NCBI GenBank assembly: GCA_903832205.1 | Contig: CAILAH010000041.1 | Coordinates: 1-40,130 of the forward strand | Reading direction: 5' to 3' | Length of the DNA: 40,130 nt | From: an uncultured Microcaldota archaeon | GTDB lineage: Archaea; Micrarchaeota; Micrarchaeia; CAILAH01 | In this document: in pieces, positions 1 through 40,130 of the stretch | How positions within the stretch are numbered: position 1 is the stretch's first letter | How the letters are laid out: each line of letters opens with the position of its first letter | Made by a program: the position numbers and the translations under genes | The notes under the pieces: generated by a model | Database searches by the model: none | What the model saw: only the letters and a program-made list of their open reading frames with translations | Told to the model about the DNA's origin: nothing

Positions 1-1172
1 ATGTTCATATTTACCCTTCCATACAGGGTTTGAGGTGCTGCCACGACATGCACACCTGACCTTACAAGCTCGCCGACCTCCTTGATAACCGGCTTTGCAA
101 ACTTATCCCCGAATGGGTTGGCTGGCACGTGCCCAATTCCAGTCACCAGGAGCACAACGCCCTCATAATCGCCAAGTTTAGAAATGAATTCCGGCTTTAT
201 GCCCGGATGCACATAGACCATCGCAACCTTGTCGCTGAATTTAGGGACGAGCTCCATCTTTCCCGGCGCATTTGCCTTCGCCGCATTCTCCTCTTTGATA
301 TACTCGATCATTTTTTTCGTATAATCAACCTTCGCAACCGGCAGCGCGTTAATGCTGTGGAACGCATCCCTCCTTGAGGTGTGCATTTTCCTCACTCTCG
401 TGCCCCCGTGCACATGCGCCCAGCCGTCGTCAGTTTTCGCGTGCATGCACACGAACACCCCTGGCTTGCCCGTGCTTGCATAATATGCGGAGTTCATCAG
501 ATTTTCCTTTGTATCTGAAGACCCCCTGTCAGAGCTTCTCTGCGCACCCGTAAACACAACGGGCTTCTCAGGGTTCCGCACCATAAATGAAACTGCAGCG
601 GCACTATAGCCCAGCGTATCCGTTCCGTGGGTTGCAACAACCGCCTTTCCCTCCTTGAGCTCGTCGAATATTTCCTTCCCCATGATTTTCCAGTGCTCAA
701 CCGTCAAATCCTCAGAAAGTATGGCCATCACATTCTTGAATCTCACGCCGCCGAACATTTGCACTTCCGGGAATGCCTCCCTGAAATCCTTGGGCGTTGT
801 CGCGGGGAACACCGCTCCCGTCGTATATTCGACCTTGGACGAGATGGTGCCCCCGAACATCAGCACCGCCGTATCATAGCCTTTCCCATCCTCATCATCG
901 CTTCCTGTTTCACTTGCACTCACACCTGCCTTTCCCTTGCCCACTCCCCCGCCAGTTTTCTCCGCTTTCTTCTTCACCAGCCTTATCGTCTCGTTGAACT
1001 TCACTCCCACATTATACCCGCTGTTGAGCTTGATCTCAATGATATCTGTGTTCTCGGAATAATTCTCCAGCAGCACTCCTTCCCTCTCCTCGCCGCCAAA
1101 ATCAATGGAGACCCTGTCCCCACTCTCGATATTCTTTTTCCAAAGCTGCTCAAGGATTTTTTTGCTGTACAT
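1..1172 (-). CDS. gatD: Glu-tRNA(Gln) amidotransferase subunit D, C-terminus cut by the window edge
   Basis: GatD is the asparaginase-like subunit of archaeal GatDE. It releases ammonia from glutamine, which GatE uses to convert Glu-tRNA(Gln) to Gln-tRNA(Gln) in the cytoplasm. About 390 codons are visible and no stop is reached. An N-terminal beta domain (MYSKKILEQLWKKNIESGD) of about 100 residues leads into the type I asparaginase fold, with the nucleophile region FGGTISSKVEYTTGA and the second threonine motif THGTDTLGY. The start ATG at 1172 is set by a Shine-Dalgarno AGGTGA that contains the stop codon of the upstream HDAC-like gene, only 4 bases away, so translation is probably coupled. 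An asparaginase is less likely because of the N-terminal domain. GatE is not in the window. Confidence 0.93.
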   Translation of the reverse strand, partial: MYSKKILEQLWKKNIESGDRVSIDFGGEEREGVLLENYSENTDIIEIKLNSGYNVGVKFNETIRLVKKKAEKTGGGVGKGKAGVSASETGSDDEDGKGYDTAVLMFGGTISSKVEYTTGAVFPATTPKDFREAFPEVQMFGGVRFKNVMAILSEDLTVEHWKIMGKEIFDELKEGKAVVATHGTDTLGYSAAAVSFMVRNPEKPVVFTGAQRSSDRGSSDTKENLMNSAYYASTGKPGVFVCMHAKTDDGWAHVHGGTRVRKMHTSRRDAFHSINALPVAKVDYTKKMIEYIKEENAAKANAPGKMELVPKFSDKVAMVYVHPGIKPEFISKLGDYEGVVLLVTGIGHVPANPFGDKFAKPVIKEVGELVRSGVHVVAAPQTLYGRVNMN

Positions 1173-1176
1173 TAGT

Positions 1177-2133
1177 TCACCTGTGCTCTTCGCTGTAAAC
1201 GTCCGGGAGCCCCTTTCCCTTCTCGCCATCAAACCCCTTCAGGAAATTGTAAACGAGCTCACCCAAATTCTCAATCCAGTAGCCGCCCTCAAGCACCGCA
1301 AATATGGGCACATTGTTTTCCTTGGCTTCCGCGTCAAGCAGCCTGCCAATCTTCTGGTATGTCCTGGCCTCCTTGATTTTTGTGACCGTTCCGAAGAACA
1401 TGTCCTTGTGGAACGTGTTGAATCCGGCACTCACACCGATAAAATCGGGCCTTGCCTCATCCACAAACTTTGGAATCACTTCCCTGCACTTGTCGACGAA
1501 TTCCTTATCAGTGATCCAGAGGCGGTTCTCATACCACCTCATCCTGTTTGTGCTTTCCTTTTCCTTGCCCACATAGGGGTACACCGACTCCGCGTGCTGG
1601 TGCAGCGAAAGCATGTAAACCCGCGCGTCATTCAGGAAAATATTATTCGTCCCGTTGCAGAAGTGCGCATCGGTATCAATGATGAGCGGCCGTTTTATTT
1701 TTCCCTCATCCAGCATCTTGGCAACCGCCACTGCCATGTTGTTTATGTATGCGTACCCGCCGAAGAAATCCTTTCCCGCATGGCTTCCCTTTGGCCTTGT
1801 GAGCGCAAACGCAAACTCCTTCTTCTTGAGCGCGTGTTCCGCTGCGCCGCAGGCCGCACCGGCCGCCAACGACGCCGCCCCATAGGTCTTCTCATCAATG
1901 GGCTCGTCCGGAAAATAGGTGTTAATCCTCTTGTAATTCTTTATCTCATCCAGGTATCTTGCCGAGTGCACCCTCTCCAAATCCTTTCTTGTTGCGGGCT
2001 TCGGCTTCACGAACTTGTGCTTTAGGTCAGAGCCGTTCAGGTAATCCACTATTGCAGTAATCCTGTCTGGAGTGTCCGGGAACTTCCCCTGGAACTCCAG
2101 CAGCTCATCTGAATAGTAGATTGGCACCGTCAT
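1177..2133 (-). CDS. Histone deacetylase / acetylpolyamine amidohydrolase-fold protein with altered zinc site
   Basis: The protein is 318 residues, the usual length for the arginase/deacetylase fold. Family landmarks are RPKGSHAG (115-122), GGYAYINNMAVAVAKM, DTDAHFCNGT (153-162), VSAGFN (234-239) and LEGGY (281-285). Zinc ligands D155 and H157 and the catalytic tyrosine Y285 are present. The third ligand, an Asp in family members (GFD), is Asn239 here, and the first of the two active-site histidines is Ser117, with His118 kept. Known members remove acetyl groups from lysines or polyamines using Zn or Fe; whether this one is active is uncertain. The start is ATG 2133, which overlaps the TGA of the upstream gene as ATGA; a GTG at 2139 is in frame but less likely. 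It is co-transcribed with gatD. Its substrate cannot be told from the sequence. Confidence 0.8.
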   Translation of the reverse strand: MTVPIYYSDELLEFQGKFPDTPDRITAIVDYLNGSDLKHKFVKPKPATRKDLERVHSARYLDEIKNYKRINTYFPDEPIDEKTYGAASLAAGAACGAAEHALKKKEFAFALTRPKGSHAGKDFFGGYAYINNMAVAVAKMLDEGKIKRPLIIDTDAHFCNGTNNIFLNDARVYMLSLHQHAESVYPYVGKEKESTNRMRWYENRLWITDKEFVDKCREVIPKFVDEARPDFIGVSAGFNTFHKDMFFGTVTKIKEARTYQKIGRLLDAEAKENNVPIFAVLEGGYWIENLGELVYNFLKGFDGEKGKGLPDVYSEEHR

Positions 2134-3566
2134 TTGCACATCCCCAAAAAGTCAACAGAGAATCCCAGTGCAGAGCTGATTGCATTAATTATTCCGCACA
2201 GCGGGTTCGCGCCCCCCGTATCCGTTCCAGTTCCCGGTATGGGCGGAATCGTTATTCCCCCGTTGCCATTGCCATTATTGTTAATCTCGCCGCTCAGCAC
2301 CGCCTCAGCAAGCATGTCCTTGACGGAAGAGTCTATCTCATCCATCCTTGAAATGAGCGCGCTTATCTGCGACTTGTCAACCTTCTTGCCAAGCACGCCG
2401 TCTATCTCCTTCTTGTAGGCGGTGAGGTTTGCCTCATATTTCGTTCCGTTCAGCTTGGGCTTCGCACTTTCAATATCAGCGAGCGCCGTGTTCGCCTTGC
2501 TCTTGAGCACCTCGTACTGCGCACTGGTCATCTGTATGCTTGTCTTCAGCTTTGAAAGTATCCCCTTATACTGATCCGCCTGCTTTATCGCAAGCTTGTA
2601 CTGCCCGGCCTCCTTGTAATCCTGCACAATCTCGCTGTAATTCTTAGCGTCCTCGATTGCCGCGGCGGTAACATTGTCCGTCCAGCTGGCCTTGGCGTAC
2701 ATGGACTTTACCTCCTCGTACCCGTCCAAAACCGCGTTATAACCGTCCTTGTAGGTCTTGTCCCTGGAGTTCCAATAATTAACCCTCTCATTCATCTTGT
2801 TATAGATGTTTTCCGCGCGTGTGTTGGTCTGCGAAATTGTGCCAAGCACCGTTGCAATCTCATCCGCCAGCTCCTTTGCACTGTCCGCATCGCCATAGGT
2901 CGCATTCATGTTGAGGCAGTAGGGGTAATCATAAAGCTCGTTGTCCTCCATGGCCTGCATTGCATCTTCCATGATTGTAATCTGGCTGCTCAAGTCCTGG
3001 TAATCTGTCTGAGTCTGCGGGTCCTTTGCGCCCTCTTTTGCCGCGATTACCGCGGTATCAACATTCTTCCTCTCAGTGTTCCAGTATTGTATCGCCAAAA
3101 TCAAGTCTTCCCTTATCTGCATTGCGCACAGGGGGACCCTGTAGCACGCCTTCAGGCACGTGTCATGGTCATAGCAGGGCATTGCATCAACACCAGTCGT
3201 TCTCTCACAAACCGTCCTCTCAGGGTACTGGCTCTGGTTGAATGCATTAATCAAATCCCTTATCTGCTGCGTCTTGCTCGCAACGCCCGATGTTTCCTTA
3301 AGGTTCAAAATGAGCACGGCTGCAATTTCGTCCTTGCTCTGCAGTATTTGCGAATGGCTATCAATCATCATCGTCTCCACGCCGTCTATTGTGACGATCC
3401 AGTAATCGCTGCCTCCTGCAGAAAGCTTGTTCAGCTCGTACTTCTCCTGCGGCTCCACATAGGAGCTTGCCACCTGCGCTACGGTGGTGGCTGAAGCCAA
3501 TGCCGGGAGCACGAGCAGTGAAAACAGCAGGATATAACCGAAGCAGAAAATGTGATTCTTATTCAT
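2130..3566 (-). CDS. Secreted or membrane-anchored coiled-coil protein, function unknown
   Basis: This is a 478-residue protein I do not recognise. It begins with a hydrophobic signal sequence (FGYILLFSLLVLPALASA, cleavage likely near residue 26). A cysteine cluster follows at about residues 143-172 (CERTTG, PCYDHDTCLKACYRVPLC), which suggests disulfides outside the cell. Residues 180-420 are long charged helices, probably coiled coil. An Asn/Gly/Pro linker (NNNGNGNGG, IPPIPGTGTDTGG) precedes a C-terminal hydrophobic stretch with two more cysteines that could anchor the tail or pack in a small domain. Its stop overlaps the start of the HDAC-like gene (ATGA), so the two are translated together, though a functional link is not evident. 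A TATA-like TTAAAAACC about 20-30 bases upstream of the ATG suggests near-leaderless initiation. Confidence 0.75.
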   Translation of the reverse strand: MNKNHIFCFGYILLFSLLVLPALASATTVAQVASSYVEPQEKYELNKLSAGGSDYWIVTIDGVETMMIDSHSQILQSKDEIAAVLILNLKETSGVASKTQQIRDLINAFNQSQYPERTVCERTTGVDAMPCYDHDTCLKACYRVPLCAMQIREDLILAIQYWNTERKNVDTAVIAAKEGAKDPQTQTDYQDLSSQITIMEDAMQAMEDNELYDYPYCLNMNATYGDADSAKELADEIATVLGTISQTNTRAENIYNKMNERVNYWNSRDKTYKDGYNAVLDGYEEVKSMYAKASWTDNVTAAAIEDAKNYSEIVQDYKEAGQYKLAIKQADQYKGILSKLKTSIQMTSAQYEVLKSKANTALADIESAKPKLNGTKYEANLTAYKKEIDGVLGKKVDKSQISALISRMDEIDSSVKDMLAEAVLSGEINNNGNGNGGITIPPIPGTGTDTGGANPLCGIINAISSALGFSVDFLGMCK

Positions 3567-3592
3567 AATCTAGTATTTTGTAGGCGAGGTTT

Positions 3593-4171
3593 TTAACCCT
3601 TAATTTTGCCCATGATTGACTCGTGCACTGCTTCCGGCGTATGTGCCCCGTCAATCCAGTGCATCTGCCCCGCGAAGAACCTGTCCTTGAAAATCCGTGT
3701 GTAATTTTCCCTTACCTTCTTAAGGAAATAGGCCTTCTCGAACAGCTCCTGCCCGCCCCTCAATCTCTTCATGCCCTCTTCGGGAGTTATGTCTATTATT
3801 ATTACAACGTCCGGCTTGACCATCCCGAACCCTTCAATGATTTTCTTCCCTTTCTCGTAATCGAACCCCTGTGCTCCCTGATATGCGAGCGTTGTGTGCA
3901 CATACCTGTCCACAATCAGGTGCTTTTCTTTGTGGGACTTGCATTTCTCAAACGCCCCCATATCCTTGAGCATGTCCATGAGAAACATGGGGAACATCGA
4001 TTCGCCGCTCATTTCAAAATTAACTTTCTTCTTCAGTATGTTAACGAACAATTGGCCGTAAACCCCATCCCTGTCCGGGAACCTCTTCACTTCCGCCTTG
4101 AGCGCCCTTGCAAGCAGCTCAATCTGCGTGCCCTTCCCCGCGCCGTCAATGCCCTCAACGCCAATTATCAT
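3593..4171 (-). CDS. tmk: Thymidylate kinase (dTMP kinase)
   Basis: It phosphorylates dTMP to dTDP with ATP in the cytosol, a required step in dTTP synthesis. The 192-residue length fits the family. Visible motifs are the P-loop GVEGIDGAGKGTQ (4-16), the DRYVHTTLAYQGAQG segment (the family DR motif binding dTMP phosphate) and the nucleotide-fold strand DVVIIIDITPEEGMKRL with the following lid, RGGQELFEKAYFLKKV. The P-loop begins almost at residue 1, as usual. The gene is the first of the minus-strand group running to gatD; 26 bases separate its stop from the next start. The AT-rich TTTTTTAATTTT at about 4190-4201 is the likely TATA region. Confidence 0.93.
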   Translation of the reverse strand: MIIGVEGIDGAGKGTQIELLARALKAEVKRFPDRDGVYGQLFVNILKKKVNFEMSGESMFPMFLMDMLKDMGAFEKCKSHKEKHLIVDRYVHTTLAYQGAQGFDYEKGKKIIEGFGMVKPDVVIIIDITPEEGMKRLRGGQELFEKAYFLKKVRENYTRIFKDRFFAGQMHWIDGAHTPEAVHESIMGKIKG

Positions 4172-4263
4172 ATCCCAGATATCCCCCCCAAAATTAAAAA
4201 ATTGAACAATGCGCTGCCCTGCAATATTATAAGCGCGCGCTGCAATATTCTAACGGTGTATTC

Positions 4264-4482
4264 ATGTTCAGCGAAATAACCTACTACCAGATCTTCGGGA
4301 AGCCGCTCATAATGTACCTGGGAATAGTGACTCTCCTGTCGCTCCTAACCACTGCAACCATTGCAATCCTTACAATGAAAGGCATCCGCAAATTCCCGCT
4401 GCAGTGGCACACAATGGGCGCGGTATTATCTCTCACACTCGCAGCCATACACGCAATACTCGGCATCCTTCTCTACTTTTAA
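4264..4482 (+). CDS. Small two-helix membrane protein with paired histidines
   Basis: The 72-residue protein has two hydrophobic helices (about 16-37 and 50-71) joined by a short basic loop, KGIRKFPLQWH. His49 and His63 lie on the second helix 14 residues apart, a spacing seen in haem-ligating helices of ferric-reductase and cytochrome b561-type proteins; here only one such helix exists, so haem binding would need a dimer or partner. The function is unknown. It is transcribed divergently from tmk, with a TATA-like ATATTATAAG at about 4223-4232, and converges on the glycosylase gene with only 8 bases between stops. It is short enough that the call rests on membrane-helix composition and clean placement between genes. 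Confidence 0.6.
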   Translation: MFSEITYYQIFGKPLIMYLGIVTLLSLLTTATIAILTMKGIRKFPLQWHTMGAVLSLTLAAIHAILGILLYF

Positions 4483-4490
4483 TCCTTCTT

Positions 4491-5336
4491 TTATCCAGAA
4501 CTCATGGATTGATAACTAGATTTCTTAGTGTAGAATGCAAGCTGCAAAATATGTCCCGGGACACCGTATTTCTTGGCCAGATCAAGTGCCATTTCCTCTG
4601 CTTCCAGGTATTTTCTCCCGCTGAGCGCCTGCTTCCTCAATTTTGGCGAGAGCACATCTGTTCTCCACCTTGGCAGGTTTCTTTTTGCCCTGGGAATTTC
4701 ACAGGGATACCCGTGAAGGTAAAGCATGCCGAGCATCCACGAATCAACGGGAACCAGGCATTCCGCTCCACTCATCCTAAGGAAAAGCGACGCGGTTTTG
4801 TAGCCAAACCCGCTTACGTAGTTCACAATGAATTTTCTGAGCAGGATTTCCGATTCCGCGCCGGATTTTATTCCAGTCTCAACCGCATTTAGCAGGTTAA
4901 GGCTTTCCCATCTCCTGCCGAGTTCGCTTATGCATTTAGCTTTCTGCTCATGGAAGAGCACTCCGGAATTTTTCAGTGCCTGGCCGATGCCTTCCTGGTT
5001 TGCAAAGGCCGTCTCCGGGCTGCAAAATGGCCTGATGATACCAAATCCCATTATCTGTCCATCATACTGCTGGAACGGCGTAAGCAGGCAGTAGGCCATT
5101 CCGCGGAACAGGCCGTTATCGCTTAGCCTTGCCCCATCAAGAACAATCGCAGATTCCTTCTCATGCATCGCTCTTGCGTCCCTAAAATTTGCCTCGGTAA
5201 GGATAAGGTCGGAGATGTTGCTAACCTTGTGGAAGCGCCCCTCCCGTTTTATCCTAACACTAGCTTTCCTTTTATCATGCAGCACATTAACAGGAGAATT
5301 CATAAGCAGTTTGGGCCTGCTCGCCATTAAATACAT
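4491..5336 (-). CDS. Ogg2-like 8-oxoguanine DNA glycosylase / AP lyase (HhH-GPD)
   Basis: The protein removes oxidised guanine from DNA and nicks the abasic site (base excision repair). The diagnostic part is the helix-hairpin-helix and catalytic segment FVNYVSGFGYKTASLFLRMSG followed by LVPVDSW: the Lys of GFGYK is the expected Schiff-base nucleophile and the Asp of PVDSW the conserved catalytic aspartate, as in archaeal and bacterial Ogg2. From ATG 5336 it is 281 residues, somewhat longer than typical Ogg2 (about 210), with extra N-terminal sequence. ATG 5327 (MASRPK) is an equally good start. The open frame continues upstream to 5417, but that extension reads through a palindromic repeat and is probably untranslated. 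No clear Shine-Dalgarno is visible. Confidence 0.75.
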   Translation of the reverse strand: MYLMASRPKLLMNSPVNVLHDKRKASVRIKREGRFHKVSNISDLILTEANFRDARAMHEKESAIVLDGARLSDNGLFRGMAYCLLTPFQQYDGQIMGFGIIRPFCSPETAFANQEGIGQALKNSGVLFHEQKAKCISELGRRWESLNLLNAVETGIKSGAESEILLRKFIVNYVSGFGYKTASLFLRMSGAECLVPVDSWMLGMLYLHGYPCEIPRAKRNLPRWRTDVLSPKLRKQALSGRKYLEAEEMALDLAKKYGVPGHILQLAFYTKKSSYQSMSSG

Positions 5337-5376
5337 TTTGATTTTAGAAAAAGAGGAGTGGACCCGCTCACTGCAA

Positions 5377-5470
5377 GGAGGGGAGCGCCCCTGCACATTC
5401 GCGTGAGCGAATGGCACATCGTTTGCGATTGCAAACGCTTGTCCTCTCGTGTGGTCTGCTCTCCTCCCCC
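5377..5470. repeat. Palindromic repeat element, copy A
   Basis: A run of three hairpins: GGGG-AGCG-CCCC, then CATTCGC-GTGA-GCGAATG (5396-5413), then CGTTTGC-GATT-GCAAACG (5420-5437). These are followed by TTGTC, the conserved CGTGTGGTCTG (about 5449-5459) and a closing CTCCTCCCCC tail that can pair with the G-rich start. The stretch from the first hairpin into the second is almost identical to copy B at 17348-17379, while the second stem differs with both arms changed together, so pairing is conserved. It lies between the glycosylase gene and tRNA-Val. Confidence 0.8.
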
Positions 5471-5521
5471 ATCAATTTGCATTTAGCCTATCATTGATTT
5501 AACCAACAAGAGAAAAAAGTA

Positions 5522-5643
5522 TGGACCCGCCCAGATTTTCACCACCTTTCTGGTGCAGCTCTTTAGGCATCCCAAAAGAGGTGCATTGAACTGGGGATCT
5601 TTCCCGTGTCAGGGGAACGTCTTAACCACTCGACTACGGGTCC
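5522..5643 (-). tRNA. tRNA-Val(GAC) with an intron of about 49 nt in the T-loop
   Basis: Read on the minus strand, the acceptor GGACCCG (5643-5637) pairs with CGGGTCC (5529-5523), with discriminator A at 5522 and no encoded CCA. The D-arm is GTC/GAC, and the anticodon arm TTCCC-CTGACAC-GGGAA gives anticodon GAC (valine). The T-stem is CCCAG/CTGGG. The T-loop begins TTCA but is interrupted: about 49 bases (roughly 5538-5586) with two internal hairpins (CTCTTT/AAAGAG and CACC/GGTG) separate it from AAT. Removing them gives loop TTCAAAT and a normal 73-nt tRNA. The exact splice points are ambiguous by one or two A residues. The archaeal bulge-helix-bulge endonuclease would be expected to excise it. 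There is no intron at the canonical 37/38 position. Confidence 0.88.
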
Positions 5644-5670
5644 AACAGGCATAATTAGACAAGCCATTCT

Positions 5671-5680
5671 TAATAAAATT
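5671..5680 (-). promoter_or_regulatory. TATA box for tRNA-Val
   Basis: AATTTTATTA on the minus strand, centred about 32 bases upstream of the tRNA 5' end, at the usual archaeal TATA distance for transcription starting near the mature end. Confidence 0.55.
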
Positions 5681-5694
5681 TATCACAGGGCAGC

Positions 5695-6468
5695 TCATCC
5701 ACCCAGTGCAACTTTCATGTAGTACATTAGTGCAACGCCAAGTATGATTGCAGCAAACTGCACCGCGGAAATCTGTGCCTTCCTCTCCTTGTGCAACTCA
5801 GGAATCAAGTCAACGGCTGCAATGTAGATGAACCCCCCTGCCGCAAGCGCAAGCATGTAGGGCGCAAGCCAGGTAACGCTTGAAAGGAAGAAATATGCCA
5901 ATATGCCGCCGATTATTGCTGTGAATGCCGTTAGCAGGTTATAGAAGAGCGCCTTCTTTGGAGTGAGACCGCTGTGCACGAGCACCGCAAAGTCCCCAAA
6001 CTCCTGCGGTATCTCGTGCAACGAAATCGCAATAGTACTCGCAATCCCCACCTCAACGCTCGTCATGAACGAGGTTGCGATTATTACCCCGTCGAAGAAA
6101 TTGTGCACACCGTCACCCACAAGGTTCAGGTATGCCGTGGGCTGGATTTTTCCCTTTTTCTCCTTGTGCTCCGTACCGTGGATCTCGCACTCCTCCTCAT
6201 GGCAGTGCCTCCAGTGCAGGAATTTCTCAATCACGAAGAACAGCATGAATCCGGCGAACAGCAGCGCAAAGACAAGCATCGCATTCAGCTGAAGCAGCGC
6301 CTCGGGAAGCAGATGGAACAGCGCCCCTCCCATCATCGCCCCAACGGCGAATGCCACGAGGAGCACGAGGATTTTCCTCATTATGCCCTCATTCACGCTG
6401 AGGAACACAATCCCCACAAGCGAGAACAGGCTGACGATGATAGTGGCTGCAATAATCAGCTCTAGCAT
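5695..6468 (-). CDS. ZIP-family metal (Zn/Fe/Mn) transporter
   Basis: ZIP permeases carry divalent metals into the cytoplasm. The 257-residue protein has about eight hydrophobic helices. Helix IV carries GDGVHNFFDGVIIATSF and helix V carries ISLHEIPQEFGDFAVL, the paired His/Asp/Glu metal-site motifs of the ZupT/GufA branch. The cytoplasmic loop between helices III and IV is rich in His, Glu and Cys (HWRHCHEEECEIHGTEH), as in many ZIPs, and may sense or buffer metal. An AATTTTATAATA box about 22-33 bases upstream of the ATG suggests its own promoter and a very short leader. The exact metal cannot be predicted. Confidence 0.92.
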   Translation of the reverse strand: MLELIIAATIIVSLFSLVGIVFLSVNEGIMRKILVLLVAFAVGAMMGGALFHLLPEALLQLNAMLVFALLFAGFMLFFVIEKFLHWRHCHEEECEIHGTEHKEKKGKIQPTAYLNLVGDGVHNFFDGVIIATSFMTSVEVGIASTIAISLHEIPQEFGDFAVLVHSGLTPKKALFYNLLTAFTAIIGGILAYFFLSSVTWLAPYMLALAAGGFIYIAAVDLIPELHKERKAQISAVQFAAIILGVALMYYMKVALGG

Positions 6469-6534
6469 GAGTTAATTCCACCCGCCTATATTATAAAATT
6501 ACTTGGGTCGGCTCCCTCGCCGCCCGCACAATAA

Positions 6535-7590
6535 TTATCTGAAGGCAAGTGCAACGAGCTTCTCGGCGAACCTGTCGTGCTCAAGCACAACCGCCCCTGT
6601 CGCAATCTCCTCGTCATACTGCCCCGCAAACGGCTGCCTTCCAGCAATGATGAACATGTTAACGAGCGGCATCCCTCCGTCCTTTCTCGGGTTTTCCCTC
6701 ACATATCCCGCCTCGAAAAGTTCCTTTACAGTCTCGCGCTTGAACTTCGTTGTAAGAAACCACACATCCGATTTTTGCACGTCTTCTCTGGCAGTCGCAA
6801 TTGCAAGCATCCTGGGCAGGTCAATGCCGTGGGTTGCGGAAGTGAGTATGTTCGAGTCGCTGAACAGGTAATTCTTCCCGGGATTTCCGCCCCAATTCAT
6901 GGTGCTCGCATTGGCAAGCGCCTTGATGTCCAGGTGCTTGAAATCCTCCTTCACAAGGCATCCGGCCTGGAACAGGCCCTCAAGCACGGGCCTCACGAAC
7001 CTCGGGTCCCTCATGGTTGCAAAATAGATCGGGAAATGCTCCAGCATCTTCCTGAGCTGTGCGAGCACAACCTCGTCCGTGACGTACATCTTCATCAGCA
7101 TGGGCTCGTTCACCTTTGAAAGGTTCCTTATGCTGTCCCTGAACGCCGTGCCGTACAGCATCTTTGACGCGTTTTCAACGGAAATCCTCTCTATGAAATC
7201 CCTGCCGAGCTCAACCGGCTGGTCGAGGACGGACTGCTTGAACATCCTGTACACCCAGGAATTCTCGCTGGACTGCAGCATTACTGCATATTCCTTGTTC
7301 TTCTCAATGAGCATGATTATCTTGAGGTAATCCTCCTCGCCGTGCGCCAGGTGCCTCAGCTTATCGAACGCCACAAAGAAGAAGCTCTTCAGCAGCGGCG
7401 ACGCGGAAACGAAATTTTCCGGCTTTATCTCATCCTTGAAAAATCCCCTATACTGGAATTTGGAACCGTCACGAACCTCCCTTTTTTCCACAAGCGCCTT
7501 GTATGCCCTGAACGCCGCATATGCGTGGACCGGCGTCTGGTTAAGCAGTACGTTATCAAAGCTTGTGGCAATAACCTTCTTTCCTTGCAT
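6535..7590 (-). CDS. Uncharacterised soluble protein, possibly a degenerate HAD-like fold
   Basis: The 351-residue protein has no signal peptide or membrane helices. The N-terminus KVIATSFDNVLLN resembles the first strand and motif I of HAD phosphatases, but the double-Asp signature is reduced to a single FDN, and later HAD motifs are not convincing (a possible SDSNILTSATHG and a K near the C-terminus). The middle is helical and charged; a DKLRHLAHGEEDYLKIIMLIEKN segment looks regulatory or structural. I do not assign a function. A TATA-like TTTTTAAACTG about 20-30 bases upstream of the ATG suggests a separate, nearly leaderless transcript. It ends 67 bases before the ZIP gene. Confidence 0.7.
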   Translation of the reverse strand: MQGKKVIATSFDNVLLNQTPVHAYAAFRAYKALVEKREVRDGSKFQYRGFFKDEIKPENFVSASPLLKSFFFVAFDKLRHLAHGEEDYLKIIMLIEKNKEYAVMLQSSENSWVYRMFKQSVLDQPVELGRDFIERISVENASKMLYGTAFRDSIRNLSKVNEPMLMKMYVTDEVVLAQLRKMLEHFPIYFATMRDPRFVRPVLEGLFQAGCLVKEDFKHLDIKALANASTMNWGGNPGKNYLFSDSNILTSATHGIDLPRMLAIATAREDVQKSDVWFLTTKFKRETVKELFEAGYVRENPRKDGGMPLVNMFIIAGRQPFAGQYDEEIATGAVVLEHDRFAEKLVALAFR

Positions 7591-7690
7591 GGTATCTTAG
7601 GAAGATTCACAGTTTAAAAAGATTTCGATGGGCGCCTACTGCTTCATAGAAGTGGAAATCCAGGCAATTTCAACATCTGCCCCTGTTAGT

Positions 7691-8173
7691 CTATTGGGTG
7701 GAAACCCTGAGAGTTGCAACGTATTCTCCCCTATCAACCCGCTCCCCTACCTTCGCATGCGGGCCCAATTCCACCAGCTCCACAACATAGCCATTATCGG
7801 TTGTTATGCCCTTGCCCGCCTCAATATCAACCGTGCCCATCCCTGCGCCATTCTTCTCCAGTGCAAATGCCGCAACCGCCCTTCCCGCCCAAATACACAT
7901 CGCCCCTTCAGGGCACCTGGAATCCTCCTTAACGCCCAAGAACTTGACCGCAAGGTTTTCCGAGCCAATGTACGCGCTCTCATTCACGCTTAACTGGAAA
8001 TCCTTTCCCAGCTCCGCCTGCACATAATTGTGGTTCTGCTGCGAATATCCAATCGCAATCAAAATTACTATGGCTGCAATGATTGCCACCGCGCCAACCG
8101 CAAATCCAAATGTCAATTTGCCACTTGCTATTTTTCCTTTCCTAGGTTTTGCCCCGGCATTAGCTTTTGCCAT
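7691..8173 (-). CDS. Membrane-anchored extracytoplasmic protein with a DSRCP...CIWAG domain
   Basis: The 160-residue protein has a basic N-terminus and one transmembrane helix (about 25-43), which leaves a C-terminal domain outside the cell. That domain contains GVKEDSRCPEGAMCIWAG, a pattern (D-S-R-C-P, then C-x-W-A-G) that recurs in small beta-sandwich proteins of bacteria and archaea of unknown function; the two cysteines are likely a disulfide. The rest alternates short hydrophobic strands (GYVVELVELGP, YVATLRVSTQ). It is divergent from the SIMPL-domain gene, and an inverted repeat lies between them. The role is unknown. Confidence 0.7.
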   Translation of the reverse strand: MAKANAGAKPRKGKIASGKLTFGFAVGAVAIIAAIVILIAIGYSQQNHNYVQAELGKDFQLSVNESAYIGSENLAVKFLGVKEDSRCPEGAMCIWAGRAVAAFALEKNGAGMGTVDIEAGKGITTDNGYVVELVELGPHAKVGERVDRGEYVATLRVSTQ

Positions 8174-8216
8174 ATTCTATCCTTCTCTCCCTCTTCTTAA
8201 AAATCTTAATGTGCCT

Positions 8217-8238
8217 TTGTTAGTCACTTGCCTAACAA
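8217..8238. promoter_or_regulatory. Candidate operator: perfect 7-bp inverted repeat
   Basis: TTGTTAG, an 8-base spacer, then CTAACAA, placed between the divergent 7691-8173 and SIMPL genes and immediately upstream of the SIMPL TATA box. The size and spacing suit a dimeric winged-helix protein, and one is encoded at 9227. Binding by that protein is a guess. Confidence 0.4.
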
Positions 8239-8248
8239 TAACAAATCC

Positions 8249-8257
8249 TTTTTATAC
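8249..8257 (+). promoter_or_regulatory. TATA box and Shine-Dalgarno for the SIMPL gene
   Basis: TTTTTATAC lies about 35 bases before the ATG. AGGTGAT just upstream of ATG 8291 is a strong Shine-Dalgarno, so the start is well fixed and the leader is short. Confidence 0.5.
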
Positions 8258-8290
8258 CTAGCGCGGGATATATCTCCCAGGTGATACGAA

Positions 8291-9127
8291 ATGGCAAAGA
8301 AAGATAATGAGGAATGCGGCATGTGCTGCAGCCCGGGCTCGAGCAAGCTAGTTTCTTTTGGAATTGTTTTCATGGTGATGCTTGCTGGCATACTGGTGGG
8401 AATCGCAGTGTTCCCCAAAGACGGCCCAGCGGGCAGCATAACGCTTACAACACCCACCGAACACACAATCTCAGTCAACGGCGAGGCGCAGCAGACACTC
8501 TCCCCGGACCAGCTAGTCCTCTCGCTGAGCGTTGAAACGCAGGAGGATTCCGCAGCACTTTCCCAGTCAAAGAACGCGGACCTTATTGACAAGGTTAAGA
8601 AAGCGCTGCTTGCAAAAGGCGTCCTTGAAAGGGACATCTCAACAGACTCCTATTATGTATACCCCGTTGAGCAGTCCCACTGGATTTGCCCAGACAATAT
8701 GGCGGACTGCAAGGATGACGAGAAGATTTACGATACAAAGATAACTGGCTACAAGACAACACACTCGCTGTCAGTGAAGACGGTCGACCTCAACAACGGC
8801 GGCATCCTTGTTGATGCGGCAGTGCAGGCGGGCGCAACAAACGTCAACTCCGTCTCCTTCACATTGAAGGATGAGACGCGCAGGGCGATTGAGGAGAACC
8901 TGCTCAAGTACGCATCCGCAAATGCAAAGGTTAAGGCGCAGAAGATAGCGGATGGGCTCACTGTCAAGCTCGGTGCACCCACCTCTGCGGGAAACAGCTA
9001 TGTCTACTTCCCCGGCCCGGTTTACAGGGAGTACAACATGGCAATGGATTCCGCGCCATCGACCAGCTTCTCGCCAGGCGAGATGGTTGTAACTGCATCC
9101 GTGAGCGTCTCCTACCTTATGGAGTAG
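8291..9127 (+). CDS. SIMPL (DUF541) domain protein, membrane-anchored
   Basis: The 278-residue protein has a cysteine-containing N-terminus (ECGMCCSPGS), a transmembrane helix (about 20-42) and an extracytoplasmic SIMPL domain. Recognition rests on the domain opening ISVNGEAQQTLSPDQLVLSL, the repeated long helix with KNADLIDKVKKALLAKGV, and the internal NAKVKAQKIADGL segment near the C-terminus, all typical of YggE/SIMPL proteins that form ring-like oligomers in the envelope. Their biochemical role is not established; bacterial members affect oxidative-stress tolerance. A Cys pair near the middle (WICPDNMADC) could form a disulfide. It is followed 99 bases later by the winged-helix gene on the same strand. 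Confidence 0.82.
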   Translation: MAKKDNEECGMCCSPGSSKLVSFGIVFMVMLAGILVGIAVFPKDGPAGSITLTTPTEHTISVNGEAQQTLSPDQLVLSLSVETQEDSAALSQSKNADLIDKVKKALLAKGVLERDISTDSYYVYPVEQSHWICPDNMADCKDDEKIYDTKITGYKTTHSLSVKTVDLNNGGILVDAAVQAGATNVNSVSFTLKDETRRAIEENLLKYASANAKVKAQKIADGLTVKLGAPTSAGNSYVYFPGPVYREYNMAMDSAPSTSFSPGEMVVTASVSVSYLME

Positions 9128-9226
9128 GCAAAGGCATTGAAGATGAGAAAAGATGGATGAAGGAAGATGCATTGGAGATAGAAAAAATGGATGAGGATAA
9201 GTTGAGGAGGAATGAGAGGTAATCAA

Positions 9227-9826
9227 ATGGGAGATTTGACGGTCGACCGTTCCGTAAGGAGGGCACTCAGCTCCGAAAGCCGCGTGTCCATCCTAAAATC
9301 CGTCTCCGTAAGGAGAAGGACGCAGAGCGAGCTGGCCAGAGAACTAAACCTCGCCTCCCCAACTATTTTACAGCATCTTTCAATCCTTTTGGAATCCGGC
9401 CTCATGGAAAAAATAGATGAGGGCCGCAAGTGGAAATACTACCAACTCACTGAAAAAGGGCGCAGCCTGCTCGGGATTGAGCAGCGCGCCGTTCCCGTCC
9501 GCTCGATAATACTATTCGCGGTTGCCCTGGTGTTCATAGTTTCTTCGGTATATATGCTTCAATTCTATCAGCCACAGGCAGCATTTGGCGGCGAGGCACA
9601 AGCAGGTGCGGCAAATGAGCAGCAGCCTTCTGCAATCCCTGCAGATGCACAGACAACTGCCGCCCCAGCATCAGATAACATGAAGCTGCTCGCGGCCCCG
9701 CTGCCAGAGCAATCTCTGGCATCACCCGACCCGAACACGCCAATCTATTACGCAATGTTCGTGTTCGGAACGCTCGCGCTTTTGATGGCGCTCTACGTCT
9801 ACTGGCAAAACAGGCAGAGAGAATAG
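9227..9826 (+). CDS. ArsR-type winged-helix regulator with membrane anchors
   Basis: Residues 1-85 form a winged helix: SSESRVSILKSV, recognition region RTQSELARELNLASPTILQH, then the wing with EGRKWKYYQLTEKGRSLL. This is followed by a transmembrane helix (about 92-113), a low-complexity Ala/Gln/Pro-rich segment and a second hydrophobic helix near the C-terminus (about 170-192). A membrane-tethered one-component regulator is therefore likely, with the DNA-binding domain in the cytoplasm. The start at ATG 9227 is chosen because GAGGTAAT lies at good Shine-Dalgarno distance; ATG 9212 would add five residues. It may regulate the preceding SIMPL gene. The ligand or signal is unknown. Confidence 0.82.
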   Translation: MGDLTVDRSVRRALSSESRVSILKSVSVRRRTQSELARELNLASPTILQHLSILLESGLMEKIDEGRKWKYYQLTEKGRSLLGIEQRAVPVRSIILFAVALVFIVSSVYMLQFYQPQAAFGGEAQAGAANEQQPSAIPADAQTTAAPASDNMKLLAAPLPEQSLASPDPNTPIYYAMFVFGTLALLMALYVYWQNRQRE

Positions 9827-9861
9827 GCGCTACTTTTTATTCTTACCCGCGTATTTATCAC

Positions 9862-11625
9862 ATGGACTTTTCTACACTTGCATCCACAATGCAGGCGCTA
9901 GAATCAACACGCTCGCGCAACCAGATGGTCGACATAATCGCGTCACTATTCAAGCAGCTTTCGCCGGACGATGTGCAGCGCTCGGTCTGCCTTCTCCAGG
10001 GCGTTGTTGCGCCCCCGCACAAGGGAATAGAGGTCGGCCTTGGCGAGAAGCTCGTTGAGGATGCAATCTCCAAGGCAACCGGCTACTCTTCAAAAGAGGT
10101 GGAGAAGCTCTACCTGAAACTCGGGGACCTTGGAAGCGTTGCGGAGGAATTATGCAAGGGCAAGAAGCAGACCGCCCTCTTCTCGCAGACACTTTCCATA
10201 GAAAAGGTCTTTTCCACATTCTACAAAATCGCAACCCTCTCCGGCCACGGGTCGCAGGATGTGAAAATCTCCATGCTTGCAGAGCTGCTCAATAACTCAT
10301 CGTCAGTTGAGGCAAAATTCATCACGCGCTTCCCAATCGGCCGTTTGCGCCTTGGCGTGGGCGACCCCACAGTTCTTGATTCGCTCTCAGTAATGCACAG
10401 GGGCGACAAGAGCGACCGCGAGATTCTCGAATCCAAGTATAACATCTGCTCGGACCTGGGCCTCATTGCAAAAACATATGCGCAGGACCCCAACTCAATT
10501 TCAAAATTCACAATGGTCCCGTTCACGCCCATCCGCCCTGCGCTTGCGGAACGCCTCCCATCGGCTAAAGAAATAATCGAAAAGATGGGCCCCTGCACCG
10601 TTGAGGCAAAATACGACGGCTTCCGCCTGCAGATCCACCGCAAGGGAAAAGAGGTTGAGATATTCTCGCGCAGGATGGAGCGCATGACCAATATGCTTCC
10701 GGAAGTTGTTGCTGCCGTGCGTGATGAGCTCAACTGCAAGGACATCATATTCGAGGGCGAGGCGCTCGCCTACAACGAGACCTCCGGGGAATTCTATCCG
10801 TTCCAGCAGACAATGCAGAGAAAAAGGAAGCACGGGGTGGGGGCAAAGTCAGCCGAAATGCCTCTTCGCCTGTTCGCATTCGATTTGCTCTATCTTGACG
10901 GCAAGGACATGGCCGCAAAGCCGCTCAGGGAACGCAGGAAAGCGCTCGAGTCGGTTCTCCTGAAGAATTCCAAGACACTTTCCCTTTCAGAATCCTATCC
11001 GGTGAAAAAGCCTGCAGAAATCGAGACGCATTTTGAGGATTTCATCTCACGGGGCCTTGAAGGGCTCATGGCAAAGGACCTCAACGCGCCCTACACTGCG
11101 GGCGCAAGGAAGTTCGCCTGGGTGAAGCTCAAGCGCTCCTATCGCAATGAGCTCTCCGACACGATAGATATGGTAATCATCGGCTATTTTGCAGGAAAGG
11201 GCGCACGCACGAAATTCAAGTTCGGCGGCCTTCTTGGCGCAGTGTACGACCCCAACACAGACACGTTCCAGTCTCTCGCAAAAGTAGGCTCGGGCTTTTC
11301 CGAGGAGCAGATGCAATCCATTGAGGGGCTGCTCTCAAAAATAAAGACAAAGAAACCGAACGCGCGCATTAATTCCATCATGGAGCCCACCTACTGGGTG
11401 GAGCCAAAATATGTCCTTACCGTAACCGCGGATGAAATCACCCGCTCCCCAATCCACACCTGTGGCAAGGAAGGCGACTCACCGGGCTACGCGCTCAGGT
11501 TCCCCAGGATGTACGGCGAGCTGCGCACGGACAAGCGGGCGGAGGATGCCACAACCACGGACGAAATCCTCGAGATGTACAAGATGCAGAAGAGGACCGA
11601 ATTATCAAAAGAGGGCGAAGAGTGA
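9862..11625 (+). CDS. lig: ATP-dependent DNA ligase
   Basis: It seals nicks during replication and repair. At 587 residues it has the usual length and three-domain order of archaeal replicative ligases: an N-terminal DNA-binding domain (about 1-215), the adenylation domain with the nucleotidyl-lysine motif EAKYDGFR (Lys250), motif III-like LRLFAFDLLYLDG, motif IV GLEGLMAKD and motif V FAWVKLK, and the C-terminal OB domain with FGGLLGAVYD. All catalytic motifs are intact. The gene is preceded by AT-rich CTTTTTATTC and stands 35 bases after the regulator gene. Confidence 0.96.
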   Translation: MDFSTLASTMQALESTRSRNQMVDIIASLFKQLSPDDVQRSVCLLQGVVAPPHKGIEVGLGEKLVEDAISKATGYSSKEVEKLYLKLGDLGSVAEELCKGKKQTALFSQTLSIEKVFSTFYKIATLSGHGSQDVKISMLAELLNNSSSVEAKFITRFPIGRLRLGVGDPTVLDSLSVMHRGDKSDREILESKYNICSDLGLIAKTYAQDPNSISKFTMVPFTPIRPALAERLPSAKEIIEKMGPCTVEAKYDGFRLQIHRKGKEVEIFSRRMERMTNMLPEVVAAVRDELNCKDIIFEGEALAYNETSGEFYPFQQTMQRKRKHGVGAKSAEMPLRLFAFDLLYLDGKDMAAKPLRERRKALESVLLKNSKTLSLSESYPVKKPAEIETHFEDFISRGLEGLMAKDLNAPYTAGARKFAWVKLKRSYRNELSDTIDMVIIGYFAGKGARTKFKFGGLLGAVYDPNTDTFQSLAKVGSGFSEEQMQSIEGLLSKIKTKKPNARINSIMEPTYWVEPKYVLTVTADEITRSPIHTCGKEGDSPGYALRFPRMYGELRTDKRAEDATTTDEILEMYKMQKRTELSKEGEE

Positions 11626-11689
11626 CGTACGGCGCCAGCCGCTAATGTAATCATAATATTTATTAATGTAGGAGCGTATATTCTCTCAT

Positions 11690-12271
11690 ATGAAGCGCGG
11701 ATTCGTTTTCATGCTGGATGCGTTCATTGCACTCATGATAGTGATAGCGTTCGTGAGCTCTCTGGGCCAGTTTTCCCGCGACTATTCATACATACAGGAT
11801 GAGACTCTCTACTCCTACGGAAGGGGCATGATGAACATACTCCTCTACAAGACCGTTGAAGTTGACGTCTCAACGACCATCCCAACGGAGAAGAGGCAGG
11901 TGCCCCTTGTGCACGCTCTCTCAACCAGCGATGGGCAGAAAGTAATGGACGAGGTAGACAAGCTCATCCCGCCCCAATACGATTATAGCATTGATTACTA
12001 TTTTGTCGATGATAAATACCCGGCAGGAACCGGGTGGAAGATGCTCTACGAACGCAATACAAAAGGTAAGATTATCCAGAAGGCAGTGGCAGTGGTCTCA
12101 ACAGTCCCAACAATCTACTCAAATGAAAATTACAGCACGCCCTATACCTATGGCACTTTCTGCGGCTCACCTGACGGGGCGAACAGGTGCCTTTCGCCCA
12201 CAGACCTTTACAGCCCTGATGAGTTCGGCTCCTACGACAAGGCGTTCGTACGCGTGGTGGTGAAAATATGA
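11690..12271 (+). CDS. Pseudopilin-like protein, first gene of the pilin operon
   Basis: The 193-residue protein starts with KRGFVFMLDAFIALMIVIAF, a short basic head followed by one long hydrophobic helix, as in type IV pilin-like proteins where a prepilin peptidase cuts after the Gly. The acidic residue early in the helix is Asp rather than the usual Glu. The remainder is a soluble extracytoplasmic domain rich in Tyr, Ser and Thr with one cysteine pair (FCGSPDGANRC). The promoter is probably AATATTTATTAATG (about 11656-11669). Its stop overlaps the next start (ATGA), which marks it as the head of a co-translated operon of five filament-type genes. Confidence 0.72.
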   Translation: MKRGFVFMLDAFIALMIVIAFVSSLGQFSRDYSYIQDETLYSYGRGMMNILLYKTVEVDVSTTIPTEKRQVPLVHALSTSDGQKVMDEVDKLIPPQYDYSIDYYFVDDKYPAGTGWKMLYERNTKGKIIQKAVAVVSTVPTIYSNENYSTPYTYGTFCGSPDGANRCLSPTDLYSPDEFGSYDKAFVRVVVKI

Positions 12272-13881
12272 GGCGCGGATTTGCACTTACGCTTTCAATG
12301 ATTATGCTCATATTCTTCCTAACGCTCATACTTTCAGTGGAGTCGCAGCGCATAATGATAGAGGAGCAGACCAGGGCGAACCACGCGCAGATGCGCGCGG
12401 TCACTTCACTACTCGCAGACATGGAATCGCCCGCTCTTAGCTATTCAGTTGAGAAGCTGGCAAAGAGGTCCCTCTACGATGTTGACATGAAGGTAATAGA
12501 AAGCCCAACCAGGGAGTTTGTTAAAGACGCAAACAAAGAGATTTGCGACAGCTTTGTTGAAAAGTACAAGGGCTATCTAAACTCACTTGCAACGCGCGCA
12601 AACGATTCCGGCCTTACTCTTACTTATGAAGATCCAATTTGTGACCTTCAACAGCACGACGCATTCAACTTAACCATGGAAACGGGCACTCTCATAACCA
12701 TCAGCGGCAGGGACATCCTTCTCACCAAATCATTACACCACTCATTCAATTTCTCAATACAGGGCATCTACGACCCGTATATTGCGGTGAAATCCTACGA
12801 TCCGGCGCTCGATCTCCCGCCCTACAACATGGTGCTCATTCCCATAATCAAATCCAGCATCAAGACCGATGACCTAGACAGCCTGTCCGAGTATGGAAGC
12901 GGAAGCAGCAGCTACGGAAAAGGTTGGGTATACGGCGAAGTCGTAACTGCAGAAACTGCGGCAGGCCTTTCAAAATCCGAATGGGGCAACCGCATAATTG
13001 TGCTTGAGGGAAAAGACCTGGCTGTATGGGGAAAAGGCTGTGAGCCAGGATCAAAAGTGCCTTGCAACCTCACATTCTTCCGCGGCGTGATATTGCTTAG
13101 CGATAATATGGCGTCATCGCCAACAATAAAAACAGATACAATTGACGGCACCGCCGGTGGGAACGCATGCAAAGTCAATGTTACAACAACTGCCTGGGAC
13201 GAGAACACCGCGCCATGCATTGAATGTGGCACATACACAAAAGGCGTGATAACCAGCCGCTCATCGCCAGATTGCGAGCCTACGCTTGCTGCCAGTAATT
13301 ACATTGACGGGAACAACTATTACGTCTACGTGGCAACAACTGTTGTAAGCGACCCGAACAACCTGCAGGGAAAGAAAACAATCAACATCGGCGTGCCTTT
13401 CATTGTGATGCCTCCCTCATCATTCAGTGATAATGCCAGAGTGCTCCTGAGCAGCGAGATTGAAAATGAGCTGCTAAAAACAGTTAACCAAGAATATCCG
13501 CCCATACACGGCGGCATGCACGTTTACGACATTGAGAAACAGCGCGCAGCAACGCTCTGTGCGAATTACTTCTATTGGAACGATGGCTGGGGAATGAACA
13601 TATTCCAGAAGCTTGAAGGCGACTCACAACACAAGGACAAATACGGAATTGAATCGTTCGTACTCGGCCCCGTGTGGGCAAATGCAGACCACTCTAAAAT
13701 CGATCACCAGTATTTCAGCGGCATTAGCGGCCATCTCGTAAAAGGAATGCCTGGATGCATAACCCCGCAGATGTGCAACGTGGGACCAAGTGATTTGGCC
13801 TTGACGGTGGGCCAGATTAAGATTAACGGTGAAAGGGACGACGATTACGGTATGTCTGGAGAGCTTGAAGTGTACAAGTGA
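12268..13881 (+). CDS. Large pseudopilin-like surface protein
   Basis: This is a 537-residue protein with a pilin-type N-terminus (RRGFALTLSMIMLIFFLTLI) and a long ectodomain. The helix lacks the conserved acidic residue at mature position 5, so processing by a class III peptidase is uncertain; it could instead be an uncleaved type II membrane anchor. The ectodomain has several N-x-S/T sites (for example NLTM, NFSI, NVTT) that archaeal oligosaccharyltransferase could glycosylate, and paired cysteines (CEPGSKVPC, CIECG, CITPQMC). It overlaps its neighbours at both ends (ATGA upstream, GTGA downstream). It could be a tip or minor subunit of the filament. Confidence 0.7.
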   Translation: MRRGFALTLSMIMLIFFLTLILSVESQRIMIEEQTRANHAQMRAVTSLLADMESPALSYSVEKLAKRSLYDVDMKVIESPTREFVKDANKEICDSFVEKYKGYLNSLATRANDSGLTLTYEDPICDLQQHDAFNLTMETGTLITISGRDILLTKSLHHSFNFSIQGIYDPYIAVKSYDPALDLPPYNMVLIPIIKSSIKTDDLDSLSEYGSGSSSYGKGWVYGEVVTAETAAGLSKSEWGNRIIVLEGKDLAVWGKGCEPGSKVPCNLTFFRGVILLSDNMASSPTIKTDTIDGTAGGNACKVNVTTTAWDENTAPCIECGTYTKGVITSRSSPDCEPTLAASNYIDGNNYYVYVATTVVSDPNNLQGKKTINIGVPFIVMPPSSFSDNARVLLSSEIENELLKTVNQEYPPIHGGMHVYDIEKQRAATLCANYFYWNDGWGMNIFQKLEGDSQHKDKYGIESFVLGPVWANADHSKIDHQYFSGISGHLVKGMPGCITPQMCNVGPSDLALTVGQIKINGERDDDYGMSGELEVYK

Positions 13882-14387
13882 GGAAGAAACAAATGGCAAT
13901 GGCTAAAAGGACCACATTGGAAATGAAAAGAAACACATACGGGCAGATCGCAAAAGCTGAAAGTGCGCGCAGGCATGCTCGCGGCCAGGTAGCCATAGAA
14001 TTCCTCGCAGTAGTCTCGTTCTTCCTTCTCATCAGCGTCCCATTGTTCCTGTATTTCTACTCATCGGCTCCGCAGAAGGAGTATTATGCGAGCCTTTCGC
14101 AGGCAGAATCATCCGCGGACCAGATTGTCAAATACGGCGAGCTGGTGTTCACACAGGGCAACGGCACCAATGTCACAAAGCTCGTGGTGCTTCCCAAGCA
14201 CGTAACCCGCCTAACGCTGAATGCATCGCACGTGGTGCTCCACGTGGAGAGCATGGGCCTGGTAACGGATGTTGTCAGGTCGGGCCCCGTAAATTTCACA
14301 ACTGCCCAATATCCGATTTCAGACGGCGGCAGCTACCTATTCACGTTCACAAATATTAATGGTAATGTCCATGTCACAAAAAGCTAG
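13878..14387 (+). CDS. Class III signal peptide pilin
   Basis: A canonical archaeal prepilin motif ARGQVAIEFLAVVSFFLLIS lies at residues 34-53: cleavage is expected between Gly36 and Gln37, with the conserved Glu at mature position 5 and a hydrophobic helix behind it. The mature protein is about 133 residues, with several NxT/S sites (NGTN, NVTK, NASH, NFTT). The leader is unusually long (about 36 residues, strongly basic) if the GTG at 13878 overlapping the previous stop is used; in-frame ATG codons at 13893 and 13923 would shorten it. The leader itself contains a weaker GQIAKAE copy of the motif. Confidence 0.8.
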   Translation: MRKKQMAMAKRTTLEMKRNTYGQIAKAESARRHARGQVAIEFLAVVSFFLLISVPLFLYFYSSAPQKEYYASLSQAESSADQIVKYGELVFTQGNGTNVTKLVVLPKHVTRLTLNASHVVLHVESMGLVTDVVRSGPVNFTTAQYPISDGGSYLFTFTNINGNVHVTKS

Positions 14388-14511
14388 GCACATCACCGGA
14401 TGGATAAGCCCGCTGCGCATAAGACGGGCGCCCACAGCCAGCGGCAGTGCTGCACGATGTGGCCAAACAACAGCCAGCCGCGGCCAGACCTCAAAAAGGG
14501 CATGTGCATCC

Positions 14512-14904
14512 ATGCGCGGCCAGACAGCAATAGAATATCTCACCTACTTCGCATTCTTCCTCCTGGTTGCGGCCATATTCACCGCGTTCGTATTCTCCCA
14601 GTCCGGCGATGAGCTGAACAAGCGCTCGCAGGAGAGGTTCAAGTCGTCAATACTCTACGTCGCGCAGGGAGTGCGCGATGCAAACAATCTCGCGAAGTAT
14701 GCGGATACAATGGAATACAACATAACCCTTCCAGTGATAACTAAAGGGGCAGGCATAAACATTTCCGGAAATAAGGATACGGGCGTTATTGTGGGCAACA
14801 CGACCACAGGCAGCGGCGTTGCATACTATTACGTGCAGATTGGCAAGTTTGATATTGATCCCGAACAAAAAGCAGGCGATAATTATGTTACTATCAGCAA
14901 ATAA
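14512..14904 (+). CDS. Class III signal peptide pilin
   Basis: With ATG 14512 the protein begins MRGQTAIEYLTYFAFFLLVA, an almost ideal archaeal prepilin: cleavage after Gly3, Gln at +1, Glu at +5, then the filament-core helix. The 130-residue product has a short ectodomain with NxT sequons (NITL, NISG, NTTT) and no cysteine. The frame stays open back to 14359, overlapping the previous gene, and that stretch encodes RCGQTTASRGQTSKRACASM, two imperfect copies of the cleavage site. I prefer the inner ATG because it gives the normal short leader. This is the most pilin-like gene of the cluster and may be the major subunit. Confidence 0.82.
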   Translation: MRGQTAIEYLTYFAFFLLVAAIFTAFVFSQSGDELNKRSQERFKSSILYVAQGVRDANNLAKYADTMEYNITLPVITKGAGINISGNKDTGVIVGNTTTGSGVAYYYVQIGKFDIDPEQKAGDNYVTISK

Positions 14905-15460
14905 TGCATCAAAGGCAGGCAATAGGCTCGTGCCTCTACTACTTACCAGTTCGAAGAGAGGCCAGGTGCTCTCCTATGACGCAATCGGCGGCGTTGTGAT
15001 ATTCCTAATTGCAGTGAGCATACTTGTCACCTACTGGTCATCGCTTTCCGCATCTTTCAGCGATGATGACGCGGTGATGGTGCTCGAGGCGAACACGGCC
15101 CTTGACAATCTTATGAGCTCCCGCATGCTTCTCGAGCCCGACAACTACCACGTCAACGTTACCAAGTTCAAGAACTGCTACAGCGGCGTTGACCCCACAA
15201 AACCCACTCCCATAGACAAGGAGCAGGCAGGCATATTCCACGACTATTTCGTTCAGGTAATTAAGGAGGATGGCTCAGCAGTTCCAATCCCAATGCCCAG
15301 CGACGTGTCTGCAATACCGGGAGATGGCTGCGGCTCCTCACCAATCGGAAAGATGCCTACGAGCCTAAAGAGTATTGCGGTTGCCGAGCGCCTCGCATAC
15401 TTCCACGAAGGCAATGACGACGTCCCCGTAAAAGTAGTGCTCAGGGTTTACATACAATAA
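14885..15460 (+). CDS. Pilin-like protein, last gene of the pilin operon
   Basis: The protein is about 191 residues from ATG 14885, overlapping the previous gene by 20 bases. After a leader (LLSANNASKAGNRLVPLL) comes SSKRGQVLSYDAIGGVVIFL, a class III-type site in which position +5 is Tyr and the acidic residue is an Asp at +6. A membrane helix and a soluble domain with two widely spaced cysteines (FKNCYSG, GDGCGSS) follow. Divergence at the cleavage motif suggests a minor or structural pseudopilin. No assembly ATPase, TadC-like platform or prepilin peptidase is present in the window, so these subunits rely on machinery encoded elsewhere. Confidence 0.72.
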   Translation: MLLSANNASKAGNRLVPLLLTSSKRGQVLSYDAIGGVVIFLIAVSILVTYWSSLSASFSDDDAVMVLEANTALDNLMSSRMLLEPDNYHVNVTKFKNCYSGVDPTKPTPIDKEQAGIFHDYFVQVIKEDGSAVPIPMPSDVSAIPGDGCGSSPIGKMPTSLKSIAVAERLAYFHEGNDDVPVKVVLRVYIQ

Positions 15461-15470
15461 ACGAATCCTA

Positions 15471-15488
15471 AATTTCCTTTTTCTTTCA
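15471..15488 (+). terminator. T-rich terminator after the pilin operon
   Basis: A pyrimidine tract (AATTTCCTTTTTCTTTC) starts about 10 bases past the last pilin stop, as expected for archaeal oligo-T termination. Confidence 0.45.
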
Positions 15489-15535
15489 GCAACAATTATC
15501 TTGCAACCTTTGCCCAAGTTGCTGTCCCAATGCTT

Positions 15536-15862
15536 TTACCTTGCGACTTTCGCCCTTGTGGTTTTCGTCTCAGCGGCCTTTCTTGATGCCTTGCTCTCCA
15601 TCCTGCTCCTGTTCCTTCCCTTCTTCTGCATTTCGCCCACATAATCCACAAGGTCGTTTACGCCCGCTGCCGCTTCAGGGTCATCGCCCGAGCCGGACGC
15701 CTTCAGGTAGGAATCAAATTTCTCCCTGTCCTGCTGCTTCAATCTCGCCACATCTACCAAAAATGAGGACGGCACATCATCGACCTTCTCCCTGACCTTT
15801 CCGCTTTTTCCAGTAATCCTTGACATTACCCTCTTGAAGATCTTGAAAAGGTCGACTGCCAT
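15536..15862 (-). CDS. Small basic protein, function unknown
   Basis: The 108-residue hydrophilic protein has a helical N-terminus (VDLFKIFKRVMSRITGKS) and a very basic C-terminal tail (KKGRNRSRMESKASRKAAE, then KTTRAKVAR) suited to nucleic-acid binding. There is no signal or membrane helix. It is expressed in the direction of the HExxH membrane-protein group but starts 14 bases beyond that gene's stop, so it may be the last gene of the S26e operon. An imperfect copy of its final 20 bases, stop codon included, lies 20 bases downstream. I do not recognise the family. Confidence 0.6.
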   Translation of the reverse strand: MAVDLFKIFKRVMSRITGKSGKVREKVDDVPSSFLVDVARLKQQDREKFDSYLKASGSGDDPEAAAGVNDLVDYVGEMQKKGRNRSRMESKASRKAAETKTTRAKVAR

Positions 15863-15875
15863 GAAGAGTTATTTG

Positions 15876-16829
15876 CTATTTTCTTTTTAAGCCTATCAGG
15901 AAGAGGGTTGCATCCGCCGCCAGAAGCCCGATAATGAGCGGGTACGAAAAAACAAAAATAAAGAGAGAAGACGCAAATGGGATTGCGAGAACCTGCTGCG
16001 AAGCTGTAAATGCAGCAATGGACGGGATTGCAAGCCCGAACTTGGCAATCCCAAGCCCGATGATGAATGCCGCCGCGGCCCACAGGTATGCGCGCAGCCT
16101 GTGGCTGTTGACGATTGCATAGAGCGTAAGCCAGGAGAGCAGGAGCATCGCCATGAACGCGCCGAACGCATTAATCACGATCGTTCTTCCGTATTCGCTC
16201 AGCAGGAATCCGTTCACATCGCTCGCAAGCATCACAAACACTGCCGCGGCCCCCCCGAAAATCACAATGAGCGGCGACTCCTTCATGAACTCGCTAGCGC
16301 CCTTAATATCTCCGCTGCTCGATGCCGCGCCCGGCGCAATCACCACCGCCGCATACCACAAAAGCAGCGCCGCGGGCGAGCTGAGCGAACAGATATTCTT
16401 GAGCACAATCTCAAATTTTGAAATCGCATCCGGCAGCAACAGGAACTGCAGCACATCGTACCCGTTCACCAGCGCATAAATGAGTATGAACAGGAGCGGA
16501 AGAAGGATTGTGGGCCCGAACGCAGCAATGAACACCGAAACCCCGCCGAATATGTTCTTCTCATACTTCACCGCCACCTGCCCCTTCTCCTGCTGCAAAT
16601 CCACCCCGATTATGTTGCTCCCGCTCAGAATCGCGGGAATGAGGTGGCCCACAATCTCGTGCAGCATCACTGTAGGCCGATTGAACAGATTGCCGAAGTA
16701 TGGCACTCCCTTAAGCTTCTGGAAGAGGTCGCGGTAAAGGATCACCATCAGCACATGCTGGATTAAACTGAAAATAATGAAAAGAAGGGCAAACAGCCCG
16801 ATATCAAGCAGTGCCTCAAATTCATTCAT
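15876..16829 (-). CDS. Polytopic membrane protein with HExxH, candidate site-2-protease-like (M50) peptidase
   Basis: The 317-residue protein has about eight hydrophobic segments. Near the N-terminus, RPTVMLHEIVGHLIPAILSG contains HExxH within a membrane segment, the zinc site of intramembrane metalloproteases. A plausible third ligand is the Asp of PGAASSSGDIKGA in the middle of the protein, similar in placement to the second M50 motif. If active it would cut membrane-embedded substrates, releasing regulators or clearing signal peptides. A membrane-tethered regulator is encoded at 9227, but no link is shown. Its start overlaps the S26e stop (ATGA), so the two are co-translated. The assignment to M50 is tentative. 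Confidence 0.65.
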   Translation of the reverse strand: MNEFEALLDIGLFALLFIIFSLIQHVLMVILYRDLFQKLKGVPYFGNLFNRPTVMLHEIVGHLIPAILSGSNIIGVDLQQEKGQVAVKYEKNIFGGVSVFIAAFGPTILLPLLFILIYALVNGYDVLQFLLLPDAISKFEIVLKNICSLSSPAALLLWYAAVVIAPGAASSSGDIKGASEFMKESPLIVIFGGAAAVFVMLASDVNGFLLSEYGRTIVINAFGAFMAMLLLSWLTLYAIVNSHRLRAYLWAAAAFIIGLGIAKFGLAIPSIAAFTASQQVLAIPFASSLFIFVFSYPLIIGLLAADATLFLIGLKRK

Positions 16830-17071
16830 TGATTATATTTGCGCATAAGCCTTTTCTTCTTTTTCTCAAAGATCTTCCTGTGCTTTCCGCAGCTTATGCA
16901 GTAGTAAACCTTTCTCATGTCCGTATAGGTAACGTCGTCACCGGTCCTCAACTCCGTGGAGTACCTGACGAACTTGTTATCCTGCACAGCCTTTCCCCTG
17001 GAAACGCTTCTGCCGCACGAGCAGCATGAGACGAGCGCTTCCTTTCCCCTGCTTTTCTTGCCTTTTGACAT
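16826..17071 (-). CDS. rps26e: Ribosomal protein S26e (archaeal eS26)
   Basis: A component of the small ribosomal subunit near the mRNA exit channel. The 81-residue protein has a basic head, a zinc ribbon made of SCCSCGRSVSRGKAV and VYYCISCGKHRKIFEKKKKR, and the C-terminal basic tail, in the same order as eukaryotic and archaeal S26e (C-x2-C ... YYC-x2-C-x-H-x-K). ATG 17071 is chosen over the upstream GTG at 17080 because AGGAG is at the right distance. S26e is found in only part of the archaea, so its presence is useful for placing the organism. It starts just after the phosphoesterase gene (13 bases). Confidence 0.85.
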   Translation of the reverse strand: MSKGKKSRGKEALVSCCSCGRSVSRGKAVQDNKFVRYSTELRTGDDVTYTDMRKVYYCISCGKHRKIFEKKKKRLMRKYNQ

Positions 17072-17084
17072 AATGAGCACTCTC

Positions 17085-17945
17085 CTATTTCAATTGAATA
17101 CCATTCAACAGGTATATTTCAGCCGACCTCTTTATAAACGTATTTTTGAGCAGCGGCCCCAATCCCTCTTTTGAGTCACTTGCGCCCGCATAGGGCCCGA
17201 AAGCGGGCATGCACACAAGCTTTACGCTTCTGCAGATTTTCGCCTTTTTCCCATAATGCTCCTTCAGCGCCTTTGCATCCAGCTTTCCAATCATCCATAC
17301 TTTTTCCGCCCGTCGCCATCCACTGCGGAAGGGGGACTCCCCCCTCGCACATTCGCGTGAGCGAATGGCGCATCGTTTGGCTTCGCCAAACGCTTGTCCC
17401 CGTGTGGTCTGCCCCATCCCCCGCATAATGTCAAACACATATTTGGGATGCGCATGCCCGATAATCATCGTCCTGCACTTTAGCAGTTCCTCGCCGGGCC
17501 AGGCGTGCCCGTGCAGCACCGCAATGCAATTCCCCCGCCCGCAGCCAGTGATTTTTCCTTTGTGCTCCCTGCCAATTACAGCCTCTTCTTTTCCGGGCCC
17601 AATCCTCCCGTCATCATAAATCACCGCACCTTCAGGCCCGTAAACGGTGCAGTACCCGTGATACTTCTCAATATTCCCGTCGTGGTTTCCCTTGGTGATG
17701 TGCAATTCGTAATCGGAGCCCATCTCCCTGATGAATTTCCCCGCATCGCCCTCAGTTGACGCAATTGTCGCCTTAACATCCCCTAAAACAAGCAGTTTCC
17801 TCTTCTGTTCCCTCTCCATAAGCTCGTGCACAATCCTCGCGCTCGCCTTCCAGTTAACGCCTGTCTCCTTCCCAATGTGCAAATCGCTGATGATGAGCCA
17901 CTCGCCAAAAAGGGCTGCGGGCTCATTGTAAAGGAATTTCAGCAT
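17085..17945 (-). CDS. ICC-like metallophosphoesterase with an in-frame palindromic insertion
   Basis: A calcineurin-like phosphoesterase (COG1407-like). Metal-binding motifs are in order: SDLHIGKE (Asp21, His23), GDVK (Asp56), KGNHDGN, HGHAWPGEE and IGHAHP. Members hydrolyse phosphodiesters or phosphomonoesters; the substrate is unknown. From ATG 17945 it is 286 residues. Residues of about 175-207 (QTTRGQAFGEAKRCAIRSRE and onward) are encoded by palindromic element B, which interrupts the normally short path between the GHAHP motif and the RRAEKVWMIGKL strand yet keeps the frame open. The catalytic core is upstream of the insert, so activity may survive. It is divergent from the RSH gene, 54 bases away. 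Confidence 0.85.
   Translation of the reverse strand: MLKFLYNEPAALFGEWLIISDLHIGKETGVNWKASARIVHELMEREQKRKLLVLGDVKATIASTEGDAGKFIREMGSDYELHITKGNHDGNIEKYHGYCTVYGPEGAVIYDDGRIGPGKEEAVIGREHKGKITGCGRGNCIAVLHGHAWPGEELLKCRTMIIGHAHPKYVFDIMRGMGQTTRGQAFGEAKRCAIRSRECARGESPFRSGWRRAEKVWMIGKLDAKALKEHYGKKAKICRSVKLVCMPAFGPYAGASDSKEGLGPLLKNTFIKRSAEIYLLNGIQLK
17325..17421. repeat. Palindromic repeat element, copy B, inside the phosphoesterase gene
   Basis: GGGGG-ACT-CCCCC hairpin, then CATTCGC-GTGA-GCGAATG (17350-17367), then CGTTTGGC-TTC-GCCAAACG (17374-17392), TTGTCCC, the conserved CGTGTGGTCTG (17401-17411) and a terminal ATCCCCC. The order is the same as copy A. It reads through in frame on the minus strand as part of the phosphoesterase. 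Confidence 0.8.
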
Positions 17946-17965
17946 ACGTATATACTTTAGGGAAA

Positions 17966-17980
17966 TGTTTTTATATTGCT
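17966..17980. promoter_or_regulatory. Shared AT-rich promoter between the phosphoesterase and RSH genes
   Basis: TGTTTTTATATTGC reads as a TATA-like box in both directions, about 20-35 bases from each start codon (17945 minus and 18000 plus). Both messages would be nearly leaderless. Confidence 0.45.
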
Positions 17981-17999
17981 TTCGACCCAAAAAAGCCAT

Positions 18000-19529
18000 A
18001 TGCAGCAGGGCGCAAAGAGGGGATTGTACGGGCACCAGGCACTAAAGGACATGAGGGACAAGGCAGCGGACGCCCTCAGGAAGAAAAGCGTCTCCGTTGA
18101 CGTCATCAACCACAACCAGGAGCTTTTCTATGAGCTTGCCGCAAGCCTCAGGGGCCTCACAACCGGCCACGCGAACGTCAACCCGCAGAACCTCCTTTTG
18201 CTCGCGCTCTATCACGAGAACCTGCGCTCATCTTCGGTGCTTCCCCCGGAAGTGCGCCCGCATATTGGCGGGCTGTTCGAGGAGTTCGTAAGGCTCAAGA
18301 AATTCGACATGTCCGAGAAAAGGGTGTGGACACCCTATTCCGAGCTGGTCGATAGCAACCCGGCGCTTGCGCTCTTCCGCACAATCGATTTGGCACACAT
18401 GCCTTTCGACAAGAAAATACTCGTAAAATCATTCCAATTTGAGGAAAAAAACCTTGACCTTCAGCTGCAGAACATTGCAAAGTCAATGCTTTACGTTTAC
18501 GTCCCGTTCGCGGACATCCTCGGCCTCAGCAACGTGCTGTCAAAGCTGAAGGACACCGCGGTGAGGCATCTCTACCCCGATCTCTACAACGAGGTGGCAA
18601 GAAAGCTGCTTGAGACGCAGAACTACTACCAGGGCGTTAAGGGAATGTTCGCCGAACAGCTCAAGAACGACATCAACGAGGCAAGCGCGCTCTATGGGAT
18701 TGAGTTTGCCAAATTCGCGGACTCGGAGAGCCTCTACAGGTGCCGCATAAAATCGCCCGCGGCAATCGTGCTCAAGCTGCTCAACGGCAATATGCCCATC
18801 GAAAAGATGTTCTCAATCCACGACATAGTCGCATTCACGGTGCTCACCAAATCGGTGGAAGAGGCGTACCTCTTCCTGGAGTTCATGACCGATAAATACA
18901 TAATTTCGCCTGAAAACATAGACGATTTTATCGCGCACCCGCGTGGCGAGACCAAGTACCAGTCCCTGCACGCCGATGTGCCTTGCACGGCGCTCGCAAG
19001 CTCGCCATTTGCCGAGGAGGTTAGCAACAAGAACGTGGAGGTGCAGATGCGCACGCCCGAGATGCAGAAGCAGTATGAGAGCGGCGACTGGGCGCACGCG
19101 CTTTACAAGGGCAACCGGCTTGAAAAGGCGAAGCTGCTGATGGTGACCCAGTACGCGGGCATCCTCAGGAATTCCTCAACGGAAGACGTGCAGATGATGG
19201 CACTGAGCATGAGATCCGGCCGCATCTCCGTTAAGGTCACGTTCAACGGAGCGATCTCAGTTATTGACCTGCCAAAGAACGCCTGCACATTCGACCTTAT
19301 CTGCAAGCTCTCCGACAACCCGTTCAAGAAGCACAACGTCTATTCCGCCACCACGCACAAGCAGTTCGCACTTCTCGAGCTTCTCTTCGCCGATGGCGAT
19401 TACATAATCGAGCAGACCGGCGAGGATATTAAAATCAACACAATTACCAAGAACCTAAGCGTTTATACCGTGGAAACAAGAATGAGGATTGAAGAGCATC
19501 TCAAGGAACTGAAAGCAAAAAAGAAATAA
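18000..19529 (+). CDS. RelA/SpoT homologue: degenerate HD + (p)ppGpp synthetase domain + TGS
   Basis: The 509-residue protein follows the long-RSH plan without the last domains. Residues 1-160 are a degraded hydrolase region: the usual HDxxED is YHENLR (His72), and no second metal motif is seen. Residues 165-200 match the helical linker (YVPFADILGLSNVLSKLKD). The synthetase domain at 230-370 keeps the signature residues: CRIKSPAAIVLK (Arg249, Lys251, Lys259), HDIVAF (Asp275), FIAHPRGETKYQSLHA (320-324 YQSLH) and VEVQMRTPEMQKQYESGDWA (Glu347). Residues 408-475 are a TGS domain (VKVTFNGAISVIDLPKNACT). Such enzymes move pyrophosphate from ATP to GDP or GTP to make the stringent-response alarmone. 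A TTG at 17976 is an alternative start. Confidence 0.82.
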   Translation: MQQGAKRGLYGHQALKDMRDKAADALRKKSVSVDVINHNQELFYELAASLRGLTTGHANVNPQNLLLLALYHENLRSSSVLPPEVRPHIGGLFEEFVRLKKFDMSEKRVWTPYSELVDSNPALALFRTIDLAHMPFDKKILVKSFQFEEKNLDLQLQNIAKSMLYVYVPFADILGLSNVLSKLKDTAVRHLYPDLYNEVARKLLETQNYYQGVKGMFAEQLKNDINEASALYGIEFAKFADSESLYRCRIKSPAAIVLKLLNGNMPIEKMFSIHDIVAFTVLTKSVEEAYLFLEFMTDKYIISPENIDDFIAHPRGETKYQSLHADVPCTALASSPFAEEVSNKNVEVQMRTPEMQKQYESGDWAHALYKGNRLEKAKLLMVTQYAGILRNSSTEDVQMMALSMRSGRISVKVTFNGAISVIDLPKNACTFDLICKLSDNPFKKHNVYSATTHKQFALLELLFADGDYIIEQTGEDIKINTITKNLSVYTVETRMRIEEHLKELKAKKK

Positions 19530-19562
19530 CGGCCTCTTGTTTTATCTCGCTATGGTTAGAAT

Positions 19563-22259
19563 CTAAGTCCTTTCTCCGTATTCGTCAAGGAATTTCTTGT
19601 ATTCTTCAAGCATCTCCAAAGTGAGCGAGGGCTTTCTCCTGCTCACCACGCTGAGCACATCCTCAGTCGTTAATTTGCCCTCCTTCTTTCCGGCAATGCC
19701 TTCCCTCACCATCCCGAACTTTGCCTCCTGGCACGCGCTGTTGATGTCCGCGCCCGTGAATCCCTCGCTCGCCGCTGCAAGCGCGGCATAATTGATGTCC
19801 TCCTTGGGCACCTTCGCAAGGAACTTCTGGAACATGTCAACCCTCTGCTCCTTCAATGGCGGCGGTATGAACACAATCTTATCAAGCCTTCCCGGCCTCA
19901 TCAGCGCCTTGTCAAGCATCTCCGGCTTGTTGGTTGCGCCAATGAGCACCACGTTCTTCAGCTCTTTCATCCCGTCCATTTCCTGAAGTATCTGCGTCAC
20001 CACGTCCTCCACATACTTCGAGCTGTAGAGGTCCCTTGAGGGCGCAACGCTCTCAATCTCATCTATGAACACTATGGCGGGCGTATTCTCCCTCGCCCTG
20101 TTGAATGTCTCCTTAATCACCGCAACCGCCCCCTCATATCCCTTCTTCAGCAGGTCGGCGCCGCTCACCGCGAACACATTCACCTTCATCTCATTTGCAG
20201 CAGCCTTCACAATGAGCGTCTTTCCGCACCCAGGCGGCCCGAACATCAGCACACCCTTGCTAGGCTTCACATCATACTTCTCCAGCAATTCCTCGTGCAG
20301 AAGCGGGATCTCAACCGCCTCCTTGAGCATCCTTCGCACTTCATCAAGCCCTATGACGTCATCCCAGGTGACGGTCTTCTCCTTCTCTTTCTCATCCTCG
20401 CCGACCCTCCTCTCATAATCAAGCTTGAACCTCTCGTAATCGTCAAGCATGGTGAGCGAAGTGCTCGGCTTCACCGACTTGAGCACCCTGAGGAAATCGT
20501 CCATTCCCACAGGAAATATCTTTCCCTTCTCCGCAGCCCTGTTGGCCGCGAGCCTTGTTGCCTCATTGCAGAGGTTTGCAATGTCCGCGCCCGAGAACCT
20601 CTCGGTCTTCTTCGCGAGCACCTTCAGGTCAACGTCCTTATCGAGCGGGATTCCCTTCACCTGCACCTGCAGCACTTTCAGCCTGCCCTCCGCATCCGGC
20701 AATGGCATGTAGATTATCTTGTCCAATCTTCCCGGCCTTATGAGCGCCTTGTCAAGCATGTGGGGCACGTTGGTCGCGCCCACCACAAGCACCGAATTAT
20801 CAGAAGTCAATCCGTCCATTTCCTCAAGCATGGTGCTCAGCACCCTGCCCGCCGCCTCATCGCCGCGCGCATACTCCCTGCTCTTGCCGATGGCATCTAT
20901 CTCATCGAAGAACAGCACCGCGGGCGCACTCTTCCTTGCAATGTTGAATATCTCGGTCACGTTCTTCTCCGATTCCCCGAAGTACTGGGAAAGCAGCTGT
21001 GATGCTTTCACGTAATAGAAGCCCACTTCCAATTCCTTGGCGAGCGCCCTCATTATCAGCGTCTTACCGGTTCCGGGCGGCCCGAACAGGAGTATTCCCT
21101 TGGGCGGCTTGATGTTGTAGGCCACACTGATGTCCTTTCTCTGCAGCGGCATGAGTATGGCGTCCCTCAGCTCCTTTTTCACATCCTCATAATTGCCGAT
21201 GTCGCTCAGCTTTGTGGTCGATGCGAGCCCCAAATCCTGCACGCCGAACTTGCCGAACTTCCGCTCCTTGTCCTTGAGAATCGCACCCGTCTGCCCAGCA
21301 ATGTTGAATTTCCTGATGTCAAGGTAATACACGAGCGCCGTAGTTAGCGCCACGTAGATGATTATTTCCCAGTGGAAGGGATTATTCGTCCACAGTGCGA
21401 ATACATAATAGAGTGGGACCAGCAGCCAGAACACGATGGTGGCGGCAGTCTGCCTGTATTTGCCCCTTATCACTCCCGGCAGGAATGATGCGAGGTACAT
21501 GATTGCGCCAATTGCAAGTATCTGAAGCAGCCCCACATCGGCAAAGAACAGCGTCATGGTCGTGCTTATGGTCAATCCCAGCAGCGGGTTAATGTAAGCG
21601 AACACATCGGGGCTGAACATGCCCAGGAACGCCTGCGTGACCGCACCGGGCATGCTCATGAAATCCACCGGCATCTTCTGCGGCATTAAAATCTCAACGG
21701 GAATGTTGCTCTTGAGCGGCGCATAGAGGGCGTGGTTGACCACCATGAACGCGCCGTTGTCGATGCCCCACATCGCCGTGAGCAGGAGCACCAGGTAGAC
21801 TGCGGGAAGCGTAACCAGCGGGCTCTTCTTTGCCCCCAGCCTCAGCGCCGAGATGAACATGATTGGAATAACGATGCCGCCGAACAGCCCCATTCCCTTT
21901 GCGAACGGCGCAAATATGAGGATCTGCAGCAGCGCAAGCACAAACCAGTAGTTGAATGCGGTGACAAGGCTGATGGAAAATGCGAGCGTGAATATCCACC
22001 CGAGCACGGGCGTCTGGTATGCCACTGCAATGTTGCCCACGAGCACGCTCAGTATGGTGCCCATTACCGGATGATAATAGGCGGCGGCTGCGGGTATGAG
22101 CGCTATGAACGGGATTGCAAAAAGCGGGAATATCGGGAATGCCAGCAGCACCGATAGGGTTGCTATATACACCAATACGGCCGCCAGGAACTTCTCATCC
22201 TTCTCCAGAGTAACAACGATGGCCTTGACTTTTTCCCTGTAGAGGTTGCTACTGGGCAT
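19563..22259 (-). CDS. Membrane-embedded Cdc48/VAT-like double AAA+ ATPase
   Basis: The 898-residue protein has two AAA+ modules of the Cdc48 type: D1 has Walker A GPPGTGKT (393-400), Walker B FFDEID (450-455) and GATNVPHMLDKALIRPGRLD; D2 has Walker A GPPGCGKT (674-681), Walker B FIDEIE (731-736) and GATNKPEMLDKALMRPGRLD. Both modules look catalytically complete. The usual substrate-binding N-domain is absent; residues 25-315 instead form about ten transmembrane helices, followed by a short linker. The ring should therefore sit on the cytoplasmic membrane face and pull proteins from the bilayer, handing them to the proteasome or another protease. There is no FtsH-type zinc protease or Lon domain. 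Its TATA (GTTTATAAAG, about 22283-22292) adjoins palindromic element C. Confidence 0.9.
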   Translation of the reverse strand: MPSSNLYREKVKAIVVTLEKDEKFLAAVLVYIATLSVLLAFPIFPLFAIPFIALIPAAAAYYHPVMGTILSVLVGNIAVAYQTPVLGWIFTLAFSISLVTAFNYWFVLALLQILIFAPFAKGMGLFGGIVIPIMFISALRLGAKKSPLVTLPAVYLVLLLTAMWGIDNGAFMVVNHALYAPLKSNIPVEILMPQKMPVDFMSMPGAVTQAFLGMFSPDVFAYINPLLGLTISTTMTLFFADVGLLQILAIGAIMYLASFLPGVIRGKYRQTAATIVFWLLVPLYYVFALWTNNPFHWEIIIYVALTTALVYYLDIRKFNIAGQTGAILKDKERKFGKFGVQDLGLASTTKLSDIGNYEDVKKELRDAILMPLQRKDISVAYNIKPPKGILLFGPPGTGKTLIMRALAKELEVGFYYVKASQLLSQYFGESEKNVTEIFNIARKSAPAVLFFDEIDAIGKSREYARGDEAAGRVLSTMLEEMDGLTSDNSVLVVGATNVPHMLDKALIRPGRLDKIIYMPLPDAEGRLKVLQVQVKGIPLDKDVDLKVLAKKTERFSGADIANLCNEATRLAANRAAEKGKIFPVGMDDFLRVLKSVKPSTSLTMLDDYERFKLDYERRVGEDEKEKEKTVTWDDVIGLDEVRRMLKEAVEIPLLHEELLEKYDVKPSKGVLMFGPPGCGKTLIVKAAANEMKVNVFAVSGADLLKKGYEGAVAVIKETFNRARENTPAIVFIDEIESVAPSRDLYSSKYVEDVVTQILQEMDGMKELKNVVLIGATNKPEMLDKALMRPGRLDKIVFIPPPLKEQRVDMFQKFLAKVPKEDINYAALAAASEGFTGADINSACQEAKFGMVREGIAGKKEGKLTTEDVLSVVSRRKPSLTLEMLEEYKKFLDEYGERT

Positions 22260-22297
22260 AATGTATAGAATTACACCTGAACTTTATAAACACTGAT

Positions 22298-22452
22298 GAG
22301 GGGGAAGCGTCCCCCTCCCATGCATCTTCGCCGTGCGAAGATGATGCATCATTCGGCTCACTGCCGAATGCATGTCGTGTGGTCCGTGCATTTTCCCTCT
22401 GGGAAAATGACGTGTCATTCGCCTTTGGCGAATGGACATACACCTCCCCCTC
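22298..22452. repeat. Palindromic repeat element, copy C (extended)
   Basis: GGGGGA-AGCG-TCCCCC hairpin; CATCTTCGC-CGT-GCGAAGATG; CATTCGGC-TCACT-GCCGAATG; the conserved CGTGTGGTC (22376-22384); then two further hairpins, CATTTTCCC-TCT-GGGAAAATG and CATTCGCC-TTT-GGCGAATG; and a closing CACCTCCCCCTC that pairs with the start. It lies in the intergenic region upstream of the AAA ATPase. Confidence 0.8.
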
Positions 22453-22640
22453 TATGTTACATTAACTATTTTGATGACTTGCACAAATGATATTTAGATT
22501 AGGGGACACGAGATGTAAATGGAAAAAGAATTAGATTGCGCACGCGCCTTGCACGCGGCAAGTGATATTCCACCCGCCCGGCAACGCGCGCTGCACAACC
22601 GTAATTTGCGAATCTCTGGGAGAGATTTTGTCACATCCGC
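22453..22640. other. Intergenic remainder between repeat C and the histone gene
   Basis: No convincing gene. A 41-codon open frame on the plus strand (22519-22644) overlaps the histone stop but has no family resemblance or ribosome binding site. Otherwise nothing recognised. Confidence 0.5.
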
Positions 22641-22877
22641 CTAGATGGCGGTTGCAGCAATGTCAATGTCTGTTTTGGTGAGCCTTACCTTCTTGGTCGC
22701 CCTTCTCCTCCTGTCTCTCGTGGTCATGGCGATAAAAATCGCCTTCTCTACTATCCTTCCCGCCCGGTCCTCGATTATCGATACCAGTTCCTCGGTGGCG
22801 TCCTCGTCAACCCGGATCTTCGACGGCGTGTTTTTCCGAATCAGCTTCTCAATGTCGTACCTGCTGATATACACCAT
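22641..22877 (-). CDS. Histone-fold DNA-binding protein with a basic loop insertion
   Basis: The 78-residue archaeal histone-like protein consists of alpha1 (SRYDIEKLIRKN), a long alpha2 (DEDATEELVSIIEDRAGRIV), loop 2, and alpha3 (LTKTDIDIAATAI). Compared with HMf-type histones it has about eight extra residues in loop 2, giving the basic run RDRRRRATKKVR. It should dimerise and wrap DNA; the extra positive charge would add contacts at the dimer ends. The start ATG 22877 follows GGGGGT at Shine-Dalgarno distance; the frame also continues to a TTG at 22883. The gene has its own promoter. Confidence 0.8.
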   Translation of the reverse strand: MVYISRYDIEKLIRKNTPSKIRVDEDATEELVSIIEDRAGRIVEKAIFIAMTTRDRRRRATKKVRLTKTDIDIAATAI

Positions 22878-22970
22878 ATCCAATTACCCCCACACGTACT
22901 AGACTGCTCCCTCTCTATTTCGCAGGGCACACGCCCCGCTTGAACACACAAGTTATCGTTGCACACCCGC

Positions 22971-22980
22971 CCTTTTTAAA
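22971..22980 (-). promoter_or_regulatory. TATA box for the histone gene
   Basis: TTTAAAAAGG on the minus strand about 95 bases upstream of the start codon, implying a leader of roughly 65-70 nucleotides. The rest of the 22884-23237 gap shows no gene; a second AT-rich GGTTTTATAATCG lies at about 23073-23085. Confidence 0.4.
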
Positions 22981-23180
22981 CCCCCTTGTAGCTCCGACGG
23001 ATGAAACCACAAATAAGAGGGGGACAGTGCCGTTTTCCCCAATTTGGGCCCTTCAAACCCGGCTTCAAGTAATTGGTTTTATAATCGCCCCTTTTGCCTT
23101 TTGGCGCATTTTAGTCCCTTCATTTGTGTTTTATTCTGAAGTGGGGCTTTATCCGCGTTCAGTGGGCACGTCGGTGATAG

Positions 23181-23191
23181 ATTTATATATA
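23181..23191 (+). promoter_or_regulatory. TATA box for the 23238 gene
   Basis: ATTTATATATA about 50 bases upstream of the GTG start, with GGAGAAGGTGG in between as a Shine-Dalgarno region. Confidence 0.5.
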
Positions 23192-23237
23192 CTGATTGTG
23201 ATATGATTATGGCGTAAAATTCGGAGAAGGTGGAAAA

Positions 23238-23606
23238 GTGGAAGCAATCAGGACAACTGCGCCGCAGTTGCGCATGGAATTTAACACTACTAGAGTTGAG
23301 AGTCTCTGGCAGAAGCTCAAGACCGCCATGTTTGGCGGCAGGAAGCCCTCATGCGAGGGCATCATGAGGACCGTTGGGCCCGTCGAGAAACCTGCGCCAG
23401 GCGCGCGTGTGATTGACGATGCCCAAAAGGAGGGCAAGCTCTGTGTTGAGATGATCCCGTCCGGAGTTTATTATCGCGCGAAAAGAAACCCCGATGGCAG
23501 CTTCGGGCATTGGCCAGACTTCTCCACAATTACGGGCGGCTCAAACGAGTTTGTAATCGAGCGTGAAGGAAAAACATTCTGCCCCCTAACTGAAGGCACA
23601 ATCTGA
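23238..23606 (+). CDS. Uncharacterised small protein
   Basis: The 122-residue soluble protein has no recognised motif. The start is uncertain: GTG 23238 follows a purine-rich GGAGAAGGTGG and a well-placed TATA box; ATG 23274 would remove 12 residues. Three cysteines (PSCEG, KLCVE, TFCPL) are widely spaced, not arranged as a zinc finger. The C-terminal half looks like a small beta domain (KLCVEMIPSGVYYRAKRNPD, with GHWPDFSTITGGSNEFVIER after it). It stands alone between the histone and phosphohexomutase genes, with T-rich sequence downstream (23621-23650). Confidence 0.6.
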   Translation: MEAIRTTAPQLRMEFNTTRVESLWQKLKTAMFGGRKPSCEGIMRTVGPVEKPAPGARVIDDAQKEGKLCVEMIPSGVYYRAKRNPDGSFGHWPDFSTITGGSNEFVIEREGKTFCPLTEGTI

Positions 23607-23713
23607 TTTTCAATCCACAGCTTTATTTTCTTATTCTAAATTTTTCTTCTGAAAAAGGGAAATTATAACAAACTGCAAATTTAAGTTCAATTGTTTTTGC
23701 AATTGCCAGTAAA

Positions 23714-25132
23714 CTATTTCACGCTGTCCAATTCTTTTCTCAATATCTCAACTAGCTCTTTCGCCTTTTTCTCGCTCTTGGCCTCGCTGAAAATACGTAT
23801 GTAATTCTCGGTGCCGCTCGCCCGCGCGATGCACCACCCGTCTTCAAAATCCAATCTGACCCCGTCAATGATTATCGCGTTCTTCTGCGACTGCATCCTC
23901 TCCTGCAATTTCTTAATCCTCCCGAACCTCTCCTCGCCCGCCTCAATCTTTGTCTTGACATTAACGAATTTTGGAAGCGCATCCACCACTTCGCTGAGCT
24001 TCCTTTTCTTCTGTACAAGCATTCCCGCAATCCTCAGGCTGCTTAGTATTGCGTCCTTTCCCGGATGTATCTTGGGCCAGATTATTCCCCCGACCTCCTC
24101 ACCGCCGGTCGCGTAGTTTGCTCCCTTTCTCTCCATTTCTTCGGCAATATATGGCGCACCAACAACGACGTATTTTATCTTGCGGCCGTGCTTTGCGGCA
24201 ACCTCCTTGATGATGTTGCTCGTTGCAACCGTTGTTACTACGTCCCCCTTATCCCCCTCGTCATATATTATTTCCACAGCAATGGCAAACACCTTGTCGC
24301 CAAGCACATAATTTCCCTTCTCATCAACGAGCGCCAATCGGTCCCCGTCACCGTCGTAAGCAATGCCCAAATCCGCACCCATCACCTTTACTGTCTTAAT
24401 CAGCTCCTGCACGTTCTGCTCGGTTGGCTCGGAATTTCTTCCAGGGAAAAACCCGTCCTCCTGCCCGTTCAGCGTTGTGACCTTTGCGCCCAGTTCCTTG
24501 AACAAAACGGGCGCAACCCTTCCCGCAGTCCCGTTGCCGCAGTCAATCACGACCTTGAGGCCCTTGAGCATCCCGTGCCCGCCATTTATGCCTCCGCCAG
24601 CATCCAGGCAACCTTTCCTTAGCACGTCGATGTATTCATTTAACGCATTGGCATCCTTCTGCACGGGAGGGATCTTGTCCCAGGTCGTCCTCTTCCAGCT
24701 TTCACTCCCAAGGATTTTCTCTATTTCCTCTCCCCTCTCCTTTGTGAGTGCCACGCCGTTCTCATCATTGAACTTGAGCGCTACCCACTCGGGCGGGTTA
24801 TGTGACGAAGTGATAATTATCGACGGGACTCCCCTTTTCTTCCCGAGAAACTCCACCGCGGGCGAAGGCATTACCCCCAGTAAAACGGGCTGCGCGCCTG
24901 CCCACAGGAGCCCGCTCACAACCGCGCCCTCAACCAATTCTCCGGTGGTCCTTGTATCTCTCGCAACTAAAACCTGTTTAGAGTTAGACCATCCGCCTTC
25001 GCTTTGCGAAGGTCTGTCGCGAAGCCTTGCTTCGCTCCAGGTGGCAAATGATGCGCAAATCTTAGCGATAAAATCAGGCGTAATGTTGTCCAGCGTCCCA
25101 CGCACGCCATTAGTACCGAAATACTTGGCCAT
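23714..25132 (-). CDS. Phosphohexomutase (phosphoglucosamine/phosphomannomutase type) with palindromic insertion
   Basis: Alpha-D-phosphohexomutases interconvert sugar 6- and 1-phosphates, feeding nucleotide-sugar synthesis. In this 472-residue protein are the start motif YFGTNGVRG, the phosphoserine loop ITSSHNPPEW (Ser110), the metal loop AYDGDGDRLALVD, the sugar-specificity loop GGEEVGG and the C-terminal phosphate-binding RASGTENYIRI. The metal and specificity loops fit GlmM-like enzymes. Residues of about 30-50 (ATWSEARLRDRPSQSEGGWS) come from a palindromic element (copy D) placed between the first helix and the VLVARDTRTTGE strand. ATG 25132 follows GGGGGAG; it is 15 bases downstream of the Zn-ribbon gene and likely co-transcribed. 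Confidence 0.92.
   Translation of the reverse strand: MAKYFGTNGVRGTLDNITPDFIAKICASFATWSEARLRDRPSQSEGGWSNSKQVLVARDTRTTGELVEGAVVSGLLWAGAQPVLLGVMPSPAVEFLGKKRGVPSIIITSSHNPPEWVALKFNDENGVALTKERGEEIEKILGSESWKRTTWDKIPPVQKDANALNEYIDVLRKGCLDAGGGINGGHGMLKGLKVVIDCGNGTAGRVAPVLFKELGAKVTTLNGQEDGFFPGRNSEPTEQNVQELIKTVKVMGADLGIAYDGDGDRLALVDEKGNYVLGDKVFAIAVEIIYDEGDKGDVVTTVATSNIIKEVAAKHGRKIKYVVVGAPYIAEEMERKGANYATGGEEVGGIIWPKIHPGKDAILSSLRIAGMLVQKKRKLSEVVDALPKFVNVKTKIEAGEERFGRIKKLQERMQSQKNAIIIDGVRLDFEDGWCIARASGTENYIRIFSEAKSEKKAKELVEILRKELDSVK
24985..25045. repeat. Palindromic element, weak copy D, inside the phosphohexomutase gene
   Basis: Two 7-bp hairpins, CCTTCGC-TTT-GCGAAGG (24996-25012) and GCGAAGC-CTT-GCTTCGC (25019-25035), spaced by 6 bases. 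They are preceded by TTAGACCATC, which resembles the reverse complement of the TGTGGTCTG box of copies A and B. It lacks the G-rich outer hairpin. Confidence 0.55.
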
Positions 25133-25147
25133 GCGGTCCAACTCCCC

Positions 25148-25300
25148 CTAAGGGCCCTCGAAACCACACTTCTTGCACGCATACCTGACCATGTTGCTCT
25201 TGCAATGCCTGCACCTGTATATCTTCTCCCCGCATTTTGGGCACTTGATTTCACTATAGTCAGTAGAGCGCGTGCCGCATGAATCGCAATTCTGTATCAT
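25148..25300 (-). CDS. Small zinc-ribbon protein (archaeal RNA-binding Zn-ribbon type)
   Basis: The 50-residue protein, below the length usually called, has four CxxC pairs: NCDSCG, IKCPKCGEK, YRCRHCKS and YACKKCGFEGP. The arrangement matches the archaeal Zn-ribbon proteins annotated as RNA-binding and translation-related (DUF1610/COG2888-like). The last motif, R-Y-A-C-x-x-C-G-F-x-G-P, is especially typical. It should bind two zinc ions. Its stop codon lies just ahead of the Shine-Dalgarno of the phosphohexomutase gene, so the two form an operon; a TATA-like GATTTTTAATAG lies about 25-35 bases upstream. Confidence 0.85.
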   Translation of the reverse strand: MIQNCDSCGTRSTDYSEIKCPKCGEKIYRCRHCKSNMVRYACKKCGFEGP

Positions 25301-25354
25301 GATAGTGTTTAGACTGAATAACTATTAAAAATCTACCGAATTTAAAGGACTTCA

Positions 25355-26641
25355 ATGGAATGCTCATTTAGGGGGATGTATGACGAGGCGCTTATCCGCA
25401 GGATATCCTCTGCAGTTGGCTCCCTTGGAAACCAGGGAACGGTTGCGGTGGCAATAGATACCCGCCCATCCGGTCCCGCACTTTCAGACACGATAATCTC
25501 AATCCTTAAGAAGAACGGCAACGCAGTGCATTTTCTAGGCGTCGCGCCCACTCCAGTCCTCTCATATTACTCAAAGGTGCAGAACTGCCTCGGAATAATG
25601 GTAACCGCATCTCATAACCCGGAGACGGACAACGGCATAAAGATGTTCTTCAACGGCGTTGAGGCGATAGATGTCCAGCCAAAGCCCGCTGGAATGCCCT
25701 GCGATGTGAAGATTGATGTTGACATAAGGGATTCCTATCTCCACGTGGCCCTCGCCCAAGTCGACACCTCCTCAATAAAGCGCAAAAGACCAAAGGTGAT
25801 TGTGGACTGCGCTAACGGCACGGGCGCACTTTACACGCCACATCTCCTTCGCATGGCAGGCGCCCACGTAATCACCATTGACGCAGATTCCTCGCTTCCC
25901 TTCTCACGTGATTCCGAACCCACGGAGAAATCGCTCTCATATTTGCCCGCACTCATCACAGCATTGAACGCAGACTTCGCAGTGGCGCACGATGCGGATG
26001 CAGACCGCTGCCGCATCATTACCAAAGATGGGCTGCTGAACCAGGACGTTCAGCTCCTGAACATGGCAAGCGCGCTCTGCAAAAGCGGTGAAACATTTGT
26101 CACCACAGTTGAGGCATCGCAAATGGTTAGCGATGAATTGGCCAAGAAGCACATCAAGATTGAAATCACGCCTGTGGGAAGCAACTTCGTTGCCCGTGAA
26201 GCCAAAAACAAAAGTGCGGCGTTCGGAGGGGAGCCCTGCGGCGAATATATCTTCCCCAAATTCCTCCTCTCCGCCGATGGCATTCTTAGCGCGCTGATGT
26301 TCACGAAACTCTACTGTGAAAGCGGATTCACAGATTACAAGCCCTACGCAACCATCCGCGGCAAGATTGAGATTGCATCTGGTAAGGGCGGAAGCAAAAA
26401 CACCGATGAGACGAAGCAATCCGCAATGAAAGAGATCGAGATGGCACTGAAGAAAGACAAGAACGCAAAAATCGTCAGTGATTTGGACGGCGTCCTGTTT
26501 ATTTACAATGACGCCCGCGTCCTAGTGCGCAAGAGCAACACGCAGGACATCATCCGCATAACCTGTGAGCACAAGGACGAAAAGAAAGCGCAGGCCGCCT
26601 ATGATGAAATAAAAAGGATTGTGGGAGAAAGGTGTAGGTAG
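25355..26641 (+). CDS. Second phosphohexomutase paralogue
   Basis: The 428-residue protein is of the same superfamily as 23714-25132 but shorter and quite different in sequence. It has the phosphoserine loop TASHNPETDNG (Ser86), the metal loop HDADADRCRI, where the usual DGDGDR is DADADR with all three aspartates kept, GGEPCGEYIF as the sugar loop, and a degenerate C-terminal phosphate loop RKSNTQDIIRI instead of RxSGTEP. It probably acts on a different hexose or hexosamine phosphate. The N-terminus is short: the FGT-GxRG start motif of the family is reduced to FRGMYD. It is divergent from the Zn-ribbon gene and is followed 66 bases later by the nucleotidyltransferase. Confidence 0.88.
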   Translation: MECSFRGMYDEALIRRISSAVGSLGNQGTVAVAIDTRPSGPALSDTIISILKKNGNAVHFLGVAPTPVLSYYSKVQNCLGIMVTASHNPETDNGIKMFFNGVEAIDVQPKPAGMPCDVKIDVDIRDSYLHVALAQVDTSSIKRKRPKVIVDCANGTGALYTPHLLRMAGAHVITIDADSSLPFSRDSEPTEKSLSYLPALITALNADFAVAHDADADRCRIITKDGLLNQDVQLLNMASALCKSGETFVTTVEASQMVSDELAKKHIKIEITPVGSNFVAREAKNKSAAFGGEPCGEYIFPKFLLSADGILSALMFTKLYCESGFTDYKPYATIRGKIEIASGKGGSKNTDETKQSAMKEIEMALKKDKNAKIVSDLDGVLFIYNDARVLVRKSNTQDIIRITCEHKDEKKAQAAYDEIKRIVGERCR

Positions 26642-26707
26642 GACAATGACAAGCAGGATGATAGATTAGGCAGAGCAATGAAAAAATTGCAAAAAGGGTG
26701 CATTATG

Positions 26708-27976
26708 ATGAAAGGTGTAATACTCGCCGCAGGAAAAAGCACGCGATTACAGCCGGTTACAGAGGACATTTCAAAATGCCTGCTTCCCGTGGGCGGAAAG
26801 GCAATCATGGAATACTCCATGGAGTACATGGAAAAATCGGGCATAAAGGAAATCGCCCTCGTTGTCAACAAGGCAAATGCGGAGCACATGAGGGAGTATT
26901 TCGGCGAGAAATTCGGCAAGGCAGCGCTCACCTACATCATCCAGGATGACAAGAAGAAGGGCTCAGCGGCCGCAGTGCTTGCAGCGCTCCCGTTCATTAA
27001 GAGCGATGAGGCCGTGATAATGGCCGGCGATGTCATAACCGAATACTCAGACGTAAAGGCGATAATAGATTTCCACACCAGGCACAAGCTGCAGGCGTCA
27101 ATGCTGCTTGCGGAAGTTAGTGACCCGAAGAGATACGGCATTGCGGAGCTTAAGGAAAAGAAGGTCGTTGACATAATTGAGAAGCCCGCCAACCCCAAGA
27201 GCAACCTTGCAAATGCAAGCGTCTATGTGGTCGGGAAGAAGTTCGTTGATGAGATCGCAAAGGTCCAGCTCAGCCAGAGAGGTGAGCTTGAGATAACCAG
27301 CGCTCTCTATGAATTGTGCAACGAGGGGATTCTCTACGGCATTGTGGCAAAGGGCTACTGGAACGACGTGGGCACGCCCTGGGACCTGCTCGCCGCAAAC
27401 GAATACTTCATGAAGAAAATCAAGAATAGCATTAAAGGGGTTGTTAAGGACAGCACCATCATAGGCGATGTTGTCGTGGAGGAGGGCGCGGAAGTGCTCA
27501 ACTCCTACATTGAGGGCCCCTGCTACATCTCAAAGGGCGCAATCGTGGGCCCCTACGCGCAGATACGCAAGCATACCTATCTCGGCCCGGGTGTTGAGGT
27601 GGGCGGCTTTTCAGTAGTTAAAAACTCAATAATCCTGGGAGGCACAAAGGCGAAGCATCTCTCCTACATTGGCGACAGCATCATCGGCCACAATTGCAAC
27701 TTCGGCTCATCAACCCAGGTGGCCAACCTGCGCTTCGACAAGAAGACAATCAGGATGGCGATAAACGGGACCGAATACGACAGCGGCAGGAAGAAGCTCG
27801 GCTGCGTTGTGGGCCCCAACGTCAATTTCGGCGTCAACTCCATAATCGTCCCCGGAAAGAAGGTGGGCGGGAACTCCATAATCGGCCCCGGCGTCATCAT
27901 AACGGAGGACGTTCTCCCCAACACGAGGGTGCTCATCAAGCAGAACCAGGACCACTCGCCGATAAACGGGGACTAA
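26708..27976 (+). CDS. GlmU-like bifunctional sugar-1-phosphate nucleotidyltransferase/acetyltransferase
   Basis: The N-terminal half is a sugar-1-P nucleotidyltransferase: GVILAAGKSTRLQPVTED, SKCLLPVGGKAIMEYSMEYM, AGDVITEYSD, EKPANPKSNLAN and GYWNDVGTPWDLLAANEYF. The C-terminal half, from about residue 245, is a left-handed beta-helix of hexapeptide repeats (IEGPCYISKGAIVGPYAQIR and following), as in archaeal GlmU/ST0452-type enzymes that make UDP-GlcNAc from GlcN-1-P with acetyl-CoA, or make dTDP-glucose. At 422 residues it matches that class. ATG 26708 is preferred after the GGGTG Shine-Dalgarno; ATG 26705 is adjacent. Together with the two phosphohexomutases it forms a nucleotide-sugar supply group. 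Confidence 0.9.
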   Translation: MKGVILAAGKSTRLQPVTEDISKCLLPVGGKAIMEYSMEYMEKSGIKEIALVVNKANAEHMREYFGEKFGKAALTYIIQDDKKKGSAAAVLAALPFIKSDEAVIMAGDVITEYSDVKAIIDFHTRHKLQASMLLAEVSDPKRYGIAELKEKKVVDIIEKPANPKSNLANASVYVVGKKFVDEIAKVQLSQRGELEITSALYELCNEGILYGIVAKGYWNDVGTPWDLLAANEYFMKKIKNSIKGVVKDSTIIGDVVVEEGAEVLNSYIEGPCYISKGAIVGPYAQIRKHTYLGPGVEVGGFSVVKNSIILGGTKAKHLSYIGDSIIGHNCNFGSSTQVANLRFDKKTIRMAINGTEYDSGRKKLGCVVGPNVNFGVNSIIVPGKKVGGNSIIGPGVIITEDVLPNTRVLIKQNQDHSPINGD

Positions 27977-28021
27977 TTAACTTACCCATCCGACGATGGC
28001 ACCAGAGGCTTAAAATAAAAG

Positions 28022-28032
28022 GTTAAATATTT
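28022..28032 (+). promoter_or_regulatory. TATA box for alba
   Basis: GTTAAATATTT about 50 bases upstream of the start codon; GAGGGGTG just ahead of the ATG pair serves as the Shine-Dalgarno. Confidence 0.5.
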
Positions 28033-28078
28033 CCCCCTTCATATTACCAAATCCAGCCGAAAAAGAGGGGTGTAAATG

Positions 28079-28354
28079 ATGGCAAATGAGAACGTGGTTT
28101 TTGTGGGAAAGAAGAACGTCATGAGTTATGTGCTGGCAGTGGTGACACAGTTCAACAACGGTAACAAAGAAGTCGTGATAAAGGCGCGAGGCAAGATCAT
28201 AAGCAGGGCGGTCGATGTGGCCGAAATCGTGAAAAACCGCTTTGTCAGCGACGCAAAGGTCAAGGATGTGCACATCCTGACCGAGGAGCTTGCCAGCGAG
28301 GACGGCTCCATGAGCAAGGTTTCGGCAATAGAAATCACGCTCACGAGGCCCTAA
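28079..28354 (+). CDS. albA: Alba DNA/RNA-binding chromatin protein
   Basis: Alba dimers coat DNA and RNA in archaea. The 91-residue protein matches the family throughout: [20 protein letters not shown] with the Lys pair that contacts nucleic acid (and is the acetylated site in Sulfolobus Alba), then [20 protein letters not shown] and the final strand [13 protein letters not shown] 28079 (MANENV) is the usual start; an ATG lies immediately upstream. The genome thus encodes both a histone-fold protein and Alba. The HDAC-fold protein at 1177 belongs to a superfamily that deacetylates lysines, but no link to Alba is shown. Confidence 0.95.
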
Positions 28355-28417
28355 AGGGGGCATTTCGGTTTTACCTTTAAATTAACCTATGTGTTAAAAA
28401 TATCCAACGGTGGTTGT

Positions 28418-28888
28418 GTGACAGTGGATGACAATGTAAAGAAAATTATTTTGGGCAAGCTTAGGGAGTGGGAAGGGGAGACTATTACCGTCGCAAAGCT
28501 TGGTGAATTGCGCGAGATAATCACCAAGAAGACGGGCAAGCACAAGTTCGTTCCTTACACTAATATCCGCAAATGGGTGCGAGAGGCAAAGAAGGACTAC
28601 GTGGCCGCTGCAAAGGCAGAGAAGGGTGCCGGGCCCGAGAAGGGCGGAAGGGCCCCTGCGTCTGAGCCGCACCACATTCCGGCGATACCAAAGCACGCCG
28701 GCCCCATGGTGGTTGCAATGCAGCCCAATTCCGATTCAATGAAGAAATCGATGATTTCCCCGTTCTCGGACCGCGTCTATTTCCAGAACCTTACCTATGA
28801 GCTGAGCGCAATGCGCAGGGGCCTCGAGAGGATAAGCAAGCAGCTGGACGATCTCGAGGAGCAGCTCAAGGAATTGGGCGGGAAATAA
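28418..28888 (+). CDS. Uncharacterised protein with C-terminal coiled coil
   Basis: About 156 residues from GTG 28418 (VTVDDNVKKIILGKLREWEG); a GTG at 28391 would add nine residues. The N-terminal part looks like a small helical domain (TVAKLGELREIITKKTGKHK, then YTNIRKWVREAKKDY), possibly winged-helix-like DNA-binding, followed by a Pro/Gly/Ala linker (KAEKGAGPEKGGRAPASEPH) and a coiled coil at the C-terminus (LSAMRRGLERISKQLDDLEE). It follows alba by about 60 bases with its own AT-rich CCTTTAAATTAACC, and the company of alba hints at a chromosomal role. No family is recognised. Confidence 0.6.
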   Translation: MTVDDNVKKIILGKLREWEGETITVAKLGELREIITKKTGKHKFVPYTNIRKWVREAKKDYVAAAKAEKGAGPEKGGRAPASEPHHIPAIPKHAGPMVVAMQPNSDSMKKSMISPFSDRVYFQNLTYELSAMRRGLERISKQLDDLEEQLKELGGK

Positions 28889-28892
28889 TTTG

Positions 28893-28926
28893 TAAATAAA
28901 AAAAGAATTCTATTTTTTATTTATCT
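28893..28926. terminator. Shared AT-rich terminator between convergent genes
   Basis: AATAAAAAAAGAATTC followed by TATTTTTTATTTATC: T-runs on both strands between the convergent stops at 28888 and 28937. Confidence 0.5.
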
Positions 28927-28936
28927 TAATAGCGGA

Positions 28937-31900
28937 TTAGTAAACCGAATATGTATAGAGCAACCAGAATTCCCAGGTTACCTGCTCGCTGCCCATGCCT
29001 GTCGTGCTCGTTTGCCTTGAGGTTGCGCCCGGAGTCTTAAATCTCCCGACAGGTATTGCCGGAATATTTTCGACCGTGGTCGTTGTCCCTACAAAGTTTG
29101 TGAGCATATTGACCTTGGCAGTTGCCTGGAAAATATGGCCGCTGTATAACGTACCTGTTGCAGTTAGCAGGAATTCCTTTTTCGCAATTTCCGGATTCTC
29201 GCCCCAAGTAAATAGGGCATTGAATGCATTCTCATCAAACAACAGGTACTTCCAACCTCCGCCAAATCCAACAGATGCAAGCCACGCATTTCTATTGGGG
29301 TCAACAAGCGGTATGCCTAAGTCCAGATTGAGCCTCTTTTCTAACTCAGTGAGCTGCACCTTTGCTATTTTCTCCTTATCACGAGTCTGGACCTTTAGGC
29401 CGCCATATGCGTCTATCCATCCGCCATATATGTAGTACCTTCCAAACGCAGCAGTCTCATAGGAATTTACGCCCAGCCCCTCCTCCTTTTGGTATGAGAT
29501 GGGCAACGCGATTAAATGGAACTTCCCTTTTTGCGCGGTCAAGCCCAAGCCGCTTGTCCACAGTGTCCCTTCAATTCCAGGCTTCTCATCCTTTGCGAGC
29601 CTGCCGAACAATCCGGTAACTGACAGCTTGAAATCGCTCTCTTCAAATATATTCCAAAGCGTGAGCTTGCCCACAGCTCCCTTGCCGAGAATATCGCCCT
29701 CGGGTGCACTGGTCACTTCAAGCTCATATTTCCCAACAAGCGCATCAACGCCTGCCAGGTGCTGCACCTTTTGTGCGAGCTCCTCAACCTTTGCGCCCGC
29801 TATGTAATACAATCTGATTTCCTTGCTGTCGCCCTTGAATGAGACTTCCGCTCCTGCGAACACCTGGTCATTTTTGCTGGTTGCATCCGTATCATATATC
29901 GTAATTGCTTTTGCTTCCCATGATTCGCCGATAAACTTAGCCGCGAAATCCGCTCCCCATCCAAACTGTTTCTGGCCGATGAGCGAGCCAAGCAGGAAGG
30001 CGGTTTGCTTCTTATTGGACACATAGGCAGTGCCGCCGTAGACACCGCCCTCCTTAAATTCGCCGTAAAGCCCCCCTCCAGCCATAAGGCTGTCTCCGAC
30101 GTATTTATATACGGCGCCGCTCCTTATGATGTCCGTGACACTCAAGAACACAGAACCGTACTGCTTTTGCGATTGCACGAATATTACTTCACCCGCGCCG
30201 CCGTTCTCCGCGCGGCGTTTCAAGTCCTCAAGCGTTGCGCTTGGGCGTGCACCAATCTGCGGCTCCTCAAGCTGCGTTGTGCCGCTTGTCTGCTGCGGGT
30301 TTTCGGAAAGCATCCTTCTCTGCGCAAGCAGGTTTTTGAACTCCGGATTTTGGTAGTAAAGCACCGCGCCCACAAATTTTGGGTCTTCAAACTCAAGGCT
30401 TGCGAGCCCCAGGCCTTTTTGCGGACCCTGAAGCTTATTCTCAAAAACGCCGCCAGCACCAACTTTTCCAAGCTGCGTTAATGCTTCCACGCCTTCAAAA
30501 TTGCCCTTTGTCGTTTTGCTTTCAAATATATCCTTGTTGAACAGGAGAAGGTGCGAGTATCCCACCTGCACTGATTTGCCATCTGTAAATCCATTGCCCT
30601 TCCCGTCCTCTATTACCTGCCTGTAGAATGCATAGACCTGTTGCGCCTGGTCATAGGTCAGCTCTAAAGTACCGGCGTTAACGAATGAGCCGCTGGGCTG
30701 CCTTCTCATTATCTCCACTTCAAACTTTCTCCTGTAATCCTTCTCCCCGAGCGTCTGCTCGTCAAACTTGAGCCTCGCCGCGCTGGTGGCGCCATGTGCA
30801 TTATGGTCAAGCCAGAAGTTGAGCAGCTTCTTCTCCTCAAGTATTCCCGCATCCTCAACCGTTTTTATACCGCCCGGAACTGTTGGGCCCAGGCTCGTCT
30901 GTTTGGACAGGTCAGTATTTTTGTCCCAATCATAATTGAGTTTCTGCTCGATTATTTGGCCGTCAGCAAACGGGATATTGCGCGTCCTCTGCTCAATCTT
31001 TAGTTTTGCATTCTCATTCTCAAACGTCCTTGTTTCAGATGAGAGCGCCCCGCCCTGCTCTGTTGATTTTGACTGTTCAGAAAAAGAACCACCCGGCATG
31101 CCGCCTTCAACCTTTGCATAGGCTTCCCTGCCAGGACCGCCCCCAGCTACCCCTCCTTTCACCTGCCAGCTTTCAGTCTCGCTCTTTGAGGTCGTAGTCT
31201 CCTTAAAATCTGTGCTTTGGGTCGCCGTGCCGGAAACATTTTTCGTTCCGGCTCCGCTGCCGCCCAAGTTTCCACCGAAAAAGGTCCACTCTCCAGGTAT
31301 GATTGGCCCGCTGTCTTCAAGTGCGTACAAGTCCATGCCTAGCGCAGGCACCGTAATGTATCCCTGCGGCGTGTTGACGTTAATGGACGCAATTTTACCC
31401 ATGACTTTCTCATAGGCCCTGAAGAAATTCGTCACCAACCTTGCGGATTTTAGGTCCTCGTTATTATACAGGTTAATGAATTCTGAGATGCGCGCCGGCT
31501 GGCCCCCGACCATAGTGTAATTCATTGCCTGTAGATTCGTCTTCTCGAAAAGCGTAAGTATTGTGTTGATGTCTATGCTCCCGCTTGCCCTGAAGATATC
31601 CATCAGTTCCTTGCCGCCGGGGCTGCTTATAGTAACGCTCTTGGGCCTTTCCCTTCGGGATTCCCTTATTCTATACACGTTCCACTCAAGCAGGAAGGCA
31701 AACTTGTTCTCAAGGCTGTTGACATATCCCTTGAGGTTATCATAATCATAGGCAAGCTCCCTCGCCTGGGTTCTTGAGCCAATGAATGTCATAATGCGGT
31801 CTATGTCGTCGACCCTGAAGTTCTTGTACACAAGCTCCCCGTCCTTTTGTAGGAAGTAGGCAGATGATTTGGGGGAGAGGTTGCCCAAGCCGACAACGAA

Positions 31901-33412
31901 CGCGGCAAACCTCTCGCTGTCAGGCACTACCGCGCCGCCGAAGTTCCTCTTCATGAACTGCATCAATTCGTACTGTGTTTCCAAAGGCAGCCCGTTAAAT
32001 GCAATAAGGACGGAGCCCCCGTCATACTTGCCTGCAATAGGGGTGTTCGTCAGCAGCGTATTCATCTGCGTCTTGAACTTGACAAATTCCTTGTCTGCGG
32101 CAATCTTCTGCATGAGCTCAAGCATTGCGGTCGGGCTCTGGGTGTCCATGCCGTTTTTTGTTGCAAAATCAAATTGCCAGGGGTATGCCTCATAAATCTT
32201 GAACACCTTTGCAAGCGGGCTTTTCCCGCCCGCGAGCTTGCCGATTGACATCTGCATTGCGTTCTTTATGAGTGCCTCTTCCGTGCCCGGCGCCGCCGTT
32301 TTTAACGCGTTTGTTAAATCAGCGTAAATGTTCAGCAGGGTCTTTCCATTGGTGATGTAAAGCTGTAGGGTGCTCTGCAGATCGTTGGCAACGGTCACTT
32401 TCTTGCCCTTTGCCATCTCGTCCCCGATCTTCATTTGCGCCTCCTCATCCAGCCAGTAGGCACCGAAATGTTTCATGAACACCTCGTTCACGGCTTTCTT
32501 CTGAAGCCCGGCATTCACCTTATCCCGTTCATTTTTTTTCTCCTCAAGCTCCCCGTAATGCGAATACTGGCTGCTGAGCGTGTTGTATATCCTTTCAACC
32601 TCTTCCACCCATTTGGCCCCGACATATTTCGTCCAGGGCTTTTCGGTGCTATGGTCGATATACGGATTTTGCAAGTATTCCTTCAGCCTTAATGCATGTG
32701 CTTCAGCAGTCTTTGTGGCTTCCTCAACAAGGTCCTTTTCAGTCCTGCCGCTCTTAACAACGGGCTGTTTTAGGAATTCCTCCTTTGCCCTCTCCGCCTC
32801 ATTAAGTTTCCTTTCAGGTTTCTTTGCCTCCTGCTTGGGCACGGCAACCGTTTCCATTACCTGTTTTTGCGCCGGCGTCTGCGCCATTACCCTACCTGTT
32901 GCATCCTTTACGTCCTCATTTGCCATCTGTTCAAAATCTTTTGTCATTGGCCCCTTTTTCGGATTATCAATCTTATACTGTAGGTTGGCGTAGTAGTACA
33001 AAAGTCTCAGGCCGAGGTAGTTTTTTGTTTTCGTGAATTCATCGTAGTATTTCTTATACTTGTCGCCCAGCTTGTCCTGCCCGTCAGTTTTAAGCCAATC
33101 TCCCCTTTCAGCCCCAACCTTTGGGTCTTTGTTGAGAAAATTGTCGTCCCTTACAAGACCCTTATAACCGGCCTGGTAAACCTGCTCTATTAGCGGTTCG
33201 AACTTCTTCTGAAGCTCCTGTTCCTTTGAAATTTGTTGTTGAGCATTTGCCACGAGTATTCCCTCTCTCATTGTATCCTTATCCTTCATCCTTTTTATTT
33301 CTTTCGATAGGGCGAGTTTTTCAGAAGTGGTTGCAAAAACGGGGCTGGCTGCAAATATCTGTCCCGCAATAAGCGTCGCTGCCACAGCTCTTCGGAAATA
33401 GTACGATTTCAT
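28937..33412 (-). CDS. Giant cysteine-free secreted protein, C-terminal third beta-barrel-like
   Basis: The 1491-residue protein is not recognised. A signal peptide (AVAATLIAGQIFAASPVFA, cleavage after Ala27) is followed by a long helical, Lys/Glu-rich region to about 700, a Gly/Ser/Thr-rich segment (about 720-830, FFGGNLGGSGAGTKNV and SGTATQ), mixed alpha/beta sequence, and from about 1130 to the end a series of strands that alternate polar and hydrophobic residues with aromatic ends (GGGLYGEFKEGGVYGGTAYV, RYYIYGGWIDAYGGLKV, TWEFWLLYTYSVY). I see no cysteine in the protein. The last residue is Tyr. The pattern resembles a membrane or surface beta-barrel, though an extended beta-solenoid is possible. 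It is the last gene of the four-gene operon, 46 bases after its neighbour. Confidence 0.8.
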   Translation of the reverse strand: MKSYYFRRAVAATLIAGQIFAASPVFATTSEKLALSKEIKRMKDKDTMREGILVANAQQQISKEQELQKKFEPLIEQVYQAGYKGLVRDDNFLNKDPKVGAERGDWLKTDGQDKLGDKYKKYYDEFTKTKNYLGLRLLYYYANLQYKIDNPKKGPMTKDFEQMANEDVKDATGRVMAQTPAQKQVMETVAVPKQEAKKPERKLNEAERAKEEFLKQPVVKSGRTEKDLVEEATKTAEAHALRLKEYLQNPYIDHSTEKPWTKYVGAKWVEEVERIYNTLSSQYSHYGELEEKKNERDKVNAGLQKKAVNEVFMKHFGAYWLDEEAQMKIGDEMAKGKKVTVANDLQSTLQLYITNGKTLLNIYADLTNALKTAAPGTEEALIKNAMQMSIGKLAGGKSPLAKVFKIYEAYPWQFDFATKNGMDTQSPTAMLELMQKIAADKEFVKFKTQMNTLLTNTPIAGKYDGGSVLIAFNGLPLETQYELMQFMKRNFGGAVVPDSERFAAFVVGLGNLSPKSSAYFLQKDGELVYKNFRVDDIDRIMTFIGSRTQARELAYDYDNLKGYVNSLENKFAFLLEWNVYRIRESRRERPKSVTISSPGGKELMDIFRASGSIDINTILTLFEKTNLQAMNYTMVGGQPARISEFINLYNNEDLKSARLVTNFFRAYEKVMGKIASINVNTPQGYITVPALGMDLYALEDSGPIIPGEWTFFGGNLGGSGAGTKNVSGTATQSTDFKETTTSKSETESWQVKGGVAGGGPGREAYAKVEGGMPGGSFSEQSKSTEQGGALSSETRTFENENAKLKIEQRTRNIPFADGQIIEQKLNYDWDKNTDLSKQTSLGPTVPGGIKTVEDAGILEEKKLLNFWLDHNAHGATSAARLKFDEQTLGEKDYRRKFEVEIMRRQPSGSFVNAGTLELTYDQAQQVYAFYRQVIEDGKGNGFTDGKSVQVGYSHLLLFNKDIFESKTTKGNFEGVEALTQLGKVGAGGVFENKLQGPQKGLGLASLEFEDPKFVGAVLYYQNPEFKNLLAQRRMLSENPQQTSGTTQLEEPQIGARPSATLEDLKRRAENGGAGEVIFVQSQKQYGSVFLSVTDIIRSGAVYKYVGDSLMAGGGLYGEFKEGGVYGGTAYVSNKKQTAFLLGSLIGQKQFGWGADFAAKFIGESWEAKAITIYDTDATSKNDQVFAGAEVSFKGDSKEIRLYYIAGAKVEELAQKVQHLAGVDALVGKYELEVTSAPEGDILGKGAVGKLTLWNIFEESDFKLSVTGLFGRLAKDEKPGIEGTLWTSGLGLTAQKGKFHLIALPISYQKEEGLGVNSYETAAFGRYYIYGGWIDAYGGLKVQTRDKEKIAKVQLTELEKRLNLDLGIPLVDPNRNAWLASVGFGGGWKYLLFDENAFNALFTWGENPEIAKKEFLLTATGTLYSGHIFQATAKVNMLTNFVGTTTTVENIPAIPVGRFKTPGATSRQTSTTGMGSEQVTWEFWLLYTYSVY

Positions 33413-33458
33413 AGGGCTCTAATTGGAATAAAATAGAAATAAAAAGATTATGTTTTGC

Positions 33459-35402
33459 TTACTCAGGCGGAGCATTGCCCTTTGCCTTCTTTCTCTCCTG
33501 CATTTCCTTCGTCCTTGCCGCGTCCTTCGCCTTTGTCTCTGCTTCGAATCTTTCAGCCTCTCCCGGCGTTACTATTCCCTCAAGTGCCTTCTTAGAGGAG
33601 GTCTTTTCGTTTGTAACCATATCTGTAGCTTTCTTACCAGCGCCAAGTACGCCCGCGTTCTTGACCTTATCAGTCGGCTCTTTCTTTACCTTCTTCTCCT
33701 CGCTCTTTAATGCAGTCGTGCCCGTTGGCTCTGCAGTCCCGGCGGTTGCCGGTTCCTTTTCCTTATCTTTTTTCTTTGCATATTTCGCCTCTTCGCCCAG
33801 CATAAGGGAGACCTGGTCTGACACAGTCATTGCCAGCTCGTTGCCGCCATCAGCAATCTTTTTTACTGCGGCAAGCAAAGCCCTCTCTTTTCTTATTGTG
33901 GCTGTCTCGTCCTCAACAGTTTTCTCAGTTGTGGTGTCGCTTCTAATTCCGCCCACCGGCTTTTGCACAATCTTGGTCACTTTTGCTGCCTTCTCAATCT
34001 CAGTTTTCAGCTGGTCTGCAGTGCCTTTTTCAGCCATTAGTGTTATCCTGTAGCTTTGGTCTGCGGTCAGGCCCGCATCCTGCAGCGCCGCCTGAAGGGC
34101 AAAAGTGCTACTAATCCTCTTGTCTGCGGCTGCAGACGTTGGCCCCCTTTCCTTTGCCCTTTCCGCAGCCTCGGCCTCCTCCCGGTCTTTTGCATTTATT
34201 TTTGTGAATATCTCCCCTTTCTTGGCAACGGTTGCGGGCTTCTTCGTCTCCTCCTTTTTCAGGCCGCCCTTTCCCGCAAGGATTGCATCCCTTGTCTTGC
34301 CGTCGTAATAGCCGTCAACCTTTGCATCCACTCCTTCCTGTATGACTTTCATTGCAGCGAAGGTCTGCTTTCCGTAAATCCCATCAACAGCTATTTTATC
34401 GCTTTCTTCTTTCTGGCTTGCGTTGTAAAATGCCTGCAGAACTGCAATCCCAAGGTCAACATTTTTGCCGGTGCCCCCGAACCACTTATATCCCTTTGAG
34501 ATTTTAGGAAGCAGCCTCTCAAGTGTTTCCGCATCTCTTTTCATGAAGGCCTCATAAAGCTCTTTTCCGGTTTTCTCGGCCTTATCAAGCTGTGCCGCTG
34601 AAAACCCAGTTGCCTTTCTTGCAGGCGCTTTCTTCCCCTCAGCCGTTTCAGGCTCCTCCTCTTTCTTCTCTTCCTTTGGTGTCCAAAGTGCGCCTGCCTT
34701 CCAGTCAAACTCGTCCCTTGTTGCACCCGGGTTCTTGCGTGCGAACTCAATCAGCTCTCCGAGCCTGTCGTTGAGCTCGTTCTCATCAACCTCTTTTTTC
34801 AACTTGCCTTTACCGTCAATAAAATGATTATAGACGCCCCAAAGCCACTCCATCTTCTCCGGTGAAACGTACTTCCTTGTCTTTTCGGTCTTATTGAGCT
34901 CCTCAACAAAATCGTCAACCATGTTGGCGAAAGTGGTCTGCGTATCTGTAAGCCCCGCCTGCTTTTGCGTGGCGGCCACGGGCGGCTTGACCACAACAGG
35001 AACGGCCTTCTTTGTGGCCTCCTTTGCCATCACTTCCTTTTCAGTATCAACAACCGCTTTCTTTATGCTGTCCTGTTGGGCAAATATTTTCTGCGCACCA
35101 GTAAGCGCTTCCAGAGTCTTAAGCAGGTTCTCCTTGCTGTACTCTTTCTTATCGCCCTTGTTCAGCTTGTAGAGCACCTCTGCCCAGTTCTCTGTTTTAT
35201 CATTGCCCTTTATGTTTTCCTTAAGCCACTTGTAGCACTCAGGCATTTCCCTCTTTACCCAGAGGGTATCATTCCAAAGCCTTGAAACGACGGCCTCATG
35301 GGTCTTCGTAAGCCATTTTTCCTCATCCTTCTTTTCAGGAGTTTTCTTCTCCTCTTTTTTAACAGGTTCTTGTATTAGTTCATTCGGCATTTCAATCACC
35401 AT
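33459..35402 (-). CDS. Large Lys/Glu-rich protein with a peptidoglycan-binding-like domain
   Basis: The 647-residue protein has highly charged, helical, repetitive sequence (K, E and A rich) with no signal peptide. Residues of about 316-375 (VLQAFYNASQ, then VDGIYGKQTFAAMKVIQEGV and VDGYYDGKTRDAIL) match the PG_binding_1 fold: a three-helix module with L-Q ... V-D-G-x-x-G-x-x-T-x-x-A, followed by a second half-repeat with VDGYYDGKTRDA. In bacteria the module binds murein; archaea lack murein, so here it may bind another polymer or a protein. ATG 35390 (MPNELIQ) is also a possible start because GGTGAT precedes it. It is 15 bases downstream of the 35418 gene and precedes the giant protein gene. 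Confidence 0.8.
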   Translation of the reverse strand: MVIEMPNELIQEPVKKEEKKTPEKKDEEKWLTKTHEAVVSRLWNDTLWVKREMPECYKWLKENIKGNDKTENWAEVLYKLNKGDKKEYSKENLLKTLEALTGAQKIFAQQDSIKKAVVDTEKEVMAKEATKKAVPVVVKPPVAATQKQAGLTDTQTTFANMVDDFVEELNKTEKTRKYVSPEKMEWLWGVYNHFIDGKGKLKKEVDENELNDRLGELIEFARKNPGATRDEFDWKAGALWTPKEEKKEEEPETAEGKKAPARKATGFSAAQLDKAEKTGKELYEAFMKRDAETLERLLPKISKGYKWFGGTGKNVDLGIAVLQAFYNASQKEESDKIAVDGIYGKQTFAAMKVIQEGVDAKVDGYYDGKTRDAILAGKGGLKKEETKKPATVAKKGEIFTKINAKDREEAEAAERAKERGPTSAAADKRISSTFALQAALQDAGLTADQSYRITLMAEKGTADQLKTEIEKAAKVTKIVQKPVGGIRSDTTTEKTVEDETATIRKERALLAAVKKIADGGNELAMTVSDQVSLMLGEEAKYAKKKDKEKEPATAGTAEPTGTTALKSEEKKVKKEPTDKVKNAGVLGAGKKATDMVTNEKTSSKKALEGIVTPGEAERFEAETKAKDAARTKEMQERKKAKGNAPPE

Positions 35403-35417
35403 TTTTTTGTTTTAACG

Positions 35418-36881
35418 TTATTTCTTGAACGGATACACCTTCTCCTTTTTATTCTCAGGTTCAACCTCAACCTCGACGTAATACTTATCTGGGATGATGT
35501 CTTTCCTCATATACTCTGCGCTTTTGCCCGCATATTCCGTCTTTATCGCATTAATCACTTTGTTGGTTTTCTGGTATTTCGGGTTTATGTTATCCTGGAT
35601 GAATTCATCCACGGTCATGTTCTTTTTGTAAACCATGCGAATCCCCGCCTCGCCGGTCCTTGCGTAGACGCCTACCCCGTACATATGGCCAGGCCTCTTG
35701 CCCAGTGCCTCAACAGCCGGTTTAGCCACTTTCAATGCCGGAACTACAACCTTATCTTTGGCCAGTATTGCAACATAGGCTGCTGCCTTTGCCACAGGAA
35801 TCACAGTATAGTCTGCAACAAATTTGCCTGCCTTGAGACCATACTTGCCCCCCTTGCCTAAAATCTTTGCGGTTTCCACAGGATGCATGACCGCAGCCGG
35901 GACATATATGGGCACGTCCAGAACCTGTTTCATCGTCTTGCTGAACCTGCCGCCCTTCTCATTTGCAATCTTTTCAGTGAGCTCACTCCAGGATGGCACT
36001 TTAGACTGCAGGTTTGCAAGCTTTCCCTTTCCCTTCTGTGCAGATGATATCACGCTATCTTTTACACTTCCCGCGCTTTCAAAAGTATCCTTCACCATGG
36101 CGGCGCCTTTCTCCCCAAATACCTTTTTTACTTGCTTGTATCTGTCTTTTAGAGTAATGGGAGTTGCAGCCTCTGCAGTGCCTTCCGCCTTTTTTACCTC
36201 TCCGACCCACAATTTCCTTGCGCGGTCGTATGCGGCCTTGAAACGATTGCCTGTGCTGCTCGCTTCGGCCATAATTTCCTTCTGCATTGGCACACTATTC
36301 ATCTTTGGGATAATCTCCTCTGCCTTATCAACCGTCCTACGCACAATAGACTCTGTCTTATATAGGGGTACTTTTACCCCGCCATTCACAAGCGATTCTG
36401 AGACCATATTGACGCTTGCAGTGACTTCTTTCTCAAGCAATTTCCTGTCAACGTTCGGATTTGCGAGCGTTTTAACTGCTGCCTTTTCCGCGGCTTTTGC
36501 GAGTATGTCCGCAGCCTTGGCCTCCAGTTCCAGTACCTTCTCCACGGCAGACTTTTGTGCAGTGGCAGCAGTGCGCAGCGCAAGTTTTCTTGCCGTATAT
36601 GCCTCGGCAGCAGCGGAAAGCTTCCTAGCCGCAACACCAGTACCTACTTTGGCGGCCGCTCCTCCAGCCACCGTAACTCCGCCGGCAAAGGACGCTATGA
36701 GTGCAATGTCTCCCATAAGTGATGCCGTGGTTGCAGAGATTGCATAGCCGCACGGCACGTATTGGTTATTTTTGCAGTAGTAATGGGCATCATTGAATGC
36801 CACTCCCGTTCCTGCGCCCGGCGTTACAATGATTAGCGCCTCCTTCCCATACGCCTTTGCCGTATCGAGTGCCTGCGCCAT
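35418..36881 (-). CDS. Ala/Lys-rich protein with hydrophobic N-terminal segment, function unknown
   Basis: The 487-residue protein is not recognised. Residues of about 45-80 (YAISATTASLMGDIALIASF, then AGGVTVAGGAAAKV) form one or two glycine-rich hydrophobic helices, probably membrane-inserting, followed by a very long Ala/Lys/Glu helix region (AVEKVLELEAKAADILAKAA) and a C-terminal domain (YGVGVYARTGEAGIRMVYKK). Two cysteines flank the first segment (YYCKNNQYVPC). Composition resembles long coiled-coil or tail-tape-like proteins, without a family match. ATG 36881 overlaps the upstream stop as TGATG; a TTG at 36884 is in frame. It is the second gene of the operon. Confidence 0.75.
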   Translation of the reverse strand: MAQALDTAKAYGKEALIIVTPGAGTGVAFNDAHYYCKNNQYVPCGYAISATTASLMGDIALIASFAGGVTVAGGAAAKVGTGVAARKLSAAAEAYTARKLALRTAATAQKSAVEKVLELEAKAADILAKAAEKAAVKTLANPNVDRKLLEKEVTASVNMVSESLVNGGVKVPLYKTESIVRRTVDKAEEIIPKMNSVPMQKEIMAEASSTGNRFKAAYDRARKLWVGEVKKAEGTAEAATPITLKDRYKQVKKVFGEKGAAMVKDTFESAGSVKDSVISSAQKGKGKLANLQSKVPSWSELTEKIANEKGGRFSKTMKQVLDVPIYVPAAVMHPVETAKILGKGGKYGLKAGKFVADYTVIPVAKAAAYVAILAKDKVVVPALKVAKPAVEALGKRPGHMYGVGVYARTGEAGIRMVYKKNMTVDEFIQDNINPKYQKTNKVINAIKTEYAGKSAEYMRKDIIPDKYYVEVEVEPENKKEKVYPFKK

Positions 36882-37249
36882 CAAATCGCCCCCTCTGGAT
36901 CTATCGTTGCAAGAATCACGTCTTCAACGAAGCCATCGGCAATCTTCCTACCGTTGTGGTCATCAAGCCAGCTTTTCATCAGCTTGAAATTGCTGCTGTA
37001 TTCCCTGCTCCCGTCAATTGCCTTGCGGAAGTTGGGATTGAAGCCATAAACATAGTACGTCATAACCGCATAATTCATTATGCAGTTGTTCATCTCCATC
37101 AGGACACTCTCTTTTTCTTCCTCTTTCGCCTGCTGATACCTCTCATTAAACAATGGGAAATATTGCTTAATCATGGCATCGGAAAACCAAGCCTCGTAGG
37201 GCATGGCCTTGAGAGCCTCAATCGGGTCTGTGATTAGCTTGCCTTTCAT
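36881..37249 (-). CDS. Small soluble protein, first gene of the envelope operon
   Basis: The 122-residue helical protein has several aromatic residues (MNNCIMNYAVMTYYVYGFNP). There is no signal peptide or known motif. ATG 37249 (MKGKLI) is selected by AGGTG six bases upstream; the frame extends to 37258. The stop overlaps the next ATG (TGATG). It could be a chaperone or cytoplasmic adaptor for the larger operon products, but nothing in the sequence proves this. Confidence 0.7.
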   Translation of the reverse strand: MKGKLITDPIEALKAMPYEAWFSDAMIKQYFPLFNERYQQAKEEEKESVLMEMNNCIMNYAVMTYYVYGFNPNFRKAIDGSREYSSNFKLMKSWLDDHNGRKIADGFVEDVILATIDPEGAI

Positions 37250-37330
37250 GAAGAGCACCTATTAGACCCTTTCTTGCCTATCCTTTAAATAGTTTTTCAT
37301 CGGCGGACGAACGTTAAAATAAGCCCCAAT

Positions 37331-38191
37331 TTATTCCGTGATGCCGAGCGCCCTGTAAACGTCCTTTACGCCCTTCTCCGAGACCTGCGCACCGAAGTAC
37401 TCCTTCCCGTCCACTGTAACCACGACGCGCCCCGGCTTGAGTGCAAGCAGTGCGGGCACGTAGTCAATTATCGTGTTCAGCTGGTTGCCTTCGGTAAACA
37501 GGAACACCTTCTCGCCCTTTCCTATAATGAATGTGAATTTCCTGTCCTTCAGCCTCTTGGGCACAAACCCCTTGTGTGCCTCCGACACCATGTCCATGAG
37601 TGCTTTCTCCACAATGACTTCGCTGATCTCACTGCCCATAAGGCTTGCAAGCGTCCTTTTCTTGTCCGTCCCGTGCAGAACTGCCTCCATTTCAGGATAC
37701 AGTGAGCCCTTTTTCTTTTCCTTATTCCCCTTTAAGACGTGGCTCAGCTCGCGCATAATAGGCATTGCCATCATGATTGGCATGATGCGCACCTTTCCGC
37801 CGCCCATGAGCAGGTCTTCCCTGATTACGTCCCTCGTGTTTTCGCCTTCGGGCGTCTGGCCAAGGGTCAAAAGCAGCTTGCGGTCTCCTGTCTGCACGAC
37901 GATCTCAGGCGGAAAATTAAGTATGTCCCTTATGATGAGGAATGATGGCAAGGAATCTTCCTTGCCGTAAACAAGAATCGCCTTGCGGCCCTTCATTGCC
38001 GTCTCAATTGTGGTGTGGCTTTCCTCCTTCGCCATGATGGGCGTGAGCACTGCCACCTCTTTCCTGAATTCGCCTGTGTTCTTTACGAGAGACTCAATAA
38101 TTACTTCGGGGGCCCCTTTGAATGCCCTCCTTACGCTAGAAACAGTTTTGGATTTCTTTTCCATTGCAGGCCTAGTTGTAGTACCATGCAT
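37331..38191 (-). CDS. Uncharacterised protein, 286 residues
   Basis: A soluble alpha/beta protein with no recognised family. Features are a Met-rich stretch (RIMPIMMAMPIMRELSHVLK), alternating strands near the C-terminus (FTFIIGKGEKVFLFTEGN, RVVVTVDGKEYFGAQV) and an ILVYGKEDSLPSFLIIRDIL segment that looks like a Rossmann-type strand-helix. The start at 38191 lies about 20-25 bases from a TATATATA box, so the message may be leaderless; ATG 38164 (MEKKSK) is an alternative. It is divergent from the 38292 gene and lies 72 bases upstream of the start of the envelope operon on the same strand. Confidence 0.68.
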   Translation of the reverse strand: MHGTTTRPAMEKKSKTVSSVRRAFKGAPEVIIESLVKNTGEFRKEVAVLTPIMAKEESHTTIETAMKGRKAILVYGKEDSLPSFLIIRDILNFPPEIVVQTGDRKLLLTLGQTPEGENTRDVIREDLLMGGGKVRIMPIMMAMPIMRELSHVLKGNKEKKKGSLYPEMEAVLHGTDKKRTLASLMGSEISEVIVEKALMDMVSEAHKGFVPKRLKDRKFTFIIGKGEKVFLFTEGNQLNTIIDYVPALLALKPGRVVVTVDGKEYFGAQVSEKGVKDVYRALGITE

Positions 38192-38210
38192 GTGTTATTA
38201 TGTTCGTAAG

Positions 38211-38222
38211 TAGTATATATAC
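38211..38222. promoter_or_regulatory. Bidirectional TATA box between divergent genes
   Basis: TAGTATATATAC is near-palindromic and lies about 20-25 bases from the minus-strand start (38191) and about 70 bases from the plus-strand start (38292). Confidence 0.5.
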
Positions 38223-38291
38223 CTTGCTCTGAGCAAATGGCCGTGCCTACAATAGTAACCTTTAATAACAACTTCACTATCGAATTGGCAT

Positions 38292-40130
38292 ATGCCAAAA
38301 GCGGATGCCACAAAGCGAATAGGGGCAATAAGCGACAATCCAAAGGACAGGTTCAATCTTGTTTCAAGATTCAGGAAGTACAAGGAGATATGCGAGCAGA
38401 AAGGGCTCGGCAAGGACGATATTGGTAAGCAAGCCTTCTGGAAAGGTGAAATCCGCAAAAACCTTACAATTACCCCGCTTGATACCGCAGTGCTCAATTT
38501 CGTAAAGCTCGGCGGCGATACGGCCCAGAAAGCAGGCCTCCAGGCATATGTTGATGTGTCTTTTGAGAGGCCGGATGCGGAATCACTCGAATTCATATGC
38601 TACAAATATGGGCTTGACACGGAAAGCCTCGCCCTCGTAAAGCTCAGCATGCTTCTGGAGCTGGGGGAAAAGCCTGCGGAAGGAAAAACCAAAGAAGCTC
38701 AGGCTGAGACAGAAGCATCTGCCCCAGTAAGTGGCTTGACGGTATCCGGGATAAGCGTCCTAAAGGAAAGCGGCCTGCTGCCGAAAATCTATTTCAACGG
38801 CAAAAAAGTGATTGTACTGGACGTGTGCAAGCTGAATGAGGAGCAGGCGAGGGAATCACTCACAAAAATGCACGACTTTTTGGAAGGCCACGGGAGCGGC
38901 AAGACCCCGCGCACCATTTTCCAGCAGTCCAATAAGGAGCTGTTCGGCGCATTCAGGGATGCATTCCCGGGTGTCTTCGAGGAGATATTCAGGCCCCAGC
39001 TCGGCGGCAGGAAAAAGCCGTCCGCAGAAAAAGGGGAAACGATTGGGGAAGCAACAGCAGAAAAAAAGGGAAAAGATGAAGGGGCGGCGGCAGAGAAAGA
39101 ACCAGCGAAAGTTGCAGATAAGAGGGAAGAGCCGGCGCCTGTAGCAAAAGAATCACAAGCCGGAGCGGCAGAAAAGAAAGAGGGGCCAGCACTAGCTATC
39201 GTAACAAAGGAGCAAATAAGAGCCGTTGCAGAAGTGCCTATAATTATTGTAGAAGAGGGACAGGAAAAGACAGAGGCGCAAATTCCTGCAGTGGTAGAAG
39301 TGCCCGAGCAAAAGGCACCACTTTCAAGGTCAGAAGCAATTGAGAATGAGCTCTACGGGCTGCTTCCGAAAGCACCTAATTTCGACGCGGTCGAAATGCT
39401 GCGTGATAATGGCTTCAATGATGATGATATTCAAAAATTCATTCTTCACATAACGAAAAACAATCTGCAGCAGAGGATAAGCACGGATGATGCGATGAAC
39501 CTAGAAATAACATTTTTCGTGGGCATACTTGAAAGGGGGCGGGAGGATGCCGCAGATGGTGTAGTGGTTGTTGAAAGTGTTGATGGCAGCCCGGTCACAG
39601 GCCTGAAGGTTTTGGAGCCTGATGCGATGCAGAAAGTGGATGGAGCGCGCCCACAAGCAGATACCGCTGGCCAGGACACAGCCCAATTGCATGAAGAGCC
39701 CGAAGCGCCAAGTGCAGCGGCCCAACCACCGCATGAAGTGACAGATGCATCGCAGGCAGCAGCCCTGCAGTTACAGGAAGAGCAGATAGACCGCACCAAG
39801 TATAAGGGATGCATGTGGGTCCCCGTCCGCGGCGAGCTGCAATTTGTGCTTGAGAAGTATGCGGACTGGGATGCGGGCGTCCCGATGCGCTTGATCTCCG
39901 CAATGGAGGATGAGCACAACATAAAGAGGGAAGCCGCGGAGGCGATAGTAATATTCATAGTTGACGGGCTCTGCATACTCACGCCAAACGCGTGCACGGG
40001 CGCAAAGGAAGCGGACCTGGACCGCACGATGAAAACCCTGTCATTTTACAAGGGGCCAAAAGGGCAATATACCGGCCAGAGAAAGAAGGTGGAGCAGGTC
40101 CTGAAAAGAAACGCAGTTATCAATGTTAAG
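38292..40130 (+). CDS. Large uncharacterised protein, C-terminus beyond the window
   Basis: An open frame of 613 codons runs to the last base without a stop. The N-terminus (MPKADATKRIGAISDNPKDR) and residues to about 235 form a charged, mostly helical domain. Residues of about 240-350 are low-complexity Ala/Glu/Lys/Pro (AEKKGKDEGAAAEKEPAKVA), probably unstructured. Further folded segments are separated by a second Ala/Gln/Pro-rich linker (about 455-510), and the last 100 visible residues (KYKGCMWVPVRGELQFVLEK and onward) form another domain. No signal peptide, membrane helix or enzymatic motif is seen. The layout of small domains on acidic linkers suits a scaffold protein; that is inference. 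Confidence 0.72.
   Translation, partial: MPKADATKRIGAISDNPKDRFNLVSRFRKYKEICEQKGLGKDDIGKQAFWKGEIRKNLTITPLDTAVLNFVKLGGDTAQKAGLQAYVDVSFERPDAESLEFICYKYGLDTESLALVKLSMLLELGEKPAEGKTKEAQAETEASAPVSGLTVSGISVLKESGLLPKIYFNGKKVIVLDVCKLNEEQARESLTKMHDFLEGHGSGKTPRTIFQQSNKELFGAFRDAFPGVFEEIFRPQLGGRKKPSAEKGETIGEATAEKKGKDEGAAAEKEPAKVADKREEPAPVAKESQAGAAEKKEGPALAIVTKEQIRAVAEVPIIIVEEGQEKTEAQIPAVVEVPEQKAPLSRSEAIENELYGLLPKAPNFDAVEMLRDNGFNDDDIQKFILHITKNNLQQRISTDDAMNLEITFFVGILERGREDAADGVVVVESVDGSPVTGLKVLEPDAMQKVDGARPQADTAGQDTAQLHEEPEAPSAAAQPPHEVTDASQAAALQLQEEQIDRTKYKGCMWVPVRGELQFVLEKYADWDAGVPMRLISAMEDEHNIKREAAEAIVIFIVDGLCILTPNACTGAKEADLDRTMKTLSFYKGPKGQYTGQRKKVEQVLKRNAVINVK

Follow-up and report, generated by a model that had tools for sequence, protein, structure and literature searches.

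The window analysed here, a single stretch of 40,130 nucleotides, carries a gene that bears on whether archaea use ppGpp-type alarmones. The model archaea tested, which lack RelA/SpoT homologues (RSHs), have been negative, as no (p)ppGpp was detected in H. volcanii or S. acidocaldarius, both of which are without RSHs (PMC8646023). The 2011 RSH survey named the absence of long RSHs as a feature of archaea; the RSHs that it did report there, divRel of Methanosarcina acetivorans and SAHs, are archaeal like the present protein but are single-domain synthetases or hydrolases (PMC3153485). RelA/SpoT genes have been published for Diapherotrites and for Woese-, Pace- and Nanoarchaeota, where they were ascribed to transfer from bacteria (PMC8407392). 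A sequence-only reading of the window took the gene for a long RSH of apparently synthesis-only type, with an intact-looking synthetase site, a degenerate HD region and a TGS domain, and saw a candidate alarmone module in it and a divergent metallophosphoesterase gene whose product could act on nucleotides. Here we ask what this gene encodes and whether it is a genuine part of the archaeal genome.

A long RSH gene in a Micrarchaeota genome

The gene is a complete ORF of 509 codons with an ATG start (Table 1). The ORF listing gave a TTG start at 17976, which was rejected because this codon sits within a TATA-like box, so ATG 18000 is preferred. The position of the box would fit a leaderless archaeal transcript.

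In the Pfam search, PF04607 (RelA_SpoT) matched residues 249-372 with 63.4 bits (curated cut-off 27; E 2.9e-17), the region (230-370) in which the sequence-only reading had placed this family. The whole-genome search gave E 1.5e-18 for the same protein and found no second PF04607 gene in the host genome, which is 82% complete. The NCBIfam model TIGR00691 (spoT_relA) matched with E 8.3e-30, its 103.7 bits being far under the 499.2-bit cut-off. The nearest solved structures by sequence are Rel and RelA (E 8.6e-10 and weaker), and the full-length AlphaFold2 model (pLDDT 82.7) matches B. subtilis Rel (E 8.8e-14), ribosome-bound RelA and full-length SpoT over 517-532 alignment columns. The window protein is a long RSH in which an HD-like, a synthetase, a linker-helix and a TGS-like part follow one another. 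The Pfam match, the full-length model and the synteny bear out the claim of a long RelA/SpoT homologue in an archaeon.

Table 1. Features of the RSH locus (positions in the window; residue numbers refer to the RSH protein)
Feature	Position	Strand	Basis or remark
Ribosomal S26e-like gene	16826..17080	-	PF01283 25 bits, cut-off 27
Divergent calcineurin-like phosphoesterase	17085..17945	-	PF00149 1.3e-5; TIGR00024 3.9e-13, under its cut-off
TATA-like box TTTATATT	17969..17976	+	about 25-30 nt upstream of ATG 18000; read directly in sequence
Long RSH gene, 509 aa: HD-like, synthetase, linker helices, TGS-like, C-terminal helix	18000..19529	+	ORF, PF04607 and model
HD-like N-terminal domain, residues about 10-156, without HD-Asp or ED pair	18027..18467	+	alignment; model
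H38, counterpart of first metal-ligand His of Rel HD	18111..18113	+	invariant in 4 full-length family sequences; in most other long RSHs of phylum
H72, His of former HD motif; next Asp lost (H-E-N)	18213..18215	+	at least 90% conserved in 17 divergent sequences
D130, counterpart of last metal-ligand Asp (LADR motif)	18387..18389	+	family and phylum alignment
Synthetase domain, residues about 230-373 (PF04607 249-372)	18687..19118	+	Pfam, model, hhalign
ATP-site residues R249, K251, K259	18744..18776	+	alignment to E. coli RelA, family conservation
D275, Mg2+ ligand	18822..18824	+	Asp in all 40 phylum sequences that have a residue at this position
T280, replaces second adenine-stacking Arg (E. 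coli RelA R280, RelSeq R269)	18837..18839	+	T/M/M/T in family
YQSLH 320-324 (Y320 guanine stacking, H324)	18957..18971	+	alignment
E347, catalytic/Mg2+ Glu	19038..19040	+	alignment
Two helices between SYNTH and TGS, at position of Rel 'Core'	19125..19208	+	model helices 376-389, 394-403
TGS-like domain, residues about 405-478, without CCA-contacting His (RelA H432)	19212..19433	+	hhalign, alignment
Double-AAA (Cdc48-type) ATPase, convergent with RSH; order same in two relatives	19563..22259	-	

The window is one entire contig of a 1.1-Mb genome in 70 contigs, and the host belongs to the Micrarchaeota. All five genomes of the host's family have the RSH gene, the copy in G001 being a C-terminal fragment at a contig end. 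When the contigs of the genome collection were searched, the single protein as query gave no matches and the family alignment gave three family members. Genes for the phosphoesterase, the S26e-like protein and a membrane protein flank the RSH gene in all three relatives in which that side is assembled. The AAA ATPase gene lies downstream in the two relatives in which that side is assembled and shared, and not in G004. Bacterial contamination of the contig was rejected because the gene order is common to independently assembled Micrarchaeota genomes.

Synthetase site

By hhalign, residues 157-375 align with the canonical SYNTH domain at E 1.6e-31. The synthetase residues named by the sequence-only reading (Arg249, Lys251, Lys259, Asp275, YQSLH and Glu347) are all where it put them, and the alignment to E. 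coli RelA gives R249, K251, K259, D275, Y320, H324 and E347 as present. The other three full-length RSHs of the family share only 33-41% identity with the window protein. These four sequences share 69 invariant positions out of 509, and all seven of the active-site residues are among them (chance 6.4e-7). Across the phylum, in 41 RSHs, K251, K259 and D275 occur in all 40 sequences with data, Y320 in 41 of 41, and H324 and E347 in 40 of 41. The acidic xxDD motif is like the EFDD of E. coli RelA and not the RxKD of SpoT.

In other synthetases two arginines sandwich the adenine, R241 and R269 in RelSeq (PMC7983052) and the corresponding R78 and R112 in SaRelP (PMC5794853). This sandwich, which is typical of characterised synthetases but is not needed for membership of the superfamily, is incomplete in the window RSH: R249 is kept, and the second position is T280; the other three full-length sequences of the family have Thr or Met there. 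In addition, A255 stands where other family members keep the Ser that contacts the alpha-phosphate. The description of the site as intact-looking therefore holds for the seven catalytic residues and fails at the second clamp arginine, a position absent from the list on which it was based. Judged from the sequence, the nucleotide pocket is nearly, not fully, intact.

HD-like domain

The HDxxED motif is gone from the window RSH, and with the loss of the HD-Asp and the ED pair the hydrolase motif H..HDxxED..D is incomplete. The same residues are missing from essentially all of the divergent long Micrarchaeota RSHs compared. However, three of the four known metal ligands of the HD domain, whose metal motif is H..HD..D (PMC8177086), are retained as H38, H72 and D130; they are invariant in the family and present in the majority of the phylum's divergent long RSHs, whereas E. 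coli RelA keeps none of these ligands. The domain is thus degenerate, as first described, in its HD-Asp and ED pair but not in its H..H..D ligands. Since these ligands are conserved, and since SpoT H54A/H78A is unable to bind Mn2+ (PMC9974481), the domain probably binds metal through H38, H72 and D130.

By sequence profile alone, hhalign found no link between this domain and the canonical HD domain. We therefore turn to structure: a model of the domain made without canonical Rel rows reached a pLDDT of 91.5, and its best 25 PDB matches were all HD structures of RSHs or small alarmone hydrolases (E 0.011 to 0.59, probability 0.87-1.00). In the four full-length family sequences, 29 invariant positions fall in residues 1-156 and 40 in the remaining 353. 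Because invariance is no lower here than in the rest of the protein, simple decay does not account for the state of the domain. With the HD-Asp and the ED pair lost, it is not expected to hydrolyse alarmones by the known mechanism. The proposed synthesis-only character is therefore likely, with the retained H38, H72 and D130 as the point that speaks against it.

Linker, TGS-like domain and C-terminal end

Two predicted helices occupy the position of the 'Core', a region on which synthesis by Rel and RelA depends (PMC9974481). Pfam gave no TGS match in the window RSH. With hhalign, the family aligned to the canonical TGS at E 4.4e-4 with a probability of only 33% and 61 columns in register, and three controls gave 0.19-0.79. 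The TGS domain that had been said to follow the synthetase thus stands as a TGS-like domain on the basis of hhalign and structural alignment, in spite of the Pfam result. In the alignment, this domain has no counterpart of RelA H432, the TGS histidine that touches the CCA end of tRNA (PMC7058999).

The window RSH resembles bacterial RelA, Rel and SpoT in the order of HD, SYNTH, helical linker and TGS, in its synthetase residues and in the full-length structural match, and its HD domain is without catalytic residues as is that of RelA. Unlike them, it ends at residue 509, after the TGS and one helix, and the helical, ZFD and RRM/ACT domains are absent. It also differs from bacterial long RSHs in lacking the second adenine-clamp Arg and the CCA-contacting His of the TGS, and in keeping H..H..D despite the loss of the HD-Asp and ED pair. 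Since there is neither a CCA-contacting His nor a ZFD or RRM, activation by starved or stalled ribosomes in the manner of RelA is unlikely.

Distribution and phylogeny in Micrarchaeota

PF04607 was found in 66 of 301 Micrarchaeota genomes. Together with the genes published for other DPANN groups (PMC8407392), this makes the initial view that RSH genes are rare in archaea outdated. In a tree of 42 sequences, the host's family forms one clade (98/94) beside sequences of family f14 (85/85 for the wider group), and the canonical Rel of f3 groups with E. coli RelA and SpoT. The f3 proteins (L044, L065, L066) belong to the same phylum and superfamily but, unlike the window RSH, have a strong HD_4 match, an intact adenine clamp and a TGS. 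Canonical Rels of the phylum are about 20% identical to the window RSH, and the f3 gene is probably a separate acquisition. The RSHs of f5 and f11 have the remodelled HD domain yet keep the clamp arginine, so the change in the HD domain may have preceded the loss of this arginine; this order is tentative, as the deep branches are weak.

HD_4 proteins encoded by separate ORFs co-occur with PF04607 above expectation (22 genomes, odds ratio 4.4, Fisher p 2e-5, uncorrected for relatedness). One with an intact HDxxED is present in two family genomes, and none was found in the host genome (82% complete) or in G003 (93% complete).

Several other proteins came to light in this comparison. The separate HD_4 proteins in two of the five family genomes (L087:898-2100 and L088:841-2100) have 400-419 aa, with HDVIED and HDIIEE at the HDxxED site and a C-terminal half without identification; they are candidate alarmone hydrolases. 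The canonical long Rels of f3 match HD_4 at E 1e-42 to 1e-45 and have HDxxxD for HDxxED, the frame of L065 being 942 codons. In family f14 there are tandem pairs of divergent RSH genes (L055:4132-7143 and L056:3371-6370; also G086, G088 and G090). In L055 and L056 one copy stops before the TGS and has Lys for the first ATP-site Arg (KPKGVGG), and the pair could be heteromeric. A second type of RSH, about 355-390 aa long, consists of the synthetase only (EIQIRS..LQHAWATA; L046, L052, L064 and L068-L072); its close similarity across f4, f8, f12, f14 and f16 suggests lateral transfer.

Proposed function

We consider it fairly probable that the window RSH is a (p)ppGpp-type synthetase that is dead in hydrolysis, perhaps with the HD domain as a metal-stabilised regulator, and with altered sensing. 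The PF04607 match, the full-length model, the invariant active site, the acidic xxDD motif, the syntenic occurrence in all five family genomes and the helices at the Core position lead to this reading. The gene would be a vertically inherited long RSH gene, whose product would take pyrophosphate from ATP and attach it to the 3'-OH of GDP or GTP, yielding (p)ppGpp. The HD domain would no longer hydrolyse this product by the known mechanism, and with metal probably bound it would regulate the synthetase structurally or allosterically; switching on by stalled ribosomes would be unlikely. Against this reading stand T280 and A255, the failure to detect (p)ppGpp in the RSH-less H. volcanii and S. 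acidocaldarius (PMC8646023), and the lack of a separate HD_4 protein in the host and in G003.

It is possible, though unlikely, that the substrate has changed and pyrophosphate is transferred from an altered donor or to an altered acceptor, such as another NTP or the 3' CCA end of tRNA. Toxic small alarmone synthetases (toxSAS) are reported to modify tRNA at this end. The family and most f14 sequences have only half of the adenine clamp (13 of the 15 family and f14 sequences compared lack the Arg), which points to an altered donor site with the transfer residues kept, and the TGS is retained yet altered. However, the guanine-stacking Tyr, the His and the Glu are strictly kept, and no toxin-like gene was seen near the RSH gene, which lies in conserved chromosomal synteny. 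A little less likely is a broader scheme in which Micrarchaeota have their own long-RSH branch: the HD domain would have been rebuilt as a non-canonical metal site and the donor pocket changed afterwards, so that a different pyrophosphorylated nucleotide is made or sensed under ribosome-independent control. Such an archaeal alarmone system would stand apart from the stringent response of bacteria.

Less likely again is a pseudoenzyme, with both sites inactive and a role as nucleotide-binding regulator. The window copy has lost the clamp Arg and the alpha-phosphate Ser, and it diverges fast, with 45% identity to the RSH of a genus mate as against 81% for the neighbouring ATPase. Nevertheless, the seven catalytic or substrate residues are invariant in the family despite this divergence, whereas a dead synthetase such as the pseudo-SYNTH of A. 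baumannii SpoT loses such residues (PMC9974481). The adenine-stacking arginines are lost there too, while the window RSH keeps the other clamp Arg and the guanine Tyr. The least probable alternative is that the protein is still bifunctional, its remodelled HD site (H38, H72 and D130, with E73 or N74 for the Asp) hydrolysing alarmones in a modified way. Three of the four ligands persist across divergent lineages, in contrast to E. coli RelA, and no other HD_4 hydrolase was found in the host genome. Against this, the HD-Asp and ED pair are missing nearly throughout, and two family members have a separate HD_4 protein with an intact motif.

With its synthesis site mostly intact, and its hydrolase domain and C-terminal part rebuilt, the window RSH is a candidate archaeal enzyme of a stringent-response-like kind that lends itself to testing. 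It is a syntenic, family-wide RSH of a named archaeal lineage, and its catalytic residues are under evident constraint. Its natural changes, namely T280, H..H..D without the HD-Asp, the loss of the CCA-contacting His from the TGS and the lack of ribosome-docking domains, can each be compared separately with the well-characterised bacterial Rel. The DPANN RSHs of PMC8407392 are alike in being RSHs of small-genome archaea; the passage on these genes does not name Micrarchaeota and describes no changes of domains or active sites. Apart from that source, which names other DPANN phyla, no literature joining Micrarchaeota with ppGpp was found.

Neighbouring genes

The proposed alarmone module with the divergent metallophosphoesterase was not supported. 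The phosphoesterase is present in 32 of the 41 Micrarchaeota genomes searched. At its 26 loci outside the family (1.5-kb flanks), the S26e-like gene adjoins it in 19 and this RSH gene in none. The phosphoesterase was therefore rejected as a specific alarmone partner, its conserved neighbour across the phylum being the S26e-like gene. Its adjacency to the RSH gene is no evidence of a module, because it follows from the site that the RSH gene occupies in this family. The phosphoesterase segment of about residues 166-211 is missing from the relatives and may be an inserted repeat in the window copy; two short stretches at other places in the host genome (G000:C3:19962-20063 and G000:C13:8442-8546) are 88% and 63% identical to it.

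A defence or toxin role of the RSH was also rejected, as the only PADLOC match was a weak one, in the synthetase region, to the candidate model PDC-S33 (E 6.1e-6). A viral structure library gave only partial matches to the model, over the synthetase fold. Elsewhere in the window, positions 28937-33412 hold an ORF of 1491 aa without any Pfam match. The ORF after it, of 647 aa, shows weak peptidoglycan-binding-like similarity (PF01471, 20.6 bits, under the cut-off).
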